Source of the DNA: Phreatobacter cathodiphilus
GTDB lineage: Bacteria; Pseudomonadota; Alphaproteobacteria; Rhizobiales; Phreatobacteraceae
Length of the DNA: 64,000 nucleotides
Reading direction: 5' to 3'
Assembly (NCBI RefSeq): GCF_003008515.1
Contig: NZ_CP027668.1
Location: 310,001 to 374,000 of the forward strand
Numbering within the stretch: position 1 is the first letter of the stretch; each line of letters starts with the position of its first letter. The notes under the pieces are model-generated. The model did no database searches. It was not told the DNA's origin and saw only the letters and a program-made list of their open reading frames with translations. Positions 1 to 64,000 of this stretch are shown here, one piece after another. Both the position numbers and the translations under genes were made by a program.

Positions 1-482
1 AGCTTCAGCGAGATGAAACTGACGTCGATCACCGCCAGATCGGGCACCACCGGCAGGTCCGTCGGCGTCAGGCGGCGGATGTCGGTCGCCTCCATCAGCG
101 TGACGCGGGGATCGCCGCGCAGGCTGCCATGGAACTGGTCGCGGCCGGTATCGACGGCGATCACCCGTGCCGCGCCTTCGGTGAGGAGCACGTGGGTGAA
201 GCCGCCGGTGGAGGAGCCGACGTCGAGGCAGCTCCGGCCGCCGGGTCTCACCTGGAAGGCCGCGAGCGCCGCGGCGAGCTTCACACCGCCGCGCGACACC
301 CAGGGATGCGGCGCTTCTGCGGTGATGGCGGCGGTGGACGGGATCTCCTCGGAGGCCTTGCGCACCGGGCGACCGTCGGCGGTGACGAGGCCGGCGGCGA
401 TGGCCGCCTGGGCCTTGGCGCGGCTGTCGAACAAGTCGCGCTCGACCAGAAGGAGGTCGGCCCGCAGCCGCCGCGGGCTCAA
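1..482 (-). CDS. tlyA: TlyA family rRNA 2'-O-methyltransferase, C-terminal part beyond window
   Basis: Partial gene running off the left edge. From a TTG start the protein begins [16 protein letters not shown], an S4 RNA-binding domain (about residues 5-60), then enters a FtsJ-like Rossmann methyltransferase with the SAM-binding motif [14 protein letters not shown] and the later motif [10 protein letters not shown] at the window edge. TlyA proteins 2'-O-methylate cytidines of ribosomal RNA; some were first described as haemolysins. The TTG overlaps the dxs stop codon (TTGA), so the two are probably translationally coupled, and a dxs-tlyA pair is usual in this order. The start is inferred from this overlap and from the family N-terminus. 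Confidence 0.9.
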
Positions 483-2422
483 GCCCTCAGAGCCCCGGTT
501 CCGGCCCGCACGGCCTCGCGCCCCAGCGCCTCGAAGACCTTGGCGACGATGCCCCGGGCGTCGAGCCCGCAGCGCGCGTAGAGGGCCTCGGGCTTGTCGT
601 GGTCGAGATAGACGTCCGGCAGCACCATGGAGCGGACGCGGCAGGCGCCGTCGAGCAGGCCGCGATCGGCCAGCGCATGGAGGACGAAGGAGCCGAACCC
701 GCCGATGGAGCCTTCCTCGACCGTCACGAGCACCTCGTGCTCTCGGGCGAGCCGGGTCACGAGATCGATGTCCAGCGGCTTGGCGAAGCGGGCGTCGGCC
801 ACCGTCGTCGACAGGCCGAGCGCGCCGAGGTCCTCGGCCGCCTTCAGGCATTCGGCGAGGCGGGTGCCGAGGGAGAGCAGGGCGATCCGCGAGCCCTCGC
901 GGACGATGCGACCCTTGCCGATGGCGAGCGGCACGCCCTCCGCCGGCAGGTCCACCCCGACGCCCTCGCCGCGCGGATAGCGGAAGGCGATGGGGCCGGA
1001 ATCGTGGACGGCTGCGGTCGCCACCATGTGCACGAGTTCGGCCTCGTCGGCCGCCGCCATGATGGTCATGTTCGGCAGGCAGCCGAGGAAGGCGACGTCG
1101 AAGGAGCCGGCATGGGTCGCCCCGTCGGCACCGACCAGGCCGGCGCGGTCGATGGGGAAGCGCACGGGAAGGTTCTGGATGGCGACGTCGTGCACCACCT
1201 GGTCGTAGGCGCGCTGCAGGAAGGTCGAGTAGATGGCGCAGAAGGGCTTGTAGCCCTCGGTGGCGAGGCCCGCCGCGAAGGTCACCGCATGCTGTTCGGC
1301 GATGCCGACGTCGAAGGTGCGGGCCGGATAGACCTTCTCGAAGATGTCGACGCCCGTGCCGGAGGGCATGGCGGCGGTGATGGCGACGATCTTCTCGTCC
1401 TTCGCCGCCTCCTTCACCAGGCTCTCGCCGAAGACCTTGGTGTAGCTCGGCGCATTGGCCTTGGCCTTCACCTGGGTGCCGGTGACGACGTCGAACTTGG
1501 CCACCGCGTGCAGCTTGTCCTCGGTCTCCTCGGCCGGGCCGTAGCCCTTGCCCTTCTGGGTGACGACATGGACCAGGATGGGCCCGAAATCGGCGTCCCG
1601 GACGTTCTTCAGCACGGGCAGCAGGTGGTCGAGATTGTGCCCGTCGATAGGGCCGACATAGTAGAAGCCGAGCTCCTCGAAGAGCGTGCCGCCGGTGACG
1701 AAGCCGCGCGCGTGTTCCACCGCGCGGGTGACGGTGCGGTCGATGGTCGGGCCGAGGCTCTTGGTCAGCTGCTTGCCGATGTCGCGCAGCTTCAGATAGG
1801 TCTTTCCCGAGGCGAGGCGGGCGAGATAGGCCGACATGGCGCCCACCGGCGGGGCGATGGACATGTCGTTGTCGTTGAGGATGACGATGAGCCGCTCGTG
1901 GCGGGCGCCCGCATTGTTCATCGCCTCATAGGCCATGCCTGCCGACATGGCGCCGTCGCCGATCACCGCGATGACGTGGTTGCGGCCGCCGTCGAGGTCG
2001 CGCGCCACCGCCATGCCGAGCCCGGCCGAGATGGAGGTGGAGGAATGGGCGGCGCCGAACGGGTCGTACTCGCTCTCCGACCGCTTGGTGAAGCCCGACA
2101 GGCCGCCGCCCTGGCGCAGGGTGCGGATGCGGTCGCGGCGCCCGGTAAGGATCTTGTGCGGATAGGCCTGGTGACCGACGTCCCAGATGATGCGGTCGGC
2201 CGGCGTGTCGAAGACATAGTGCAGCGCCGTCGTCAGCTCGATGACGCCGAGCCCGGCGCCGAGATGGCCTCCGGTGACCGACACCGCCGAGATGGTCTCG
2301 GCGCGCAACTCCTCGGCGACCTGCTTGACCTGATGTTCGGACAGCTTGCGGAGATCGGCGGGGATGTGGATCGTGTCGAGCAGGGGCGTGGCTGGGCGGT
2401 CTGTCACTCGTGTCACCGGCAT
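479..2422 (-). CDS. dxs: 1-deoxy-D-xylulose-5-phosphate synthase
   Basis: Cytoplasmic thiamine-diphosphate enzyme joining pyruvate and glyceraldehyde 3-phosphate, the first step of the MEP isoprenoid pathway. About 647 residues, the usual length. Visible motifs: [14 protein letters not shown] near residue 83, the ThDP/Mg motif [18 protein letters not shown] near 155, the pyrimidine-domain motif [15 protein letters not shown] and a C-terminal transketolase domain. I chose the ATG giving [16 protein letters not shown]; an upstream ATG adds 19 residues with no family similarity, and the GTG of [11 protein letters not shown] is a third option. The stop overlaps tlyA. In related genomes xseB lies directly upstream, but here it is 4.5 kb away on the other strand. 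Confidence 0.96.
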
Positions 2423-2606
2423 GTGGCGGGACGGATCAATGCGGCTCTCAAGGGCGTCGAGGGGTACACCACCGGACATGGCGGCGCAATGCAGCGGCGA
2501 CAGGGCGGCCGATTGGCGCAGCCGTGTCCTGCGCCGGGCGCCGTTGCGGCGGGGCCTCGTGTCCCACTATATGCGGAAAAACGAATATGATGTTGGAGCT
2601 TGATCC

Positions 2607-2966
2607 ATGAGCAAGGACTATCCCGAGATCACCCGGGCCCTCTCGGCGGGCTTGCGCGACCTGCGCAAGGAGGCCGGCGAGACCATGGCAGGCTTCTCGA
2701 CCCTGACACAGGCCGCCATGAAGGACGGTGCCGTGTCGAAAAAGACCAAGGAGTTCATCGCCCTGGCCCTCGGTGTCGCGGCGCGCTGCGACGGCTGCCT
2801 CGGCTATCACGCCGAGGCGCTGGTCAAGCTCGGCGCCACCCGCCAGGAGGTGGCCGAGGTGCTCGGCGTCGCCATCCAGATGGGCGGCGGCCCTTCGCTC
2901 ATGTATGCCGCCGACGCCTTTACCGCCTTCCTGCAGTTCGAGGAGAAGGCGAAGGCCCCCGCCTGA
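2607..2966 (+). CDS. carboxymuconolactone decarboxylase (AhpD-like) family protein
   Basis: 119-residue protein of the CMD/AhpD superfamily. It carries the typical redox motif CDGCLGYHAEAL (CxxC followed by His) near residues 57-68, and the family tail GVAIQMGGGPSLMYAADA. Proteins of this size with CxxC-x(3)-H usually act as alkylhydroperoxidase-like disulfide reductants; a true gamma-carboxymuconolactone decarboxylase is unlikely because no protocatechuate genes are nearby. The gene is divergent from dxs and ends 4 bp before the convergent pirin gene. The substrate cannot be read from sequence. Confidence 0.85.
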   Translation: MSKDYPEITRALSAGLRDLRKEAGETMAGFSTLTQAAMKDGAVSKKTKEFIALALGVAARCDGCLGYHAEALVKLGATRQEVAEVLGVAIQMGGGPSLMYAADAFTAFLQFEEKAKAPA

Positions 2967-2970
2967 CGGG

Positions 2971-3888
2971 TCATTCCGGCAGCGGAATGAACTCCTCCTC
3001 GTCGCCCGGCACGGTGTCGAAGCGCTTCTGCTTCCAGTCCTCCTTGGCCTGCTCCAGCCGCTCCTTCGAGGAGGAGACGAAGTTCCACCAGATGAGGCGG
3101 GGCCCGTCCATGGTCGCCCCGCCGCAGAGGATCAGCCGCGCCGGTGTCACCGCCGAGAGGGTGATGCGGTCGCCGGGGCGCAGCACCAGCAATTGGCCCT
3201 CGCGGAAGACGTCGCCCTGCAGGTCGATCTCGCCGGAGACGACATAGAGGCAGCGCTCCTCGGTGTCGGCGTCGACCGGCAGCTTCGCCCCCGCCTCCAG
3301 CGCGATGTCGCCGTAGATGGTCGGCCAGTTCTGCGTCACCGGCGATGTCGCGCCGTAGAGCGAGCCCATGACGACGCGGATCGTCTTGCCGTCGCCGGTG
3401 ATGACGGGGAGCTCCTGCTGCTCGACATGTTCGAAGCCGGGGGTGATCTCCTCGTGGGTCTTCGGCAGCGCCACCCAGCTCTGGATACCGTGCAGCTTGT
3501 GGCCCTTGCTCTTGAGGGCCGGGTCGGTGCGCTCGGAATGGACGATGCCGCGGCCGGCCGTCATCAGGTTCACCTCGCCGGGACGGACCGGCAGATAGGT
3601 GCCGAGGGAATCGCGGTGCTGGATCTCGCCCTCGAAGAGATAGGTGACGGTCGACAGGCCGATATGGGGATGAGGGCGCACGTCGATGCCGCCGCCGTCC
3701 TTGAACTCGGCCGGACCCATGTGGTCGAAGAAGATGAAGGGTCCGACCATCCGCCGCTTGGCAAAGGGGAGGGCGCGCCGGACGGTGAACCCGCCGATGT
3801 CATGGGTGCGCGGCACGATGACCATGTCGATGGCGTCGCAGGCGAGCTTGTCGCCGGGTGTCGGATCGGGGGTCGGGGCGAAGGACAT
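2971..3888 (-). CDS. pirin family protein
   Basis: Bicupin protein of about 305 residues. The N-terminal region IVPRTHDIGGFTVRRALP, then MVGPFIFFDHMGP and PHPHIGLSTVTYLFEGE, are the pirin core with metal-binding histidines; a second cupin follows (PGEVNLMTAGRGIVHSER). Bacterial pirins include quercetinase-like dioxygenases and regulators of pyruvate metabolism; the role here is open. Start taken at MSFAPTPDPTPGD because longer upstream reading frames have no family similarity. It lies downstream of the SDR gene on the same strand but about 200 bp away, with a hairpin between them, so it probably has its own promoter. Confidence 0.9.
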   Translation of the reverse strand: MSFAPTPDPTPGDKLACDAIDMVIVPRTHDIGGFTVRRALPFAKRRMVGPFIFFDHMGPAEFKDGGGIDVRPHPHIGLSTVTYLFEGEIQHRDSLGTYLPVRPGEVNLMTAGRGIVHSERTDPALKSKGHKLHGIQSWVALPKTHEEITPGFEHVEQQELPVITGDGKTIRVVMGSLYGATSPVTQNWPTIYGDIALEAGAKLPVDADTEERCLYVVSGEIDLQGDVFREGQLLVLRPGDRITLSAVTPARLILCGGATMDGPRLIWWNFVSSSKERLEQAKEDWKQKRFDTVPGDEEEFIPLPE

Positions 3889-4054
3889 CGGGAACTCCTC
3901 GGGGCTGGAGTAAGGATGCCCGGAGGTTAGCCGAGGATGCCGTGCTGGGCGACCACCGGCTTCGCGATCAGAGTTTGCAGAGGTGCAAGCAGAGCGTTGT
4001 CTTGCTCGCCAGCCCTGCGCCACATCCCGCCGCTGGCGAGCCCGCCAGGGAAAG

Positions 4055-4090
4055 GTTGAAGGCGGCGCAGTGTGCTGCGCCGCCCTCCGT
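4055..4090 (-). terminator. hairpin after the SDR gene
   Basis: A perfect 10-bp stem, GGCGGCGCAG (4061-4070) pairing with CTGCGCCGCC (4075-4084) around a 4-nt loop, sits directly behind the stop codon of the minus-strand SDR gene. On that strand it is followed by TTCAACCTTTCCC, a weak T-tract, so it may stop or stabilise the SDR transcript. Confidence 0.55.
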
Positions 4091-4092
4091 CC

Positions 4093-4881
4093 TCAGACGT
4101 TCTTCGTCGCGCCGCCGTCGACGCGGATCTTCGAGCCGGTGATGTAGGCGGCCTGCTCCGAGCAGAGGAAGGCGGCGGTGGCGCCGAACTCGGCCGCCGT
4201 GCCGAGGCGCCCGGCCGGGATCGTGGCGATCGAGGCCGCCTGGATCTCGTCCATGGACTTGCCCGAGCGCTTGGAATTGGCCTCGTCCAGCTCCTTGATC
4301 CGGTCCGTCGCGATGCGGCCCGGCAGGATCATGTTGACGGTGACGTTGTCCTTGGCGACCTCGGTCGACAGGGTCTTCGACCAGCCGACGATGGTCGAGC
4401 GCAGGGCGTTGGACAGAGCGAGGTTCGGGATCGGGTTCTCGACGCCCGAGGAGGCGACGGTGAGGATGCGGCCCCACTTGCGGGCGCGCATACCCGGCAG
4501 CACCTTGGCGGTGATCTGGAAGACCGGCTCCACCATCACCTTGAACAGCTTCGCCCACTCGTCGGGAGCGACCTCGGTGGCGGGCTTGGCGGGCGGGCCG
4601 CCGGTGTTGTTCACGAGGATGTCGATCTGCCCGAGGGTCTTCTCGGCGAGCGCCACGATTTCGTCCACGGCGCCGTCGGCACCGAGATCGGCGGCGATGC
4701 CGTAGGCCTTGCCCTTGCCGCGGGCGGTGATCGCCTCGGCGTTGGCCTTGATCCGGTCCGCGGTGCGGCCGACCAGCATCACGGTGCAGCCCTCGGCGGC
4801 GAGGGCCTCGGCGATGCCGAGGCCGAGGCCGCGGCTCGAGGCCAGAACGAGTGCCTTCTTGTCGGACAGGCCGAAATCCAT
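4093..4881 (-). CDS. SDR family oxidoreductase, FabG-like, lacking canonical catalytic Tyr/Lys
   Basis: 262-residue Rossmann protein from MDFGLSDKKALVLASS. The cofactor loop reads ASSRGLGLGIAEALA, the middle motif is the normal NNTGG, and the Ser region is VASSGVENP. Where active SDRs have YxxxK the sequence has LALSNALR, so both the general-base Tyr and the Lys are absent. It ends in the usual VDGGATKNV. A BKR-like SDR subgroup with an imperfect catalytic tetrad is known, and this fits it. It may catalyse a different reaction or bind cofactor without classical reductase activity. Genomes often label such genes 3-oxoacyl-ACP reductase, which the residues do not support. Followed by a hairpin. 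Confidence 0.88.
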   Translation of the reverse strand: MDFGLSDKKALVLASSRGLGLGIAEALAAEGCTVMLVGRTADRIKANAEAITARGKGKAYGIAADLGADGAVDEIVALAEKTLGQIDILVNNTGGPPAKPATEVAPDEWAKLFKVMVEPVFQITAKVLPGMRARKWGRILTVASSGVENPIPNLALSNALRSTIVGWSKTLSTEVAKDNVTVNMILPGRIATDRIKELDEANSKRSGKSMDEIQAASIATIPAGRLGTAAEFGATAAFLCSEQAAYITGSKIRVDGGATKNV

Positions 4882-4972
4882 GTCATCCTCCTTGGGAAAC
4901 GGGCGCGCAGACAAACCCGAAGCGCGCGCCGATGCAAGAGGACGCCTCGCGGGACAGCCCGGCGCAGGCGCC

Positions 4973-5791
4973 TCAGTTGCGCTCCCAGCGCTCCCGCCAG
5001 ATCCGCTCGCCGATGAGGCAGTCGACCTTCTGGGCCTGGGCCGGCACGATCTGCGGCCCGTAGGGCAGCGGCCAGACCGGCGTGATGCCGGCGACCTCCA
5101 GGATCAGCTTGCGGCGCGTCGCGGTGACGAACTCGTCCGGCGTGGTGATCGGGATCATGAAGGAGCCGGGGCCGCCGACCACGCAGTCCTGGTAGTAGGC
5201 GTCGAGATTGGGGATGTCGACGTAGCGGCTGTTCTGGCGGGGGATGACGATGGGCAGGCCGTTGATGACGATGCCCTTGGCCAGCGCGTCGTCGCGGGCG
5301 ATCTCGACATGGGGGCCGTTGTTGTTGGACCCGTCGCCGGAGACGTCGATGACCCGGCGCAGCGACCTCAGGCCCGATTTCTCCAGGAGGTCGACGCTCG
5401 ACTGGATGGCGCCGGAGATGGAGGTGCGGAAGGCGCGGCGGTAGGGCTTCGACTGGAGCTCGGCGGCGAAGGCCTGGGCGCTCTCCGGCCCGTCGATGAT
5501 CCGCCAATCGATAAGCACCTGCCGGTCGTGGTGCCCGGCCCATTCGAGATAGCTCACCGCGATCTTGCCGATCAGCCCCTTGCGGATGGCGTCGATCACC
5601 TCCTGCGAGGTGATGGCTTTGATGTAGCCCTCGCGCTGCAGGCGCTGCTCGTCCGGGTCCATCGAATAGGAGATGTCGACCGCCAGCACGATCTGCACGT
5701 CCACCTCGCTCGCCGCGGAGCGGCCCTGGGCGCTGGCGGGAACGGCCCATCCGAGGGCCAGGGACACGACGAGGATCAATGCACGGATCAT
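4973..5791 (-). CDS. DUF1194 (von Willebrand A-like) secreted protein
   Basis: 272-residue protein with a clear Sec signal peptide (MIRALILVVSLALGWAVPASAQ, cleaved after ASA). The mature part starts with a vWA-type fold: VDVQIVLAVDISYSMD contains the MIDAS-like DxSxS motif, and VIDVSGDGSNNNG is a second conserved DUF1194 segment. It is expected in the periplasm and to bind a divalent metal through the MIDAS site. Function is unknown; vWA proteins mediate protein contacts. Start chosen at the signal peptide Met. It lies upstream of the SDR on the same strand with about 90 bp between. Confidence 0.87.
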   Translation of the reverse strand: MIRALILVVSLALGWAVPASAQGRSAASEVDVQIVLAVDISYSMDPDEQRLQREGYIKAITSQEVIDAIRKGLIGKIAVSYLEWAGHHDRQVLIDWRIIDGPESAQAFAAELQSKPYRRAFRTSISGAIQSSVDLLEKSGLRSLRRVIDVSGDGSNNNGPHVEIARDDALAKGIVINGLPIVIPRQNSRYVDIPNLDAYYQDCVVGGPGSFMIPITTPDEFVTATRRKLILEVAGITPVWPLPYGPQIVPAQAQKVDCLIGERIWRERWERN

Positions 5792-6011
5792 GAAAAACCC
5801 CGAGCAAGAGGCCGGACCGTCATCAGCCTGACACAGGGCGGCAGAGGGGGGGAAGCATGTTTCGCCAGGTGCCAACAGCCAATCCGGCATGGGCCATCAC
5901 GTTTGCGTGGGAGACCTCGGTTGCACGCGCCGTCCCATGCTTTATTCATGGCCCCGAGGGCGGCGGCGGGGCCCGCGCGTCTCGTGACAGTGCATGGAAG
6001 GGCCGGCCGCT

Positions 6012-6941
6012 GTGACCACACTCGTCATCTCCCATGCCAAATGTCTCGAGCACCAGACGCCGTTCGGCCATCCTGAGCGCCCCGACCGGCTGCGCATGAT
6101 CACCCATGTGCTCGAGCACGAGCGCTTCGCCGACCTCGCCCGCGACGAGGCGCCGGAGGCTTCCGTCGAAGCCATCGTGCGCGTCCACCCGCCGGAATTC
6201 GTCGACAAGCTGGTGAACGCAACGCCCTTCGTCGGCCTCGTCCACGTCGACGGCGACACGACGCTCTCGCCCGGCTCCTACGAGGCGGCGCTGCGCTCGG
6301 CCGGCGGCGCGGTCTTCGCGGTGGACGAGGTGATGACGGGAAAGGTCAGCAACGCCTTCGTGGCGACGCGGCCGCCCGGCCACCATGCGGAGACGGCCAC
6401 CGCCATGGGCTTCTGCCTGTTCAACAACGTCGCCATCGCCGCGCGCCACGCCCAGGCGAAATATGGCGCCACGCGCGTCGCCATCATGGATTTCGACGTC
6501 CACCACGGCAACGGCACCCAGGACATCTTCTGGTCCGACCCCTCGGTCATGTATCTGTCGACCCACGAGATGCCGCTCTATCCCGGCACCGGCGCGCTGA
6601 ACGAGACGGGCGCCCACAACCAGATCGTCAACGCGCCCTTGCGCGCCGGCGACGGTGGCGATGCCTTCCGCGAGGCCTTCGACACGGTGATCCTGCCGCG
6701 CATGAGCGGCTTCAGGCCCGACCTCGTGCTGATCTCCGCAGGCTTCGACGCCCACGAGCGCGACCCGCTCGCCAACATCAACCTCACCGAGGCCGACTTC
6801 GCCTGGGCGACCAAGCGGATGATGGAGGTGGCGGACGAGACCTGCTCCGGCCGGGTCGTCTCGGTGCTCGAGGGCGGCTACGATCTCGAAGGCCTCGGCC
6901 GTTCCGTCGGCGCCCATGTCATGGCATTGATGCGCGGCTGA
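6012..6941 (+). CDS. histone deacetylase family protein (acetylpolyamine amidohydrolase-like)
   Basis: 309-residue zinc hydrolase of the arginase/deacetylase fold. Visible motifs: HPERPDRL near the N-terminus, RPPGHHAE (active-site HH pair), [17 protein letters not shown] with Asp and His zinc ligands, [12 protein letters not shown], and [12 protein letters not shown] with the third ligand. Start taken at the GTG of [20 protein letters not shown]; an ATG six codons upstream is possible. A TTGCAC element at 5921-5926 could be a -35 box. It is followed after 26 bp by xseB, the conserved pairing in this order. Bacterial members remove acetyl groups from polyamines or small amides; the substrate is unknown here. 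Confidence 0.92.
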
Positions 6942-6967
6942 CCGAAGCCGATTCCCGGAGTGCCCCC

Positions 6968-7228
6968 ATGAGCGACACCAGCGCCGCCCCCCATGCCGAT
7001 GTCGCGGCTCTCTCCTTCGAGAAGGCCATGGGGGAGCTCGAGCAGATCGTCCAGAAGCTCGAGGGCGGTAACGTGCCGCTCGAGGATTCCATCGCCATCT
7101 ACGAGCGCGGCGAGGCGCTGAAGAAGCGCTGCGAGGCGCTGCTGCGCGACGCCGAGGCGCGGGTGCAGAAGATCACGCTGGCGGCCGACGGCTCGCCGAC
7201 GGGGACGACCCCACTGGATCCGGGCTGA
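6968..7228 (+). CDS. xseB: exodeoxyribonuclease VII small subunit
   Basis: 86-residue protein of usual length. The core [20 protein letters not shown], then [20 protein letters not shown], is diagnostic of XseB, the small subunit of exonuclease VII that degrades single-stranded DNA together with XseA. It is a two-helix coiled-coil protein. It follows the deacetylase gene and is probably co-transcribed with it. In related genomes ispA and/or dxs come next; here dxs lies 4.5 kb away on the other strand. Confidence 0.95.
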
Positions 7229-7265
7229 CGGGGGTCAGATCGATCCATTTCGTGAGGGCGAGGGT

Positions 7266-7508
7266 ATGAGGCTTGCTGCAATCTCGCTGACGATTGTGAG
7301 TCTGGTCTTGGCGGTCGTGTGTGCCTGGTGGGCGCTGCAGGCCGCATGGTTGAGCGCTACGCCAGGAGCCGACGCGGCAGCGTACCATGCGAAGGCCGGA
7401 TGGCGGCTAGCCGTTGCCGGACTCCTGACTGCCCTCCCTGGCATTGGTTGGGCTTGGACATTCATGCGCCGACGGAGCCGGATCAGATCGGAATGCGGCG
7501 CTCCCTAA
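7266..7508 (+). CDS. small predicted membrane protein
   Basis: 80-residue hypothetical protein with two predicted membrane helices, about residues 5-28 (SLTIVSLVLAVVCAWWALQA) and 46-66 (LAVAGLLTALPGIGWAWTFM), and a basic C-terminus (MRRRSRIR), suggesting both termini inside the cytoplasm. I do not recognise a family. A GAGGG sequence lies just before the ATG. It starts 38 bp after xseB on the same strand and converges on the DUF2147 gene. Confidence 0.55.
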   Translation: MRLAAISLTIVSLVLAVVCAWWALQAAWLSATPGADAAAYHAKAGWRLAVAGLLTALPGIGWAWTFMRRRSRIRSECGAP

Positions 7509-7552
7509 GCAAGGAAAGCGCTGCGCCGCAGACTAACCAAGCGCGCTGCCAC

Positions 7553-7924
7553 TCAGCGCGCCGCCGTCCAGGTTACTTCCCGGCACAGAACCCGCCCGAG
7601 GATGCAGCCGCGCGTGCTCAGCCGATCGCCGCTGGTGGTGATGACGATCGTATAGGTGCGACCGCGCTTCGGGTCGAAGGCGGTGCCGCCGAACTTGCCT
7701 TCGCCCTCGGGCGCCAGCGTCATGACGAGCCGGTCGCCCACCTCTTCGCCGCTGCTCGTGTCGCCGATCCACAGGTTGGTCGCGCAGACCTTGTCGCCGC
7801 AGGGCGCGATGCGCACCCGCGCATTGCCGTCGCCGCGCAGCCATGTGCCTTCGATCGCCTTTGCGCCCGACAGGCCCGCCGCGAGGAGGACCGCCGCCGT
7901 CAGGCCGGACTTCAACACCCTCAT
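7553..7924 (-). CDS. DUF2147 family secreted protein
   Basis: 123-residue exported protein. Signal peptide MRVLKSGLTAAVLLAAGLSG to AKA, followed by IEGTWLRGDGNARVRIAPCG, the typical DUF2147 opening (a W near the mature N-terminus and GNARVRI). The C-terminal half is GRTYTIVITTSGDRLSTRGC. The family forms a lipocalin-like beta barrel; its function is unknown. Four cysteines could form two periplasmic disulfides. Start chosen at the signal peptide Met. Divergent from miaB with about 150 bp between. Confidence 0.85.
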   Translation of the reverse strand: MRVLKSGLTAAVLLAAGLSGAKAIEGTWLRGDGNARVRIAPCGDKVCATNLWIGDTSSGEEVGDRLVMTLAPEGEGKFGGTAFDPKRGRTYTIVITTSGDRLSTRGCILGRVLCREVTWTAAR

Positions 7925-8072
7925 GGAACATCTCCGCCGATGGTCACCTTGGGACTCATACGGAGGAGCGGTCGGTCTGGTTCCCTGTCCGGACATCGCG
8001 CAACGGCAACCGGGCCACGCCCCTTAACGCCCTGCCGCGAACCCGCTATAGCTCCGCGCTCCGGAGCCCCTG

Positions 8073-9470
8073 ATGAGCCACCCCGAAAAGCCCGCGCCGA
8101 AGGCCGTCTACGTCAAGTCCTACGGCTGCCAGATGAACGTCTATGACAGCCAGCGCATGGCGGACGTCATGGGCGCGGAGGGCTATCGCGAGGTGGCGAC
8201 GCCGGAGGAGGCTGACCTCATCCTGCTCAACACCTGCCACATCCGCGAGCGCGCCGCCGAGAAGGTCTATTCCGAGCTCGGCCGCATGAGGATCATCAAG
8301 GAGGAGGCGAGGGTGGCCGGCCGCAAGGTGATGGTCGGCGTCGCCGGCTGCGTCGCCCAGGCCGAGGGCGAGGAGATCGTCCGACGGGCGAAGGTCGTCG
8401 ATCTGGTCGTCGGGCCGCAGAGCTACCACCGCCTGCCGGACCTCGTCGCCCGCGCCGGCGTCAGGCCCGGTGTCGTCGACACCGAGTTTCCCGTCGAGGA
8501 CAAGTTCAAGGCGCTTCCCGCCGCCTCGGAGGCCAGAACCCGCTCGCGCGGCCTCACCGCCTTCGTCACGGTCCAGGAGGGCTGCGACAAGTTCTGCACC
8601 TTCTGCGTCGTACCCTACACGCGTGGCGCCGAGGTCTCGCGGCCGGTATCGGAGGTTCTCGCCGAGGTCGAAAAGCTCGCGGCGGCCGGCGTACGCGAGG
8701 TGACGCTGCTCGGCCAAAACGTCAACGCCTATCACGGCGCAGGCGAGGATGGCTCCGAATGGACTCTTGCGCGGCTGCTGCGCCGCCTCGCCGAGGTACC
8801 GGGCGTCGCGCGCCTGCGCTACACGACGAGCCACCCGCGCGAGATGACCGACGATCTCGTCGAGGCCCATGGCGACCTCGCCGCCCTGATGCCCTACCTG
8901 CACCTGCCGGTGCAGTCCGGCTCCTCCGCCGTGCTGAAGCGCATGAACCGCAAGCACACCCGCGACGACTATTTCCGCCTCGTCGACCGCATCCGCCGGG
9001 CGCGGCCCGACATCGCGCTCTCGTCCGATTTCATCGTCGGCTTTCCCGGCGAGACGGACGCGGATTTCGAGGACACCCTGGACCTGGTCCGCCAGGTCGG
9101 CTTCGCCGCCGCCTACAGCTTCGCCTACTCGGCCCGCCCCGGCACGCCCGGAGCCGACATGGACGGCCACATCGAGGAACCTTTGAAGACGCAGCGGCTT
9201 CATGCCTTGCAGGCGTTGATCACCGCCCAGCAGCACGCCTTCCAGGAGAGCCTCGTCGGCCGCACCGTCGACGTCCTCTTCGAAAAGATCGGCCGCAAGC
9301 CGGGCCAGGTGGTCGGACGCTCGCCCTATCTCTCGCCGGTCCAGGTCATCGGACCGTCGTCGATGATCGGCAGCATCGTCCCTGTGCGAATCACGGGAGC
9401 CAAGACAAACTCCCTGGATGGCGTTCTCGCCGCGGACGACCATATGAGAGCAGTGCATGCGGCTGAATGA
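8073..9470 (+). CDS. miaB: tRNA-2-methylthio-N6-dimethylallyladenosine synthase
   Basis: 465-residue radical SAM methylthiotransferase that adds the methylthio group to i6A37 of tRNAs reading UNN codons. Domain order: N-terminal UPF0004 cluster domain with [22 protein letters not shown] and [12 protein letters not shown] (three cysteines for one 4Fe-4S cluster); radical SAM domain with [17 protein letters not shown] (CxxxCxxC); and a C-terminal TRAM domain (about the last 70 residues). First gene of the conserved miaB-phoH-ybeY-corC-lnt order; its stop abuts the phoH GTG start, so coupling is likely. Confidence 0.97.
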
Positions 9471-10589
9471 GTGGTCTTCACCCAGGACAAGAGGACGGCG
9501 CGGTTGAAAAATTCCAGCGGGGGCGGCTTCGGCCCGGACAGCGGACGCAACATTCCCTGGCTTGCGGCCGACCATGAAGGAGCAGAGGCAGAGATCACCC
9601 TCTCCTTCGACGACAACCGCCTCGCCAGCCGCCTCTTTGGCCAGTACGACCAGAACCTGGCCTTCCTCGAGAAGCGCCTGGGCATCCGCGCCACCGCCCG
9701 CGGCAATCTCGTCAATCTCGTCGGCCCGGCCGATCCCTGCGAACAGGGTAAGATCGTGCTGGAAAATCTCTACGCGCGGCTGAAGAGCGGCCACGACGTC
9801 ACTCTCGGCGACGTCGACGGCGCCATCCGCATGACGACCTCCCAGGGCTCCCTGTTCGAGCCGGACGGCGCGCCCCGACTCGGCCACGAGGAGATCGTCA
9901 CCCGCAAGCGCACCGTGCGGGCCCGCACGCCTGCGCAGGACTCCTACATCCGCGCCCTCAAGCGCCATGAGCTCGTCTTCGGCATCGGCCCGGCCGGCAC
10001 CGGCAAGACTTGGCTCGCCGTCGCCCAGGCCGTGGCCCTGCTCGACAAGGGGCTCGTCGATCGGCTCATCCTCACCCGCCCGGCCGTCGAGGCCGGCGAG
10101 CGCCTGGGCTTCCTGCCCGGCGACCTCAAGGAGAAGGTCGACCCCTATCTCCGGCCGATCTACGACGCGCTCTACGACCTGATGGACGCGCCGCGGGTCG
10201 AGCGCGGCATGCAGTCCGGCATGATCGAGATCGCCCCGCTCGCCTTCATGCGCGGCCGCACCCTGACCAACGCCGTCGTCATCCTCGACGAGGCGCAGAA
10301 CACCACCTCCATGCAGATGAAGATGTTCCTCACCCGCCTGGGCGAGAACTCGCGCATGATCATCACCGGCGATCCCAGCCAGGTCGACCTGCCCCCCGGC
10401 ATGAAGTCCGGCCTCTCCGAGGCGCTCGACCTCCTCGACACCGTCGAGGGCATCGCCCAGAGCTATTTCACCGAGGACGACGTTGTGCGCCATGAACTCG
10501 TCGGCCGCATCGTGCGCGCCTACGAGGCGGCGACCCGGGCCGGAGACCATTCCGCCCCGCACCAGCCGCGGCGCATGCGCCAACCATGA
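9471..10589 (+). CDS. ybeZ: PhoH family protein (YbeZ)
   Basis: 372-residue cytoplasmic P-loop ATPase. An N-terminal KH-like part (about residues 30-110) precedes the PhoH ATPase domain with Walker A GIGPAGTGKTW near residue 172, and later RPAVEAGERLGFLPGD, Walker B VVILDEAQNTT and ITGDPSQVDLP. Genetic and interaction data in other bacteria place YbeZ with the RNase YbeY, whose gene follows and overlaps it by 4 bp (ATGA). Start is the GTG directly after the miaB stop, supported by spacing. Confidence 0.94.
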   Translation: MVFTQDKRTARLKNSSGGGFGPDSGRNIPWLAADHEGAEAEITLSFDDNRLASRLFGQYDQNLAFLEKRLGIRATARGNLVNLVGPADPCEQGKIVLENLYARLKSGHDVTLGDVDGAIRMTTSQGSLFEPDGAPRLGHEEIVTRKRTVRARTPAQDSYIRALKRHELVFGIGPAGTGKTWLAVAQAVALLDKGLVDRLILTRPAVEAGERLGFLPGDLKEKVDPYLRPIYDALYDLMDAPRVERGMQSGMIEIAPLAFMRGRTLTNAVVILDEAQNTTSMQMKMFLTRLGENSRMIITGDPSQVDLPPGMKSGLSEALDLLDTVEGIAQSYFTEDDVVRHELVGRIVRAYEAATRAGDHSAPHQPRRMRQP

Positions 10590-11104
10590 CCGTCGAGCCG
10601 CAGGCCGACGAGGCGGGAATCCAGACGGAGATCGCGGTCCTCTCCGATCTTTGGGATGGGCTCCCGGAGGCGGAGGAGATCGTGCGGCGGGCGGTCGACG
10701 CGGTGGTTGCCCGCGACGACATGACGATTCCCCCCGACGCTGAACTTTCGGTGGCGCTCGCCGACGACGCCATGGTGCAGCGGTTGAACCGCGAGTATCG
10801 CGCCAAGGACAAGCCGACCAACGTCCTGTCCTTTCCGGCGGCGCACGGACCTCTGCTCGGCGACGTCGTCGTCGCCTACGAGACACTCGTGAGCGAGGCA
10901 GGGGAGGAGGGGCTTGCGCCCGCCGATCACCTGACCCACTTGACGATCCACGGTCTGTTGCATCTTTTAGGCTATGATCATGAGACCGAGGCGGAAGCCG
11001 TGGCGATGGAGGCGATGGAAACATCCATTCTCGCCGGCCTCGGAATCGCCGATCCCCACGCGACCGGGCGGATGATGCCCGACGGACCCCATGCCCGACC
11101 CTAG
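10586..11104 (+). CDS. ybeY: endoribonuclease / rRNA maturation factor YbeY
   Basis: 172-residue zinc protein of the UPF0054 family. The signature HGLLHLLGYDHE (HxxxHxxxxxH) gives the three zinc-binding histidines near residues 122-132. KPTNVLSFPA is the conserved upstream strand. YbeY acts in 16S rRNA 3'-end maturation and ribosome quality control. ATGA overlap with ybeZ and a 14-bp overlap with the CorC gene show tight operon packing. Confidence 0.96.
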   Translation: MTVEPQADEAGIQTEIAVLSDLWDGLPEAEEIVRRAVDAVVARDDMTIPPDAELSVALADDAMVQRLNREYRAKDKPTNVLSFPAAHGPLLGDVVVAYETLVSEAGEEGLAPADHLTHLTIHGLLHLLGYDHETEAEAVAMEAMETSILAGLGIADPHATGRMMPDGPHARP

Positions 11105-12362
11105 CGACAGTCGATACCGAACCACCGCGGCCGAGGCCGCTTCCACGACGACCCCCGCGAGCGCACAGCCGGCGGATGCGCCGAGAGCGGGGTCCGACCG
11201 CCCGGGGGACAAGAACGACCGCTGGGTCGACCGGCTCCTGGGCAGGCTCCGTCTGAGAGCCGCCACCTCCGCCCGTCAGAACCTCGAGGACGTGCTCGAG
11301 GAGAATGCGCCCGCCGCCGCCGGCTTCTCGCCGGAAGAGCGCTCGATGCTGCGCAACATCCTCGATCTGCGCGAGAGCCGGGTGAACGATCTCGCCCAGC
11401 CGCGCGCCGACATCATGGCGGTGCAGAAGGACGTCTCCCTCGCCGACCTGATGCAGACCTTCGAGGATGCCGGCCACACGCGCCTGGTGGTCTTCGACGA
11501 CACGCTCGACGATCCCGTCGGCATGGTCCACATCAAGGACCTCGTGAAACATCTCTTCGCCGAGGCGAAGAAGGCGACGCGCAAGCGCCGCACCAAGGCC
11601 GCTGACGCCGATGCTCAGACGCCGTCGGACAAGCCGGCTGCGAAGGTCGCCCCCGGCCTCGACCTCGGCGCCGTCGACCTGAGGGTGTCGCTGTCGGCGA
11701 CGCGGCTGATCCGGCCCATCCTCTTCGTGCCGCCCTCCATGCCCGCCATCGACCTCCTGGCGCGCATGCAGGCGACGCGCATCCAGCTCGCCCTCGTCGT
11801 CGACGAATACGGCGGCACCGACGGCCTCATCGCCATGGAGGACATCGTCGAGAGCATCGTCGGCGACATCGAGGACGAGCACGACGTCGACGACGGCAAG
11901 ACCATCGCCCAGCTCGCCGACGGCGCCTATATCGCCGATGCCCGCGCCACCCTCGACGAAGTGCGCGAGGTGCTCGGCCCGGACTTCGATCCTGGCGAGG
12001 AGATGACCGAGGACGTCGACACGATCGGCGGTTATCTGACCGTGGTCGCCGGCCATGTGCCGGTGCGCGGCGAACTGGTCCCCGGACCGGGGGAGCTGGA
12101 GTTCGAGATCGTCGACGCCGACCCCCGCCGCGTGAAGCGCGTGAAGATCACCCGCGGCCGCGGGCTCATCAGCCGCCCGCCGGCGCGTGGTCGGCGCCGG
12201 GACGAGGAGGTGCAGTCCGCGGTGGCCGCCGCCGCCTCTGCTCCTTCGGCTTCGTCGATGGCGCCCCCCGAGCCGGCCGCGCCCGAGGTGCTGCCTGCCC
12301 CCGCCGAGCAGGCGATGCGGCCGGCACCGGCCTCGCCGGACCTACGGAGCGACAAGACCTGA
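11091..12362 (+). CDS. corC: hemolysin/CorC family CBS-domain protein
   Basis: 423-residue protein of the CorC/HlyC branch, without the N-terminal DUF21 membrane domain. A low-complexity, charged N-terminus (residues 1-60) leads to a pair of CBS domains (LADLMQTFEDAGHTRLVVFD, then LALVVDEYGGTDGLIAMEDI) interrupted by a Lys/Ala-rich insert near residues 160-185, followed by the CorC_HlyC transporter-associated domain. The last 60 residues are Ala/Pro-rich and probably disordered. It is the soluble counterpart of magnesium/cobalt exporter proteins. Between ybeY and lnt, as in most Alphaproteobacteria. Confidence 0.92.
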   Translation: MPDPSDSRYRTTAAEAASTTTPASAQPADAPRAGSDRPGDKNDRWVDRLLGRLRLRAATSARQNLEDVLEENAPAAAGFSPEERSMLRNILDLRESRVNDLAQPRADIMAVQKDVSLADLMQTFEDAGHTRLVVFDDTLDDPVGMVHIKDLVKHLFAEAKKATRKRRTKAADADAQTPSDKPAAKVAPGLDLGAVDLRVSLSATRLIRPILFVPPSMPAIDLLARMQATRIQLALVVDEYGGTDGLIAMEDIVESIVGDIEDEHDVDDGKTIAQLADGAYIADARATLDEVREVLGPDFDPGEEMTEDVDTIGGYLTVVAGHVPVRGELVPGPGELEFEIVDADPRRVKRVKITRGRGLISRPPARGRRRDEEVQSAVAAAASAPSASSMAPPEPAAPEVLPAPAEQAMRPAPASPDLRSDKT

Positions 12363-12459
12363 CCCGTCGGCGCTTGACCCCGCTGCCGGCCTGTCGGACA
12401 CGGGCTGCCATGAGCGGAGCACTGCGCGATTCGCCCGGACGCCCTGCAGGCGCCGCACC

Positions 12460-14073
12460 GTGACGGTGGGCGGCCTGGCGCGCGGGGTCATCCTCGCCTG
12501 GGGATGGAAGAGGACGGGTCTGGCCTTCGGGGCCGGCGCCCTGGCAGCCTTCGCCATGCCGCCTTTCGGCGTCTTTCCCGTCCTCGCCATCAGCTTTCCG
12601 GTGCTCGTCTGGCTCCTCGACGGTGCCTCCGCCGCCGGCGGCGGCTGGCGCACCCTCCTCGCCGCCGCGCGGACGGGCTGGTGGTTCGGCTTCGGCTATC
12701 ACCTCGCCGGTCTGTGGTGGGTGGGTGCGGCCTTCCTCGTGGAGGCCGACCGCTTCGCCTGGCTGCTGCCGGCGGCGGTGACCCTGCTTCCCGCCGGCCT
12801 CGCCCTCTTCACAGCGTTCGGCGCCCTCGTCGCCCGGCTGCTCTGGCGGCCGGGCGCGCGTCGCATCCTCGCCCTCGCCGTCGGCCTCACCCTCGCCGAA
12901 TATCTCCGCGGAACGGTGCTCACCGGCTTTCCCTGGAACCTCTACGGCTACGCGCTGACCCAGTATCTTTGGCTCGCTCAGGGGGCCGCGGTCGTCGGCG
13001 TCTACGGGCTGACGCTGGTGGCCGTGCTCGTCTTCGCCAGTCCGACTGTTCTCGGCGACGAGGAGGCCACTCCGACCGTGCGCTTCGCCGTGCCCACCGG
13101 CGCCCTGCTGGCCTTGATGTGCCTCGCCCTCTTCGGCGGCTGGCGCGTCTCCACCACCGAGGCGGCCTTCGTGCCCGGCGTGAAGCTCCGCATCGTCCAG
13201 CCCGCCATTGCCCAGGACCAGCGCTTCCGGCCCGAGGCGCGCGACGAGATCCTCGCCCGCTACGCCGAGCTTTCCGACAAGCCGACCTCGCCGGAGCGCT
13301 CCGGCATCCGCGACGTCACCCACGTGATCTGGCCCGAATCGGCCTTTCCCTTCTTCCTCATCTGGGATCGGGAGGCGCTGTCGAAGATCGCCGACCTCGT
13401 GCCCCCGGGAGTGACGCTCATCACCGGTGCCGCACGGCCCGACGAGCCGCTGCCCGGCCGCCGCGATCCCCGCGTTTTCAACTCCGCCTATGTCATCGAT
13501 CACGAAGGGGTCATCAACCAGACCTACGACAAGGTTCACCTCGTCCCCTTCGGTGAATACCTGCCGCTCCACGACCGCCTCGAGGCGCTCGGCCTCGAGG
13601 CCATCACCCGCCAGCGCGGCGGATTCTCGTCCGGCGACCGCAGGCGCAGCCTCGTCGTGCCGGGCGCGCCGCCGGTGGGTATCCTCATCTGCTACGAGGT
13701 CATCTTCCCCGGCGCCGTGACGGCTCCGGACCTCAGGCCTCAATGGCTGCTGAACCTCACCAACGACGCGTGGTTCGGCTTCACGCCGGGCCCCTACCAG
13801 CACATGCACCAGACCGCGGTGCGCGCGATCGAGGAGGGTTTGCCAGTTGTGCGTGCCGCGAACAGTGGTATTTCCGGTGTCGTCGACCCTCTCGGGAGGA
13901 CGCTGTGGTCGTTGCCGCTCGGTGTCCGCGACGTGCTGGACGCCGACCTGCCGAAGGCGCTGCCGACGACCGTCTTCGCGCGCGCAGGACACCTGCCGTT
14001 GGCGGTAGTCTGCCTGGGCATAGTCTTGTTCCTGCTTCGCAAAAGCCGTCGCAGCGTTGTCGGGCCGAGCTGA
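12460..14073 (+). CDS. lnt: apolipoprotein N-acyltransferase
   Basis: 537-residue inner-membrane enzyme that N-acylates the lipid-modified Cys of lipoproteins. About eight hydrophobic segments in the first 220 residues precede a periplasmic nitrilase-like domain with the catalytic triad visible as Glu in WPESAFPF (near 291), Lys in YDKVHLVPFGEYLP (near 357) and Cys in GILICYEVIFPG (near 410), and a last membrane helix before the basic C-terminus. I chose the GTG at 12460: upstream sequence belongs to corC in another frame, and an earlier ATG at 12410 only opens a 17-codon reading frame. Downstream are a 217-bp gap and the HTH regulator. Confidence 0.95.
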   Translation: MTVGGLARGVILAWGWKRTGLAFGAGALAAFAMPPFGVFPVLAISFPVLVWLLDGASAAGGGWRTLLAAARTGWWFGFGYHLAGLWWVGAAFLVEADRFAWLLPAAVTLLPAGLALFTAFGALVARLLWRPGARRILALAVGLTLAEYLRGTVLTGFPWNLYGYALTQYLWLAQGAAVVGVYGLTLVAVLVFASPTVLGDEEATPTVRFAVPTGALLALMCLALFGGWRVSTTEAAFVPGVKLRIVQPAIAQDQRFRPEARDEILARYAELSDKPTSPERSGIRDVTHVIWPESAFPFFLIWDREALSKIADLVPPGVTLITGAARPDEPLPGRRDPRVFNSAYVIDHEGVINQTYDKVHLVPFGEYLPLHDRLEALGLEAITRQRGGFSSGDRRRSLVVPGAPPVGILICYEVIFPGAVTAPDLRPQWLLNLTNDAWFGFTPGPYQHMHQTAVRAIEEGLPVVRAANSGISGVVDPLGRTLWSLPLGVRDVLDADLPKALPTTVFARAGHLPLAVVCLGIVLFLLRKSRRSVVGPS

Positions 14074-14290
14074 CCCAAAGGGCAGACGTCAATTTACTTG
14101 TAACGATTTGCACAATTGGTCATAAGCACAGTGCGGGACGCAATCCTGCCGCTGCGCCGCGTGATTTGGTGCAGCGCGATGGGGGTGATATGGTCGTCCC
14201 CGCGACGGAGGGCCGCGGGCCTGATGTCGCAAGCCGGGGGGCTTGTCGGGTGGGTTTCTCGAAAGCGTGCGGAGGCACGGAGAGTCTTTG

Positions 14291-14710
14291 ATGGTTGTGA
14301 AGAAGTCCCCGAACCCGATCGACAAGCACGTCGGAAGCCGTGTTCGCATGCGCCGCATGATGCTCGGAATGAGCCAGGAAAAACTCGGCGAGCGCCTCGG
14401 CCTGACGTTCCAGCAGGTGCAGAAATACGAGAAGGGCACCAACAGGATCGGCGCGAGCCGCCTGCAGCAGATCGGCGCCATTCTCTCGGTCCCCGTCTCC
14501 TTCTTCTTCGAGGGTGCCCCCTCGGGGGAACCAGCGCCGGAGGGCGGCTTTTCCGATGTCGCCGCCGCGTCCTACGTCTCGGACTTCCTGTCCACGAGCG
14601 AGGGCCTGGCGCTGAACCGGGCGTTCATCCGCATCAAGAACCCGAAGGTCCGGCGCAAGATCGTCGATCTCGTCAGCGCCTTCGCGGGTGACGAGGAGGA
14701 GGCCGTCTGA
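14291..14710 (+). CDS. XRE-type HTH transcriptional regulator
   Basis: 139-residue regulator from MVVKKSPNPIDKHVGSR. The helix-turn-helix (about residues 14-72) reads MSQEKLGERLGLTFQQVQKY, strongly conserved in an alphaproteobacterial family. The C-terminal part (LALNRAFIRIKNPKVRRKIV) probably mediates dimerisation. A gene of this family between lnt and metK is a conserved feature of the order. Its targets are unknown; the leader of metK just downstream is a candidate by proximity only. It is preceded by a 217-bp noncoding stretch and followed by a strong terminator, so it is likely a single-gene transcript. Confidence 0.9.
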   Translation: MVVKKSPNPIDKHVGSRVRMRRMMLGMSQEKLGERLGLTFQQVQKYEKGTNRIGASRLQQIGAILSVPVSFFFEGAPSGEPAPEGGFSDVAAASYVSDFLSTSEGLALNRAFIRIKNPKVRRKIVDLVSAFAGDEEEAV

Positions 14711-14729
14711 CGACGGCTGTTCCGGAATC

Positions 14730-14776
14730 CTGAGGCCGGTCGTTCTTTTTTGCGAACGAACCGGCCTTTTTGTCAT
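14730..14776 (+). terminator. rho-independent terminator between HTH regulator and metK
   Basis: Starting about 20 bp after the regulator stop, AGGCCGGTCGTTC pairs with GAACGAACCGGCCT (one bulged A) around a T-rich loop, and the stem is followed by a TTTTTG tract. This separates the regulator transcript from metK. Confidence 0.9.
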
Positions 14777-14967
14777 ATTCGGACTTGACCGCCGAACGCG
14801 CTGTTGCCAGAACCTCGCCCGGCTTGGGCGCCGGGCGATGCGCGTCGCCGGCTGCTGCGCGGCCCGTTTCGGGTCATGCAGCCGTTCAATTCCGGTTCAC
14901 GGTGCCACCGCTACGACGGCGCCCCACCCCGCGATACCCGTGGGCTCTTGCTCCTGGAGGACGTTTC
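14777..14967 (+). promoter_or_regulatory. structured metK leader with candidate promoter
   Basis: 191 bp between terminator and metK start. TTGACC at 14785-14790 could be a -35 box with a weak CAGAAC -10 element 17 bp later. Two stems are visible: a perfect 9-bp stem TCGCCCGGC (14815-14823) with GCCGGGCGA (14830-14838), and a second with outer CGGCTGC (14849-14855)/GCAGCCG (14878-14884) and inner CCCG (14863-14866)/CGGG (14870-14873). The layout does not match the SAM-II, SAM/SAH or SAM-I folds I know. It may be a regulatory leader or simply GC-rich structure. Confidence 0.4.
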
Positions 14968-16233
<1,266 letters not shown>

Positions 16234-16258
16234 GGCGACGCGCTCCGCGTGTGACAGG

Positions 16259-16284
16259 GAAGGGGGCCGCTGGCCCCCTTTTCG
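16259..16284 (+). terminator. rho-independent terminator after metK
   Basis: GGGGGCC (16262-16268) pairs with GGCCCCC (16272-16278) around a 3-nt loop, followed by TTTTCGTT. Clear intrinsic terminator. Confidence 0.88.
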
Positions 16285-16324
16285 TTGTGACCGCCCGCCG
16301 CCCCTCTCGCGCCATGTCCGGGCT

Positions 16325-16386
16325 TGTCCCGCGCATCCACGGCTTGTAACCGGTAGCGCCGACAGAATTCGTGGATGCCCGGGACA
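16325..16386. repeat. palindromic REP-like element before trmB
   Basis: Imperfect inverted repeat with arms TGTCCCGCGCATCCACG (16325-16341) and CGTGGATGCCCGGGACA (16370-16386) around a 28-bp centre. Palindromes with GTCCCGG and CATCCACG blocks are widespread intergenic repeats in Hyphomicrobiales. The element ends about 12 bp before the trmB start, so it forms most of the trmB 5' region. I saw no second copy in the window. Confidence 0.65.
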
Positions 16387-16398
16387 GCGCGTTTCACC

Positions 16399-17091
16399 AT
16401 GACAGACGACAAGCGCCTCGCGGGGCAGGGCTCCTTCTTCGGGCGTCGTAAGGGCAAGGCGCTGCGCCCGCACCAGACCGATCTGTTCGAGACCCTGCTG
16501 CCGCGCCTGCGGGTCGATCCTGCGCAACCCTGCGACCTCGCCGGCCTCTTTCCCCGGCCGCTCGACGGCTACGTTCTGGAGATCGGCTTCGGCGGCGGCG
16601 AGCACCTCGTGCGCGAGGCGACGGCTCACCCCCGTCTCGGCTTCGTCGGCGTCGAGCCCTTCGTCAACGGCATGGCCAAGATGCTCGCCGCGATCGAGGG
16701 CCAGGAGATCGACAACGTCCGCCTGCACACCGAGGACGCCGGGCTGCTGCTGCCCTGGTTCCCCGACGCGAGCCTCGACATCGTCTACCTGCTCTACCCC
16801 GATCCCTGGCCGAAGACGCGCCACCACAAGCGCCGCTTCGTCTCCGACGAGACGGTCCGCGCCTTCGCCCGCATGCTGAAGCCCGGGGCTGAGTTCCGCT
16901 TCGCCACGGACATCGACCACTACGCCGCCTGGACTCTGGAGCGCCTCATGCGCTCCCCCGACTTCACCTTCGCCGCACGATCCTCGGCCGACTGGAAGAC
17001 GCCCTGGCCGAACTGGCAGTCGACCCGCTACGAGGCCAAGGCCCTGCGCGAGGGGCGCACGCCGTGCTATCTGACCTTCCGGCGCAACTGA
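16399..17091 (+). CDS. trmB: tRNA (guanine-N7-)-methyltransferase
   Basis: 230-residue SAM-dependent enzyme that makes m7G46 in tRNAs. Motifs: VLEIGFGGGEHLVREA (SAM site), the middle LLYPDPWPKTRHHKRRF, which is the TrmB fingerprint, and a C-terminal tail (FAARSSADWKTPW and TRYEAKALREG). I chose the ATG of MTDDKRLAGQGSFFGRR; an ATG eight codons upstream lies inside the palindromic repeat. It follows metK, as is usual in the order, and is followed 16 bp later by an ABC transporter pair. Confidence 0.95.
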   Translation: MTDDKRLAGQGSFFGRRKGKALRPHQTDLFETLLPRLRVDPAQPCDLAGLFPRPLDGYVLEIGFGGGEHLVREATAHPRLGFVGVEPFVNGMAKMLAAIEGQEIDNVRLHTEDAGLLLPWFPDASLDIVYLLYPDPWPKTRHHKRRFVSDETVRAFARMLKPGAEFRFATDIDHYAAWTLERLMRSPDFTFAARSSADWKTPWPNWQSTRYEAKALREGRTPCYLTFRRN

Positions 17092-17107
17092 CCGCCCGGG
17101 AGACGAC

Positions 17108-18085
17108 GTGACGGCGGCGCTGGCCCTTCTGTGCATCCTGCTGGCCGGCCTCTCGCTGATGGCGGGACCCGTCTGGTTGCCGCCCGCCGAGGTCCTCTCC
17201 GGTCTCGCCGGTGGTGACGGCACGGCAGCGATCATCGTCACGGACATCCGCCTCCCGCGCACGCTTCTCGCCCTGTCCATCGGGGCGACGCTCGGCCTCG
17301 CCGGCGCGGCGCTGCAGGGCCTCGTGCGCAATCCGCTGGCGGAGCCGACGCTCTTCGGCGCGCCCTCCGCCGCCGCCTTCGCCTCCGCCGTCGTCCTCGC
17401 CTTCGGCGGCGCCTCCGCCCTGTCGCTGGCCCTGCCGCTCGCCGGCATGGCGGGCGCCTTCGTCTCGGTGGGGCTCCTCTTCCTCGTCGCCGGGAGGCGC
17501 GCCGGCATCACGGTCCTGCTGCTCGCCGGCCTCGCCCTCAACGCCTTCTTCGGTGCGGCGACCGCGCTCGTCCTCAACCTCGCGCCCAATCCCTTCGCCG
17601 CCCTCGAGATCGCCTTCTGGCTGCTCGGCTCGCTGGAGGACCGTTCGGTGGTCCACCTCGCCCTCGCCGGGCCCTTCATGGCGCTCGGTGCCGTGCTGCT
17701 CGTCTCGCAGGCGCGGGCCTATCGCGCCCTCACCCTCGGCGAGGAGGTGGCGGCGAGCCTCGGCGTCAGGGTGGGCCGAGCCCGCCTCGCCGTCGCGACC
17801 GGACTGGCGCTCGGGGTCGGCGCCGCCGTCTCGGTGACGGGGGCCATCGGCTTCGTCGGCCTCGTCGCGCCGCACCTCGTGCGCCGGGCGGCGGCCTCCG
17901 ATCCCGCCCGTGTTCTGCTGCCGGCGGCGCTCTGCGGGGCGGCGCTGCTCACCGCCGCGGACATTCTGGTGCGCCTCGTCCCCGCCACGACCGAGATCAA
18001 GACCGGTGTCGTCACGGCACTGGTCGGCGTGCCGTTCTTCCTGTGGCGCATCCTCGGCATCCGCCGGACGGAGGAGGGGGCATGA
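17108..18085 (+). CDS. FecCD-family ABC transporter permease
   Basis: 325-residue membrane protein of the iron-siderophore/haem/cobalamin permease family. Features: IRLPRTLLALSIGATLGLAG near the N-terminus, LQGLVRNPLAEPTLFG, GAIGFVGLVAPHLVRR (coupling-helix region) and LVPATTEIKTGVVTALVGVP near the end, with about eight to ten hydrophobic helices. It overlaps the ATPase gene by 4 bp. No substrate-binding protein or TonB receptor gene is near, so the substrate (ferric siderophore, haem or B12) cannot be assigned and the partners must be encoded elsewhere. Confidence 0.92.
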   Translation: MTAALALLCILLAGLSLMAGPVWLPPAEVLSGLAGGDGTAAIIVTDIRLPRTLLALSIGATLGLAGAALQGLVRNPLAEPTLFGAPSAAAFASAVVLAFGGASALSLALPLAGMAGAFVSVGLLFLVAGRRAGITVLLLAGLALNAFFGAATALVLNLAPNPFAALEIAFWLLGSLEDRSVVHLALAGPFMALGAVLLVSQARAYRALTLGEEVAASLGVRVGRARLAVATGLALGVGAAVSVTGAIGFVGLVAPHLVRRAAASDPARVLLPAALCGAALLTAADILVRLVPATTEIKTGVVTALVGVPFFLWRILGIRRTEEGA

Positions 18086-18852
18086 CCGCCCTGTCCCTCG
18101 ATGGCGTCTCGGTGGCGCTGGGGCGCCGGCCGGTGCTGCGCGACGTGACGCTCGCCGTCCCCGCCGGCACGCTCGTCGCGGTGGTGGGCCCGAACGGTGC
18201 CGGCAAGACCAGCCTCCTGCGCGCCCTCGCCGGCCTCGCGCCGGCGTCCGGAACCATGCGCCTCGGCGGCGAGGACCTCGCCCGCATCGCCCCCATGGCG
18301 CGGGCGCGCAGCATCGCCTATCTGCCGCAGCGCTCCGAAATCGCCTGGGACCTCGGCGTGCGTGACGCCGTCACGCTCGGCCGGCTGCCCCACGGCGATC
18401 CCTTCTCCGGCGCCACGGCCGAGGACCGCCGGGCTGTCGACGCCGCCCTCGACCGCCTCGGCCTCTCCTCTTTCGCGGCCCGGCCGGTGACTGCCCTATC
18501 CGGGGGCGAGCGGGCGCGCGTCACGCTCGCCCGCGTCCTCGCCACCGGCGCCCGGCTCATCCTCGCCGACGAGCCGACCGCCGCCCTCGATCCGGCCCAC
18601 CAGCTCGCCGTGCTCGGGCTGTTGCGGGAGGAGGCGGCCGCGGGGCGCGTCGTGCTCGCCGTCCTGCACGACCTGGCGCTCGCCGCCCGCTTCGCCGATC
18701 AGGTCGCCGTGCTGCACGAGGGACGGCTGGCGGCCTTCGGCCCGCCGGAGGAGGCGTTCTCGGACGATGTTCTCCGCAAGGTCTTCGGCCTCGCCTTTAC
18801 CCATGCGACCGTCGACGGCCGCCGCGTGCCAATCCCGCTCGGACCCACCTGA
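18082..18852 (+). CDS. ABC transporter ATP-binding protein (FecE/HmuV-like)
   Basis: 256-residue ATPase partner of the permease. Walker A GPNGAGKTS near residue 40, Q-loop YLPQRSEIAWDLGVRD, signature LSGGERARVTLARVLA, Walker B LILADEPTAALD and switch His in AVLHDLALAARF. The start ATG overlaps the permease stop (ATGA), giving translational coupling and fixing the start. No metal-responsive operator (Fur/Irr-like) was recognised upstream of the pair, which begins 16 bp after trmB. Confidence 0.92.
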   Translation: MTALSLDGVSVALGRRPVLRDVTLAVPAGTLVAVVGPNGAGKTSLLRALAGLAPASGTMRLGGEDLARIAPMARARSIAYLPQRSEIAWDLGVRDAVTLGRLPHGDPFSGATAEDRRAVDAALDRLGLSSFAARPVTALSGGERARVTLARVLATGARLILADEPTAALDPAHQLAVLGLLREEAAAGRVVLAVLHDLALAARFADQVAVLHEGRLAAFGPPEEAFSDDVLRKVFGLAFTHATVDGRRVPIPLGPT

Positions 18853-18948
18853 GCTGCAGTGCCGCTTCGCAGGGCTGCGCTGCACCGTGAGGATTGCCTT
18901 CTGCCCCGTCCCGGATAGCCTTCCGCATCGCCCACCGGGACCCATGCC

Positions 18949-20124
18949 ATGGCCGTCATCGACCGCATCGCCGCATTCCACCCCGAGATGACGGAATGGC
19001 GCCGCGACTTCCACGCCCATCCCGAGATCGGCTTCGAGGAGGTCCGCACCTCCGGCATCGTCGCCGAGAAGCTGGAGTCCTGGGGCATCGAAGTGCATCG
19101 CGGCTTCGGCAAGACCGGCATCATGGGCGTCATCCACGGCCGGCCGGGCAACCGCAAGATCGGCCTGCGCGCCGACATGGACGCGCTGCCCATGCCCGAG
19201 CTCAACGACCACCTGCCTTACAAGAGCACCTACGAGAACCGCATGCATGCCTGCGGCCATGACGGCCACACCACCATGCTGCTGGGCGCCGCGCGCTATC
19301 TCGCCGAGACCCGCAATTTCTCCGGCACCGTTCACCTCATCTTCCAGCCGGCGGAGGAGGGGCTGACCGGCGCCGCCGAAATGCTCCGCGACGGGCTCTT
19401 CGAGAAATTCCCCTGCGATCAGGTCTACGGCATCCACAACGCCTGGGACCTGCCGCTCGGCACCGCCGCCATCCGCCCCGGCACGGTGCTCGCCGCCGTC
19501 GACTACTTCACGATCACCGTGAAGGGCCGCTCCAGCCACGCCGCCCAGCCTCACCGCGGCCTCGACCCGCTGCCCTGCGCGGTGCAGATCTACGGGGCGC
19601 TGCAGAACCTCGTCAGCCGCCGCATGGACCCGCACGACACCGTGGTGCTCTCCATCGGCATGTTCCACGCGGGAACCTCGCAGATCGTCATCCCCGAGAC
19701 GGTGACCATGTCCGGCACCATCCGCACGCTGAAACCGGCGACGCGCAAGGCCATGGACGAGCTCTTCCACCAGACCGTGAACGGCCTCTGCGCGGCCCAC
19801 GGCGTCGAGCTCATCCTCGACTACAAGCGCTCCTATCCCCCGACCATCAACACGGCGGAGGAGGCTTCCGCCTTCGAGGCGGCGGCCCGCGACGTGGTCG
19901 GCGACGACCTCATCAAGACCGACCTTCCCTCGCTCACCGCCGGCGAGGACTTCGCCTATTACCTGGAGAAGGCGCCCGGCGCCTTCATGCTGCTGGGACA
20001 GGTGACCGAGACCCACAAGGCGGTGCCGGTCCACAACGGTCATTACGACTTCAACGACGACCTGCTGCCGATCGGCGCGAGCTGTTTTGCGCGGCTGGTG
20101 GAGCAGCAGCTCTCGGGCGCGTGA
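18949..20124 (+). CDS. M20 family amidohydrolase (hippurate hydrolase-like)
   Basis: 391-residue metallohydrolase. Metal-site motifs: LRADMDALPM, HACGHDGHTTMLLGAARYL (Cys and His ligands of the M20D branch) and FQPAEEGLTGAAEM. A dimerisation domain follows (GRSSHAAQPHRGLDPL), and the C-terminal metal ligand lies in PVHNGHYDFND. Members hydrolyse N-acyl amino acids, hippurate or IAA conjugates; the substrate cannot be fixed. Separated by about 96 bp from the ABC ATPase. Confidence 0.9.
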   Translation: MAVIDRIAAFHPEMTEWRRDFHAHPEIGFEEVRTSGIVAEKLESWGIEVHRGFGKTGIMGVIHGRPGNRKIGLRADMDALPMPELNDHLPYKSTYENRMHACGHDGHTTMLLGAARYLAETRNFSGTVHLIFQPAEEGLTGAAEMLRDGLFEKFPCDQVYGIHNAWDLPLGTAAIRPGTVLAAVDYFTITVKGRSSHAAQPHRGLDPLPCAVQIYGALQNLVSRRMDPHDTVVLSIGMFHAGTSQIVIPETVTMSGTIRTLKPATRKAMDELFHQTVNGLCAAHGVELILDYKRSYPPTINTAEEASAFEAAARDVVGDDLIKTDLPSLTAGEDFAYYLEKAPGAFMLLGQVTETHKAVPVHNGHYDFNDDLLPIGASCFARLVEQQLSGA

Positions 20125-20140
20125 GGGCGCGCGGACGGCG

Positions 20141-20386
20141 TCACTCCGTCTTGCCTAGCTCGTGCTTGAGAGAGGCGCAGTAGCAGGCGAAGAACTCGAC
20201 ATAGGCCTTGGTCATGATGACGAAATGGAGGTTCAACTCGTTGCTGGTGTTGAAGGGGGGAGCGGCGAGCGGGCGCTGCAGACGCTGCAGGGCCCCGGCC
20301 ACGACCTGAATTTCGCGCGCGATGGCGGCCGCATCGCTCTGCTGCGGGTAGGACGCATCGACCAGGCGGAACGAGGGTTTCTTCAT
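20141..20386 (-). CDS. hypothetical protein
   Basis: 81-residue protein, MKKPSFRLVDASYPQQ at its start, predicted mostly helical with no signal peptide or membrane segment. No family recognised. It converges on the M20 gene with 16 bp between stops and lies downstream of the chemotaxis receptor on the same strand (about 80 bp apart), so it could be in the same transcript as the receptor. Confidence 0.55.
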   Translation of the reverse strand: MKKPSFRLVDASYPQQSDAAAIAREIQVVAGALQRLQRPLAAPPFNTSNELNLHFVIMTKAYVEFFACYCASLKHELGKTE

Positions 20387-20468
20387 CGGGCTGACCGGAT
20401 CGGTTGGAAGGGCATGGCCGGGCCCCGTGGGAACAGTCCCCTCGGGCCCCGGCCGTTGACGCGGCGGC

Positions 20469-22175
20469 TCAGGCGGCCCTGACCCCGGCGAGGAACTGCT
20501 TGACCTCGGCCGACAGACGTTCGGCCTGACGGGCGAGGTCGGACGAGGCGGAGAGCACCTGGGCGGCGCCGTGGCCGGTCTCTGCGGCGGCCTGCGCGAC
20601 GGAGGTGATGTTGGAGGAGACCTCGTTCGTGCCGGTCGATGCCTGACCCACGGAGTTGACGATCTCGCGCGTCGCGGAGCCCTGTTGTTCCACCGCAGAG
20701 GCGATGGAAGAGGTGGCGTCGTCGATCGAGCGGATGCTGCCGGTGATGCCGGCGATGGCCTCGACCGCCTTGCGGGTCGTCTCCTGGATCGCGACGATCT
20801 GCGCCCCGATCTCGTTGGTCGCTTTCGCCGTCTGCTCGGCGAGACCCTTCACCTCCTGAGCGACCACCGCGAAGCCCCTTCCGGCCTCGCCCGCCCGCGC
20901 CGCCTCGATGGTGGCATTGAGGGCGAGGAGGTTGGTCTGACCGGCAATGTTCGAGATCATCTCGACGATGGCGCCGATCCGCGCCGCGCCCTGCGACAGT
21001 TCGGTGACGATACCGCTGGTAGCATCGGCCTCCCTGACCGCGCCGCGGGCGAGGGCGGCCGAATGCTCAACCTGCCGCCCGATCTCCTGCACCGAGGCGC
21101 CGAGCTCTTCGGCCGATCCCGCCACCGCCGTCACATTGGCGCCGGCCTCTTCCGCCGCGCTGGCGACCGAGGTCGACTGAGCAGAGGCCTCCTGGGCGGA
21201 GGCGCTGAGTTGGGTCGCCGTCGCCTGCATCTCGGTCGCCGCGGCGGAAACCATCTCGACGATGCCGCCCACCGAGGCTTCGAAACGATCGGCGAGTTCC
21301 CGCATCAGGGCCTTCTGGCGCTGCTCTTCCTCGGCCTTGGCCGCCTCCTGCTCGGCGCGCAGGCGCGCCGCCTCGATGCCGTTCGCCTTGAACACCTCCG
21401 CGGCGCGGGCGATGTCACCGACTTCGTCCTTGCGTTCCATGCCGGTGACCTTCGCGTCGAACTTGCCATCGGCGAGCTGCGCCAGCGTCGCGTTGATGGC
21501 GCGAATGGGCCGGGCGATGCCGAACTGGCCGATGAGGACACCGAGGCCGAGACCGGCGATCACGGCGCAGGCCATGATGATGTAGAGCAGCATTTCCTTG
21601 GCGTCGGCGGTGTTCTGGATTTCCTTCGCATAGGCGTCGGAACGGCTGATCAGCAGCAAAGTCAATTCGGTGACGAGCCCGCGTGTGGCGACCATGAGCG
21701 GTCGGGTGGCGAGAGCCTGCGCGTCGATCTCCTTCTGCTGATCGGGGGTGATGGTCCCCTGCACCCGGGCGGCGGCGGCGAGGGTCTTCTGCACCGAGGC
21801 ACGCATGGCCTCGAAGGATGTCTGCACCTTGCGAAGGGAATCCTGCACGGCCTGGGCCTGGGAGGTGCGGACGAATTCGATCCGCTCCCGGGCTTGGGTC
21901 ATTTCCCGCTCTGCGTCGCCGCTCAGCTCGCGAATCCGCTCCGGGCGGGGGTCGGCTGCGATCAGCAGCTCGATCCGGTTCAACGCCAGAACGTTGATGT
22001 TCAGCCGCGACGAAGCGACGGCGCGCTGGGCGGCGCGCGCCGCGAGCTGAGCGTCGCTCGCGACCGTCCGGAGCGCGAGGATCCCGATCGCGCCGACGAC
22101 GATCATGATGATGTTGAGAAGAATGACGACCGCGAGGATTTTCGGCGTCGTTCGGACTGCACCGAGCGAGAACAT
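20469..22175 (-). CDS. methyl-accepting chemotaxis protein
   Basis: 568-residue receptor. TM1 near residues 13-35 ([20 protein letters not shown]), a helical periplasmic sensor with a four-helix-bundle look (about 36-190), TM2 near 190-212, HAMP near 213-265 ([20 protein letters not shown]), a coiled coil, then the MCP signalling domain with the hairpin tip [20 protein letters not shown]. No CheR/CheB tethering pentapeptide is visible at the C-terminus. The ligand is unknown. It is divergent from an AraC regulator across a 360-bp AT-rich region holding a CtrA-type box, which suggests cell-cycle or motility control. Confidence 0.95.
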
Positions 22176-22322
22176 GGGGAGGACCTCCTACGTCCTGATC
22201 AACGACCGCACGGCCCCCTCTCGGTGCCGCTGCGATGGACAAGCTGGCCATGCGATCGCGAACGCGGGCGAAGTCATCTGGACCTCGCGACCGGGCCATG
22301 AGGTCAATACAGACGAACACGC

Positions 22323-22337
22323 TTAATACTGAGTTAA
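22323..22337. promoter_or_regulatory. candidate CtrA binding site
   Basis: TTAA, seven bases (TACTGAG), TTAA: exact match to the full CtrA box core. It lies 148 bp upstream of the chemotaxis receptor start and 199 bp upstream of the AraC gene. CtrA controls many motility and chemotaxis genes in Alphaproteobacteria. A chance match is possible because the surrounding DNA is AT-rich. Confidence 0.5.
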
Positions 22338-22347
22338 TCTGATAGAA

Positions 22348-22380
22348 TTCGCATTTTGTATATCTGTTCGCATTATGTAT
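22348..22380. promoter_or_regulatory. direct repeat pair, possible AraC-type operator
   Basis: TTCGCATTTTGTAT (22348-22361) and TTCGCATTATGTAT (22367-22380) differ at one base and are 19 bp apart start to start, on the same face of the helix within two turns. AraC-family proteins often bind direct repeats, and an AraC-type regulator gene begins 155 bp away. Confidence 0.4.
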
Positions 22381-22535
22381 TTGATCCAGAAACACGAGAA
22401 TACAACAAGTAAATTTACGTACAATCGACGGGCGACGCATGCGAATGCGCAAATCAAGTTTGCGCAGATTCCCTTGCGGAAGGCCCCCGCGCCGTGAGAC
22501 ACCGGTTGAAAGGCGTATGAGTTGAAGGCTGTCTT

Positions 22536-23549
22536 ATGTTCCCCCATGAGCTGCTGTTCGGCAAAGCCACGTTTCGCGACAGCGAACAGGCCGCCGACCA
22601 CATCGGCAGGGCGACCGACTGCAGGATCTCGATCGAGCCCGCCGCTCCTCGTTCTTTCGCTCTGGACGTTCAGTTCGTCTCCAACGGTTCGATCTTCGTG
22701 CTGGATTCGTTCAATCACAGCGGCGCAAGGACCTACACCGAGAACGGCGTGCGGTGCGTCGGCATCAGGACCGTCACCCAGGGTGCTTCAGGCATCATTC
22801 GGGGAACCGACGACGTCGCCATCACCTCGGGCCAGGGGATGATCTTCGACACCGCGCGTTCGAAAGGACATCTCGCCGCCCGCAATACCCGCAAGCGGCT
22901 CGTCCTGCTGTGTTTCGACCGAGTGGCCGAGATGGCGCGTGTGATGATCGACCGCAGCATCGGTGATGACTGGCCATGGGTGCATGTCTTCGATGTCGAC
23001 AGCCCTGTTGGTCGTGGCCTCGGCGCCCATGTCGAGTCCACGGCCGCCAATATCGAGCTCGCCCACCGCGCGGGACATTCAGTCGGTCATTCCCTGCGGT
23101 TGAGCGAGGAGGCCCTGGTCATGTTCCTGCTCGAACATGGCGGCGTGTTCAATGGCCCGGGTGATTGCGAGGGCGTGGCGGCGCCGTCCGCCCGGCAGGT
23201 TGAACGCGCACTGGACCTGATCAACGCCATGACGACCCCCCTGACGGTGACGGATATCGCCGCGACCGTCGGCCTCAGCGTACGCGCGCTGCAGCTCGCG
23301 TTTCGCCGGAGGCTCGGAGCCTCGCCTCACGCCATGATCAAGCGCGCCCGCCTGCGGCAGGCGCGGGACCTCCTGGAGAGTGGGGAGGTCTCCTCGGTGC
23401 GCGATGCCGCTGACCGGCTCGGATTCTCCAATGTGGCCCGCCTGTCGGGCGAGTACCGCGAAGCTTTCGGAGAAACGCCGTTGACGACGTTGAAGCGAGC
23501 CTTGGGCGACCCGACGAGGGAGCGGCCGGACGACGGCACGGAACACTAG
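22536..23549 (+). CDS. AraC family transcriptional regulator
   Basis: 337-residue regulator. The N-terminal 200 residues form a cupin-like sensor of the AraC_binding_2 type (SNGSIFVLDSFNHSG, RGTDDVAITSGQGMIF). The C-terminal AraC HTH pair (about residues 225-325) includes LTVTDIAATVGLSVRALQLA, the conserved second part RLRQARDLLESGE and VRDAADRLGFSNVARLSGEY. The ligand is unknown. It is transcribed away from the chemotaxis receptor, and autoregulation through the direct repeats upstream is plausible. No SD-like purine run stands out before the ATG. Confidence 0.9.
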   Translation: MFPHELLFGKATFRDSEQAADHIGRATDCRISIEPAAPRSFALDVQFVSNGSIFVLDSFNHSGARTYTENGVRCVGIRTVTQGASGIIRGTDDVAITSGQGMIFDTARSKGHLAARNTRKRLVLLCFDRVAEMARVMIDRSIGDDWPWVHVFDVDSPVGRGLGAHVESTAANIELAHRAGHSVGHSLRLSEEALVMFLLEHGGVFNGPGDCEGVAAPSARQVERALDLINAMTTPLTVTDIAATVGLSVRALQLAFRRRLGASPHAMIKRARLRQARDLLESGEVSSVRDAADRLGFSNVARLSGEYREAFGETPLTTLKRALGDPTRERPDDGTEH

Positions 23550-23579
23550 GAGCCGGAAAAATCGCCGCGCCGGCCTGGC

Positions 23580-24674
23580 TCAGCGGAAATGCTTCGACAG
23601 CTTCAGGCCCTGCGCCTGATAGTTCGAGCCGGCCTGTCCATAGAGCGACCGCGGCCGCTCGGTCATGCGCTCATAGACCAGCCGCGCCACGATCTGCCCG
23701 TGTTCGAGGATGAAGGGCACCTCGCGCGAGCGCACCTCCAGCACCGCCCGCGCGCCCTTGCCGCCTGCCGCCGCATGGCCGAAGCCGGGGTCGAAAAAGC
23801 CGGCGTAGTGGGCGCGGAACTCGCCCACCAGCGGGTCGAAGGGCAGCATCTCCGCCGCATAGTCGGGCGGGACCACCACCGCCTCCTTCGAGGCGAGGAT
23901 GTAGAACTCGTCGGGATCGAGGATCATCTCGCCCTTGCCGCGCTCCTGGATCGGCTCCCAGAAGTCGAGCACGTCGTGGGCGGCCTTTCTGTCCACGTCG
24001 ATGACGCTGGAATGGCGCTTGGCGCGATAGCCGAGCAGCCCGCCCCAGGCCTCGCCGAGGAGGTCGATGGTCACCGCGATTCCGACCGGCCCGACCACGG
24101 GCGTGCCAGTGTCGACCAGTCGCTCGGTCTCCTGCAGCACGTTGACCTCGTCGAGCGTCAGCTCGGCGCGGCCGCGGCGGAAGCGGATCTGCGACAGGCG
24201 CGAGCCCGCGCGCGCGAGGACGGGGAAGGTCTGCGGCGACACTTCGAGATAGAGCGGGCCCTCGTAGTCGGCGGGGATCGTGTCGAAGGCCTGGGCGCGG
24301 TCGAGGATCACGCGGGTGAAGACGTCGAGCCGGCCGGTGGAGCTCTTCGGATTGGCGGTGGCGGAAATTCCGCCGCGCAGCGCCAGCCCCTCCATGAGCT
24401 CGACGAGATAGACGCAGCCCGTCTCCAGCACCGCGCCGCGCGACAGGTCGATCTCGTGCAGGGCGACGGCCTGCAGCCGGTCGGCCACGGTGGTGTTCGG
24501 ACCGGGAAGGAAGCTCGCCCGGATGCGATAGGCTCTCGTACCGAGCCTGAGGTCGAGGGAGGCCGGCTGCACCTGGTCGGCGTCCAGCGCCCGGGCGATG
24601 CGGATCTGGCCGCGCGCCACCAGGTCCTCGATCGCCTGGGCCGGCAGAATGCCCTGAACCGTTTCGTCCTGCAT
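23580..24674 (-). CDS. dcd: 2'-deoxycytidine 5'-triphosphate deaminase (long form)
   Basis: About 364 residues, roughly twice the usual dCTP deaminase, as in the long alphaproteobacterial form with two dUTPase-like halves. Motifs: ILPAQAIEDLVARGQI and QPASLDLRLG at the N-terminus, SSTGRLDVFTRVI in the first half, and in the second half GEFRAHYAGFFDPGFGH and LEVRSREVPFILEHGQIVAR. It deaminates dCTP to dUTP for thymidylate supply. Start at MQDETVQG; an ATG three codons upstream is also possible. An inverted repeat lies directly upstream, overlapping the likely promoter. Confidence 0.88.
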   Translation of the reverse strand: MQDETVQGILPAQAIEDLVARGQIRIARALDADQVQPASLDLRLGTRAYRIRASFLPGPNTTVADRLQAVALHEIDLSRGAVLETGCVYLVELMEGLALRGGISATANPKSSTGRLDVFTRVILDRAQAFDTIPADYEGPLYLEVSPQTFPVLARAGSRLSQIRFRRGRAELTLDEVNVLQETERLVDTGTPVVGPVGIAVTIDLLGEAWGGLLGYRAKRHSSVIDVDRKAAHDVLDFWEPIQERGKGEMILDPDEFYILASKEAVVVPPDYAAEMLPFDPLVGEFRAHYAGFFDPGFGHAAAGGKGARAVLEVRSREVPFILEHGQIVARLVYERMTERPRSLYGQAGSNYQAQGLKLSKHFR

Positions 24675-24687
24675 GCGCCCCAACTCC

Positions 24688-24715
24688 GACGAACGAAACG
24701 TTCGTCAAAACGAAC
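24688..24715. promoter_or_regulatory. inverted-repeat operator upstream of dcd
   Basis: GACGAACG (24688-24695), AAA, CGTTCGTC (24699-24706) is a perfect 8-bp inverted repeat with a 3-bp centre, followed one helical turn later by another ACGAAC half-site (24710-24715). It sits 14 bp from the dcd start on the minus strand, the place for a TetR-type repressor site. No TetR gene is in the window. It is not a GTTC-N7-GTTC SOS box. Confidence 0.5.
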
Positions 24716-24760
24716 AAACCGCTTGACGCCCGCCTGCGGCCGCCCTACCACGCTCGCACG

Positions 24761-24817
24761 ACGTGGAGATTTGGCCGGCCGGCTTGCGAACCACGCTAAA
24801 CAATTCGCTAAAAGGCC
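24761..24817 (+). ncRNA. SAM-II (SAM-alpha) riboswitch
   Basis: Matches the compact SAM-II fold. P1 is CGTGG (24762-24766) with CCACG (24791-24795); the loop starts AGATTT and carries GGCC (24773-24776), which pairs with GGCC (24814-24817) to form the pseudoknot; the linker has the conserved TAAACAATTCGCTAAAA. SAM-II RNAs precede met genes in Alphaproteobacteria and repress them when SAM is plentiful. The metZ start is 98 bp downstream. Confidence 0.93.
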
Positions 24818-24871
24818 GGGCGCACGGGATCAACCCGGCCTCGGCTTTTGCCAGGTCGGGTTCTGTTTTTT
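24814..24871 (+). terminator. SAM-II expression platform: antiterminator and terminator
   Basis: CCCGGCCT (24834-24841) pairs with AGGTCGGG (24853-24860), with an inner GGC/GCC and a TTTT loop, followed by TTCTGTTTTTT: an intrinsic terminator. The same CCCGGCC can instead pair with GGCCGGG (24814-24820), whose GGCC is the 3' pseudoknot strand of the riboswitch. Bound SAM should hide GGCC, free CCCGGCC and allow termination; without SAM the antiterminator can form. Confidence 0.75.
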
Positions 24872-24914
24872 CGGGGGACAAGTGTCCCGCCGCCGCGCCA
24901 CGAGGAGCGATGCG

Positions 24915-26141
24915 ATGAAGAAGCCCTTTGACCCCTCCCGCGTGCGGCCCGCCACCCGCCTCGTCCATGGCGGCACGATCCGCTCCGAGTTCGGCGAGAC
25001 GTCGGAGGCCCTCTTCCTCACCCAGGGCCACGTCTACGAGAGCGCCGAACAGGCCGAGGCCCGCTTCAAGGGCACCGATCCCGGCTTCATCTATGCCCGC
25101 TTCTCCAATCCGACGGTCCAGATGTTCGAGGACCGCATCGCCCTTCTGGAAGGCGCGGAAGCCGCCAAGGCCACCGCCACCGGCATGGCCGCGGTGAACG
25201 CCGCCATGTTCGGCCAGCTCTCCGCCGGCGACCACGTGGTGGCCTGCAAGGCGCTGTTCGGCTCCTGCCGCTACATCATCGAGACGCTGCTGCCGCGCTT
25301 CGGCGTGCAGTCGACGCTGGTCGACGGCGCCGACCTCGCCCAGTGGGAGGCGGCGGTGCGCCCCAACACCAAGGTCTTCTTCCTGGAGAGCCCGACCAAC
25401 CCGACCCTCGAGGTCTACGACATCGCCGCCATCGTCGCGATCGCCAGGAAGAGCGGCATCAAGGTCACCGTCGACAACGTCTTCGCCACGCCGATGATGC
25501 AGAGCCCGCTCGCCCTCGGCGCCGACTGCGTCGTCTATTCCACCACCAAGCACATCGACGGCCAGGGCCGCTGCCTCGGCGGCGTCATCCTCGGCTCGAA
25601 ACAGTTCATCCAGGACAACGTCTACCAGTACCTGCGCCAGACCGGCCCGGCCATGAGCCCGTTCAACGCCTGGGTCGTGCTGAAGAGCCTGGAGACCCTG
25701 CCGCTGCGCGTCGAGCGCCAGACGGCGAGCGCGGCGAAGATCGCCGATGCGCTGGCCGAGCTGCCGGGCATCACCAAGGTCATCTATCCCGGCCGCAAGG
25801 ACCATCCGCAATACGAGCTCGCCAAGCGCCAGATGCGCGGCGGCTCGACGCTGATCGCCTTCGAGGTCGAGGGCGGCAAGGCCGGCGCCTTCCGCGTCGC
25901 CAACGCGCTGAACATCATCAAGATTTCCAACAACCTTGGCGACTCCAAGAGCCTCATCACCCATCCGCCGACGACGACCCACGACCGGTTCACCCCCGCC
26001 GAGAAGCTGGAAATGGGCATCACCGACGGCCTGCTGCGCCTCTCGGTCGGCCTCGAGGACCCGGACGACCTGATCGAGGATCTCGCCCAGGCGCTGAAGA
26101 CGCTGGAATGGCCGGCCGACGCCAAGATCGTGCGGATTTGA
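24915..26141 (+). CDS. metZ: O-succinylhomoserine sulfhydrylase
   Basis: 408-residue PLP enzyme of the Cys/Met metabolism family that makes homocysteine from O-succinyl- (or O-acetyl-) homoserine and sulfide. Motifs: MKKPFDPSRVRPATRLVHGG at the start, YARFSNPTVQMFEDRIALLE, SPTNPTLEVYDI, the PLP lysine in VVYSTTKHIDGQGRCLGG, and SLGD-like NLGDSKSLITHPPTTTH. The ATG at 24915 has GAGGAG upstream; the earlier ATG at 24910 runs into a stop. Controlled by the SAM-II riboswitch just upstream, which supports the assignment to methionine synthesis. Confidence 0.95.
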   Translation: MKKPFDPSRVRPATRLVHGGTIRSEFGETSEALFLTQGHVYESAEQAEARFKGTDPGFIYARFSNPTVQMFEDRIALLEGAEAAKATATGMAAVNAAMFGQLSAGDHVVACKALFGSCRYIIETLLPRFGVQSTLVDGADLAQWEAAVRPNTKVFFLESPTNPTLEVYDIAAIVAIARKSGIKVTVDNVFATPMMQSPLALGADCVVYSTTKHIDGQGRCLGGVILGSKQFIQDNVYQYLRQTGPAMSPFNAWVVLKSLETLPLRVERQTASAAKIADALAELPGITKVIYPGRKDHPQYELAKRQMRGGSTLIAFEVEGGKAGAFRVANALNIIKISNNLGDSKSLITHPPTTTHDRFTPAEKLEMGITDGLLRLSVGLEDPDDLIEDLAQALKTLEWPADAKIVRI

Positions 26142-26173
26142 AGGATAGCACGGCGGTACTATCGGGACTTCTG

Positions 26174-26326
26174 CCCCTCACCCTGACCCTCTCCCCGCAA
26201 GCGGGGAGAGGGGGCTACAGCCTCCCGCTTTGCCCGGCACGGTGTAGCTCGGCATGACCGCCGAGGTCGGGTCGCGACGTCGAAGTCCCCCTCTCCCCGC
26301 TTGCGGGGAGAGGGTAGGGTGAGGGG
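26174..26326. repeat. inverted pair of REP-like repeats
   Basis: Copy A (26174-26214) starts CCCCTCACCC and contains the hairpin CTCTCCCCGCAAGCGGGGAG. Copy B (26287-26326) is almost its exact reverse complement and ends GTGAGGGG. The arms enclose 72 bp with no reading frame. The arrangement is like a BIME or a small MITE. Further members are at 28911-28951 and around the DUF559 gene. Confidence 0.8.
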
Positions 26327-26401
26327 CCAGCGACGCTCTGCGAGCGAGACCCTTGCGCCATCACCCTTGCCGGCCCCGCCGCGTGGTGCAAGAAACCACC
26401 C

Positions 26402-27481
26402 ATGTCGCTCCTCTCCCTCGCCTCGCGCCTCGCCCGCCCCATCCTCCTCGCCACCGATCCGGAGACGGGCCACAACCTCGCCGTCGCCGCGCTGAAGACC
26501 CTGCCGCTGCCCGCCTGTGGCGCGGATGATCCGCGCCTCGCCGTCTCCGCCTTCGGCCTCGGCTTCCCCAACCCGATCGGCCTCGCCGCCGGCTTCGACA
26601 AGCACGCGGAGGTGCCCGACGCGTCGCTGCGCCTCGGCTTCGGCTTCGTCGAGGTCGGCGGCGTCACGCCGAAGCCGCAGCCGGGTAACCCGAAGCCCCG
26701 CGTCTTCCGCCTCGTGTCCGACGAAGCGGTCATCAACCGCTACGGCCTCAATTCGGACGGCGTCGAGGCCGTCGCTCGCCGCCTCGCCGAGCGCTCGCGC
26801 CGCGGCGGCATCGTCGGCGTCAACATCGGGCCGAACAAGGACTCCACCGACCGCGTCGCCGATTACGGCCTGCTGGTGGAGAAACTCGCTCCCCACGTCT
26901 CCTATCTCTCGGTCAACGTCTCTTCGCCCAACACGCCGGGGCTGCGCGACCTGCAGCAGGCGAGCTTCCTGGACGAGGTGTTGGCACGCTGCGTCGAGGC
27001 GCGCGACGCTGCCGCGCCGGGCAAGCCCATCCTGGTCAAGATCGCGCCCGACCTGTCGCTGGAAGGCCTCGACGACATGGTGGCGGTGAGCCGCCGCCGC
27101 GGCATCGACGGCATGATCGTCTCCAACACGACGATCGAACGCCCGGCGAGCCTGAAGGATCAGGCGACGGCGAAGGAGACGGGCGGCCTGTCGGGGCGGC
27201 CGCTCTTCGCCCGCTCTACCGCCATGCTGGCGGAGACATGGCGGCGGGTCGAGGGCCAGTTCCCGCTCATCGGCGTCGGCGGCATCGCCTCCGCCGAGGA
27301 CGCCTATGCCAAGATCGCCGCCGGCGCGACGCTGGTGCAGCTCTATTCGGGCCTGGTGTTCCGGGGTTTCGGCCTCGTCGGCGAGATCAAGCAGGGGCTC
27401 GTCCACCGGCTGATGCGCGAGCGCGTCGCATCCGTCGCCGACCTCGTCGGCACCGCCAACGCCGAGTGGCGCCTCACCTGA
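26402..27481 (+). CDS. pyrD: dihydroorotate dehydrogenase (quinone), class 2
   Basis: 359-residue FMN enzyme of pyrimidine synthesis, membrane-associated through the N-terminal helical region ([20 protein letters not shown]). Motifs: [60 protein letters not shown] with the catalytic Ser, VSNTTIERP and [15 protein letters not shown]. The 3' end overlaps the convergent MATE gene by 8 bp. Upstream is the repeat pair; no terminator separates metZ from this region. Confidence 0.95.
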
Positions 27482-28799
27482 AGGTGGCGCGCATCAGGCC
27501 GGGCATGACGAGGCCGAGGTAGAGTCCGCGCACCGCCTGCATGATGAGATAGGCGATCCACAGCCCGTCATTGCCGTAAGCCGAGAGCAGCCACCACGCG
27601 GCGATAAAGGTCGCGGTCGCCGCCAGCATGCAGTTGCGCATGGCGACGCTCCAGGTGGCGCCGATGAAGACCCCGTCGAGCAGGAAGGCCATGACCCCGG
27701 TGAAGGGCGTCAGCGCCATGTAGGGCAGGAAGCGCCGCGCCTCGGCCCTGACGGCCTCGGAGGTCGAGACGAGGTCGATGGCCTGGCCGCCGGCGGTGAA
27801 GAAGACGGCCGAGGCGAGCGTGCCGAAGACGATGGCCCAGAGGCTCGACAGAAAGACCGCGCGGCGGAAGGCCTTTTCGTCGCGGGCGCCCACCGCCTGG
27901 CCGCCGAGCTGCTCGGCCGAGGTGGCGAAACCGTCGAGGAAGAAGGCGACGACGCCGACGAAGTTCATCAGGATGGCGTTGGCGGCCAGCACCGTGTCGC
28001 CGCCGACCGCGCCCTGCCGGGTGAAGAAGGCGAAGGACCCGACCAGCAGCGCCGTCCGGATCATGATGTCGCGGTTGATGGCGATGGTGCGGAGGATACG
28101 CGCCCGGTCGAGCACGACCCGCCAGGGCACGGCGAAGCGCCAGCCGAGCGAGGACAAGACCACCACCATCCCGACGGCCGCGCCGCCCCATTCGGCCAGC
28201 GCATTGGCCGTGGCGGCGCCCGTGATGCCGAGACCGAGGACGGAGACGAAGACGACCGTCAGCGCCATGTTGGCGACGTTGATGACGATCTGCAGCACGA
28301 GGCCCGTGACGGTGCGCGCCTGCCCGATGAGCCAGCCGAGCACGGCGAAATTGACGAAGACCGCGGGAGCCGACCACAGCCGGATCGAGACATAGGTGTC
28401 GGCCGCCGCGGTGACGGCCGGCGAGGCGCCCATGGCCGTGAAGAACAGGAAGAGCAGCGGCTTCTGCAGCAGGATGAGCGCGAGGCCGAGCGCGACCGCG
28501 AGGAGGAGGGCGCGGGCGATGACGGCACGCTTCTCCACCTCGTCGGCGCGGCCGACCGCCTGGGCGGTGAGCCCGATCGTGCCCATGCGCAGGAAGGCGA
28601 AGGCCCAGAACAGGACGTCGATGACCACGGCGCCGAGGGCGACGGCGGCCAGCGCCGTGGCGTCGCCGAGCCGCCCGATGGCGGTGGCGCTGACGATGCC
28701 GAGCAGCGGCGTCGTCACATGGGCGAAGATCATCGGCACCGCGATGGCGAGCACGCGGCGATGGGTCACCACGGGGGAGGCGGGGAGGGCGGCTGTCAC
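27474..28799 (-). CDS. MATE family efflux transporter (DinF-like)
   Basis: 441-residue inner-membrane protein with about twelve hydrophobic helices. The opening [20 protein letters not shown] and the repeated half starting near residue 230 fit the MATE fold of two six-helix bundles. It exports drugs or metabolites in exchange for Na+ or H+. The closest look is the DinF subgroup, but no SOS box is evident upstream. It converges on and overlaps pyrD by 8 bp, so each mRNA carries antisense sequence to the other's 3' end. Confidence 0.9.
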
Positions 28800-29100
28800 C
28801 CTGCCGTTCTAGCCGGGCGCGGCGGGAAATCCAGCGGCTGAGAGGGCAGGGGAGCCATGGGGCGGTCGCGGGACGCGGCGGTGTGATCGGCGGCGCGGGT
28901 GTTGCCCCGGCCCCTCACACTTGCCCTCTCCCCGCAGGCGGGGAGAGGGGGACTATGACGCTGTGCCTCTCCAAAGCCGAACTGCCAGTTGGCAGGAACT
29001 GGGTCATCGGGTTTGCTCCGAATCTGGACGGCAGGCGCGAAACCCTCTCCCTTCATGGGAGAGGGTGGCCGCGTCAGCGGCCGGGTGAGGGAGGAGCCAC
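28800..29100. other. intergenic stretch holding repeat copies
   Basis: No credible gene. It contains a REP-like copy at 28911-28951, a short hairpin (CTGCCAGTTGGCAG, about 28983-28996) and the left repeat of the DUF559 unit from 29041. Confidence 0.7.
28911..28951. repeat. REP-like repeat, copy C
   Basis: CCCCTCACACTTGCCCTCTC then a CCCCGCAGGCGGGG hairpin and AGAGGGGG. Same family and orientation as copy A at 26174-26214. Confidence 0.8.
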
Positions 29101-29499
29101 ATGCCCTCCGCCTTTGCGCGGTCCTTGCGCCGAAACGCGACTGGCATCGAAAGAATTCTCTGGGATGTCCTGCGCAACCGCCGGCTGAACGGCTTGAAGT
29201 TCCGGAGACAAGTTCCGCTCGGACCCTATGTGGCCGACTTCGCCTGCTTCGACCCTAAGATCATCGTCGAAGCAGACGGCGCCCAGCACGCCGGCAGCGC
29301 CCACGACCAAGCACGGGATGCATGGTTCAGACAGCGCGGGTTTGCGGTCCTCAGGTTCTGGAACCACGAGGTGACCACCAATCCGCATGCTGTGCTCGAC
29401 AGGATCGTCCTGACTTCGACGCAACTCCCCAGACGGATCAAGGACTCACCCTCACCCGGGGCCTGACGGCGCCACCCTCTCCCATGAAGGGAGAGGGTT
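29041..29499. mobile_element. DUF559 gene bounded by terminal inverted repeats
   Basis: The left repeat (29041-29095) begins AACCCTCTCCCTTCATGGGA and runs through GAGAGGGTGG to GGGTGAGGG. The right repeat (29445-29499) is its near reverse complement over about 55 bp, with a few differences in the GCGTCAGCGG centre. The endonuclease gene starts 5 bp inside the left repeat and its stop lies within the right repeat, so the unit is just repeat, gene, repeat. Target-site duplications are not obvious by eye. Mobility is inferred, not shown. Confidence 0.55.
29101..29466 (+). CDS. DUF559 domain endonuclease-like protein
   Basis: 121-residue PD-(D/E)xK-type protein, related to very-short-patch repair nucleases. 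The core runs from LRRNATGIERILWDVLRNRR (Glu near 17) through FRRQVPLGPYVADFACFD (Asp near 46) to IIVEADGAQH (Glu 57, His 63) and VLRFWNHEV. The family is common in Alphaproteobacteria with no settled role. The gene lies inside a pair of inverted repeats and its last codons (SPGA) are encoded by the right repeat, so C-terminus and repeat have evolved together. It has no partner methylase nearby. Confidence 0.88.
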   Translation: MPSAFARSLRRNATGIERILWDVLRNRRLNGLKFRRQVPLGPYVADFACFDPKIIVEADGAQHAGSAHDQARDAWFRQRGFAVLRFWNHEVTTNPHAVLDRIVLTSTQLPRRIKDSPSPGA

Positions 29500-29550
29500 A
29501 TGTGCCCGCCTCACGCCGCGACCGCGCAATTTGCCCGGCCCGCCACCACC

Positions 29551-30438
29551 TCACCCCTTATGCCCGGCCTCCCAGCCGAGCATCGCCTGCTTGCGGGTCA
29601 GGCCCCAGTGATAGCCGGTGAGCGCGCCGGAGCGGCCGAGCACCCGGTGGCAGGGCACGACGAAGGAAATGGGGTTCTTGCCCACCGCCGCCCCCACCGC
29701 CCGCGCCGCCGTGGGCCGGCCGATGTGGTTCGCGATGGTGGAATAGGTCGTCGCCTTGCCCATGGGGATGCGCAGCAGCGTCTCCCAGACCCTGACCTCA
29801 AAATCGGTGCCGATGAGGCAGACCCGCAGCGGCTGGTCGCCGGTCCAGGCGGCGGGATCGAACACCCGGTGCGCCAGCGGGGCGGTCGCCGCCGCATCCT
29901 CGACGAAGACCGCCTTCGGCCAGCGGCCCTTCATGTCGGCGAGCGCCGAAGGCTCGCCGCCCGGTTCGCAGAAGCCCAGCCCGGCGAGGCCGCGGTCGGT
30001 CGCCACCACGATGGCGAGGCCGAAGGGCGAGGGGTGGAAGCCGTAGCGCATGGTGAGGCCCTCGGCACCGGTCTTGAACTCGCCCGGCGACATGGCCTCG
30101 TGGGTGACGAAGAGGTCGTGCAGCCGCCCCGGGCCGGAATAGCCGACCTCGTAGGCGGTATCGAGGACGCTGGCCTCGTCCCGCAGCAGCGCGCGCGCCG
30201 CATCGAGCGTGATCGCCTGCAGGAAGTCCTTCGGCGTCAGGCCCGCCCAGCGGCGGAACAGGTGGTGCAGGTGGCCGGCGGAGAGGCCGACATGGCCGGC
30301 CATCTCCTCCACCGAGGGCTGGCGGCGCCAGTGGTCGGTGATGAAGGCGAGGGTCCGGCGGACGACCTCGTAGTCGTCGGCGGCCTCGGCGAGGCGGATG
30401 GGGCGGCCGTGCTGTTCGAGCTGGACGACGTTGAGCAT
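29551..30438 (-). CDS. AraC-HTH / methylated-DNA--protein-cysteine methyltransferase (Ada-like)
   Basis: 295-residue two-domain protein. Residues about 20-115 are an AraC-type HTH (VEEMAGHVGLSAGHLHHLFR, ending SPGEFK). Residues about 125-290 are an O6-alkylguanine-DNA alkyltransferase with the helix PMGKATTYSTIANHIGRP, Arg finger region and acceptor Cys in FVVPCHRVLG. The N-terminal Ada zinc domain with its phosphotriester-accepting Cys is missing, so it can repair O6-methylguanine but should not use the classical Ada switch. It may regulate by another signal or only use the HTH to bind DNA. Start at MLNVVQLEQHG. Confidence 0.92.
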   Translation of the reverse strand: MLNVVQLEQHGRPIRLAEAADDYEVVRRTLAFITDHWRRQPSVEEMAGHVGLSAGHLHHLFRRWAGLTPKDFLQAITLDAARALLRDEASVLDTAYEVGYSGPGRLHDLFVTHEAMSPGEFKTGAEGLTMRYGFHPSPFGLAIVVATDRGLAGLGFCEPGGEPSALADMKGRWPKAVFVEDAAATAPLAHRVFDPAAWTGDQPLRVCLIGTDFEVRVWETLLRIPMGKATTYSTIANHIGRPTAARAVGAAVGKNPISFVVPCHRVLGRSGALTGYHWGLTRKQAMLGWEAGHKG

Positions 30439-30520
30439 GGAAGGGCTCCGGTGACGAACTGGCGCGACTGTGGACCCTCGATGCGCCGGCCTCCACCCGA
30501 TTTCTGCGGGTGCCGGCGCC

Positions 30521-30985
30521 CTATTCGGCGATGGCCGCGACCGTTCCCCCGCTCAGCGCGAGGAGATCGGAAAAGCGCGTGCGGAACACGGCGTTCGGGG
30601 CGCCGGCCGCCGCCCAGATGGGATCGATCGCGGCGAGGTCGGCGTCGACGAGGACGATCGGCGCCGTCAGGTGACCGACCGGCGCGACGCCGCCGATGGC
30701 GAAGCCCGTCACGTCGCGCACCCAGCGGACGTCGGGGCGCTCGACGGCTGCGCCGACGAGGTCGGCCACCTTGCCCGTGTCGACGCGGTTGGTGCCGCTG
30801 GCGATGACGAGCACCGGCCGATCGCCGGCGCGGAACACGAGGGACTTGGCGATCTGCGCCACCGCGCAGCCGACCGCGGCCGCCGCTTCCGCCGCCGTGC
30901 GCGTGCTGGCGGGGAAGGTGACGATCGTGTCGTCGTGACCCGCATCCCTGAGCGCCCCCCGGACGCGGTCGGTCGATCCTGCCAT
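30521..30985 (-). CDS. YbaK/EbsC family aminoacyl-tRNA deacylase
   Basis: 154-residue protein of the YbaK/ProX editing fold. It shows the conserved CAVAQIAKSLVFRAGDRP (the Lys of KSL is a family residue), ASGTNRVDTGKVADLVG and VTGFAIGGVAPVGH. Relatives hydrolyse mischarged tRNAs in trans, such as Cys-tRNAPro or Ala-tRNAPro; the specificity here is not readable. Same strand as DUF2244, which ends 13 bp upstream, so likely the second gene of that transcript. Confidence 0.88.
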   Translation of the reverse strand: MAGSTDRVRGALRDAGHDDTIVTFPASTRTAAEAAAAVGCAVAQIAKSLVFRAGDRPVLVIASGTNRVDTGKVADLVGAAVERPDVRWVRDVTGFAIGGVAPVGHLTAPIVLVDADLAAIDPIWAAAGAPNAVFRTRFSDLLALSGGTVAAIAE

Positions 30986-30998
30986 GTGTGTGGTTCCG

Positions 30999-31535
30999 TC
31001 AGTCGAAATGGGTACGGACCGGGCCTCGCCGGGCCTCGGCCAATGCTGCGGTGAGCGCCTTGCCGAAGCCTTCCCGCTCCACCGGCGGCAGGAAGGTGGC
31101 GATGTCGAGCCGCCGTCGTCCCTCGTCGAGGGTGAGGCCGAGCACCTGCCCGTCCTCCTCGTCGCGCGTCTGCTGCAGCCGGGTCCAGGCCGGATTGAAC
31201 CGCCATTCGCGCGCCCGGCCGTGCCAAGTCACCTTGCGGATGCGGATCTCGGTCGGCGTGACGATGACCTCCTCGAAGGCCCGCGCATGGCGGTAGTTGG
31301 CCCGGAAGGCGAGGAAGATGATGATGACGTCGAGCCCGAGGAAGGGCAGGACCGGCCAGGCGCCGATGGAGGTGAAGATCACCGCGCCGACGAGATTGAC
31401 GGCCCCGACCGCCGTCATGACGGCGATGAAGCCGGGCCAGCCCATGGAGCGGTGCGGCGTCAGCAGCGCCGCGAAGAGGGGAGCCTCCTCGGCGGCGTCG
31501 TGAACCGTGGCTGCGTCTGTATTGCCGGTGCTCAT
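30999..31535 (-). CDS. DUF2244 membrane protein
   Basis: 178-residue protein with two membrane helices near residues 35-80 (GFIAVMTAVGAVNLVGAVIF and a second starting GAWPVLPFLGLDVIIIFLAF) and a cytoplasmic C-terminal domain (VTPTEIRIRKVTWHGRAREW). DUF2244 proteins are found in Alphaproteobacteria, often next to nth as here; function unknown. Its start is only 22 bp from the divergent nth start, so promoters must overlap coding sequence or start further inside. Confidence 0.87.
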   Translation of the reverse strand: MSTGNTDAATVHDAAEEAPLFAALLTPHRSMGWPGFIAVMTAVGAVNLVGAVIFTSIGAWPVLPFLGLDVIIIFLAFRANYRHARAFEEVIVTPTEIRIRKVTWHGRAREWRFNPAWTRLQQTRDEEDGQVLGLTLDEGRRRLDIATFLPPVEREGFGKALTAALAEARRGPVRTHFD

Positions 31536-31557
31536 CGCCTGCGACTATACGACCTCC

Positions 31558-32325
31558 ATGCGCGCTCCGACCACTCCCAGGAAGTCAGACCGGTCCACCA
31601 CCGCGAAGGCGCCGCCGAAGCGCCCGGCCAAGGCCATCGCCAATCTCGCCGCGGCGAAGGCCGCCGCCAGGCGCCGCAAGCGTGACGCCCTGACGCGGGA
31701 GGAGATCGAGGCGATCTTCTTCCGCTTTCATCAGGTCGAGCCCGAGCCGAAGGGCGAACTGGAGAGCGTCAACGCCTATACGCTGCTCGTCGCCGTGGCG
31801 CTCTCCGCCCAGGCCACCGACGTCGGCGTCAACAAGGCGACGCGCGCCCTGTTCAAGATCGCCGACACGCCGGAAAAGATGGTCGCCCTCGGCGAGGAGG
31901 CGCTGATCGGCCACATCAAGACCATCGGCCTGTTCCGCACCAAGGCGAAGAACGTCATCGCCCTGTCGCAGCGCCTCATCGCCGAGCATGGCGGCGAAGT
32001 GCCGGCCGATCGCGAGGCGCTGGAGACGCTCCCCGGCGTCGGCCGCAAGACCGCGAACGTCGTCCTCAACATGGCCTTCGGCGTTCCCACCATCGCGGTG
32101 GACACCCATCTGTTCCGCGTCGCCAACCGCACGGGCCTCGCCGCCGGCAAAACGCCGCTGGCGGTGGAGCTGGGGCTGGAGAAGGTCGTGCCGGACGCCT
32201 ACCGGCTGCATGCGCACCACTGGCTGATCCTGCACGGGCGCTACGTCTGCAAGGCGGCCAAGCCTGACTGTCCGCGCTGCCTCATTGCCGACATCTGCCG
32301 CTTCGAGCACAAGACGCCCGCCTGA
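31558..32325 (+). CDS. nth: endonuclease III
   Basis: 255-residue base-excision-repair DNA glycosylase/AP lyase for oxidised pyrimidines. Motifs: HhH-GPD with catalytic Lys in LPGVGRKTANVVLNMAFG, catalytic Asp in IAVDTHLFRVANRTG, and the 4Fe-4S cluster CKAAKPDCPRCLIADIC. The N-terminal 50 residues are a Lys/Ala/Arg-rich extension (KAPPKRPAKAIANLAAAKAA), typical of the rhizobial form and probably DNA-binding. Start at MRAPTTPRKSD; an upstream ATG would overlap the divergent DUF2244 gene. Confidence 0.95.
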   Translation: MRAPTTPRKSDRSTTAKAPPKRPAKAIANLAAAKAAARRRKRDALTREEIEAIFFRFHQVEPEPKGELESVNAYTLLVAVALSAQATDVGVNKATRALFKIADTPEKMVALGEEALIGHIKTIGLFRTKAKNVIALSQRLIAEHGGEVPADREALETLPGVGRKTANVVLNMAFGVPTIAVDTHLFRVANRTGLAAGKTPLAVELGLEKVVPDAYRLHAHHWLILHGRYVCKAAKPDCPRCLIADICRFEHKTPA

Positions 32326-32445
32326 GACCCGTGCGGACGCGGCGTGGCCTTGCGTCGTGCCGGCTTTCCCTCGCCGCGGCTTCGCGTAAGATCGCGCCAT
32401 CAATCGATCCGAGATGGACAGGCATTCGGATCCAGGGAGGAACCG

Positions 32446-33999
<1,554 letters not shown>

Positions 34000-34000
<1 letters not shown>

Positions 34001-34435
34001 TGGTCTATCTCGACACGTCGTTCATCGTTGCAGCCCTGTCGCAGGACGCAATGACTCAAGCCGTCCATCATTGGCTGGAGAGCCATGGGACCGAGCATCT
34101 TGCAATCAGCGACTGGACGATCACGGAAGTCTCCTCGGCGCTCGCAATCAGGTTGCGGACGGGAAGCATTTCGCTGGATCAGCGTGCGGCTTGCCTGTCC
34201 GCCTTCAACGCGATGACCGCCGACAGCCTCGCCACGCTCGCGGTGGAGGCCCGGCATTTTCGAATGGCGGCCGCCTTTGTCGATCAGCAGAAACGCGGCC
34301 TGCGCGCCGGAGACGCCGTGCACCTGGCTGTCGCAGCGACCCATGGGCGCTTCCGTTCACGCGCTCGACCGGTGTCTTGCCGAGGCCGGCCCGCTCCTCG
34401 GCATACCGACCCGCCTGCTCGCTGCGGCGCCATGA
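34000..34435 (+). pseudogene. VapC-like PIN toxin, frameshifted near the 3' end
   Basis: Begins as a normal PIN-domain ribonuclease: MVYLDTSFIVAAL (Asp5), TITEVSSALA (Glu43) and LRAGDAVHLAVAATHG (Asp105). After the GGG at 34345-34347 the frame turns into an unrelated Arg/Pro-rich tail ending at 34485. Removing one G restores ASVHALDRCLAEAGPLLGIP and a stop at 34435, with the fourth acidic residue (Asp of HALDR), the right family ending and length. So one base appears inserted. The present product lacks that Asp and the last strand and is probably inactive, unless the run is a read error or a slippage site. Confidence 0.8.
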
Positions 34436-34523
34436 CCGGCTGCACGGCGCCCGCTCGGGTTGCTCGCGCCGCGATGTCGCGCTAACTGCGGCTGTCGCCC
34501 TCACAGGATCCCCCCGAAACGGC

Positions 34524-35393
34524 ATGTTCTGGTCGCTCTACGCAAACGTGCTCGTCCAGGGCATCCTGACGGGCCTGGTCTACGGCCTGATGGCGCTCGG
34601 CCTGTCGGTGATCTTCGGCGTCGTCCGCGTCGTCAACTTCGCCCATGGCGAATTCGCCGTCGTCGCCATGTACGCCGCCTTCGTGCTGTTCCGCTCCTTC
34701 GGCGTCGACCCCTTCCTGTCCATGCTGCCGATCGCCATGGCCTTCTTTGTTATCGGCTACGGGTTGCAGCGCGTGCTCATCAATCCCTTCGTGTCGCGCC
34801 CCGAGCACGAGCAGTTCATCCTGCTGGTCGGCCTCGCCATCATCCTCGTCAACGGGACGCTGATGATCTTCGGGCCCGACGCCCGCAGCGCCAACCTTCC
34901 CTATTCCTTCGACAGCTGGGAGGTCGGCGCGATCATCGTCGACAAGGTCCGCGTCTATGCCGCGCTCGCGGCGCTGGCCGTGGCCGCGCTCCTCTTCGCC
35001 TTCTTCCGCTTCACAGATACGGGCGTCGCCATCCGCGCCTGTGCCGACAATCTCGTCGGCGCCGCCGTCGTCGGCCTCGACGTGAAGAAGCTCTACGCGC
35101 TCACCTTCGGCCTCGGCCTCGCCTGCGTGGGGGCCGCCGGGGCGCTGATGGTGACGCTCACCGACGCCACGCCCATGATCGCGCCGGCCTTCACGCTGCT
35201 CGCCTTCACCATCGTCATCATCGGCGGCATGGGCTCGATGACCGGTGCCATCGTCGGCGGCCTGCTCATCGGCATTGCCGAGGCCATGGCCTCCGTCCTG
35301 ATTGCGCCCTCGATGAAGACCATGGCCTCCTTCGGCCTCCTGGTCCTGGTGCTGGCGCTCCGCCCGCAGGGCCTGTTGGGAAAGCGCGCATGA
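34524..35393 (+). CDS. livH: branched-chain amino-acid type ABC permease LivH
   Basis: 289-residue inner-membrane permease. The start MFWSLYANVLVQGILTGLVY and the segment LMALGLSVIFGVVRVVNFAH are the LivH opening; the conserved GLDVKKLYALTFGLGLACVG and FTIVIIGGMGSMTGAIVGGL carry the coupling helix and family glycines. About eight helices. It starts 88 bp after the restored end of the toxin gene and overlaps livM by 4 bp. Start fixed by the family N-terminus. Confidence 0.93.
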   Translation: MFWSLYANVLVQGILTGLVYGLMALGLSVIFGVVRVVNFAHGEFAVVAMYAAFVLFRSFGVDPFLSMLPIAMAFFVIGYGLQRVLINPFVSRPEHEQFILLVGLAIILVNGTLMIFGPDARSANLPYSFDSWEVGAIIVDKVRVYAALAALAVAALLFAFFRFTDTGVAIRACADNLVGAAVVGLDVKKLYALTFGLGLACVGAAGALMVTLTDATPMIAPAFTLLAFTIVIIGGMGSMTGAIVGGLLIGIAEAMASVLIAPSMKTMASFGLLVLVLALRPQGLLGKRA

Positions 35394-36406
35394 GCCCCTT
35401 CGCAACTCTCGCCCGCCTGGTGGACGAGGCGCCGCGCCGCGCCCTCGTCCTGCTCGCCGTCTTCCTCGCCGTCCTGCTGGCGGCCCCGGCCGTGCTCGAC
35501 CGCTACCTGCTCTCGGTCTTCTTCCTGATCTTCTGGTTCGCCACCGTCGGCCAGGCCTGGAACATCATGATGGGCTTTTGCGGCCAGCTCTCCCTCGGCC
35601 ACGCGCTCTATGTCGGCCTCGGCGGCTACATGGGCGCACTGCTGTGGGTGAAGTTCGGCATCTCACCGGCCGTCGCCATCGTCCCGGCCATGCTGGTGGC
35701 CATGACCTTCGGCGCCGTCATCGGCTGGCTCGGTTTCCGCTTCGGCATCGAGGGCGTCTATTTCGCCCTCCTCACCATCGCCTTCGCCGAGGTCGCCCGC
35801 ATCGGCTTCGACAACTGGTCCTTCGTCGGCGGGGCCGCCGGCTTCTTCATTCCCGTCTCGGCCACGGCGAGCCCCGTGAACCTGCGCGGCGGACCGATGC
35901 TGTTCTACTATGTCGGCCTCGCCATGATGATCGTTGCGTTCCTCGTCTGCGCTGCGCTCCGTCGTTCGAAGCTCGGCCATGCCTGGCTCGCCGTGCGCGA
36001 GGACGCCGAGGCGGCGCGGGCGCTGGGCATCGACGTCTTCCGCGCCAAGATGGCGGCGGTGGTGCTCTCGGCCGCCATGACCGCGGTGGCCGGCGTCGTC
36101 TATGCCTTCTACCAGAACAACCTCTTTCCCAGTCAGACCTTCGACATCGCCCGCTCCATCGAGATGATCCTGGCGCCGATCATCGGCGGCCTCGGCACCC
36201 TGTTCGGACCGGTCCTCGGCGCCTTCATTCTCACCCCCCTCGGCCAGACGCTCATCGCCCTCGTCGAGAAGATCGCCGGCCGCGCCATTCCCGGCGTCAA
36301 CCTCGTCTTCTACGGTGCCGCCCTGATGGTCATCATCTGGTACGCGCCGAACGGCGTCTGGCCCTGGCTGAAGAAGAAGCTCGGCATTCCGGAGGGGCGC
36401 GAATGA
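35390..36406 (+). CDS. livM: branched-chain amino-acid type ABC permease LivM
   Basis: 338-residue permease partner of LivH. After an N-terminal anchor (about residues 20-40) come WNIMMGFCGQLSLGHALYVG, the LivM family hallmark, FRFGIEGVYFALLTIAFAEV, the LAVREDAEAARALGIDVFRA coupling region and IIGGLGTLFGPVLGAFILTP. ATGA overlaps link it to livH upstream and livG downstream, so all four transport genes form one translation-coupled unit. Confidence 0.94.
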   Translation: MSPFATLARLVDEAPRRALVLLAVFLAVLLAAPAVLDRYLLSVFFLIFWFATVGQAWNIMMGFCGQLSLGHALYVGLGGYMGALLWVKFGISPAVAIVPAMLVAMTFGAVIGWLGFRFGIEGVYFALLTIAFAEVARIGFDNWSFVGGAAGFFIPVSATASPVNLRGGPMLFYYVGLAMMIVAFLVCAALRRSKLGHAWLAVREDAEAARALGIDVFRAKMAAVVLSAAMTAVAGVVYAFYQNNLFPSQTFDIARSIEMILAPIIGGLGTLFGPVLGAFILTPLGQTLIALVEKIAGRAIPGVNLVFYGAALMVIIWYAPNGVWPWLKKKLGIPEGRE

Positions 36407-37125
36407 CCACGCTCCTCGACGTCCGCGGCGTCACCAAGCGCTTCCGCGGCCTCACCGCCGTGGATGCGGTCTCCCTCTCCGTGGAGGAGGGCGAGATCTT
36501 CGCCGTCATCGGCCCCAACGGTGCCGGCAAGACGACGCTCTTCAACATGATCGCCGGGGCCATGGCGCCCGATGCCGGCTCCATCACCTTCGCCGGCGAG
36601 CGCGCCGACGGCCTTCCGCCCCACGAGCTCTGTCGGCGGGGCCTCGCCCGCACCTTCCAGATCGTCCGGCCCTTCCCCGAACTCACCGTCATGGAGAACG
36701 CCACGATCGGCGCCATGATGCGCGCGCCTGACATGGATGCGGCCCGCGTCAAGGCCGGCGAGGTGCTGCGCCAGCTCGACCTGTGGGACCGGCGGGACGC
36801 CAGGGCGAAGTCGCTGACCCTTCCCGATCGGAAGCGCCTCGAATGCGCCCGGGCGCTCGCCACGGGGCCTCGGCTCCTGCTCCTCGACGAGGTCATGGCG
36901 GGCCTCAGGCCGACCGAGGTCGACCGCATCGTCGCCATCCTGCGCGAGGTCAACCGGTCCGGCGTCACCATCCTGCTCATCGAGCACGTCATGCGCGCCA
37001 CCATGGCGCTGGCGGGGCGCATCCACGTCCTCCACCACGGGGCCACCATCGCCGAGGGCACACCGGAGGAGGTGACGCGCCATCCCAAGGTGCTCGAGAG
37101 CTATCTCGGGGCGGAGGCTCTCTAG
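36403..37125 (+). CDS. livG: branched-chain amino-acid type ABC ATPase LivG
   Basis: 240-residue ATPase. Walker A IGPNGAGKTTLFN, the LivG-specific LARTFQIVRPFPELTVMENA, Walker B LLLLDEVMAGLRPTEV and switch His in LLIEHVMRATMALAGR. The ABC signature is unusual: in place of LSGGQ or LSYGQ it reads SLTLPDRKRLECARALAT, keeping the RxLExARAL part. This variant occurs in some LivG-like proteins; here the paired LivF has a normal signature. Confidence 0.93.
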   Translation: MTTLLDVRGVTKRFRGLTAVDAVSLSVEEGEIFAVIGPNGAGKTTLFNMIAGAMAPDAGSITFAGERADGLPPHELCRRGLARTFQIVRPFPELTVMENATIGAMMRAPDMDAARVKAGEVLRQLDLWDRRDARAKSLTLPDRKRLECARALATGPRLLLLDEVMAGLRPTEVDRIVAILREVNRSGVTILLIEHVMRATMALAGRIHVLHHGATIAEGTPEEVTRHPKVLESYLGAEAL

Positions 37126-37830
37126 ATGCTGTTCGTCCACGACATCGACGTCTTCCACGGTGACGCCCAGGCGCTCGACAAGGTCTCGCTCGAGGTGCCC
37201 GAGCGCTCCATCGTCGCCATCGTCGGCGCCAACGGGGCGGGCAAGACCTCGCTCATCCGCACCATCGCCGGCATGCACCGGCCCGCCGCCGGCATCATCC
37301 GCTTCAAGGACCGCGACATCACCGGCCTGCCGAGCCACGAGGTCTGCGACCTCGGCATCGGCCAGGTGGCCGAAGGCCGCCAGGTGTTCCCGAGCCTGTC
37401 TGTGGCCGAGAACCTCGCCATGGGCGCCATGATCCCGCGCGCCCGCCGCCACAAGGCGCGCAACCTGGAGCGCGTCTACGCCATGTTCCCCAGGCTCCTG
37501 GAGCGTTCCGGCCAGGCCGCAGGCACGCTGTCGGGCGGCGAGCAGCAGATGGTCGCGATCGGCCGCTGCCTGATGGGCGAGCCGGAACTGGTCATGTTCG
37601 ACGAGCCGTCACTCGGTCTCGCCCCGACCGTCGTGCAGGATGTGCTGCGCACCATCCGCGACCTCGCCGAGGGCGGCCTCACCTGCGTCCTAGTCGAGCA
37701 GAACGTTGCGGTGTCCCTCAAGCTCGCCAGCCGCGGCTATGTGCTGGAGAACGGCCGGATGACCCTCTCCGGCACGGGCACGGAGCTCCTCGCCGACGAC
37801 GGCGTCAGGAAGGCCTATCTCGGGATGTGA
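37126..37830 (+). CDS. livF: branched-chain amino-acid type ABC ATPase LivF
   Basis: 234-residue ATPase, last gene of the operon, starting directly at the livG stop. Walker A VGANGAGKTSLIRT, the LivF feature GIGQVAEGRQVFPSLSVAEN, signature LSGGEQQMVAIGRCL, Walker B LVMFDEPSLGLAPTVV and CVLVEQNVAVSLKLA. It converges on thrC with only 3 bp between the stop codons and no terminator, so transcripts must overlap. Confidence 0.94.
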   Translation: MLFVHDIDVFHGDAQALDKVSLEVPERSIVAIVGANGAGKTSLIRTIAGMHRPAAGIIRFKDRDITGLPSHEVCDLGIGQVAEGRQVFPSLSVAENLAMGAMIPRARRHKARNLERVYAMFPRLLERSGQAAGTLSGGEQQMVAIGRCLMGEPELVMFDEPSLGLAPTVVQDVLRTIRDLAEGGLTCVLVEQNVAVSLKLASRGYVLENGRMTLSGTGTELLADDGVRKAYLGM

Positions 37831-37833
37831 CCC

Positions 37834-39246
37834 TCACGCCGCGCCGGCCACTGCTGCGCGCGTCTTCTCCAGCACATGGGCCTCCACCGCCGCCTGGTCG
37901 TTCGGCAGGTGCGTGATGCGCTCCTCGCGCGTCATCAGGTCGCCGAGCCAGAGTGGCAGGGCGGGCCGGGTGCCGGTCGCCGCTTCCACCGCGTCGGGGA
38001 ACTTCGCGGGGTGGGCGGTTGACAGCACGACGGTCGGCACCGCCGGGTCGGCGTCCACCTTGCGTGCCGCCACCATGCCGACGGCGGTGTGCGGGTCGAG
38101 GAGATAGCCGGCCTCGCTGAGCGTCGCCTTCATCATCGCGGAGACCTCGGCCTCGTCGGCGCGCGCCGCGCCGAATTCCGCCCGCATGCGGGCGAGCGGC
38201 CCCTGGTCGATGGTGAAGCTCTTCGACTGGGCGAGGCCCGCCATCAGCCGTCGCACGGCGCCCGCGTCGCGGCCATGGGCGTCGAACAGCAGCCGCTCGA
38301 AGTTGGACGAGACCTGGATGTCCATGGAGGGCGAGGAGGTCGGCACCACGCCCGTCACCTCGTAGCGGCCGGTGGTGAGCGTGCGCGCCATGATGTCGTT
38401 GACGTTGGTGGCGACCACCAGTTCGGAAATCGGCAGGCCCATGCGCTTGGCGACATAGCCGGCGAAGACGTCGCCAAAATTGCCCGTCGGCACCACGAAG
38501 CGGGCGGCCCGATGCGGCGCGCCGAGGGCGGCGCCGGCGACGAAGTAATAGACGACCTGGGCCACGATCCGCGCCCAGTTGATCGAGTTGACGCCCGACA
38601 GGCGCACCCGGTCGCGGAAGGCGTGGTTGTTGAACAGCCCCTTCACGATGGCCTGGCAGTCGTCGAACGTGCCGTCGATCGCCACCGCATGGACGTTCGC
38701 CGCATCCACGGTCGTCATCATCCGCCGCTGCACGTCCGACACGCGGCCCTCGGGGAAGAGGATGACGACATCCACCTGGTCGAGGCCCTTGAAGGCCTCC
38801 ACCGCGGCGCCGCCGGTGTCGCCGGAGGTGGCGCCGACGATGGTGGCGCGCTGCCCCCGCGCCTTCAGCACATGGTCCATCAGCCGCCCCAGGAGCTGCA
38901 TGGCGCAGTCCTTGAAGGCGAGCGTCGGCCCGTGGAACAGCTCCAGCACCCATTCCGAGGCGGAGAGCTGAACCAGCGGCGTCACCGCGGGGTGGCGGAA
39001 GCTCGCATAGGCCTCATCGATCATCGCCTCCAGCGCGGCGGCCCCGATCGTGCCGTCGACGAAGGGGGCGAGCACGCGCTTGGCCACTTCCGGATAGGGC
39101 TGGCCCGACAGCGCCGCGATCGCCTCCGGCGTCATGGCCGGCCAGGTCTCCGGCACGTAGAGGCCGCCGTCGCGGGCGAGGCCGGCGAGGAGCGCATCGG
39201 GAAAGTTCAGCACGGGGGCGTCGCCCCGGGTCGAGATGTAGCGCAT
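37834..39246 (-). CDS. thrC: threonine synthase
   Basis: 470-residue PLP enzyme converting O-phosphohomoserine to threonine. It starts MRYISTRGDAPVLNFPDALL, the family opening. The PLP lysine is in FHGPTLAFKDCAMQLLG, the phosphate cradle in VGATSGDTGGAAVEAF, and PTGNFGDVFAGYVAKRMGLP is a further family motif. Usual length for the long (class II) form. In related genomes an M16 peptidase gene often follows thrC; here convergent livF follows. Divergent from the HAD gene. Confidence 0.96.
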   Translation of the reverse strand: MRYISTRGDAPVLNFPDALLAGLARDGGLYVPETWPAMTPEAIAALSGQPYPEVAKRVLAPFVDGTIGAAALEAMIDEAYASFRHPAVTPLVQLSASEWVLELFHGPTLAFKDCAMQLLGRLMDHVLKARGQRATIVGATSGDTGGAAVEAFKGLDQVDVVILFPEGRVSDVQRRMMTTVDAANVHAVAIDGTFDDCQAIVKGLFNNHAFRDRVRLSGVNSINWARIVAQVVYYFVAGAALGAPHRAARFVVPTGNFGDVFAGYVAKRMGLPISELVVATNVNDIMARTLTTGRYEVTGVVPTSSPSMDIQVSSNFERLLFDAHGRDAGAVRRLMAGLAQSKSFTIDQGPLARMRAEFGAARADEAEVSAMMKATLSEAGYLLDPHTAVGMVAARKVDADPAVPTVVLSTAHPAKFPDAVEAATGTRPALPLWLGDLMTREERITHLPNDQAAVEAHVLEKTRAAVAGAA

Positions 39247-39375
39247 GGCGAAGTCTCCACGGCCCTTGATCGGTGGTCGAGGGGGGCTTAGGCCCCGAGG
39301 CCCGCCAAGGCAAGCCCGCGGCGCGGCTGGACCCGCCGTAACCGGCGTGTCACATGGCGCGCCTAGGAGCGGCCC

Positions 39376-40080
39376 ATGACCATTCGCGCGATTCTCTTCG
39401 ACAAGGACGGCACCTTCGTCGATTTCGACAGGACCTGGGGCCCGGCCGCCTTTCGGGTCATGGACCGCATGGCCCGGGGCGACCGGGGCAAGCTCGACAG
39501 GCTGATCCAGGTCTCCCATTTCGACGAGGCGGCCATGCGGTTCCGCCCCACCTCGCCGCTGGTGGCCGGCTCCTCGGCCGATTACGGCCCGCTCTGGGCC
39601 ATGGCCCTCGGCGTTCCCTTCTCTGCTGCCGTCACCGACGAGATGGACGTGCTCTTCGTCGAGGAGGGCCTCGCCGGCCTCACACCCATCGGCGACCCCG
39701 CCGCCGCCCTCGGCGCGCTGAAGGACCGCGGCCTCGTCCTCGGCGTCGTCACCAACGATTCCGAGAACGGCGCCCGCAGCCAGACGGCCCGGCTCGGCAT
39801 CGACCACCACTTCGACTACATCGTCGGTTGGGATTCCGGCCATGGCCGCAAGCCGGCGCCCGGCCAGATCCAGGCCTTCCTCGACCGGTGGGAGATGGCG
39901 CCGGACGAGGTCGCGATGATCGGCGACAGCCTCCACGATATTCACGCGGCCCGGGCCGCGGGGGTCGTCGCCGTCGGCGTGACGTCCGGGCCGCTGGTCC
40001 CGGAGAATTTCGAGGCGCTCGCCGACGTGGTCCTGCCCTCGTTCATGGACCTCGCCGGCTGGCTCGACGCGCGCGGCTGA
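39376..40080 (+). CDS. HAD family hydrolase, phosphoglycolate-phosphatase-like
   Basis: 234-residue HAD phosphatase. Motif I ILFDKDGTFVDFDRTW (nucleophile Asp and acid/base Asp), a helical cap near residues 15-90, motif II GVVTNDSENGARS, the Lys of motif III in GHGRKPAPGQI and motif IV MIGDSLHDIHAARAAG. The substrate is unknown; Gph-like enzymes remove 2-phosphoglycolate. Its stop is 7 bp from the convergent patatin gene. Confidence 0.9.
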   Translation: MTIRAILFDKDGTFVDFDRTWGPAAFRVMDRMARGDRGKLDRLIQVSHFDEAAMRFRPTSPLVAGSSADYGPLWAMALGVPFSAAVTDEMDVLFVEEGLAGLTPIGDPAAALGALKDRGLVLGVVTNDSENGARSQTARLGIDHHFDYIVGWDSGHGRKPAPGQIQAFLDRWEMAPDEVAMIGDSLHDIHAARAAGVVAVGVTSGPLVPENFEALADVVLPSFMDLAGWLDARG

Positions 40081-40087
40081 ACAGGTT

Positions 40088-40930
40088 TCAAAGGCTCCGT
40101 GCGAAGGCCTCCCCGTCCCGGAGTCCGAGCTCGTATGCGGCACGGATCGCATCCGCGTCCGTCACCGCGAAGCGGCTGGTCAGGATCGGCACGGAAGGGC
40201 GGACGACCGTGCGGTTCTCCACCGCGGGCATCGGTCGGCCTGCCCGCGTCGTCAGCACCAGGGTCCGTCCCCCCGCCTTCTCGACCGCCGCGATCCGGTC
40301 CACCGGCGGGTTGTCGACGAGGCCGCCGTCGAGGGCCGGCCGGCCGTTCACCAGCCCCACCGGCATGAAGGGCGGCACGGTCGCCGTGCCCATCAGAGCG
40401 TCCACCAGCTCCTCGCGGGTCTCCACCGCGTGGGTCGAGATCCAGCTCGCGGTCAGGCCGAGATGACGGCCGGCGCGGGAATGGGCGGCCCCGGTCACCA
40501 CCTTCTCCACCTGATAGGCCGCTATCGCCGCATAGGCGGCCACCAGGGGCGGCATGAGGGCGGGCGGATGGGTGACCTGGATGTGGATGTCGGGAGCTGC
40601 CCGCAGCGCCGCCAGTTCGAGTTCGCCGAAGACCTCGGCGATGAGGTCGCGGTAGAGCCCGCCGACGACGAAGGGGGACCGGCCGCGCAGCAGTCGCCGC
40701 CACTCGATCTCGCGCTCGATCCCGGCGCAGGCGTCGAAGACGATGCGGCGCACCCGGTCGCCCTCGCCGATCAGCGAGAAACAGGCCTGGAAGGCGCCCG
40801 CTGACACGGCCACGACGAAGCGCGGGCTCTGCGGCCGGACGGCGTTCAGGGCGTCCCAGAACCCGCCCTGCCAATAACAGCGGTTGCCACCGCCGGCGAA
40901 GGCGACGGCATCGAAGGAATGGCGGCTCAT
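40088..40930 (-). CDS. patatin-like phospholipase family protein
   Basis: 280-residue serine hydrolase of the patatin type. The oxyanion loop is AFAGGGNRCYWQGGFWDALN, the nucleophile elbow is VVAVSAGAFQACF (AxSxG instead of GxSxG), and the dyad Asp is in PALDGGLVDNPPVDRI. No signal peptide. It would act as a lipid acyl hydrolase in the cytoplasm or at the membrane; the Ala for Gly change in the elbow is tolerated in some members but should be noted. Confidence 0.85.
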   Translation of the reverse strand: MSRHSFDAVAFAGGGNRCYWQGGFWDALNAVRPQSPRFVVAVSAGAFQACFSLIGEGDRVRRIVFDACAGIEREIEWRRLLRGRSPFVVGGLYRDLIAEVFGELELAALRAAPDIHIQVTHPPALMPPLVAAYAAIAAYQVEKVVTGAAHSRAGRHLGLTASWISTHAVETREELVDALMGTATVPPFMPVGLVNGRPALDGGLVDNPPVDRIAAVEKAGGRTLVLTTRAGRPMPAVENRTVVRPSVPILTSRFAVTDADAIRAAYELGLRDGEAFARSL

Positions 40931-41052
40931 CGCGCCAGTCTAGGGGCTCGAGGGCGCTGCCGTCGAGGCGCCGGAACACGGCGTCGAAAGGCGGTAAGGA
41001 TGGGGTTGCGCGGGGCCGAAGGCGCCGCTATACACGCGGCCTGTTCGCGAGG

Positions 41053-41129
41053 CGGAGTGTAGCGCAGTCTGGTAGCGCACCACGTTCGGGACGTGGGGGT
41101 CGCAGGTTCAAATCCTGCCACTCCGACCA
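41053..41129 (+). tRNA. tRNA-Pro (anticodon CGG)
   Basis: Full cloverleaf: acceptor CGGAGTG/CACTCCG, D arm GCGC-AGTCTGGTA-GCGC, anticodon arm CCACG-TTCGGGA-CGTGG with anticodon CGG, T arm GCAGG-TTCAAAT-CCTGC, discriminator A and encoded CCA. Followed by a strong terminator. Confidence 0.97.
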
Positions 41130-41164
41130 GCGGAGGCCTCTGGGCCTCCGTGGCATCGTGAACG

Positions 41165-41196
41165 AAAAAGGGCGGCCCGCGGGCCGCCCTTTTTTC
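41165..41196 (+). terminator. rho-independent terminator after tRNA-Pro
   Basis: AAGGGCGGCCC pairs with GGGCCGCCCTT around CGC-type centre bases, with A5 before and T6 after, so it can work in both directions. A smaller hairpin (GGAGGCC/GGCCTCC, about 41132-41149) precedes it. Confidence 0.92.
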
Positions 41197-41413
41197 GTGG
41201 TCGCCCCTGCCGTTGATCGTGGTCGAAAGTTGCGTTCCCGGGGATGTGGCCACGCGGGTCCGACCTTGCCTGCCGCCGCAACCATCGGTCGCACACGCGA
41301 CAAATGCCTGAAAGTGCTATGGTTTGTAGGAGAGAATTTTCTTCTACCCGTCCTGAACATTAACATGTCGTTCACCCAAGGGAGCCTAGCCTCGCGCCGT
41401 CTTACGTAGCGTC

Positions 41414-41767
41414 ATGCGCAACATTTCGCCAGTCCCGAGGTGCCCCGTGGTCAGCAGCTCCTGTCCGCCAACCAACATTGTTCCGCTCTTCGGCCGCGCG
41501 CCGCGCGCGCCGCAGGAGGCGCTGGCCCGTGCTCAGGTGGTCCGGGCCTTCGCGGAGGCGACCGCCAGCCTCGGTCGGGCCGCCGAACTGATCGACGAGG
41601 GGAATCTGGAACCTGAGACCAAGCTGGTTCTCGTGCGCGGCGTCAAGGAACTGGTCATCCGCACCTTCGGCGTCAACACGGCCTTCATGGAGGCGGAGGC
41701 AGAGACGTTCCGGATGCGCCCGGGTCAGGCGGCTCTCGCCTGCGACTCCGGTGGCATGGCGCCCTGA
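41414..41767 (+). CDS. hypothetical protein
   Basis: 117 residues from an ATG (a GTG eleven codons later, VVSSSCPPTN, is an alternative start). Predicted helical from about residue 30 (PQEALARAQVVRAFAEATAS), no signal peptide or membrane helix. No family recognised. The upstream 280 bp hold the tRNA-Pro terminator and, at 41360-41374, a near CtrA box (TTAA-N7-TTCA) inside an inverted repeat TGAAC-N11-GTTCA. Possibly a small regulator; no function can be assigned. Confidence 0.6.
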   Translation: MRNISPVPRCPVVSSSCPPTNIVPLFGRAPRAPQEALARAQVVRAFAEATASLGRAAELIDEGNLEPETKLVLVRGVKELVIRTFGVNTAFMEAEAETFRMRPGQAALACDSGGMAP

Positions 41768-41842
41768 TCATCCGCCGTCGGCTCGTCCGGAGGAACCCGT
41801 CGGTGCGCGCCGCGTTGGTTTTCCAGCTTACAGGAGAAACCG

Positions 41843-42055
41843 ATGGCGGACGACGAGACGAAACTGGTCGAACCCGATCGCCGGCAGAAGCCGCCGCCGC
41901 GCGAGGACTCGCCGGGTTCGCAGGTGCTGAACGCCGACACTGCCCGCACCGCGCCGATCGGCAAGCCGGTGCTGTGGGTCCTCATCGCCAGCCTCTGTGC
42001 CGCCGTCTTCGTGCTCGGCGCCTATCTGACGATCTGGTCCTCGACCGTTCCCTAG
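41843..42055 (+). CDS. small single-span membrane protein
   Basis: 70 residues. The first 40 are charged and polar (MADDETKLVEPDRRQKPPPR); one membrane helix follows near residues 43-65 (VLWVLIASLCAAVFVLGAYL), ending just before the C-terminus. A likely N-in anchor protein. AGGAGA lies a few bases before the ATG. Family unknown. Confidence 0.65.
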   Translation: MADDETKLVEPDRRQKPPPREDSPGSQVLNADTARTAPIGKPVLWVLIASLCAAVFVLGAYLTIWSSTVP

Positions 42056-42060
42056 AGGCC

Positions 42061-42255
42061 TCAGGCGGAGACGAGCCGCCGGATCCCCGGATTGGCCGGA
42101 GGCGGGGCGACCCGATACTCACCGCACCAGTCGCTGCGGGCGACGGACGGCCAACGCGCCGTTCCGTCGTCGCGTGCCGTGGGCGGATGGGCGCGGCAGA
42201 CGCCGCCCGTGCGCGGTTCGAAGAAATTCCGGCAATTGCCACACATTTCGGCCAT
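42061..42255 (-). CDS. small Cys-rich (zinc-ribbon-like) protein
   Basis: 64 residues. CGNCRNFFEPRTGGVCRAHP, then WPSVARSDWCGEYR: the CxxC, single Cys, WCGEY layout is a widespread small hypothetical family that probably binds one zinc or an iron-sulfur cluster. Function unknown. It converges on the preceding small gene with 5 bp between. Confidence 0.7.
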   Translation of the reverse strand: MAEMCGNCRNFFEPRTGGVCRAHPPTARDDGTARWPSVARSDWCGEYRVAPPPANPGIRRLVSA

Positions 42256-42303
42256 GCGACGCCTGCTCCCTCGATCTCGAGGTGAGCTTTAGCGCAAGGC
42301 TCC

Positions 42304-43449
42304 TTACCTCAGGGTTTCCATCAGGCCTGCGAGCAGGCGCGCCCGCGGCAGGATGGAGGACACGAGGCCGTGCTCCTCGAGAGTATGGGCGCCGGCGCCG
42401 TCGATGCCGAGGCCGTCGAGCGTCGGCACGCCGAGCGCAGCGGTGAAATTGCCGTCGGACCCGCCACCCGTCATGGGACAGTCTGCGAGGTCGAAGCCCA
42501 CCGCAAGAGCCACCTTCTGCGCCCGCTCCAGCATGTCGGCGATCATCGCCGTCTTCGGATAGGCGGGCCGGTTGATGCCACCCTCGATGGTGAGCGTCAC
42601 GTCGGGGTCGACGCTCGTCAGGCCGCGGATGCGAGCGACCATTTCCTCGCCCACCGCCGGATCCGGCACGCGCAGGTCGATCTCGGCGGTGCAGGTCTCC
42701 GGCGTGACGTTGGCCGCCGTGCCCCCCTTGATCAGCCCCACCGTGGTGGTGATTCCCCGGGCGTAGTCGGTCATGCCCTCGACGGCGAGGATCTGGTGCG
42801 CCATCTCGCGGATGGCGCTGCGGCCGTCCATGTGGCGCGCACCGGCATGCGCCGGGCGGCCGTGGGTTGCGATGGTGAAGCGGCCGACGCCCTTGCGCGC
42901 CGTGACGATGCGGCCGCCGTCGCGGGCGGGCTCGGTGACCAGCACATAGGCGGCCCTGGACGCCTCCTCCTCGATGATCGCACGCGAGGTGGGGCTGCCG
43001 ACCTCCTCGTCGGGCGTGAAGAGGAAGGTGACCGGACGGGCGGTCGGCACGCCGGCGCGGGCGAGCGCGCGATATCCGGCGACGGCGAGATAGGCGCCGC
43101 CCTTCATGTCGTAGAGCCCCGGCCCGTAGAGGCGGTCGCCGTCGCGGCGGAAGGGCAGGCGGCCCGTCAGCGTGCCCTTGGGATGAACCGTATCGATATG
43201 GGTGAGGACGAGGATCGGCTTCTCGTTGGAGGGCTCGGCGGTGGAGACCTTCAGCACGCCTCCATAGCCGCCCTGGCCCTCGCGCCGCTCCATTACCACC
43301 GGCAGGCCGTCGAAATCCTGTTCGACCGCATCCAGCACGGCCTCGATGCCGCCGACGTCGTAGGTGGGGCTCTCGATCGTCACCCAGCGGCGGATGCCCT
43401 CGATCACCTCGTCCTCGTGGAGGGGAACGGTCGCCGCCTTGATGCTCAT
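42304..43449 (-). CDS. M20 family metallopeptidase (carboxypeptidase G2-like)
   Basis: 381 residues. Metal motifs: LVLTHIDTVHPKGTL (His and Asp), GPGLYDMKGGAYLAVAG (bridging Asp), FTPDEEVGSPTSRAI (catalytic Glu and ligand Glu), dimerisation domain GRPAHAGARHMDGRSA, and CPMTGGGSDGNFTAALG near the end. Looks like glutamate carboxypeptidase/CPG2. Start at MSIKAATVPLHEDEV, which has AGGTG seven bases upstream; a GTG three codons earlier is possible. It starts 9 bp after the DUF1499 stop, so they share a transcript. Confidence 0.9.
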   Translation of the reverse strand: MSIKAATVPLHEDEVIEGIRRWVTIESPTYDVGGIEAVLDAVEQDFDGLPVVMERREGQGGYGGVLKVSTAEPSNEKPILVLTHIDTVHPKGTLTGRLPFRRDGDRLYGPGLYDMKGGAYLAVAGYRALARAGVPTARPVTFLFTPDEEVGSPTSRAIIEEEASRAAYVLVTEPARDGGRIVTARKGVGRFTIATHGRPAHAGARHMDGRSAIREMAHQILAVEGMTDYARGITTTVGLIKGGTAANVTPETCTAEIDLRVPDPAVGEEMVARIRGLTSVDPDVTLTIEGGINRPAYPKTAMIADMLERAQKVALAVGFDLADCPMTGGGSDGNFTAALGVPTLDGLGIDGAGAHTLEEHGLVSSILPRARLLAGLMETLR

Positions 43450-43458
43450 GTCAGTCAC

Positions 43459-44241
43459 CTATCGCTCGCGCTGGGCCCGGCGCGCCGCCGTTCGCATCTC
43501 GTCCAGGGCGGCGATCACCCGCCTGGCGTTGACGCCGAAGTCCTGGCGTCCGTAGCGCGACGCCGAGCGCATGTCGATGCGGGACCTGCCATTCACCGAG
43601 CGAATTCGGATGACGATGTCGTCGCGGAAGCCGAGCAGCAGCGAGCGGGTCACCATCTCGACGCGGCCCTCGCGGTCGGGGCCGCGATAGTCCACCTGGT
43701 CCAGCACGGTCCAGCGGCGGTCTTCGACCAGGTCGGAGACGATGGTGTTGATGCTCTCCGCCGGCAGGTCCACCTCGATCGGGCGGATCTCGGGATAGAG
43801 CCGGCGCTGCATCGGAGCCAGTTGCTGGGCATAGGCGACGGGATTGGCGGTCGGAGGCCGCGCCATGGCCGCGATGGCGAAGCCCGGCGGATCGGCGAAG
43901 TCGGTGGTGATGTCGGGCATGGCCGGCAGACGCCAGCCGATCGCCACGAGGGTCACCGGATAGGCGGTCGCCGCAAGGCCCAGCAGCGCCGCCGCCGCAG
44001 CCTGCCGCGCGCCGCGATAACCCGTCACCCAGATGATCGCGCCGGCCGCCACCGCCGCGAGGAGGCCGAGGCCGGCAATGGCGATGCCGATGGCGAGCGC
44101 CACCACGGCCTGCAGGCCGTCCAGCCAGTCGGAGCGCGCCGCCACCACCGCCACCAGCATGACCGCGAGGCCGGCCAGCACCAGCCTGAGGCTCCACACC
44201 GCAAGGCGCGAGTTCGGTTCCACCAGGGGGGCACGGCGCAT
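43459..44241 (-). CDS. DUF1499 membrane-anchored protein
   Basis: 260 residues. Three hydrophobic segments in the first 125 residues (AVWSLRLVLAGLAVMLVAVV, LDGLQAVVALAIGIAIAGLG, and LLGLAATAYPVTLVAIGW), then a DUF1499 domain: ADPPGFAIAA, EIRPIEVDLPAESINTIVSD and FRDDIVIRIRSVNGRSRIDM, ending ASRYGRQDFGVNARRV. Function unknown. It sits between the M48 gene (14 bp upstream) and the M20 gene, all on the minus strand. Confidence 0.88.
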   Translation of the reverse strand: MRRAPLVEPNSRLAVWSLRLVLAGLAVMLVAVVAARSDWLDGLQAVVALAIGIAIAGLGLLAAVAAGAIIWVTGYRGARQAAAAALLGLAATAYPVTLVAIGWRLPAMPDITTDFADPPGFAIAAMARPPTANPVAYAQQLAPMQRRLYPEIRPIEVDLPAESINTIVSDLVEDRRWTVLDQVDYRGPDREGRVEMVTRSLLLGFRDDIVIRIRSVNGRSRIDMRSASRYGRQDFGVNARRVIAALDEMRTAARRAQRER

Positions 44242-44255
44242 GGTCGGGGTCCGCC

Positions 44256-45359
44256 TCAGCCGGTGGTCTGGCAGATGGCGCGCAGCGCCTGCCACTGGTC
44301 GGGCGACAGCGCCGGGGCCAGCACCGGTCGGTTCTGCGCCAGGCGGCGGATGGCCGCCTCGCGCTCGGCGCTGGCCGGGTGGCTGGTCAGCCAGTTGAGG
44401 GCGCCTGGCGGGCCGCCGCCGGCCGTGCCGAAGAAGCCGGCGAGCCCTTCCGGATTGCCGCCGCCCTTGAGCATGAGGTCGACGCCGAAAGCGTCCGCCT
44501 GGCGCTCCGCATCCCGCGAGAAGGCGCTGGAGAGGAGGGTGCGCGAGGCGAGGAGAATGGCCGTGCCGCCGGCGAAGTCGCCGAACACCGTGCCGAGCAG
44601 GAAGCCGAGGCCGCCGCTCTGGATCGCCGATTGCAGGCCGTGGCGAAACTTGACGTGGCCGATCTCGTGGCCGAGCACGCCCGCCACCTCGTCCGGCCCG
44701 CGCGCCTTCTGGATGAGCCCGCGCATGACGTAGATGTAGCCCCCGGGCAGGGCGAAGGCGTTGACCATCGGATTATCGACCACCACGACCTTCAGCGGCA
44801 CGTGGAGGTCCGCGTGCTTCTCATAGCGGGCGACGAGTTCGGCCAGCGCCGCGACGCCGGCCGGCGCGGTGCAGATCTTCATCCCCGCGGGGCCGCCGAA
44901 CTCGGCGCGGATCTGCGGGTCCATGGCGGCGCCGAGGCGCGCCTCCACGCTTGCCGGGACGAGGGGAGCGATGCGCCCGGCGATGGCCGGCAGGCCCCAA
45001 TAGGCGAGGCCGAGCAGCGAGACCACGGACGCCAGCGCCCAGACCACCACCGCGCGCCGTTCCTTGCGCGAGCCGGCGGCTCCGGTGAGGGTGAGCGGCG
45101 CGCGGGCCGACAGCTCGGCGGCGACGGCGGCATCCTCGATCTCCAGCCGCGGCTCGGCCGTGGAGCCGGGCTCCAGCCGGGTGACGGCGAGGCCGGTCCC
45201 GCGGAAGCCCTCGATGCGGCGGATGTCGGCATAGGGCCAGGTGGTGAGCAGCACGCCCTCGCGGGAAAAGATCGCCACGCCCTGAGGGTGCAGCGAGATC
45301 TCCACGTCCCGGCGGCGGCTGACGATCCCGTCGTAATAGGTGGCGCGGACGCTGGGCAT
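44256..45359 (-). CDS. M48 family metalloprotease
   Basis: 367 residues. An N-terminal region of about 100 residues (VRATYYDGIVSRRRDVEISL; beta-rich, resembling DUF7092-type domains found before M48 peptidases) is followed by one membrane helix (AVVVWALASVVSLLGLAYWG) and the peptidase domain with GVLGHEIGHVKFRHGL (HExxH) and the third ligand Glu in FSRDAERQADAFGVDLM. Active site expected in the periplasm. Start ATG overlaps the DUF898 stop (ATGA), so the two are translationally coupled; together they look like a conserved membrane module. Confidence 0.92.
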   Translation of the reverse strand: MPSVRATYYDGIVSRRRDVEISLHPQGVAIFSREGVLLTTWPYADIRRIEGFRGTGLAVTRLEPGSTAEPRLEIEDAAVAAELSARAPLTLTGAAGSRKERRAVVVWALASVVSLLGLAYWGLPAIAGRIAPLVPASVEARLGAAMDPQIRAEFGGPAGMKICTAPAGVAALAELVARYEKHADLHVPLKVVVVDNPMVNAFALPGGYIYVMRGLIQKARGPDEVAGVLGHEIGHVKFRHGLQSAIQSGGLGFLLGTVFGDFAGGTAILLASRTLLSSAFSRDAERQADAFGVDLMLKGGGNPEGLAGFFGTAGGGPPGALNWLTSHPASAEREAAIRRLAQNRPVLAPALSPDQWQALRAICQTTG

Positions 45360-46720
45360 CAGGCGCCGAACCCGAAATCGACGGCGTCGCCGAGACTGTC
45401 GCCCATGGCGGAGGCGTCGACATTGTTCGCCGTGACGCCGTCGAGGGCCGAGAGGTTCAAGACGCTCAGCGAGGCGAGCCGCGCCCGCTGCAGCCTGAGG
45501 TCGATGACGAGCTGCTTGGCGATCCACAGCGTGCCGATGACGAGGATATAGGCGAGCGCCAGCACGGCGATGCCGGTGATGCCGGTGGCGGGGGATTCGA
45601 AGTCGAGATTGCCGCGGGCGAAGATCGCCGCCGCCAGGCCGCCGAACAGGATGGCGCCGGCCACCGCCACCAGGAGGAGGATCCCGAGCAGGGCGATGCA
45701 GCCGAGGATGTAGACCCGGTAGGAGCTGCCGATGGTGAAGCTGGACGCCAGCGCCGCGCCGCCGATGCGGGTGCCGTTCATGCGCCAGCGATAGACGACG
45801 GCGGAGAAGGCGGGGAACAGGAGGATCGGGATGACGACGGAGATGATGCCCGCTCCGGTCAGCGCCGCGATCGCCAGGCCCGTGGCGGACTGGCGGCTGA
45901 CGGTCCCGTCGCCGACGGCCGCGAAGAGGTCGCTCCAGACCCGCGGCGGGATGGAGAGGAGGACCGAGCCGATCATCAGCGCCGGCAGGCCGAAGGCGAG
46001 GAGCCAGATGAGGATGCCGCGCTTCATCAGGTCGCCGGCCGTGCCGACGAAGTCGCCCTGCGCGTCGCCGTACCAGGTCTGGCGCATCTTCAGGCGCTCC
46101 ATGATCGCCGCCGCCCAGGGAAAGGCGAGGCCGAGCGACAGGATCACCAGGAGCCAGAGCCCGAAGGCCTTGAAGGCGTAGGACCAGGCCGAGCCGGTCA
46201 TGCGCAGCCTGAGGCCGCGGAACGAGGTGCGGGTCAGCCGGTAGCGGCGGCCGGCATAGACGGCGAACTGGCCGAGCAGCAGGTAGAGCACGAAGACCAC
46301 GGCCGAGACGACGAATTCGGCCTGCGGCAGGCCGAGCAGCACGAAGAACGAGGCCGCCTGGATCGGCACCAGGATGGCCAGCGCGATGAGGAAGCCCTTC
46401 AGGAGCTCGATGCCCCGGCCTGTATAGGCGATGCCCTCGCGGCCGACGAAGCTGTGCGACCAGTAGTAGCGGCGCACGTCGGTGATGAACCAGAACCGGT
46501 AGATGCCGAGGGTGACGACCTGCAGCAGATAGCCCTTGACGAGGAGGCCGAGCAGCTCGCCGGCGAGGCCGGTGAAGGCCACCGGCGTCGTCGCGGCGGC
46601 GGGTGCCACCCGCGGCACCGAGGTGGCCGCCGATCGCTGCAACTGCGCCTGTTCGGCGGCGGCCATGGCCGCCGCGGCGGAGCGCGGTCCCCAGGGTCCG
46701 GGCGGGGCGGCATCGGTCAT
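45359..46720 (-). CDS. DUF898 (YjgN family) membrane protein
   Basis: 453 residues. A low-complexity N-terminal 45 residues (Ala/Gln-rich) precede YjgN repeats: LLKGYLLQVVTLGIYRFWF-like segment, RRYYWSHSFVGREGIAYTGR, YRLTRTSFRGLRLRMTGSAW, and a second set near residue 320 (VYRWRMNGTRIGGAALAS). About eight to ten helices. YjgN function is unknown. It is coupled to the M48 protease gene. Start at MTDAAPPGPWG; an ATG ten codons upstream is possible. Confidence 0.88.
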   Translation of the reverse strand: MTDAAPPGPWGPRSAAAAMAAAEQAQLQRSAATSVPRVAPAAATTPVAFTGLAGELLGLLVKGYLLQVVTLGIYRFWFITDVRRYYWSHSFVGREGIAYTGRGIELLKGFLIALAILVPIQAASFFVLLGLPQAEFVVSAVVFVLYLLLGQFAVYAGRRYRLTRTSFRGLRLRMTGSAWSYAFKAFGLWLLVILSLGLAFPWAAAIMERLKMRQTWYGDAQGDFVGTAGDLMKRGILIWLLAFGLPALMIGSVLLSIPPRVWSDLFAAVGDGTVSRQSATGLAIAALTGAGIISVVIPILLFPAFSAVVYRWRMNGTRIGGAALASSFTIGSSYRVYILGCIALLGILLLVAVAGAILFGGLAAAIFARGNLDFESPATGITGIAVLALAYILVIGTLWIAKQLVIDLRLQRARLASLSVLNLSALDGVTANNVDASAMGDSLGDAVDFGFGA

Positions 46721-46810
46721 CGCGGTCTCCGGCGGCGGGCGTCGCGGCATGGTAGCGCCGCCGGCGTTGCAATGCCACGCCGGCGCACCCGCCCCTTCGT
46801 TGCGGACCGG

Positions 46811-48436
46811 TCAGGCCGGGAAACGATAGGCCTTGAACTGCTCGCGCAGGGTGGTCTTCTGGATCTTGCCCGTGGCGGTGTGCGGAATCTCGTCCACCAC
46901 CACCACGTCGTCCGGCATCCACCACTTGGCGATCTTGCCCTCCATGAAGGCGAGCAGCCCATCGCGCGTCGGCGTGCGGCCGGCCTTCGGCACCACGATG
47001 AGCAGCGGCCGCTCGTCCCATTTTGGATGGACGACGCCGATGACCGCGGCCTCGGCCACGTCGGGATGGCCGACGGCGAGGTTTTCCAGGTCGATGGAGG
47101 AGATCCATTCGCCGCCGGACTTGATGACGTCCTTGGAGCGGTCGACGATGCGCATGTAGCCGTAGGGATCGATCGAGGCGACGTCGCCGGTGTCGAAGAA
47201 GCCGTCGGCGTCGAGGATCTCGCCGCCCTCGCGCTTGAAGTAGGAGCCGGCGACCGCCGGCCCGCGCACCATCAGGCGGCCGAAGGCCTTGCCGTCGCGC
47301 GCCAGCTCCTGACGCGCGTCGTCGACTATCTTCATCTCGACGCCGAACGGCGGGTGGCCCGTCGTCTCCTTGATGTCGAGCCAGGCGTCCCCCGTCAGGT
47401 CCGCATATTCGGGTTTGAGCGAGCACAGGGTGCCGATGGGGCTCATCTCCGTCATGCCCCAGGCATGCATGACCTCGGCGCCGTAGACGTCGCGGAACTT
47501 CTCCGTCACGGCGCGCGGGCAGGCCGAGCCGCCGATGATCACCTTGGTGAGGTCCGGCAGCATCTGCCCGGTCTTCTCCAGCTCCTGCAGCAGCATCAGC
47601 CACACCGTCGGCACGGCCGCGGAATGGGTCACCTTGTAGGTGACGAGGAGCTCGGCGATCGACGCGCCGTCCATCTTGGCGCCGGGCATCACCAGCGAGG
47701 TGCCGGCCATGGGCGCGGTGAAGGCGAGGGACCAGCCGTTGGCGTGGAACATCGGCACCACCGGCAGCATCACGTCGCGCGACGACAGGCCCAGCATGTC
47801 GGGCGCGTTGCACATCAGCGAATGGATGACGTTGGAGCGGTGGGAGTAGACGACGCCCTTCGGGTTGCCCGTCGTGCCGGAGGTGTAGCACATGCCGGCG
47901 GCGGTGTTCTCGTCGAAGCTCTTCCAGGCGAAGTCGTCGTCGACCTCGTTCAGCCAGTCCTCATAGGCGACCGCGTTCTTCAGGCTCGTCTGCGGCATGT
48001 GCGCACCGTCGGTGAGCACCACGAAGCGCTCCACCGTCGGCAGCTTGTCGGCCAGCTTCTCCATCAGCGGCACGAAGGTCAGGTCCACCAGCATCATGCG
48101 GTCTTCCGCATGGTTGGCGATCCAGGCGATCTGCTCGGGGAAAAGGCGCGGGTTCAGCGTGTGATAGATGGCGCCGATGCCGGTGATGCCGTACCAGACC
48201 TCGAGGTGGCGCCAGGTGTTCCAGGCCACGGTGCCGATCCGGTCGCCGAGCTTGATGCCGTCCTTCTCGAGCCGCTTGGCGACGCGCAGCGCGTTGCGCC
48301 GGATGTCCGAATAGGTCGTCTCGACGATCGGCCCCTCGATGGAGCGCGAGATCACCTTGCGGCCGCCGTGATAGAGCCCCGCATGGTCGATGATCTTCGG
48401 GATCAGCAGCGGCCAGTCCTGCATCAGACCGAGCAT
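46811..48436 (-). CDS. long-chain/3-(methylthio)propionyl-type acyl-CoA ligase
   Basis: 541-residue AMP-forming ligase. P-loop [21 protein letters not shown]5 motif [31 protein letters not shown], hinge [19 protein letters not shown] and catalytic Lys in [16 protein letters not shown]. The pattern fits the group annotated as long-chain-fatty-acid or 3-(methylthio)propionyl-CoA ligases (DmdB-like). No other DMSP genes are near, so a general medium/long-chain acyl substrate is as likely. It is the first gene of a leftward series but 90 bp separates it from DUF898. Confidence 0.88.
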
Positions 48437-48639
48437 GGTTTCCTCCGGGCATGTGCGGGCCGGCCCGAACGCCGGCCTCTGTCGCGCGGAAACCTAGTGC
48501 AGGAGGGCGCGCGCCGTCCACTGCCGACCCCTTGGCCGTTCGGCGGGGCGGGGACGCCGGCACCGGGCCCGTTGAACCCGGCGGATCACATCGCTATGGT
48601 CCGCCCGCCTGCTTCGCCCCCGGCGCGGCGGCACGGCAT

Positions 48640-48713
48640 TGGGTCGTCGTCTAATGGTAGGACTCGGGTTTTTGGTACCCGCTATCTAGGTTCGAATCCT
48701 AGCGACCCAGCCA
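48640..48713 (+). tRNA. tRNA-Gln (anticodon TTG)
   Basis: Acceptor TGGGTCG/CGACCCA, D arm with AATGGTAGGA, anticodon arm CGGGT-TTTTGGT-ACCCG with anticodon TTG, T arm CTAGG-TTCGAAT-CCTAG, discriminator G and encoded CCA. Phage-type DNA begins right after it, so its 3' end is the likely attachment site (attL); the other copy would lie outside the window. Confidence 0.96.
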
Positions 48714-48868
48714 TTTCCATAAGTGTATGAAATATATAATAATTTTTTGAAGACTGTAGCAGTGAAATGTAGCAGTGCGCCGCGGCATTGGCGGGAAGGG
48801 CCAACCAATTTAGGGCCGTTGCAGGAGACTTACTCTTCGTGCCTAATCGCGTGCGGAGGGCACATGAA

Positions 48869-49201
48869 ATGAAAGAACCACCCAAGGATTCTAACGCTGT
48901 TATCGCCTGTATAATTCTTGCGATAGCGTTCTTGCTCATTGCGGCAGCAATCGCCGCCAATGCACCTAGTCAGTTCAGCGATCCCATGGGACGGATGGCG
49001 ACGCTATACACTGCGGGAGTTGTCGCGGGTGGCGCATTCCTGCCTGCGATATGCGCAATCCTGTTCTATTATTTACACCGGCTTACGCTCATAAATTACG
49101 CTGTCCTGACCGCGATCCGAGAGGCAGAACACGTCCGAAATCGCCAGATGGAACCGGTCGAGAAGCTGGCAGCGTCACTGGCCGCCAAGCACGGCCTTTA
49201 G
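48869..49201 (+). CDS. hypothetical two-span membrane protein in prophage
   Basis: 110 residues from MKEPPKDSNAVIACII. Two membrane helices near residues 10-30 (AVIACIILAIAFLLIAAAIA) and 48-70 (AGVVAGGAFLPAICAILFYY), with a helical charged tail (LTAIREAEHVRNRQMEPVEK). It could be a holin-like or accessory protein, but no lysis partner is near. An ATG five bases earlier runs into a stop. The only plus-strand gene near this end of the prophage. Confidence 0.6.
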   Translation: MKEPPKDSNAVIACIILAIAFLLIAAAIAANAPSQFSDPMGRMATLYTAGVVAGGAFLPAICAILFYYLHRLTLINYAVLTAIREAEHVRNRQMEPVEKLAASLAAKHGL

Positions 49202-49259
49202 GTTATCCGCCGCGCCGGGAAAGCGGCGCGGCGAGCAGTCCTTCGGCCATAGGCTATGA

Positions 49260-49442
49260 CTACCGGACCAGTTCGCGAAGAAGCTGTCGCGCAAGCGCCT
49301 CAGGCGGCATGCCGCCGACCTGAGTGGTCTTTTCCTCGCCATCGTAGGTCACGGTGAGCACGTCGTGCTCGACCCTGTATCGGCCGTGGACGCGACGATC
49401 ACTAACTTCGAAGCTGATGTCCTTCCAGACAGCCTTGCCCAT
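49260..49442 (-). CDS. hypothetical small protein
   Basis: 60-61 residues, [20 protein letters not shown] at its start, beta-strand-rich ([20 protein letters not shown]). Not recognised. Last gene of the minus-strand cluster; its start overlaps the stop of the next upstream gene, so they are coupled. Confidence 0.6.
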
Positions 49443-49672
49443 CACGCAGCCTCCCCTGTTGCTAGAAGCCGGAATCGTGGGGTGATCAGGCCAGCCGCGT
49501 TGGCACGACGGCAGACGATGTAGCTCGCGACTGGTCCCTTGCCAGCTTTCCAGAGGCGGACATCGGTCCGGCTGGGACCATCGATGACTTCTGAAAGAAC
49601 CGCAGATGCGTCCACCAGCGACGCAGATTGGCTCCGGTGATAGGCGCGCATAGCGCGTGGGATAAGGTCCAT
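49442..49672 (-). CDS. hypothetical small protein
   Basis: 76 residues from [20 protein letters not shown]. Basic, with a possible short DNA-contact character but no defined domain. I chose the ATG with GGAGG-type purines upstream (AACGGAGGTGCCTTT). It overlaps the following small gene and lies 72 bp after the gene at 49744-49995. Confidence 0.6.
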
Positions 49673-49743
49673 AAAGGCACCTCCGTTTGAGTTGGGTGAG
49701 GTGCAGGGCGTAGGAGCCCTACAAACTACTCTATAGCGATCCG

Positions 49744-49995
49744 TCACAGGTTTCGTGCCGAATAGACCATCGACACCGGCGCAGGCGCGGACCGGAAGAG
49801 CACGAGGTGATCCGCGAGCGGCCTGTCGCTAGCGACGGTCGCATTGCCGGTGATGGCATCCACCGTGACGAGAAGTCGCCCGATTAGCGGGTGTGCTGCC
49901 TCGAATGCGTCGAGGCGCTCTGAGACGCGCCGGGTGACGGTTGAGCATTCGAGGATGAGGGCGAGGTCATCGCCAGGGACGAGTTGGAAGTGCAT
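49744..49995 (-). CDS. hypothetical protein
   Basis: 83 residues, MHFQLVPGDDLALILECSTV at the start, mixed alpha/beta with no membrane helix. Preceded by GAGGGGATCC close to the ATG, a fair ribosome site. Family unknown. About 90 bp separates it from the HEPN-like gene; that gap holds the palindrome TAACGCGTTA (50073-50082). Confidence 0.6.
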   Translation of the reverse strand: MHFQLVPGDDLALILECSTVTRRVSERLDAFEAAHPLIGRLLVTVDAITGNATVASDRPLADHLVLFRSAPAPVSMVYSARNL

Positions 49996-50087
49996 TGGAT
50001 CCCCTCGGTGTTAGTGACCGGGGGATCGTGAGTCGTAGTTCCAATATCGTCCAATGAATTTCTGAGGTGAAATAACGCGTTACTTAC

Positions 50088-50690
50088 TTATGCCAAGTCC
50101 TGATAGCCGGGACGAGACCGAAGCTCAATAATATTCGCCACCATTTCCGCGATGCTGCGGCCATGAAGCTCAAAATTGACGGCAATGTCCTCAATCTGAG
50201 CACCGGTATAAGCATAAGCATAGATGTCCAGTAGACCCTCTTCACCCTTGCTGTCGTCGAATGTAAAAGGGAGCTCATACCGCTTCGAGTTGCGGTCACT
50301 CGGCATCAGATAATATCCAAAGTCGCGGTCATTTATTGTCTTACTGGTAGCAACTCCGTGGGCTATATCGTTCCGGAGCTGAGAATAGCTGACTGTTAAA
50401 TTGCATATCCGGGTGATCGATGCAGCAACATCCTTTTGATTGGCAAAAACATATTCGGCAGCCTTCACTATCATGTCGCGCTTGGTCGCCGCAGGGATTA
50501 CTACGCCATAGGCACGCGCGGCAGCTTCGGATCGGGTTCCAAGAATCTGCGCGAACAGAACCGCCTGCCGCCACTCAAGCCGCTCCCAAGTCGTAAGCGC
50601 GATCCCCACTGCCCGGAATATCCGTTCCGGCGATGCGTCGCCCATGGGTAGGCGAGCCGGACGATCGTAAGGCTTAGCCTCTTTAGCCAT
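50088..50690 (-). CDS. HEPN-like protein of unknown function
   Basis: 200 residues, helical. It contains YSQLRNDIAHGVATSKT, in which RNDIAH (about residues 106-111) fits the Rx4-6H motif of HEPN domains, a family of metal-independent RNases common in toxin-antitoxin and anti-phage systems. This resemblance is by motif and helical context only. Its base composition is more AT-rich than neighbouring morphogenesis genes. Start overlaps the stop of the Rep-like gene, so the two are coupled. There is no obvious antitoxin (MNT-type) partner. Confidence 0.6.
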   Translation of the reverse strand: MAKEAKPYDRPARLPMGDASPERIFRAVGIALTTWERLEWRQAVLFAQILGTRSEAAARAYGVVIPAATKRDMIVKAAEYVFANQKDVAASITRICNLTVSYSQLRNDIAHGVATSKTINDRDFGYYLMPSDRNSKRYELPFTFDDSKGEEGLLDIYAYAYTGAQIEDIAVNFELHGRSIAEMVANIIELRSRPGYQDLA

Positions 50691-51673
50691 TAGGCTTCCT
50701 CCTGCGCTTGCAGGACCGATAGCCTATCGCGCCCATACAGAGCCTCAGCACGCCGCTTGATAGTCGGGGACGCAGAGACACCGCGCTGCCCAACTTGCTG
50801 CCGCACGGCCTCGTTGTTGCGGACGCAGTAGGTGCCCCAGCCGCCGTCGCCGTGCTCACCAATCCAAACTTGGCGCTTCTCTCCCCGTCTATGGGTCCAG
50901 CGTCCACCGGCTCTCTTCAGGGCCTTCCGGACGCGGTCGCTGTCCTGCCAGCTGGCGATGATGCCGCCCTGAAGATGAAGCCTGCCGTCGTCGTCAATGT
51001 CGAGGGCGCACCAGAAATCCATGGCCTGCCCGAACTCAGCCTTCAGGGCATCGCGGACACGATCCCGGAGGACAGTGAAGGCACCCTTCGCAGAGCCCTC
51101 GGCACGCGCAATCACATCAGGGCTGAAGTTGACGACGAAGGGCACGCCCCCGGCTTCACTCACTGACTGCTGCCAGTAATGGCTCTTGAGGACCGGGGTC
51201 GCCTTCTCCCAGAGAGGGGGATGCTTGTGGTCCGGGAACTGTCGCTTGAGATAGCCTTTGACCTGGGGTGTCAGGTATCGAGCCTTGAGGGCTTTGATGC
51301 GCTCTAGGAGGTCTGGGTCTGGGGTGTGGAGAGAGAGGGGTGAGGGGGCTTTAACTGAAGTCGCGCGAAACTCTTGCAGCGCCTTTCGGCGGCCCAAGTC
51401 TTTCAATTCGCTGAGGAAATGACGGTCGCGACGGGACGATCGGCGGGTGCGTTTTTCGGCAGTTTTGGACCGCACCGGGAGCGGTGAAATCTCGCTGGCA
51501 GCGGGTGCTGAAGCGCCGTCTCGGTCCGGCTGGTCAAGCTGATCGATTTGCACGAACAGTAGCTCGCGAGCTCGCCGCTCATCATCGTCGCTATGGCTGC
51601 TGTAGACGAACGTCTCGTCTTTTCTTTGCGAAACTCCGGGGATTCCGCTATAATCAAACTCATCGAGTGGCAT
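50690..51673 (-). CDS. possible HUH-type replication initiator-like protein
   Basis: 327 residues from MPLDEFDYSGIPGVSQ. The first 160 are charged and poorly structured; the C-terminal half looks like a small Rep endonuclease: VPFVVNFSPDVIARAEGS, a central strand MDFWCALDIDDDGRLHLQGG (HxQ in place of HUH) and downstream DGGWGTYCVRNN with a candidate catalytic Tyr near residue 282. The frame stays open upstream to an ATG at 51814, adding a segment with HIHLHCHAIIGI, but that stretch is crossed by a terminator-like hairpin, so I prefer the inner start. The assignment is an inference; no origin was identified. Confidence 0.5.
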   Translation of the reverse strand: MPLDEFDYSGIPGVSQRKDETFVYSSHSDDDERRARELLFVQIDQLDQPDRDGASAPAASEISPLPVRSKTAEKRTRRSSRRDRHFLSELKDLGRRKALQEFRATSVKAPSPLSLHTPDPDLLERIKALKARYLTPQVKGYLKRQFPDHKHPPLWEKATPVLKSHYWQQSVSEAGGVPFVVNFSPDVIARAEGSAKGAFTVLRDRVRDALKAEFGQAMDFWCALDIDDDGRLHLQGGIIASWQDSDRVRKALKRAGGRWTHRRGEKRQVWIGEHGDGGWGTYCVRNNEAVRQQVGQRGVSASPTIKRRAEALYGRDRLSVLQAQEEA

Positions 51674-51700
51674 TGCTCGATACCTTTCAAAACCTAATCT

Positions 51701-51728
51701 GCCCCACGCTTCGGCGTGGGGCTTTTTT
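51701..51728 (+). terminator. rho-independent terminator in plus orientation
   Basis: GCCCCACGC, TTCG loop, GCGTGGGGC, then TTTTTTG: a textbook terminator reading rightwards. No plus-strand gene ends here; on the minus strand it lies in the 5' region of the Rep-like gene. Confidence 0.85.
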
Positions 51729-51842
51729 GTTATCCCTATTATAGCATGACAGTGCAGGTGGATGTGGAGAGAGTTCTCAGCATCTCGATATTCAGCGCCG
51801 CAACGTGCGAGCATGCGTGATGCGATTCGAGAGGCACTTCAG

Positions 51843-52808
51843 ATGCTCACAGCAGAGCAAAAGGCACTAGTCAGGCAAATTCAGTCGATTTTTATGCCAA
51901 CGGCAACCCGCAAGCGAGCCGAGGCAAAAGATGCGGGACGAAAACTGGTCCACTACACAAGTGCCGCCAATGCCCTCAACATCATCCGGAACCGTCGCGT
52001 ATGGATGCGGAGCATCTATGCTATGAATGACTTCAGAGAGATCGAACATGGCTTCGATCTTCTGAATGAGTCTTTAACTGCGAAGAAAGACGAGCTTTTT
52101 GCGGCGCTTGATGAATGCTCGGTCGGCGTCGGTAAAATGACCGTCGACTTGTTCAACTCCCACCTGCCCGCGATCCGGCGAGGCACCTACGTTGCTTGCA
52201 TGTCGGAACACCTTCCAGAGGAAGATGGGCTTGGTCGGCTGTCAATGTGGCGGGCCTATGGTAGCCAAATCGCAGGAACGGCGCTCGTCATCAATGCTGA
52301 CCCCATGTATATTGAAGACGATATCGGTTTAATGTCCAACCCTGTTCAATATTTTTCTCAGAAAGAGGCAAAAGACGAGATAGAAGAGGTCATATCAAAT
52401 ATAATACTCAATAAGTCTATGCTGAAAGACGCGGGTCAAGCAACCGTCATGCAGGGGCTTTTTGCATGCTTTCTCAATATGACTATCTGCACGAAGCATC
52501 CCGGTTTCGCTGAAGAAAGAGAGTGGCGGATTATGCACTTGCCCCAACTCTGGCCAAGCAAGGCTACAGAGAGGAGCGTCGAGGTCATCAATGGCTATCC
52601 CCAGATCGTATACAAGATCATAATGGAGGATAACGCGGAGATCGGTCTAACTGGGGTGACGCCAGACAAGCTGATCGACCAAGTCATCATCGGTCCCTCG
52701 CGGTTTCCATTGCTACAATATGACGCAATGGTGCTTGAGCTAGAAAGTCTTGGTATGGAAGATCTGAAGGAGAAAGTGCGTGCCTCAGATATTCCCTTGA
52801 GGACCTGA
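51843..52808 (+). CDS. DUF2971 domain protein
   Basis: 321 residues. DUF2971 signature: KLVHYTSAANALNIIRNRRV near residues 34-53, IYAMNDFREIEHGF, YVACMSEHLPEEDGLGRLSM and WRAYGS, then EEREWRIMHLP near the end. The family has no settled function; it occurs in accessory and defence-rich regions. The HYT...ND...E arrangement resembles ADP-ribosyltransferase-like folds, which is only an inference. Composition is AT-rich against the flanks. I chose the ATG preceded by GAGAGG; ATGs at 51813 and 51762 are alternatives. Opposite strand to all phage structural genes, so likely independent cargo. Confidence 0.78.
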   Translation: MLTAEQKALVRQIQSIFMPTATRKRAEAKDAGRKLVHYTSAANALNIIRNRRVWMRSIYAMNDFREIEHGFDLLNESLTAKKDELFAALDECSVGVGKMTVDLFNSHLPAIRRGTYVACMSEHLPEEDGLGRLSMWRAYGSQIAGTALVINADPMYIEDDIGLMSNPVQYFSQKEAKDEIEEVISNIILNKSMLKDAGQATVMQGLFACFLNMTICTKHPGFAEEREWRIMHLPQLWPSKATERSVEVINGYPQIVYKIIMEDNAEIGLTGVTPDKLIDQVIIGPSRFPLLQYDAMVLELESLGMEDLKEKVRASDIPLRT

Positions 52809-52824
52809 GTCGAATTTCGCTCGG

Positions 52825-53166
52825 CTAATTGAACGACTGCCGCAGCGTCGCGGTGACGGTGTGGGGCGCGCCGCGTGTGCGCGACCACTCCTTGCAGGTC
52901 ACCTTGATCCAGGGTCCGGTCGTCGTCTCGCGCCACCAGAACGGCGTCGTGCCCTTCTGGGTGCGGAAGAACGTCACGATTGCATCGGCCTGCGCCGTCG
53001 TGAGGACGTCCCACTTCAGGCGGAAGACGTCGCGCATGTGATTGAGCCCGTCCGGCGTCGGCTGGGAATAGCCGTCACCGAACTCAGCATCGAGGATCTT
53101 CAACTCCGGGGTGTTCTCGGTGCCCGGAGAGGGAGCGGGAACGGGCTGGAAATAGGCGAGTGTCAT
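52825..53166 (-). CDS. phage minor tail protein (gpM-like)
   Basis: 113 residues of the Phage_min_tail family: LDAEFGDGYSQPTPDGLNH, then TFFRTQKGTTPFWWRETTTG and a C-terminal strand (GAPHTVTATLRQSF). In lambda-like phages gpM is part of the tail tip; normally gpL, gpK and others follow. Here it is the last gene of the operon and a plus-strand DUF2971 gene comes next, so the tail-tip module is missing or elsewhere. Confidence 0.85.
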   Translation of the reverse strand: MTLAYFQPVPAPSPGTENTPELKILDAEFGDGYSQPTPDGLNHMRDVFRLKWDVLTTAQADAIVTFFRTQKGTTPFWWRETTTGPWIKVTCKEWSRTRGAPHTVTATLRQSFN

Positions 53167-53173
53167 GACCCCC

Positions 53174-55966
53174 TCACAAGCGCCCGTGGGCTTCGATCAG
53201 GCCGTTGGGCTTCAAGGCCTTGATCAGCTCTTCCCCGACAATGGCGCGGATGCCGTTGATCATCTCGCGGCTCGTCCGCTCGGCAAGGTCTTGGTTCTGC
53301 TGAGGCGTGCCGCCGTTGGCGGTGACCGTCACGACGGGGGAAATCGTGACGTTGGCCCCGCTCGCGTTAGCACCCGTAAAGCCGCGTGCAGGGGGCGACG
53401 GAATGGCAGGAACAGGGATCGCACCGACGCTTCCGCCACCGGCATAGCCGGGCACGCCTCGACGGATCGCCTCAAGGTTCTTCACGCCGATGCGGGCGAC
53501 GGCTTCCTGCGGCAGGACATATTCGCCGCGATGGACGATGCCCGCCGGCTCATACTTGCCGCCGTTGCCCGTATATCCGCCTTCGGAAAATCCCATCAGT
53601 TTCGAAAAGATGCCGGACAGAGAGCCGAACAGGCCTCCGCCGCCAGCGGGCTTGAAGATCGCGTCGAACGCAGCGTTCAGGGCAAGGCTTGCGAGGCGAT
53701 TGCCGAGACTGCGAAGGGCCTGATCCCAGCTCTTCGTTCCGAGAACGACGTCGACAAGCTCGTTCTTGGACGTGCTGTAGAACTCCTCTGCGGCCTGCTT
53801 CGCGCGCTCATGGCCTTCGGACACGCGGCGTAGCGCATCGGCCTGCCTGCCATACTCCGTTGCAACCGCTGCGATGGCGCTGCGCTGTTGTTCTGACAGC
53901 GAGATATTGCGCCACTGGGCATCGCCGTTTGATCTGGCCGTGTCTTGAAGCCGCCGCAGCGTCTGCTGCTCCAACTCAAGCTGCATGCGGCGGCGCTCTT
54001 GTTCCTCATAGCCCTTGCCGACCGTCTCGCGCTCAAGAACAAGCATGGCAATGCGGTCTCGGATTGCCTGAACCTCGCGGTTGAAGCTGTCATCCGTCGT
54101 GCGCCGCTGCCGCGTGCTGGTCCTGCCGCCGCCTTCGCCGCTCCGGCGCTCGTCCGCTGCGATCTCGGCTTGCGCCATCGACCGAATTTCGCTCTCGCGA
54201 AGCGTAACGCCGCCCTCATTCGCCTTCTTTCTGATCTCCGCAATCTTCGCCTCGAGCGTCACCTGTTCGCTGGTCAGCGCGTTGCGTCGTTCTGCCTCGG
54301 CTCGGAACGCGCGCCCCGCCTGAGCCATTCGCTCATAGGCGGACATCGACTCGTTCTCGGAGCGGCGGAAGGATGGCCCGCCGCCGAGCGCTCCAAGCGC
54401 CGCTGCGGCTTCATTCGTCACGGCAACCTGCTTGCGCAGTGCTGCGATGATCTCATTGATCCGATCCACCAGCGGGCCGGGGTTCAGACTGCGGCCCAAC
54501 GCCTCTAGAGCGTCCGCAGCCGTCTTGCTCGTCTTCTCCCCGCTCTGAAGCTCTCGGTCCAACTGCTTGAGCTGTTCGACCTGCGCAGGCGAGATGAACT
54601 GCCGCATCGAAAAATCGTCAACCAGACGGATGAAGCCGGAAAGCTGGCGTTGGGTCTGGCGTTCGGTCTGCTCGGCAACCTGCAAGCCGGCAAGCAAGGC
54701 GCTGCGCTGGGAGGCCACAAGACGCTGAGCGGCATCGACCGTCGCGTCGCCTGTCTTTTTTGCCGCCTGCTCGACCCGGAGAAGCGCGGCCTCGTAAGCC
54801 TTCGCTCCCTCGGTCGCCTTCGCGGACGATGAGCCGAACAGGACCAGCGAACCGACCAGCGCACCGCCGATGATGAGACCAAGAGGACCGGCAGCGGCCC
54901 CAATGCCGGCAATCGCCGCCTTGGCGGTGCCGGTCGCTGTGCCCACGGCCAGAGCGACGGCGAGTGCCGAACGCAGGCTGGCAACGAACTGGATCATTCC
55001 GGCCGTGCCGAGAGCGAGAGAGGCCACCATGGGCGCGATTGCACGGCCGACAAGAGCACCGCCAATCACGGCCGCGACCTTCAGCACAATGTCTGCGGTC
55101 TGGCCGAAACTATCAGCGAGCGAGTTCAAGCCCTGGGCGAGACGCTGACTGGCACCAAGGCTCTCATCCGTCTCGCCAATGTAGCGGGTCAGTGCGTTGG
55201 TGATCTTGGTGTATGCCTGCCCGATCGTCTGGGATGAATTCGCGGCCATGGCCTCGATAGATCCCATCCCTTCGATGAAGGCGCGGAAGAACTCGCGGTT
55301 TGTGACCTTACCTTCGTTGACCAGCTCTTTCAGCTTGGCCACCGATCCGCCAGCCGAAGCCATACCGTTCGCCACGGCCATCAGGATTGGCCGGGCTCCC
55401 TCGTTGATCGAATTGAACTCCTCAGCCTGCACTTTGGCGGAGCCGAGAGCCTGCCCAAGCTGAAGCAGCGCGCCGGACGCCTGAGTCGCATCGGTGCCGG
55501 CAACCCGCAGCGCCACGGCAACGCCATCTGAGAACTTCAAAAGCTCGGCTTGGCTTGCCCCCAGCTCTGTGGACACTTGCGCGGCTCGTCCGTAGAGGGT
55601 CGTCAATGCCGAAAGCGGAGCGGCATTGCGCTGGGCAGACTGAAACAGCTCGTTCAGCACGGCGGTCTGCTGAACGCCAGTCACACCCACGACCGCGAGA
55701 CTGTTCTTGGCTGCGGTCCAGGCGTCCGCGTAGCGCAGGATTTCTCGGGTGCTGAGGGCGGCACCGATGCCTGAGAGCGGCGCGACAAGGCTGCGCCCCA
55801 TCGAAGCCATCACGCCCTCAAGGTTGCGGGCAGCGGCGCGGCTGCGGTTCTCGATACCGCGCCAATTATCGTTGGTGATGCGAGAAGCCTTTTGGAAGTT
55901 TCGCTCAAACTCGCGAATGCGAGCTTCCAGCATTACCAAAAGTTGGGGGGCGTCGAACTCAGCCAT
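53174..55966 (-). CDS. phage tape measure protein
   Basis: 930 residues. The N-terminal tape-measure domain (about residues 75-270) reads [40 protein letters not shown] and GAFEFNSI-type [21 protein letters not shown]. Hydrophobic helices lie near residues 290-380, coiled coils through 400-740 and a glycine/proline-rich tail. The C-terminal [20 protein letters not shown] is common to these proteins. It sets tail length in siphoviruses. It lies directly behind the terminase large subunit (3 bp), not behind a tail assembly chaperone as usual. Confidence 0.93.
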
Positions 55967-55969
55967 GAT

Positions 55970-57583
55970 TTAACACACAAATTCAGAGGGATCGAAGTGG
56001 GGATCGGCGTATGCGGTGCCCGCGCTCTCGCAGGCGACGGCGCGTGAGACGGCCATCCAAGTCGCAACGGCACCGTCGATGCGGCCTGTCGATTTGCCTT
56101 TGTGCATCGTGCGGTTGCCGGCGCTGTCGGTGTGAATGGCGACGTTGGCAAAGCACCACCTGAGAGGCGGGTTGCCGCCGTGATGCAGCGCCTTCGCGAG
56201 GATGACGCGCTCAAGCTCGTTCAAAGCCGGGCTCTGGGTAATCCAGCCCTGTCGGACGATCGTCACGGGCAGGCCATCGTCGGACAGCGGCCCCATGACA
56301 GGCTGGGCATAGGCGAGGTCGAAGCCGATCTCTTGCACGTCGAAGCGGTCACAGAGGTCGCGAATGCAGGTCTCGACGGCGCGATAGTCGATGACGTTTC
56401 CGGGCGTTGCCGTGAGCAAGCCGTCTTCGGCCCATTGGACATAGGGCACGCCATCTCTCTCGGCGCGGTCGCGGAGGTTGTCGCCGGGCAGGAAGAAGCG
56501 CGGAATGAGATAGAAGTCGTCGCCATCGCGGACGCAGGCCACGACGGCGGTGAGATCGGTCGTGGTCGACATATCGACGCCAATCCAGCACGGCAGGCCG
56601 TTCAGCGCCTCGGCATCGAAGGGCTCGCCGCACTCGTCATAGACGCCCATGTCGAGGAAGGGGGAGGTCGACTGATCGGCCCAAACGTTCAGCTTGAGCT
56701 GCTTGAAGCTCTCCCGTTCGCTCGCGCTGCGCTCCGCAGCCCGCGCATGGCGACGGAAGCCTTCGATGCTGGGGTAACCATGGGCGAGGCCAGGATTGAC
56801 GCGACGCCAGAGGGCTTCGTCGTTCCAGTCCGCATCCTTCTCGGCTTCGAACAGAATTGGGAGAATAGAGGGATCATCGACATCGCCACGCGCGACCTTG
56901 CGGGCGTCCTCAACGATCTCCCACGCAACGCTGTCCTGCCCGCGTCCGGAGGTCGAGGCGATGACAAAGAGCGGGTTGTCGATTTTGTCGGCTCCCGTCG
57001 AAAGCGCTTCCCAGAGAAGGCGGCCACGCCAGACGTGCAGCTCGTCCGCGAGCACGAATGAGGGCGTGCGCCCATGCTGCGCTCCGGCATCGGACGAGAT
57101 GACCTGAAGCGTCACGGCGTCGCGCGAATAGACGATCTTCTTCGCCGAGTTGAAGGCGTCATAGACCCGGAAATGCGGATCGAGCCGCTTGTCGGCGCGG
57201 ATGATCCCAAGGGCCTCGCGAAAGCCGATGCCCGCCTGTTCGCGATCCGCTGCGGCGAAGATCGCCTCGCCCTGGGGGACGCGCTCCGGACCAAAGAGAT
57301 GCAGACAAGCGAGGGCCGCAGACAGCGAGGTTTTGCGATTGCCGCGAGGCAGCAACAGCACCACGCGCTTGACGATCCGCGAGCCGTCAGCATGACGCGG
57401 GCCATAGATGCGGCGAACGATCCGCTCTTGCCACGGGTCGAGCTGGAATCCCTTGCCGGGCAGCGTGGATTTCGGGTGCTTTCGACGTCGCAGGAAGGCG
57501 ACAGCCTTCTCGCCATGCCCGAAGGGATCGGGGATTTCGCTGCCGTCATAGATCCATTCGGGGAAGGTGCTCGCGGCCATCAC
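55970..57583 (-). CDS. phage terminase large subunit
   Basis: 537 residues, Terminase_1 (HK97-like) family. ATPase domain: FQLDPWQERIVRRIYGPRH, Walker A-like LLPRGNRKTS (about residues 77-86), Walker B SFVLADE (175-181). Nuclease domain: WIGVDMSTTTDLTAV (first Asp, about 330), IGFDLAYAQPV and GRIDGAVATWMA with the last Asp. It cuts and packages DNA together with the small subunit, whose gene overlaps the start by 4 bp. Position between head-tail adaptor and tape measure genes is unusual. Confidence 0.95.
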   Translation of the reverse strand: MMAASTFPEWIYDGSEIPDPFGHGEKAVAFLRRRKHPKSTLPGKGFQLDPWQERIVRRIYGPRHADGSRIVKRVVLLLPRGNRKTSLSAALACLHLFGPERVPQGEAIFAAADREQAGIGFREALGIIRADKRLDPHFRVYDAFNSAKKIVYSRDAVTLQVISSDAGAQHGRTPSFVLADELHVWRGRLLWEALSTGADKIDNPLFVIASTSGRGQDSVAWEIVEDARKVARGDVDDPSILPILFEAEKDADWNDEALWRRVNPGLAHGYPSIEGFRRHARAAERSASERESFKQLKLNVWADQSTSPFLDMGVYDECGEPFDAEALNGLPCWIGVDMSTTTDLTAVVACVRDGDDFYLIPRFFLPGDNLRDRAERDGVPYVQWAEDGLLTATPGNVIDYRAVETCIRDLCDRFDVQEIGFDLAYAQPVMGPLSDDGLPVTIVRQGWITQSPALNELERVILAKALHHGGNPPLRWCFANVAIHTDSAGNRTMHKGKSTGRIDGAVATWMAVSRAVACESAGTAYADPHFDPSEFVC

Positions 57584-57954
57584 AGTTCCAGCGAGTCTTC
57601 GTCGTGCTCGGGCACAACCATTTTCGGACGAGAGCGGCTAACCGGCGTAAGGCCAAGTTCTGCGGCGAGCTGCCGGGCCGTCTGAATGGCTCCGTTCTGA
57701 AGGCGAAACAACCTCGGGTCGATGACCTGGGCACCTTGGATCAGGCGCTCAAGCTCGCGGACGCGGCCAACGGCGACGCAGTAGCTTTCAACCGATCCGA
57801 GATCGGAGGTCGTCACCGTCTGACGGCGGACGAGATCGGGCAGGATGCGACGCCATTCCGCCTTGGCATCCTTCGCCATCCATCCCGGAGGCGACGGCGC
57901 GACATTCAGCGCACCGGCATCGGCCGCGATCTGATCGGGCTTGCGACCGCGCAT
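57580..57954 (-). CDS. phage terminase small subunit, P27 family
   Basis: 124 residues. MRGRKPDQIAADAGALNVAP is the P27 opening, followed by PPGWMAKDAKAEWRRILPDL and VTTSDLGSVESYCVAVGRV, ending in ELGLTPVSRSR as in the family. It recognises phage DNA for packaging. Start overlaps the head-tail adaptor stop; stop overlaps the large-subunit start. Confidence 0.92.
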   Translation of the reverse strand: MRGRKPDQIAADAGALNVAPSPPGWMAKDAKAEWRRILPDLVRRQTVTTSDLGSVESYCVAVGRVRELERLIQGAQVIDPRLFRLQNGAIQTARQLAAELGLTPVSRSRPKMVVPEHDEDSLEL

Positions 57955-58271
57955 CACGCGGCATCCTTTGCCACGGCGCGGATTTCCAGCCCTCGACGGT
58001 CATGGGCTTTGATCTCCACAACCTCATAGGGTCGCCCGCGATAGAGCACGCGGCTCGCCAGCTCGACGTCGTCGCGCTCGCGGCAGCGGATGGTGATGTG
58101 ACGCTTGCCGATGATCGCTTCGGGCTTGCCGGTATCGTTCGCGGCTTCCTCGACAACGGCGGCGCGGAAGATGGCCGTCGTCGCCCATGACGCGACGATC
58201 CTACCGGACGCGTTGGGAGCCTCCGTGGCGTGCTGAAGGGTGACCACTGCGGATAGGGTGCCGGAACGCAT
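57954..58271 (-). CDS. phage head-tail adaptor (head closure) protein
   Basis: 105 residues. MRSGTLSAVVTLQHATEAPN, then GRIVASWATTAIFRAAV and RCRERDDVELASRVLYRGRP match the Phage_H_T_join/gp16-like head closure family. It links the connector to the tail. ATGA overlap with the DUF3168 gene upstream. Confidence 0.88.
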   Translation of the reverse strand: MRSGTLSAVVTLQHATEAPNASGRIVASWATTAIFRAAVVEEAANDTGKPEAIIGKRHITIRCRERDDVELASRVLYRGRPYEVVEIKAHDRRGLEIRAVAKDAA

Positions 58272-58684
58272 CACGCGGCCCCCTGAAGGATTGCGTCGAT
58301 CGACACGATGGCGTGCGCGTTCTCCGCGTCCTTGCCCCGGATGAAGCGGGCTTTCGAGACGGTGACGCCGCAAACGATATGGCCTTCGGCGGTCCAAGGG
58401 GCCTGCTTCAGCGAGGCACGAATGGCCCCGGTGATCTCCTTGGCAAGCTCAAACCCTTCCTCGCGAACCCAGACATGAACGTCGAGATAGGCTTCGTCAT
58501 GGAAGCTCTCATACTCGTTCGAATAGTTGACGCTGCCCTCGCCGATAACGACGCAGGGAAGCTGTTCGGTGCGCCAACGGCCATCGAAGATGCGCTCTGC
58601 CGGGACAAGAGCCGTCACGGCGGGATCAGCGATCAGCCGGGCACGAATAGCGCGCTGAATGGCAAGGCTCGGCTCGACGCTCAT
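58271..58684 (-). CDS. DUF3168 tail completion protein
   Basis: 137 residues. MSVEPSLAIQRAIRARLIAD, PAERIFDGRWRTEQLPCVVI and YLDVHVWVREEGFELAKEIT are typical of DUF3168, the tail terminator/completion protein of HK97-like phages. ATGA overlaps on both sides. Normally the major tail tube gene follows; here the head-tail adaptor follows. Confidence 0.88.
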   Translation of the reverse strand: MSVEPSLAIQRAIRARLIADPAVTALVPAERIFDGRWRTEQLPCVVIGEGSVNYSNEYESFHDEAYLDVHVWVREEGFELAKEITGAIRASLKQAPWTAEGHIVCGVTVSKARFIRGKDAENAHAIVSIDAILQGAA

Positions 58685-59091
58685 TTCGTCCAGCCCTCCC
58701 GCACGGCTTTGCCGATGGCCCGGTTGATGCGGCGCTGCGCACGCTGGCGATAGAGCCGGAAGGCAGACCAGAAGAACGACTGCGGCGGGGTGTGCTCGGT
58801 GCCGTATTCGACCAGATGCGGATAGCGCACATCGCTGTTGCCGGCGGTGATCGCCACCGCGTTCTCTGGCACCTTCTGCGATCCGCCTGGCTGACTGTAG
58901 GCGGGCGTCGTCGCGCCTCCCGGAGTGACCGTGATGCTGTCCTTCAGCGCTCCGGTGTCCTCCGGGGCGAGCTTGCGCATCGCCTCCGCCATCTCGTTCG
59001 CAGAGGTTTCGAGCGCAGGCTTCACAGCCTCGCGGACTGCCACCGGGATCGCAGCAAGACGACGGTTCAGGCGGGCGAGCTGATCCGACAT
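58681..59091 (-). CDS. HK97 gp10-like tail protein
   Basis: 136 residues from MSDQLARLNRRLAAIP. AMRKLAPEDTGALKDSITVT and VEYGTEHTPPQSFFWSAFRL are the HK97-gp10 hallmarks. Acts in neck/tail joining. The stop overlaps the DUF3168 start and its own start overlaps the gp6-like stop (TGATG). Confidence 0.9.
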   Translation of the reverse strand: MSDQLARLNRRLAAIPVAVREAVKPALETSANEMAEAMRKLAPEDTGALKDSITVTPGGATTPAYSQPGGSQKVPENAVAITAGNSDVRYPHLVEYGTEHTPPQSFFWSAFRLYRQRAQRRINRAIGKAVREGWTK

Positions 59092-59378
59092 CACACCACC
59101 CACTCGACATAGGGGCCGATCAGTTGCTCGACGCCGAAGGGCATCTCGCGAACCGACGCGTCGATGATCGTCGCCTCCCGGTTCTCATAGAGGTGCGCCG
59201 CGACCTGTCGCACTGCCTCAAGAAGCGGGGCCGGAACAGGGTCGAATTCAGCGAAGGGCTTGCCGATCTGGGCTTCGATGAAGGCCGTCGCTACCGCGAT
59301 CTTCTCGGAAATCAGCGCGTCGTCGTGGTCCTCGGTGATGCCGAGATGGTCCTTCATGCTGGCGAGGGAAACGGTCAT
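59091..59378 (-). CDS. head-tail connector protein (gp6-like)
   Basis: 95 residues: MTVSLASMKDHLGITEDHDD, LISEKIAVATAFIEAQIGKP and AVRQVAAHLYENREAT are the Phage_connect_1/gp6 pattern. It forms the ring below the portal. Start overlaps the YodC-like stop. Confidence 0.92.
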   Translation of the reverse strand: MTVSLASMKDHLGITEDHDDALISEKIAVATAFIEAQIGKPFAEFDPVPAPLLEAVRQVAAHLYENREATIIDASVREMPFGVEQLIGPYVEWVV

Positions 59379-59560
59379 GCCGGCCTCACCTTCACGATGC
59401 GCAGGCAGACTTCAGGGAACGTCGCATGCTGGATGCGGCCAAGCTGATCCACCCAAGCGACGTCTGCCGTTTTCTTGGCAACGTTGAAGCCCTCAACGGT
59501 CATGGGCGGGCCGCCACTGGCGAGCCGCACGACGTATCCAGTAGGGTCGCTAACGGTCAT
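59375..59560 (-). CDS. YodC-like (DUF2158) small protein
   Basis: 61 residues from MTVSDPTGYVVRLASGGPP, containing MTVEGFNVAKKTADVAWVDQ. The pattern VVRLxSGGPxMTV is the DUF2158/YodC signature. Function unknown; common in prophages and enterobacteria. ATGA overlaps with both neighbours place it in the structural operon. Confidence 0.8.
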   Translation of the reverse strand: MTVSDPTGYVVRLASGGPPMTVEGFNVAKKTADVAWVDQLGRIQHATFPEVCLRIVKVRPA

Positions 59561-60339
59561 GCTGAAAAACTCCAATTAGGTGCAATCTTGTGCGGATGGA
59601 CCCCCGCCGGTCCCTGTTCATTCGCCTGAAGTTTCGACCCACCCCGGGGCTCGCGCATCGGCCTCAAAAGGGCATCGCGAAGGCTCCATCCCTTCCGGAG
59701 CCGCATGCGAACCGCCGTGTGCGTGATGCCATGACGCTGACAGAGGGTAATGAGGTCGATGTTCTCGCCCTCAAACTCGACAGTTGCCCTGCGCTTCTTG
59801 TTCTCGCCCGTGAGCTTCGTGATGGGTCGAGAGATCGCATCCTCGATAGACCAACCCAGTCGCAGGCGATCACGGACAGTGTTCAGCTTGAGGCCGAGCT
59901 TTTTGCAAAGGGTGATGAGGTCTATGCGCGTGCCTTCGAACTCGACGACGATCCTTCGACCGAAGCGAGCGGCGTCAGGGTTAGGCTCCCGAGCCGACTT
60001 CGGTTCGGGCTGGCGAGTGGCCTTCACGGCTACGGGCGGCTGCTTGGGCGGGGACTGGCGAACGGTCTTCACGGCTACGGGCCGCAGCTTGGGCGCGGGG
60101 ATGGGGTCACCCTTGCTGATCGCGTCGAGGGCGAATGCGTGAACGCGATCAGGCTCAAGGTCCGCCAGTGCGCACACGTGCCGAAAGTCTGGGCCGTTCG
60201 ACGTGAGCCATGCGACAGCCCTGTGGCGCTCTGCCGGCTTGACGGTGGCAAGAGCAAGCGTGGCGTCGCTGATCGCCTGAGAGATGACGGCACGCCAGAG
60301 CGCACGATCAGCGCGGATGAGATCGGCACGGGGCATCAT
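59557..60339 (-). CDS. protein with two tandem HTH-like repeats, next to HNH gene
   Basis: 260 residues. N-terminal helical part (about 1-80; WLTSNGPDFRHVCALADLEP is a motif seen in other prophage proteins), a Pro/Lys/Gln linker with a short internal duplication (RPVAVKTVRQSPPK and PPVAVKATRQPEPK), then two repeats of about 42 residues at 132-173 and 187-228. Each reads VEFEG..IDLITLC, a helix pair and RLR.GWS..DA..RP. This small HTH motif accompanies phage HNH proteins and probably binds DNA. Coupled by ATGA overlaps to the HNH gene upstream and YodC downstream. Exact role unknown. Confidence 0.72.
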   Translation of the reverse strand: MMPRADLIRADRALWRAVISQAISDATLALATVKPAERHRAVAWLTSNGPDFRHVCALADLEPDRVHAFALDAISKGDPIPAPKLRPVAVKTVRQSPPKQPPVAVKATRQPEPKSAREPNPDAARFGRRIVVEFEGTRIDLITLCKKLGLKLNTVRDRLRLGWSIEDAISRPITKLTGENKKRRATVEFEGENIDLITLCQRHGITHTAVRMRLRKGWSLRDALLRPMREPRGGSKLQANEQGPAGVHPHKIAPNWSFSA

Positions 60340-60683
60340 GTGCGTCGCTCCTCTCGCTGCTTGGTGCGGGAGTGACAGGGCACGCAGAGAGGCTGCCAGT
60401 TGGAGCGACGCCAGAAGAGCTTGAGGTCGCCCTTGTGGGGCGTGATGTGGTCAACGATGCGGGAGGGCTCGCCGCACCGGACGCATAAGGGGTGAGCCGC
60501 GAGGTAGGCTTCGCGCTCACGCTGCCACTTGCCGTCATAGCCGCGCTCACGGGCAGAGGGACGTGTTGCGTCGTGGCGTGCCTTCCGTTCGCGGTCCTGC
60601 GTCTGCCGGCATGGGCAGCGGGAGCCATAGGCGATGAGGTTGCCACACGGGCAGCGAGTGGGGGCGCGCATGGGCATGGTCAC
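60336..60683 (-). CDS. HNH endonuclease
   Basis: 115 residues. N-terminal Cys cluster CPCGNLIAYGSRCPC (about 11-25), then CVRC (67-70), IVDHITPHKGD with the HNH His (79), NWQPLCVPCH with Asn 95 and CxxC (100-103) and the last His. Zinc-finger HNH proteins next to terminase genes assist packaging in HK97-like phages; this one is five genes away from the terminase, so a homing or accessory role is also possible. ATGA overlaps with both neighbours. Confidence 0.9.
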   Translation of the reverse strand: MTMPMRAPTRCPCGNLIAYGSRCPCRQTQDRERKARHDATRPSARERGYDGKWQREREAYLAAHPLCVRCGEPSRIVDHITPHKGDLKLFWRRSNWQPLCVPCHSRTKQREERRT

Positions 60684-61252
60684 GACGCCTTGTTCTGGCC
60701 GGATGCGACCATGGCCTTGAGGACGTGCAAGCCGTCTTCCTCGGGAACCGTCTCGGTCTTGTCCTTCTCGCTGCCGAAGATTGCCTTCAGCATTTCGAGA
60801 CGGCCTTCATAGGCCGCGCGAAGCTCTGGGATGGTGGCGTTCCAAGTCGCTTCCGGCGTCCAGCCGAGCCAACCCGTGCCGATCTTGAAGAGGTGTTCGT
60901 GATAGTCCTTCGCCTCCATCGGTGAGGACGAGCGAGGCTCGTCTTGCTGATCCGGATCGATGCCCGCGAGATCGCAGACGAAGGTGATGAGCACGGTGCG
61001 CAACGGATCGATGCCGGTGCGCAGAGGCATGGACTGAATGCCCTCAAGGAAAGCCGGGAGGTCTGAGGGATTGGACGACGCCTCGCGGATCACTGCCGCC
61101 ATCGCAGTCAGCGAGCCGTCGAGAAGCTGGTGCATCAGCGGGGCGAAGCCGCCAAACTGACGCTCAAGCCTGTAGGCAGCACGCAGCGTCGGACGCAGGA
61201 TGAATTCCTGGCCTTCGACGCGAACGATGAGGTTTGAATCCGCGAGGCGCAT
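60680..61252 (-). CDS. probable tail assembly chaperone-like protein
   Basis: 190 residues. N-terminal half RLADSNLIVRVEGQEFILRP, TLRAAYRLERQFGGFAPLMH is like gp10-type chaperones; the C-terminal half has GTGWLGWTPEATWNATIPEL, RAAYEGRLEML, the short GTA-type TAC motif (GWTPE...T..EL..A..G). It may be a fused form of the two chaperone parts that GTAs encode separately. Located just behind the capsid gene (4 bp), an unusual place. Confidence in the family is moderate. Confidence 0.65.
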   Translation of the reverse strand: MRLADSNLIVRVEGQEFILRPTLRAAYRLERQFGGFAPLMHQLLDGSLTAMAAVIREASSNPSDLPAFLEGIQSMPLRTGIDPLRTVLITFVCDLAGIDPDQQDEPRSSSPMEAKDYHEHLFKIGTGWLGWTPEATWNATIPELRAAYEGRLEMLKAIFGSEKDKTETVPEEDGLHVLKAMVASGQNKAS

Positions 61253-61256
61253 GGTC

Positions 61257-62402
61257 TTAGGCCGCGACCTTGAGCTTCACGAAGCGATCCGGGTGCGTGA
61301 GGTCGCCGCCGACGCGCTTGCGGGCGTGGAAACGAACCTGGCCCTTCGTCGCGAGCGAGTAGGGATCACGCAGCATGGACAGCGAGACGCGATCCACGAT
61401 GCGATAGCCCTGAAGGTCACCGAACAGGATCGGGAAGGCGTTCGCCGCGATGTCGTCCATATCGACGGCTTCCACGATGGGACGGCCGAGAAGGGTCGTC
61501 GGCGCACCGTTGGAAATCGGCTCCATGACGAGATAGCGCCCGTTGGCGTCCTTCCACGTCCGCACGGTGCCGAGCGTGTTCCGGTTCATCATCCAGACCG
61601 CGTTCTGGGCATGCGGATTGGCGAGCTTGTGGAACATGCCGATCAGCACGTCGGCGGGGTTGGAGGCCGGGAAAGCTGCGGCGTTGCCGGTCTTCACTTC
61701 GGTGATGCCGGTCGCGGCCATGATGCCGCGCGGCTTGCCGGTGCCGTTGCCCTTCACGAAGGCGAGGCTCTCGGTGATGCCGAAGCTCTCGGCAAGGTCC
61801 GACGCCAGCTCGGATTCGAGGTTGTAGGCGTTGTCTTCCAGAAGCTGCTGCGACACGTCCACGAAGGTCGCCAGCTCATAGGGGGCAATTTCGAGCTGTT
61901 CGAACGCCGGCTCGGAACCGGTGCGATCCGCCGTCTCGTCAACCCACGTCGCGGCAGTCGAGGCGGTGCGGCGCGGATACTTGATGGACGAGGCGCCGAC
62001 GGTGATGACGCGGGCATAGTTCCGGATGGGCGAGAACTCGCGAAGCAGCTTGATCAGCTCGTTCCCGAAAGCCTCCGGGGCGAGAAAGCCGCCTGCGGCA
62101 TCGGAGGCGACGCGAAGAGATTTCACCTCGTCCGGCTGCATCCGCTCGACGCCAGCGCGAACGAAGCGGTTGAACGCCTTCGTCTCGACGTCCGTCTCGT
62201 CCTGGCCCTTGGTATGGACAGCCGGGCGATTGAGCTTGGCTTCGACCTTGTCGAGCCGATCAGCGGTCTTCGTCTCGACGGCCTTGAGGCGGTCATCGAC
62301 GGTTTGGTTGAAGTTGGCGAGAGCCTTGGCGATAGCGTCGGGCGTGTCGCCGTCGTCCTTCAGCTCGATTGCGCCTTCGAAGGCGCGGACATGCGCAGTC
62401 AT
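61257..62402 (-). CDS. phage major capsid protein, HK97 gp5-like
   Basis: 381 residues. N-terminal 110 residues are a coiled scaffold/delta domain (VDDRLKAVETKTADRLDKVE), cleaved by the prohead protease near the start of the shell domain. Shell: VASDAAGGFLAPEAFGNELI, WVDETADRTGSEPAFEQLEI, FVKGNGTGKPRGIMAATGIT and NRNTLGTVRTWKDANGRYLV, ending in RVGGDLTHPDRFVKLKVAA. Typical HK97 fold. Follows the protease gene by 11 bp. Confidence 0.95.
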   Translation of the reverse strand: MTAHVRAFEGAIELKDDGDTPDAIAKALANFNQTVDDRLKAVETKTADRLDKVEAKLNRPAVHTKGQDETDVETKAFNRFVRAGVERMQPDEVKSLRVASDAAGGFLAPEAFGNELIKLLREFSPIRNYARVITVGASSIKYPRRTASTAATWVDETADRTGSEPAFEQLEIAPYELATFVDVSQQLLEDNAYNLESELASDLAESFGITESLAFVKGNGTGKPRGIMAATGITEVKTGNAAAFPASNPADVLIGMFHKLANPHAQNAVWMMNRNTLGTVRTWKDANGRYLVMEPISNGAPTTLLGRPIVEAVDMDDIAANAFPILFGDLQGYRIVDRVSLSMLRDPYSLATKGQVRFHARKRVGGDLTHPDRFVKLKVAA

Positions 62403-62413
62403 TGGGGATCCTT

Positions 62414-62905
62414 TCAGGATTTGCGAAGCGCCACGGCGGCGCGGTTGATGGCCTCGGCGATGGCTGCCGTGGCGTCTTTGGCGTGAGCGATCCGGGCCTT
62501 CGGATGGGCCGGATTGCGGACGACAGAGATTTCGAGAAGGTCGAGGGACGAGATGATCCGGTTGCGTCCGCTCTGGGTCGCAGCCTTGGTCCGGAAGCCG
62601 ATACTGAGGCCGGTGAGAAGGCCGCTCTGGATTGAGCTGCGCACGGCGCGGGCGCGCTGACTTTCACCGATGAACAGCGAGCCCTTCACCTGAAGACCGT
62701 CGTCTGTCTCGGTGATCTCATTCCAGAGGCCGACAGGCTGTTCGGGATCATGGGCGAGAAGCATGGGCAGCTCGCCGCTGAAGCCGAACGCGCCCTTGGT
62801 GATGATGTCGCCAACGCGATCCGCAGAGCCGAACGGCCAAGCGGTGCCGGTGATGGTGCCTTCGGCGTCGATGCCGAGCGCGGCCTTGATCTCAAGGTGT
62901 TCCAT
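62414..62905 (-). CDS. HK97 family prohead protease
   Basis: 163 residues. MEHLEIKAALGIDAEGTITG, GTAWPFGSADRVGDIITKGA, LLAHDPEQPVGLW with the catalytic His, GLLTGLSIGFRT with the catalytic Ser, and LLEISVVRNPAHPKARI. It matures capsid proteins. An ATG six codons upstream (MATGPD) overlaps the previous gene and is an alternative start. Confidence 0.93.
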   Translation of the reverse strand: MEHLEIKAALGIDAEGTITGTAWPFGSADRVGDIITKGAFGFSGELPMLLAHDPEQPVGLWNEITETDDGLQVKGSLFIGESQRARAVRSSIQSGLLTGLSIGFRTKAATQSGRNRIISSLDLLEISVVRNPAHPKARIAHAKDATAAIAEAINRAAVALRKS

Positions 62906-62906
62906 G

Positions 62907-63350
62907 TCAGGCCCCGTAGCCATTGCGGAGGCTACGGGCGTGGTCGTCGTCTGCCGGGGGATCGAAGACTTCGACCTGGGCTTCCGGCTGGGGTTCCGCG
63001 ACTTCCTGCGTCTCGTCCTTCGGCTCATCCGTCTCGACGGCAGGGGGGCCGCCCCAAAGCCGGTCGAGAATGTCCACCGCGAGGGGATAGGCGTGCATGA
63101 TGGGATGGTCCGCAGCGTAGGTGCGGACGAGACGATCAGCGTCGCCATGCGCCATGCCGCCACCGATGAGGGCAAGCCTGATCGTCGCGAGCATGTCGGC
63201 GTGACGGAAATCCATGGCGAACAAGCGCTGACAGAAACCGCCGATGCCCATGCCTGTCAGGCGCTCAAGCTCGATGATCAGCGGGGGCGTCAGGCGGAAC
63301 GCATATTCCGCGTCGCCAAAGAAGGCGCGGTGAGTGGTGGCGTCAGACAT
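62907..63350 (-). CDS. GTA gp10-like tail assembly chaperone (Phage_TAC_11-like)
   Basis: 147 residues. FFGDAEYAFRLTPPLIIELE, RLTGMGIGGFCQRLF and ATIRLALIGGGMAHGDADRL fit the GTA-gp10 family of tail proteins/chaperones. The C-terminal 40 residues are acidic and Pro-rich (VETDEPKDETQEVAEPQPEA). Normally encoded next to the tail tube and tape measure genes; here it lies between portal and protease, overlapping the portal stop by 8 bp. Confidence 0.85.
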   Translation of the reverse strand: MSDATTHRAFFGDAEYAFRLTPPLIIELERLTGMGIGGFCQRLFAMDFRHADMLATIRLALIGGGMAHGDADRLVRTYAADHPIMHAYPLAVDILDRLWGGPPAVETDEPKDETQEVAEPQPEAQVEVFDPPADDDHARSLRNGYGA

Positions 63351-64000
63351 TGGGCACGCTGGGGGCTGAGGTCGTGTGGGGGTTCAGGAACTCGTCGCCG
63401 CCTGCGTAGGGCGCGCGGTTTTCCATTGCGCGGGCCTCATTGGGGTTGAGGACGCGAGCGGCGATCAGCTTCGAATAGGCTTCGGCGCGGGCTGCGAGGT
63501 CGGACCTTAGAAGGTTGTCGATCAGAAACTCAGCGAGGAACGTGTCGCGCTCATCGACGCCGATCAGCTTGAGACGAATTTCGCCTTCCCAAGCCTTGAT
63601 CCATCGGGCGAGGGCATAGGTCAGGAACTGCTGCCCGCCGAACTCTGCATTGGTCCAAGTCTGCCGGGAGTAGTCCATCAGGAGCGCAGGCGGCACGCGG
63701 AACACGCGCGCCACGTCGAGGACGGCACGGTTCCACACTTCAATGAGCTGGGCTTCGACACTCGTCAGCGAGACGGGCTTGTATTCCGCGCCATCGTCCA
63801 GAAGGGCCGTGCCGCCGCTGTTTTCGCCACCATGGGCGAGACGCCATGCGGCAGCGAGGTTCTTACGGGTTTCCGGAGCGGCCCTCTTGGGCAGGACGAT
63901 CTGTCCGGAAGGGCGAGCACCGTTTTTGAACAGCCGGGCCGCGTGAGCCTCGATTGCCAGCAACAGGCCGATGGTCTCGCGAGCCTGCCGGATCGGGCTA
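63343..64000 (-). CDS. phage portal protein, N-terminus beyond window
   Basis: Partial; the frame is open through the right edge, and 219 C-terminal residues are visible. PIRQARETIGLLLAIEAHAA, RLFKNGARPSGQIVLP, VARVFRVPPALLMDYSRQTW and NAEFGGQQFLTYALARWIKA are HK97-type portal segments, followed by LAARAEAYSKLIAARVLNPN and NRAPYAGGDEFLNPH. The dodecameric portal is the DNA entry channel of the head. Overlaps the following chaperone gene by 8 bp. Confidence 0.92.
   Translation of the reverse strand, partial: SPIRQARETIGLLLAIEAHAARLFKNGARPSGQIVLPKRAAPETRKNLAAAWRLAHGGENSGGTALLDDGAEYKPVSLTSVEAQLIEVWNRAVLDVARVFRVPPALLMDYSRQTWTNAEFGGQQFLTYALARWIKAWEGEIRLKLIGVDERDTFLAEFLIDNLLRSDLAARAEAYSKLIAARVLNPNEARAMENRAPYAGGDEFLNPHTTSAPSVPNV

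What the first reader, a model, noticed from the sequence alone, without database searches (positions are those of the whole stretch)
29041..29499. DUF559 endonuclease gene framed exactly by inverted repeats of a local repeat family
Two copies of a 55-bp repeat (start AACCCTCTCCCTTCATGGGA) face each other around the DUF559 gene; the start codon follows the left copy by 5 bp and the stop codon is inside the right copy. Related palindromes lie at 26174-26326 and 28911-28951. This mirrors the REP-RAYT pattern, where a nuclease gene travels with the palindromes it acts on, and suggests a DUF559 protein tied to a REP/MITE-like family. The layout is seen directly; mobility and nuclease-repeat dependence are inference.
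Basis: partly seen in the sequence, partly recalled or inferred. Interest (0 to 1): 0.72.

Follow-up and report, generated by a model that had tools for sequence, protein, structure and literature searches.

The report
Nuclease gene framed by triplex repeats
In the bacterial genomes sampled here, a small gene for a predicted DNA-cutting enzyme nearly always sits beside, and often between, copies of a repeat that could fold into three-stranded DNA, and most genomes rich in that repeat carry the gene, which makes it a candidate for the missing partner of a widespread repeat family.

Summary
The window's DUF559 gene lies between inverted copies of a hairpin-plus-tail repeat. Of 127 DUF559 domains from 84 genomes, 75 have matching inverted flanks, against 1 of 1320 random spans; of 122 strong ones, 117 have such flanks or the repeat within 330 bp. 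In 80 named loci the figures are 51 of 80 and 0 of 712; true Vsr genes give 0 of 28. Three or more hairpins occur in 48 of 58 genomes with a strong DUF559 and 14 of 91 without; outside the order, 31 of 37 and 9 of 131. RAYT-type transposases show no clear link. The repeats are purine-type intrastrand triplex motifs whose mirror tails vary with their stems. They match E. coli TMECO (BoxC/PIT), whose authors found no mobility gene beside it (PMC4666352); E. coli ycjD, a DUF559 gene, lies 167 bp from one copy. Sister species show filled, internally deleted and empty sites. Cutting and mobilisation by DUF559 are inferred; a homing-like break-and-copy cycle fits best.

The parts
29101..29466 (+). 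DUF559 (PF04480) endonuclease-like gene, 121 aa
   Evidence: AF2 model pLDDT 89.6; nearest folds 3hrl, I-Bth0305I, Vsr; invariant R10 E17 W21 R36 Q37 D46 F47 E57 D59 G60 H63 D69 R72 R85 in 43 aligned sequences
29041..29092 (+). Left triplex-type repeat (family B): hairpin 29043-29065, second hairpin 29067-29082, mirror tail GGGTGAGGG 29083-29091
   Evidence: the reversed tail fits the purine arm under the rules
29449..29499 (-). Right triplex-type repeat (family B), inverted: tail CCCTCACCC 29449-29457, second hairpin about 29458-29473 (contains the stop codon 29464-29466), hairpin 29475-29497
28910..28951 (+). Single copy of family A (hairpin 28924-28949, tail-like CCCCTCACACTT on its 5' side)
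26173..26330 (.). Family A inverted pair (REPIN-like, about 158 bp; hairpins 26187-26212 and 26289-26314, tails outward); absent or replaced at the same site in several sister species
28997..29040 (+). 44 bp left of the left repeat that match the start of metH at the other insertion site (37 of 44 identical to species G005)

Best explanation
The DUF559 gene and the repeats around it form one selfish nuclease-repeat system that works like REP-RAYT but uses an unrelated enzyme. The repeat is an intrastrand DNA triplex motif: a pyrimidine-purine hairpin followed by a tail that mirrors the purine arm. The protein is a Vsr/homing-endonuclease-type nuclease by fold. I infer that it recognises the motif type of its own lineage, probably when it is single-stranded and folded at replication, and nicks or cuts beside it. 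Repair of the break then copies motif-bearing DNA into the broken site: a motif pair, or the whole motif-gene-motif cassette, sometimes with flanking DNA. Internal deletion turns cassettes into gene-less pairs, and deletion between arms turns pairs into single motifs. Shown here: the framing, the co-occurrence, the stem-tail covariation, the match between protein relatedness and motif type, filled, internally deleted and empty sites, and donor-like flank at one site. Inferred: binding, cutting, and that DUF559 causes the spread.
For: Framing: 75 of 127 DUF559 domains have inverted flanks (score 40 or more) against 1 of 1320 spans; in 80 named loci 51 of 80 against 0 of 712. Hairpins per kb: 2.48 near against 0.061 beyond 1 kb. 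Co-occurrence: 48 of 58 genomes with strong DUF559 have 3 or more hairpins, 14 of 91 without (p 1e-16); stratified by family OR 17, p 5e-6; outside the order 31 of 37 against 9 of 131. Y1 transposase: OR 2.4, p 0.09 in the order, OR 1.15, p 0.85 outside. Control family Vsr: 0 of 28. Triplex: own arm perfect 57%, arms from other loci 9.9%, shuffled 0.6%; mirror beats direct 84 to 3 among 165 asymmetric arms, the rest tied. Nearest DUF559 in another host family shares the stem type in 67 of 102, 35.9 expected, 0 of 5000 shuffles. Mobility: of 12 species, the ada site holds the gene in G000 and G001 and an internally deleted copy in G006; the metH-metF site holds it in G005 and, inverted, in G001. 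The ada copy of G000 has 44 bp like the metH start. Putative catalytic residues are invariant; homing endonuclease I-Bth0305I is the nearest fold of known function. E. coli ycjD lies 167 bp from TMECO no. 9.
Against: No biochemistry. Triplex formation in vivo was not seen by DMS footprinting (PMC4666352). No target-site duplication was found. 23 of 222 genomes without a strong DUF559 have 3 or more hairpins, and 16 of 95 with it have fewer than 3, although the pattern covers one stem type only. 52 of 127 lack inverted flanks at score 40. A Caulobacter DUF559 protein (VsrA) is reported as a mismatch-repair-type endonuclease tied to a methyltransferase (PMC12907096, passages). The donor flank is shared by G006 over its last 15 bp only, and the metF-side match is weak. 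In E. coli, ycjD stands in place of an efflux operon, not at a clean empty site.
Confidence: 0.55

Rival explanations
1. DUF559 is a housekeeping partner, not the mobiliser: a Vsr-like repair enzyme that resolves or repairs the trouble that triplex motifs cause, so genomes full of motifs keep it.
For: Fold is nearest to I-Bth0305I and Vsr. VsrA of Caulobacter is described as Vsr-like and genotoxic without its methyltransferase. Co-occurrence alone fits this.
Against: A repair gene need not sit between copies of the motif; true Vsr genes do not (0 of 28). The gene is found at two sites, each time with its framing repeats, and motif type follows the protein across host families.
Confidence: 0.2
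2. The motifs are spread by something else (host replication slippage or another enzyme), and DUF559 is a homing passenger that uses motif sites as landing places.
For: Some genomes have many motifs and no strong DUF559 (G051 34, G128 76). In E. coli a motif pair is reduced to one by a 76-bp deletion at a site without the gene.
Against: Median hairpin count is 0 in genomes without strong DUF559 and 15.5 with it; 0 of 23 in other orders of the class against 15 of 17. Motif-only genomes could be remnants after loss.
Confidence: 0.13
3. The repeats are ordinary terminators or mRNA-stabilising hairpins kept around a horizontally acquired gene.
For: Hairpins abut the gene; bidirectional hairpins can terminate transcription (general knowledge).
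Against: Terminators need no purine-only arm, no pyrimidine-first polarity (227 against 0 purine-first; 162 against 2) and no mirror tail. Other genes lack them. PMC4666352 cites earlier work finding no promoter or terminator activity.
Confidence: 0.07
4. These are classical REPs moved by a RAYT (Y1/HUH) transposase, with DUF559 beside them by chance.
For: The pair geometry resembles REPINs. The association with PF01797 in the order is weakly positive (OR 2.4, p 0.09).
Against: No PF01797 match in the window genome, nor in 129 of 149 genomes of the order; 43 of 54 genomes with 5 or more hairpins lack it; OR 1.15 outside the order.
Confidence: 0.02

Closest known systems
REP-RAYT / REPIN system
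   Same: A nuclease gene framed by palindromic repeats, with inverted pairs dispersed between genes (description of REP-RAYT partly recalled, partly from abstracts)
   Different: Enzyme has the Vsr/PD-(D/E)XK-type fold, not HUH Y1; repeats are triplex motifs; no Y1 match in the window genome
TMECO / BoxC / PIT intrastrand triplex motif (PMC4666352)
   Same: Same core: CCCTCTCCC..GGGAGAGGG plus GGGTGAGGG tail; inverted pairs; reported in more than 260 genomes
   Different: That paper names no associated gene (0 uses of DUF559 or endonuclease in the main text) and says no mobility functions were found. Here many stem variants are tied to DUF559
I-Bth0305I-type (EDxHD) homing endonucleases
   Same: Nearest fold of known function (3r3p, TM 0.62/0.75); DUF559 has invariant E17, D46, H63 and D69
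   Different: Free-standing gene of about 120 aa between repeats, not known in an intron or intein here; target unknown; residue-by-residue equivalence not tested
Vsr mismatch endonuclease (PF03852)
   Same: Fold (1vsr, TM 0.54/0.50, E 0.13)
   Different: Vsr genes lack the repeats (0 of 28)
Caulobacter VsrA (CCNA_02930)
   Same: DUF559 domain protein (PMC12907096, passages)
   Different: Studied for a link to the ScmA methyltransferase; its flanks were not examined here

Membership tests
REP-RAYT | Gene encodes a Y1 (HUH) tyrosine transposase, PF01797 | tested here: not met
   Window protein matches PF04480 and, below cut-off, PF18741 only; no PF01797 match in the genome
REP-RAYT | Gene framed by palindromic repeats that are also dispersed in the genome | tested here: met
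REP-RAYT | GTAG tetranucleotide at the hairpin foot (GTAG class) | tested here: not met
   No GTAG in either window copy
Intrastrand triplex motif (TMECO/BoxC/PIT) | Homopyrimidine-homopurine stem with a mirror purine tail | tested here: met
   Window copies read directly; near DUF559, 130 of 227 hairpins perfect, 211 of 227 with one mismatch at most
Intrastrand triplex motif (TMECO/BoxC/PIT) | Triplex shown physically | not testable with these tools
   Shown in vitro for TMECO by the authors (PMC4666352), not for these copies
DUF559 (PF04480) | Profile match over the curated cut-off | tested here: met
   133.3 bits against 20.6
EDxHD homing endonuclease | Fold and the conserved E, D, H, D residues at equivalent places | tested here: inconclusive
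   Fold similar to 3r3p and E17, D46, H63, D69 invariant; equivalence of residues was not checked and the motif is recalled
EDxHD homing endonuclease | Cuts the empty site and is copied in by repair | not testable with these tools
   Only indirect: filled, deleted and empty sites, donor-like flank
Insertion sequence / MITE | Target-site duplication at precise ends | tested here: inconclusive
   None seen by eye at the ada, metH-metF and pyrD sites, but flanks have diverged
Insertion sequence / MITE | Gene-less derivative with the same ends | tested here: met
   G006 ada site: left repeat, start and end of the gene, right repeat, middle missing; one case
Anti-phage defence | Match to a PADLOC model | tested here: not met
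   0 families at E 0.01 or less

The most novel reading that the evidence does not exclude
DUF559 proteins are a bacteria-wide class of selfish nucleases whose substrate is folded three-stranded DNA. They disperse intrastrand triplex repeats, in E. coli K-12 too (YcjD and BoxC/TMECO), by cutting and break repair. This would be a second REP-type system that evolved independently of HUH transposases.
Probability: 0.4. Interest if true: 0.95.

Novelty: new variant of a known kind. Interest (0 to 1): 0.86.

Why it matters
[quoted passage not shown] A nuclease family of unknown function now has a candidate substrate, and an orphan repeat family has a candidate partner. E. coli K-12 has both, so an old question becomes testable in a laboratory strain. 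If DUF559 does recognise the folded motif, it would be a natural enzyme for three-stranded DNA and a possible cause of strain-level instability at these sites.

Tried and rejected
First pass with one hairpin pattern suggested that L003 and L004 lack repeats. Reading the sequence showed other stem types there, so I moved to motif-free measures. A greedy ORF caller mis-called many DUF559 frames (7 of 28 DUF559, 1 of 332 others); the domain-bounded test replaced it, and both are reported. RAYT as mover: rejected. Defence system: no PADLOC match. Direct-repeat reading of the tail: beaten by mirror. A clean E. coli empty site was sought and not found: fabI-sapF carries either ycjD or efflux genes, and the one strain read with low coverage at alx-sstT (CP196099) has unrelated DNA there. 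Loci H70 and H75 at ygfF-gcvP have bglA instead of ygfF; not followed. The metF-side flank match did not stand out from background. Paper search was swamped by its second term and says nothing. A structure comparison of residues with I-Bth0305I was not made.

Limits of the counts. The DUF559 loci were taken from the top of ranked lists (tool choice; my choice), so strong hits are over-represented. The 80 loci are the best of 556 relatives of six query proteins, five of which came from loci scored before; none shares identical domain DNA with the first set, but they are not a random draw. Rows dropped: L073 (contig end); 6 of 133 unique domains with under 250 bp of flank; 2 of 30 Vsr loci. Hairpins are not independent: several per locus, related loci. 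The tests treat genomes as independent; one search corrects for family only. The hairpin pattern for co-occurrence covers the AGAG stem type only; E < 1e-20 as the line for a strong DUF559 was my choice.

Full report
What is there. The ORF 29101-29466 (+) encodes a 121-residue DUF559 protein (PF04480, 133 bits). Inverted repeats at 29030-29091 and 29449-29510 frame it (62 nt, 85% complementary). Each repeat has a hairpin CCCTCTCCC-loop-GGGAGAGGG on the outer side, a second small hairpin, and a tail GGGTGAGGG facing the gene. The start codon follows the left tail by nine bases and the stop codon lies in the right repeat. The 44 hairpins of this type in the complete 4.49 Mb genome fall in 25 clusters, 15 of them pairs 101-104 bp apart; the reversed pattern gives none.

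Other DUF559 genes of the same genome. There are five PF04480 hits. The four strong ones (E 5.4e-29 or better) all have such repeats, of different stem types or families: L001 (window), L002, L003, and C1:1052358 (L004, re-fetched as L074). The weak fifth (L005, E 2e-14) has none by the flank score.

Is it general? I scored the upstream 400 bp against the reverse complement of the downstream 400 bp, without any motif. In the first 39 loci, 27 reached score 40, against 3 of 2340 random spans in the same regions. In the enlarged set of 127 DUF559 domains from 84 genomes in 38 families, 75 did, against 1 of 1320 spans; the reversed, uncomplemented control gave 2 of 127. By place: 65 of 103 in the order and 10 of 24 from the phylum search. 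A second set of 80 named loci, among them Proteobacteria, Desulfobacterota, Chloroflexi, Nitrospirae, Melainabacteria, Spirochaetes, Planctomycetota and Elusimicrobia by record title, gave 51 of 80 against 0 of 712 spans. Homopurine hairpins within 330 bp were found at 104 of 127 and 68 of 80 loci, on both sides at 64 and 46. Of 122 strong domains, 117 have the hairpin or the inverted flanks; the exceptions are L023, L059, L062, L110 and L114, and the 5 weak domains have no hairpin. As a control family, true Vsr genes (PF03852, similar fold) from the same 199 genomes gave 0 of 28 on both measures. Other ORFs in the regions gave 1 of 332 (that call mis-framed many DUF559 genes, 7 of 28).

Do the repeats depend on the gene? 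In 149 genomes of the order, three or more hairpins of one stem type occur in 48 of 58 genomes with a strong DUF559 (E < 1e-20) and 14 of 91 without (OR 26, p 1e-16). Stratified by family the OR is 17, p 5e-6. In 168 genomes outside the order it is 31 of 37 against 9 of 131. The Y1 transposase domain of RAYTs shows no clear link: 12 of 20 against 50 of 129 in the order (OR 2.4, p 0.09), 26 of 105 against 14 of 63 outside (OR 1.15, p 0.85). Within genomes outside the order that have PF01797, DUF559 still separates 20 of 23 from 6 of 82. Exceptions run both ways and are listed. Two motif-rich genomes without DUF559 (G211 82 hairpins, G305 35) also have high reversed controls (13 and 18), so they are partly simple sequence; others, such as G051 (34), are not explained that way.

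What the repeat is. Of 290 perfect hairpins (8 bp or more) near DUF559, 227 have a pyrimidine 5' arm and a purine 3' arm, none the reverse, 63 are mixed; in the second set 162, 2 and 29. Near the gene the density is 2.48 per kb, beyond 1 kb it is 0.061 (second set 3.07 and, beyond 600 bp, 0.117). In 130 of 227 the tail is a perfect mirror of the purine arm under purine-triplex rules (G.G, A.A, T.A; rules recalled), and in 211 with one mismatch at most; the direct reading is perfect in 76. Arms taken from other loci fit in 9.9%, shuffled flanks in 0.6%. Among 165 asymmetric arms the mirror reading beats the direct one 84 to 3. In the second set 129 of 162 are perfect, 79 direct, and 64 to 6 among 124 asymmetric. 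Stem and tail change together: GGGAGAGGG with GGGTGAGGG, GGGAGAAGG with GGATGAGGG, GGGGAGGGG with GGGGTGGGG, GGGGGAGGG with GGGAGGGGG. This is what an intrastrand triplex would need.

Link to the literature. A search for the sequence (20 of 59 papers listed) found PMC4666352. I read its abstract, sections 15 and 18, part 1 of section 20, and passages with part of Table 1. It describes the same motif in E. coli, TMECO, formerly BoxC or PIT: 23 copies in MG1655, stable triplex in vitro, none seen in vivo, higher instability of its sites. The authors state that they never found mobility functions beside it; DUF559 and endonuclease do not occur in the main text. Their copy no. 9 is at 1,351,204-1,351,239. 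The gene ycjD at 1,351,407-1,351,760 encodes a DUF559 protein, 167 bp away, and an imperfect hairpin of this kind spans its stop codon. That ycjD is the only DUF559 gene of MG1655 is recalled, not tested; the tool's own E. coli control genome gave no PF04480 match. The ycjD region covers 80% or more in 3333 of 5426 E. coli genomes; a paper seen in passages reports that it stands where other lineages have eefRABCD (PMC12817139). YcjD was earlier listed as a putative PD-(D/E)XK nuclease (PMC1189080, passages). Of the 14 held papers that contain DUF559, I looked into passages of one (PMC12907096); no title links it to repeats. No paper tying DUF559 to these repeats was seen in the listings. Several listings are capped, and the library is open PubMed Central only.

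The protein. Fourteen residues are invariant in 43 aligned sequences, including E17, D46, E57, D59, H63 and D69. The model (pLDDT 89.6) is closest to 3hrl, a DUF559 protein by sequence, then to the homing endonuclease I-Bth0305I; Vsr is weaker (E 0.13). Proteins nearest in sequence but from different host families share the stem type in 67 of 102 cases, 35.9 expected, 0 of 5000 shuffles. Single genera carry several DUF559 genes with different stem types (g50).

Does it move? I compared twelve species of the genus. At the window's site (MATE-ada) the gene is present in G000 and G001. In G006 both repeats remain with the start and end of the gene and the middle missing, a gene-less derivative. 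G005 has other motif-type hairpins and G002 an unrelated palindrome there. The other seven have no such hairpin within 330 bp. At a second site, between metH and metF, the gene is present in G005 and, in the opposite orientation, in G001; G000 has a lone half-repeat; the other nine have no such hairpin. Left of the repeat at the MATE-ada site of G000 lie 44 bp that match the metH start of G005 at 37 positions, ending at the repeat; 3 of 2972 background windows score as high, and that background includes the metH loci. G001 matches over 34 bp with a lower score, and G006 shares only the last 15 bp. So the copy at the ada site probably came from the metH-metF site with some flank, with a later loss in G006. 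The metF side is too weak to count. At the pyrD site the motif pair of the window is present in G006, another motif type stands there in G001, other palindromes in G005 and G011, a tail-like remnant in G009, and none in G002, G004, G007, G008 and G010; G003 could not be aligned. In E. coli a motif pair is reduced to one by an exact 76-bp deletion between two CCCTCTCCC arms in the two strains read. No target-site duplication was seen.

How it most likely works. The enzyme recognises the folded motif and cuts beside it, and repair copies motif-bearing DNA into the break, sometimes with the gene and flank, as in homing. Internal deletion then gives gene-less pairs, and arm-to-arm deletion gives single motifs. 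The association I hold at about 0.95; that DUF559 drives the spread at about 0.6; that the path is break and copy rather than a transposase-like reaction at about 0.4. A repair role for DUF559 is the strongest rival.

Why not file it as REP-RAYT. The layout is alike, but the defining enzyme is absent and the fold is different. It is best called a second REP-type system, with triplex motifs and a Vsr/homing-type nuclease.

Noticed in passing
window 26142-26401 (upstream of pyrD): The same intergenic site holds different palindromic repeats in sister species (two triplex types, an unrelated GTCATGCCCGGC palindrome, or none), as if it were a hot spot.
   Followed up: partly
L081 (species G006, MATE-ada site): Internally deleted copy of the window's cassette: both repeats and both gene ends kept, middle lost; shows how a gene-less pair can arise.
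   Followed up: partly
L315 and L318, L320 (E. coli alx-sstT): Exact 76-bp deletion between the pyrimidine arms of a TMECO pair leaves a single motif.
   Followed up: partly
L189:2704-2921 (MG1655, 3' side of ycjD): What looks like a truncated second copy of the ycjD 3' end lies between two triplex-type hairpins (read by eye).
   Followed up: no
L248 and L253: Tandem or long inverted arrays of the motif around DUF559 in a Planctomycetota MAG and in Legionella anisa.
   Followed up: no
window 24753-24831: SAM_alpha riboswitch (RF00521); ordinary.
   Followed up: no
PMC3733652: CGTC-tagged REPs are said to lack a dedicated transposase; whether they pair with DUF559 or another nuclease was not tested (passages).
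   Followed up: no
L063, L064, L066, L074: A DUF559 gene with a GGGGAGGGG-type motif sits in what looks like the same place in four species of the genus, so some copies seem stable and inherited.
   Followed up: no
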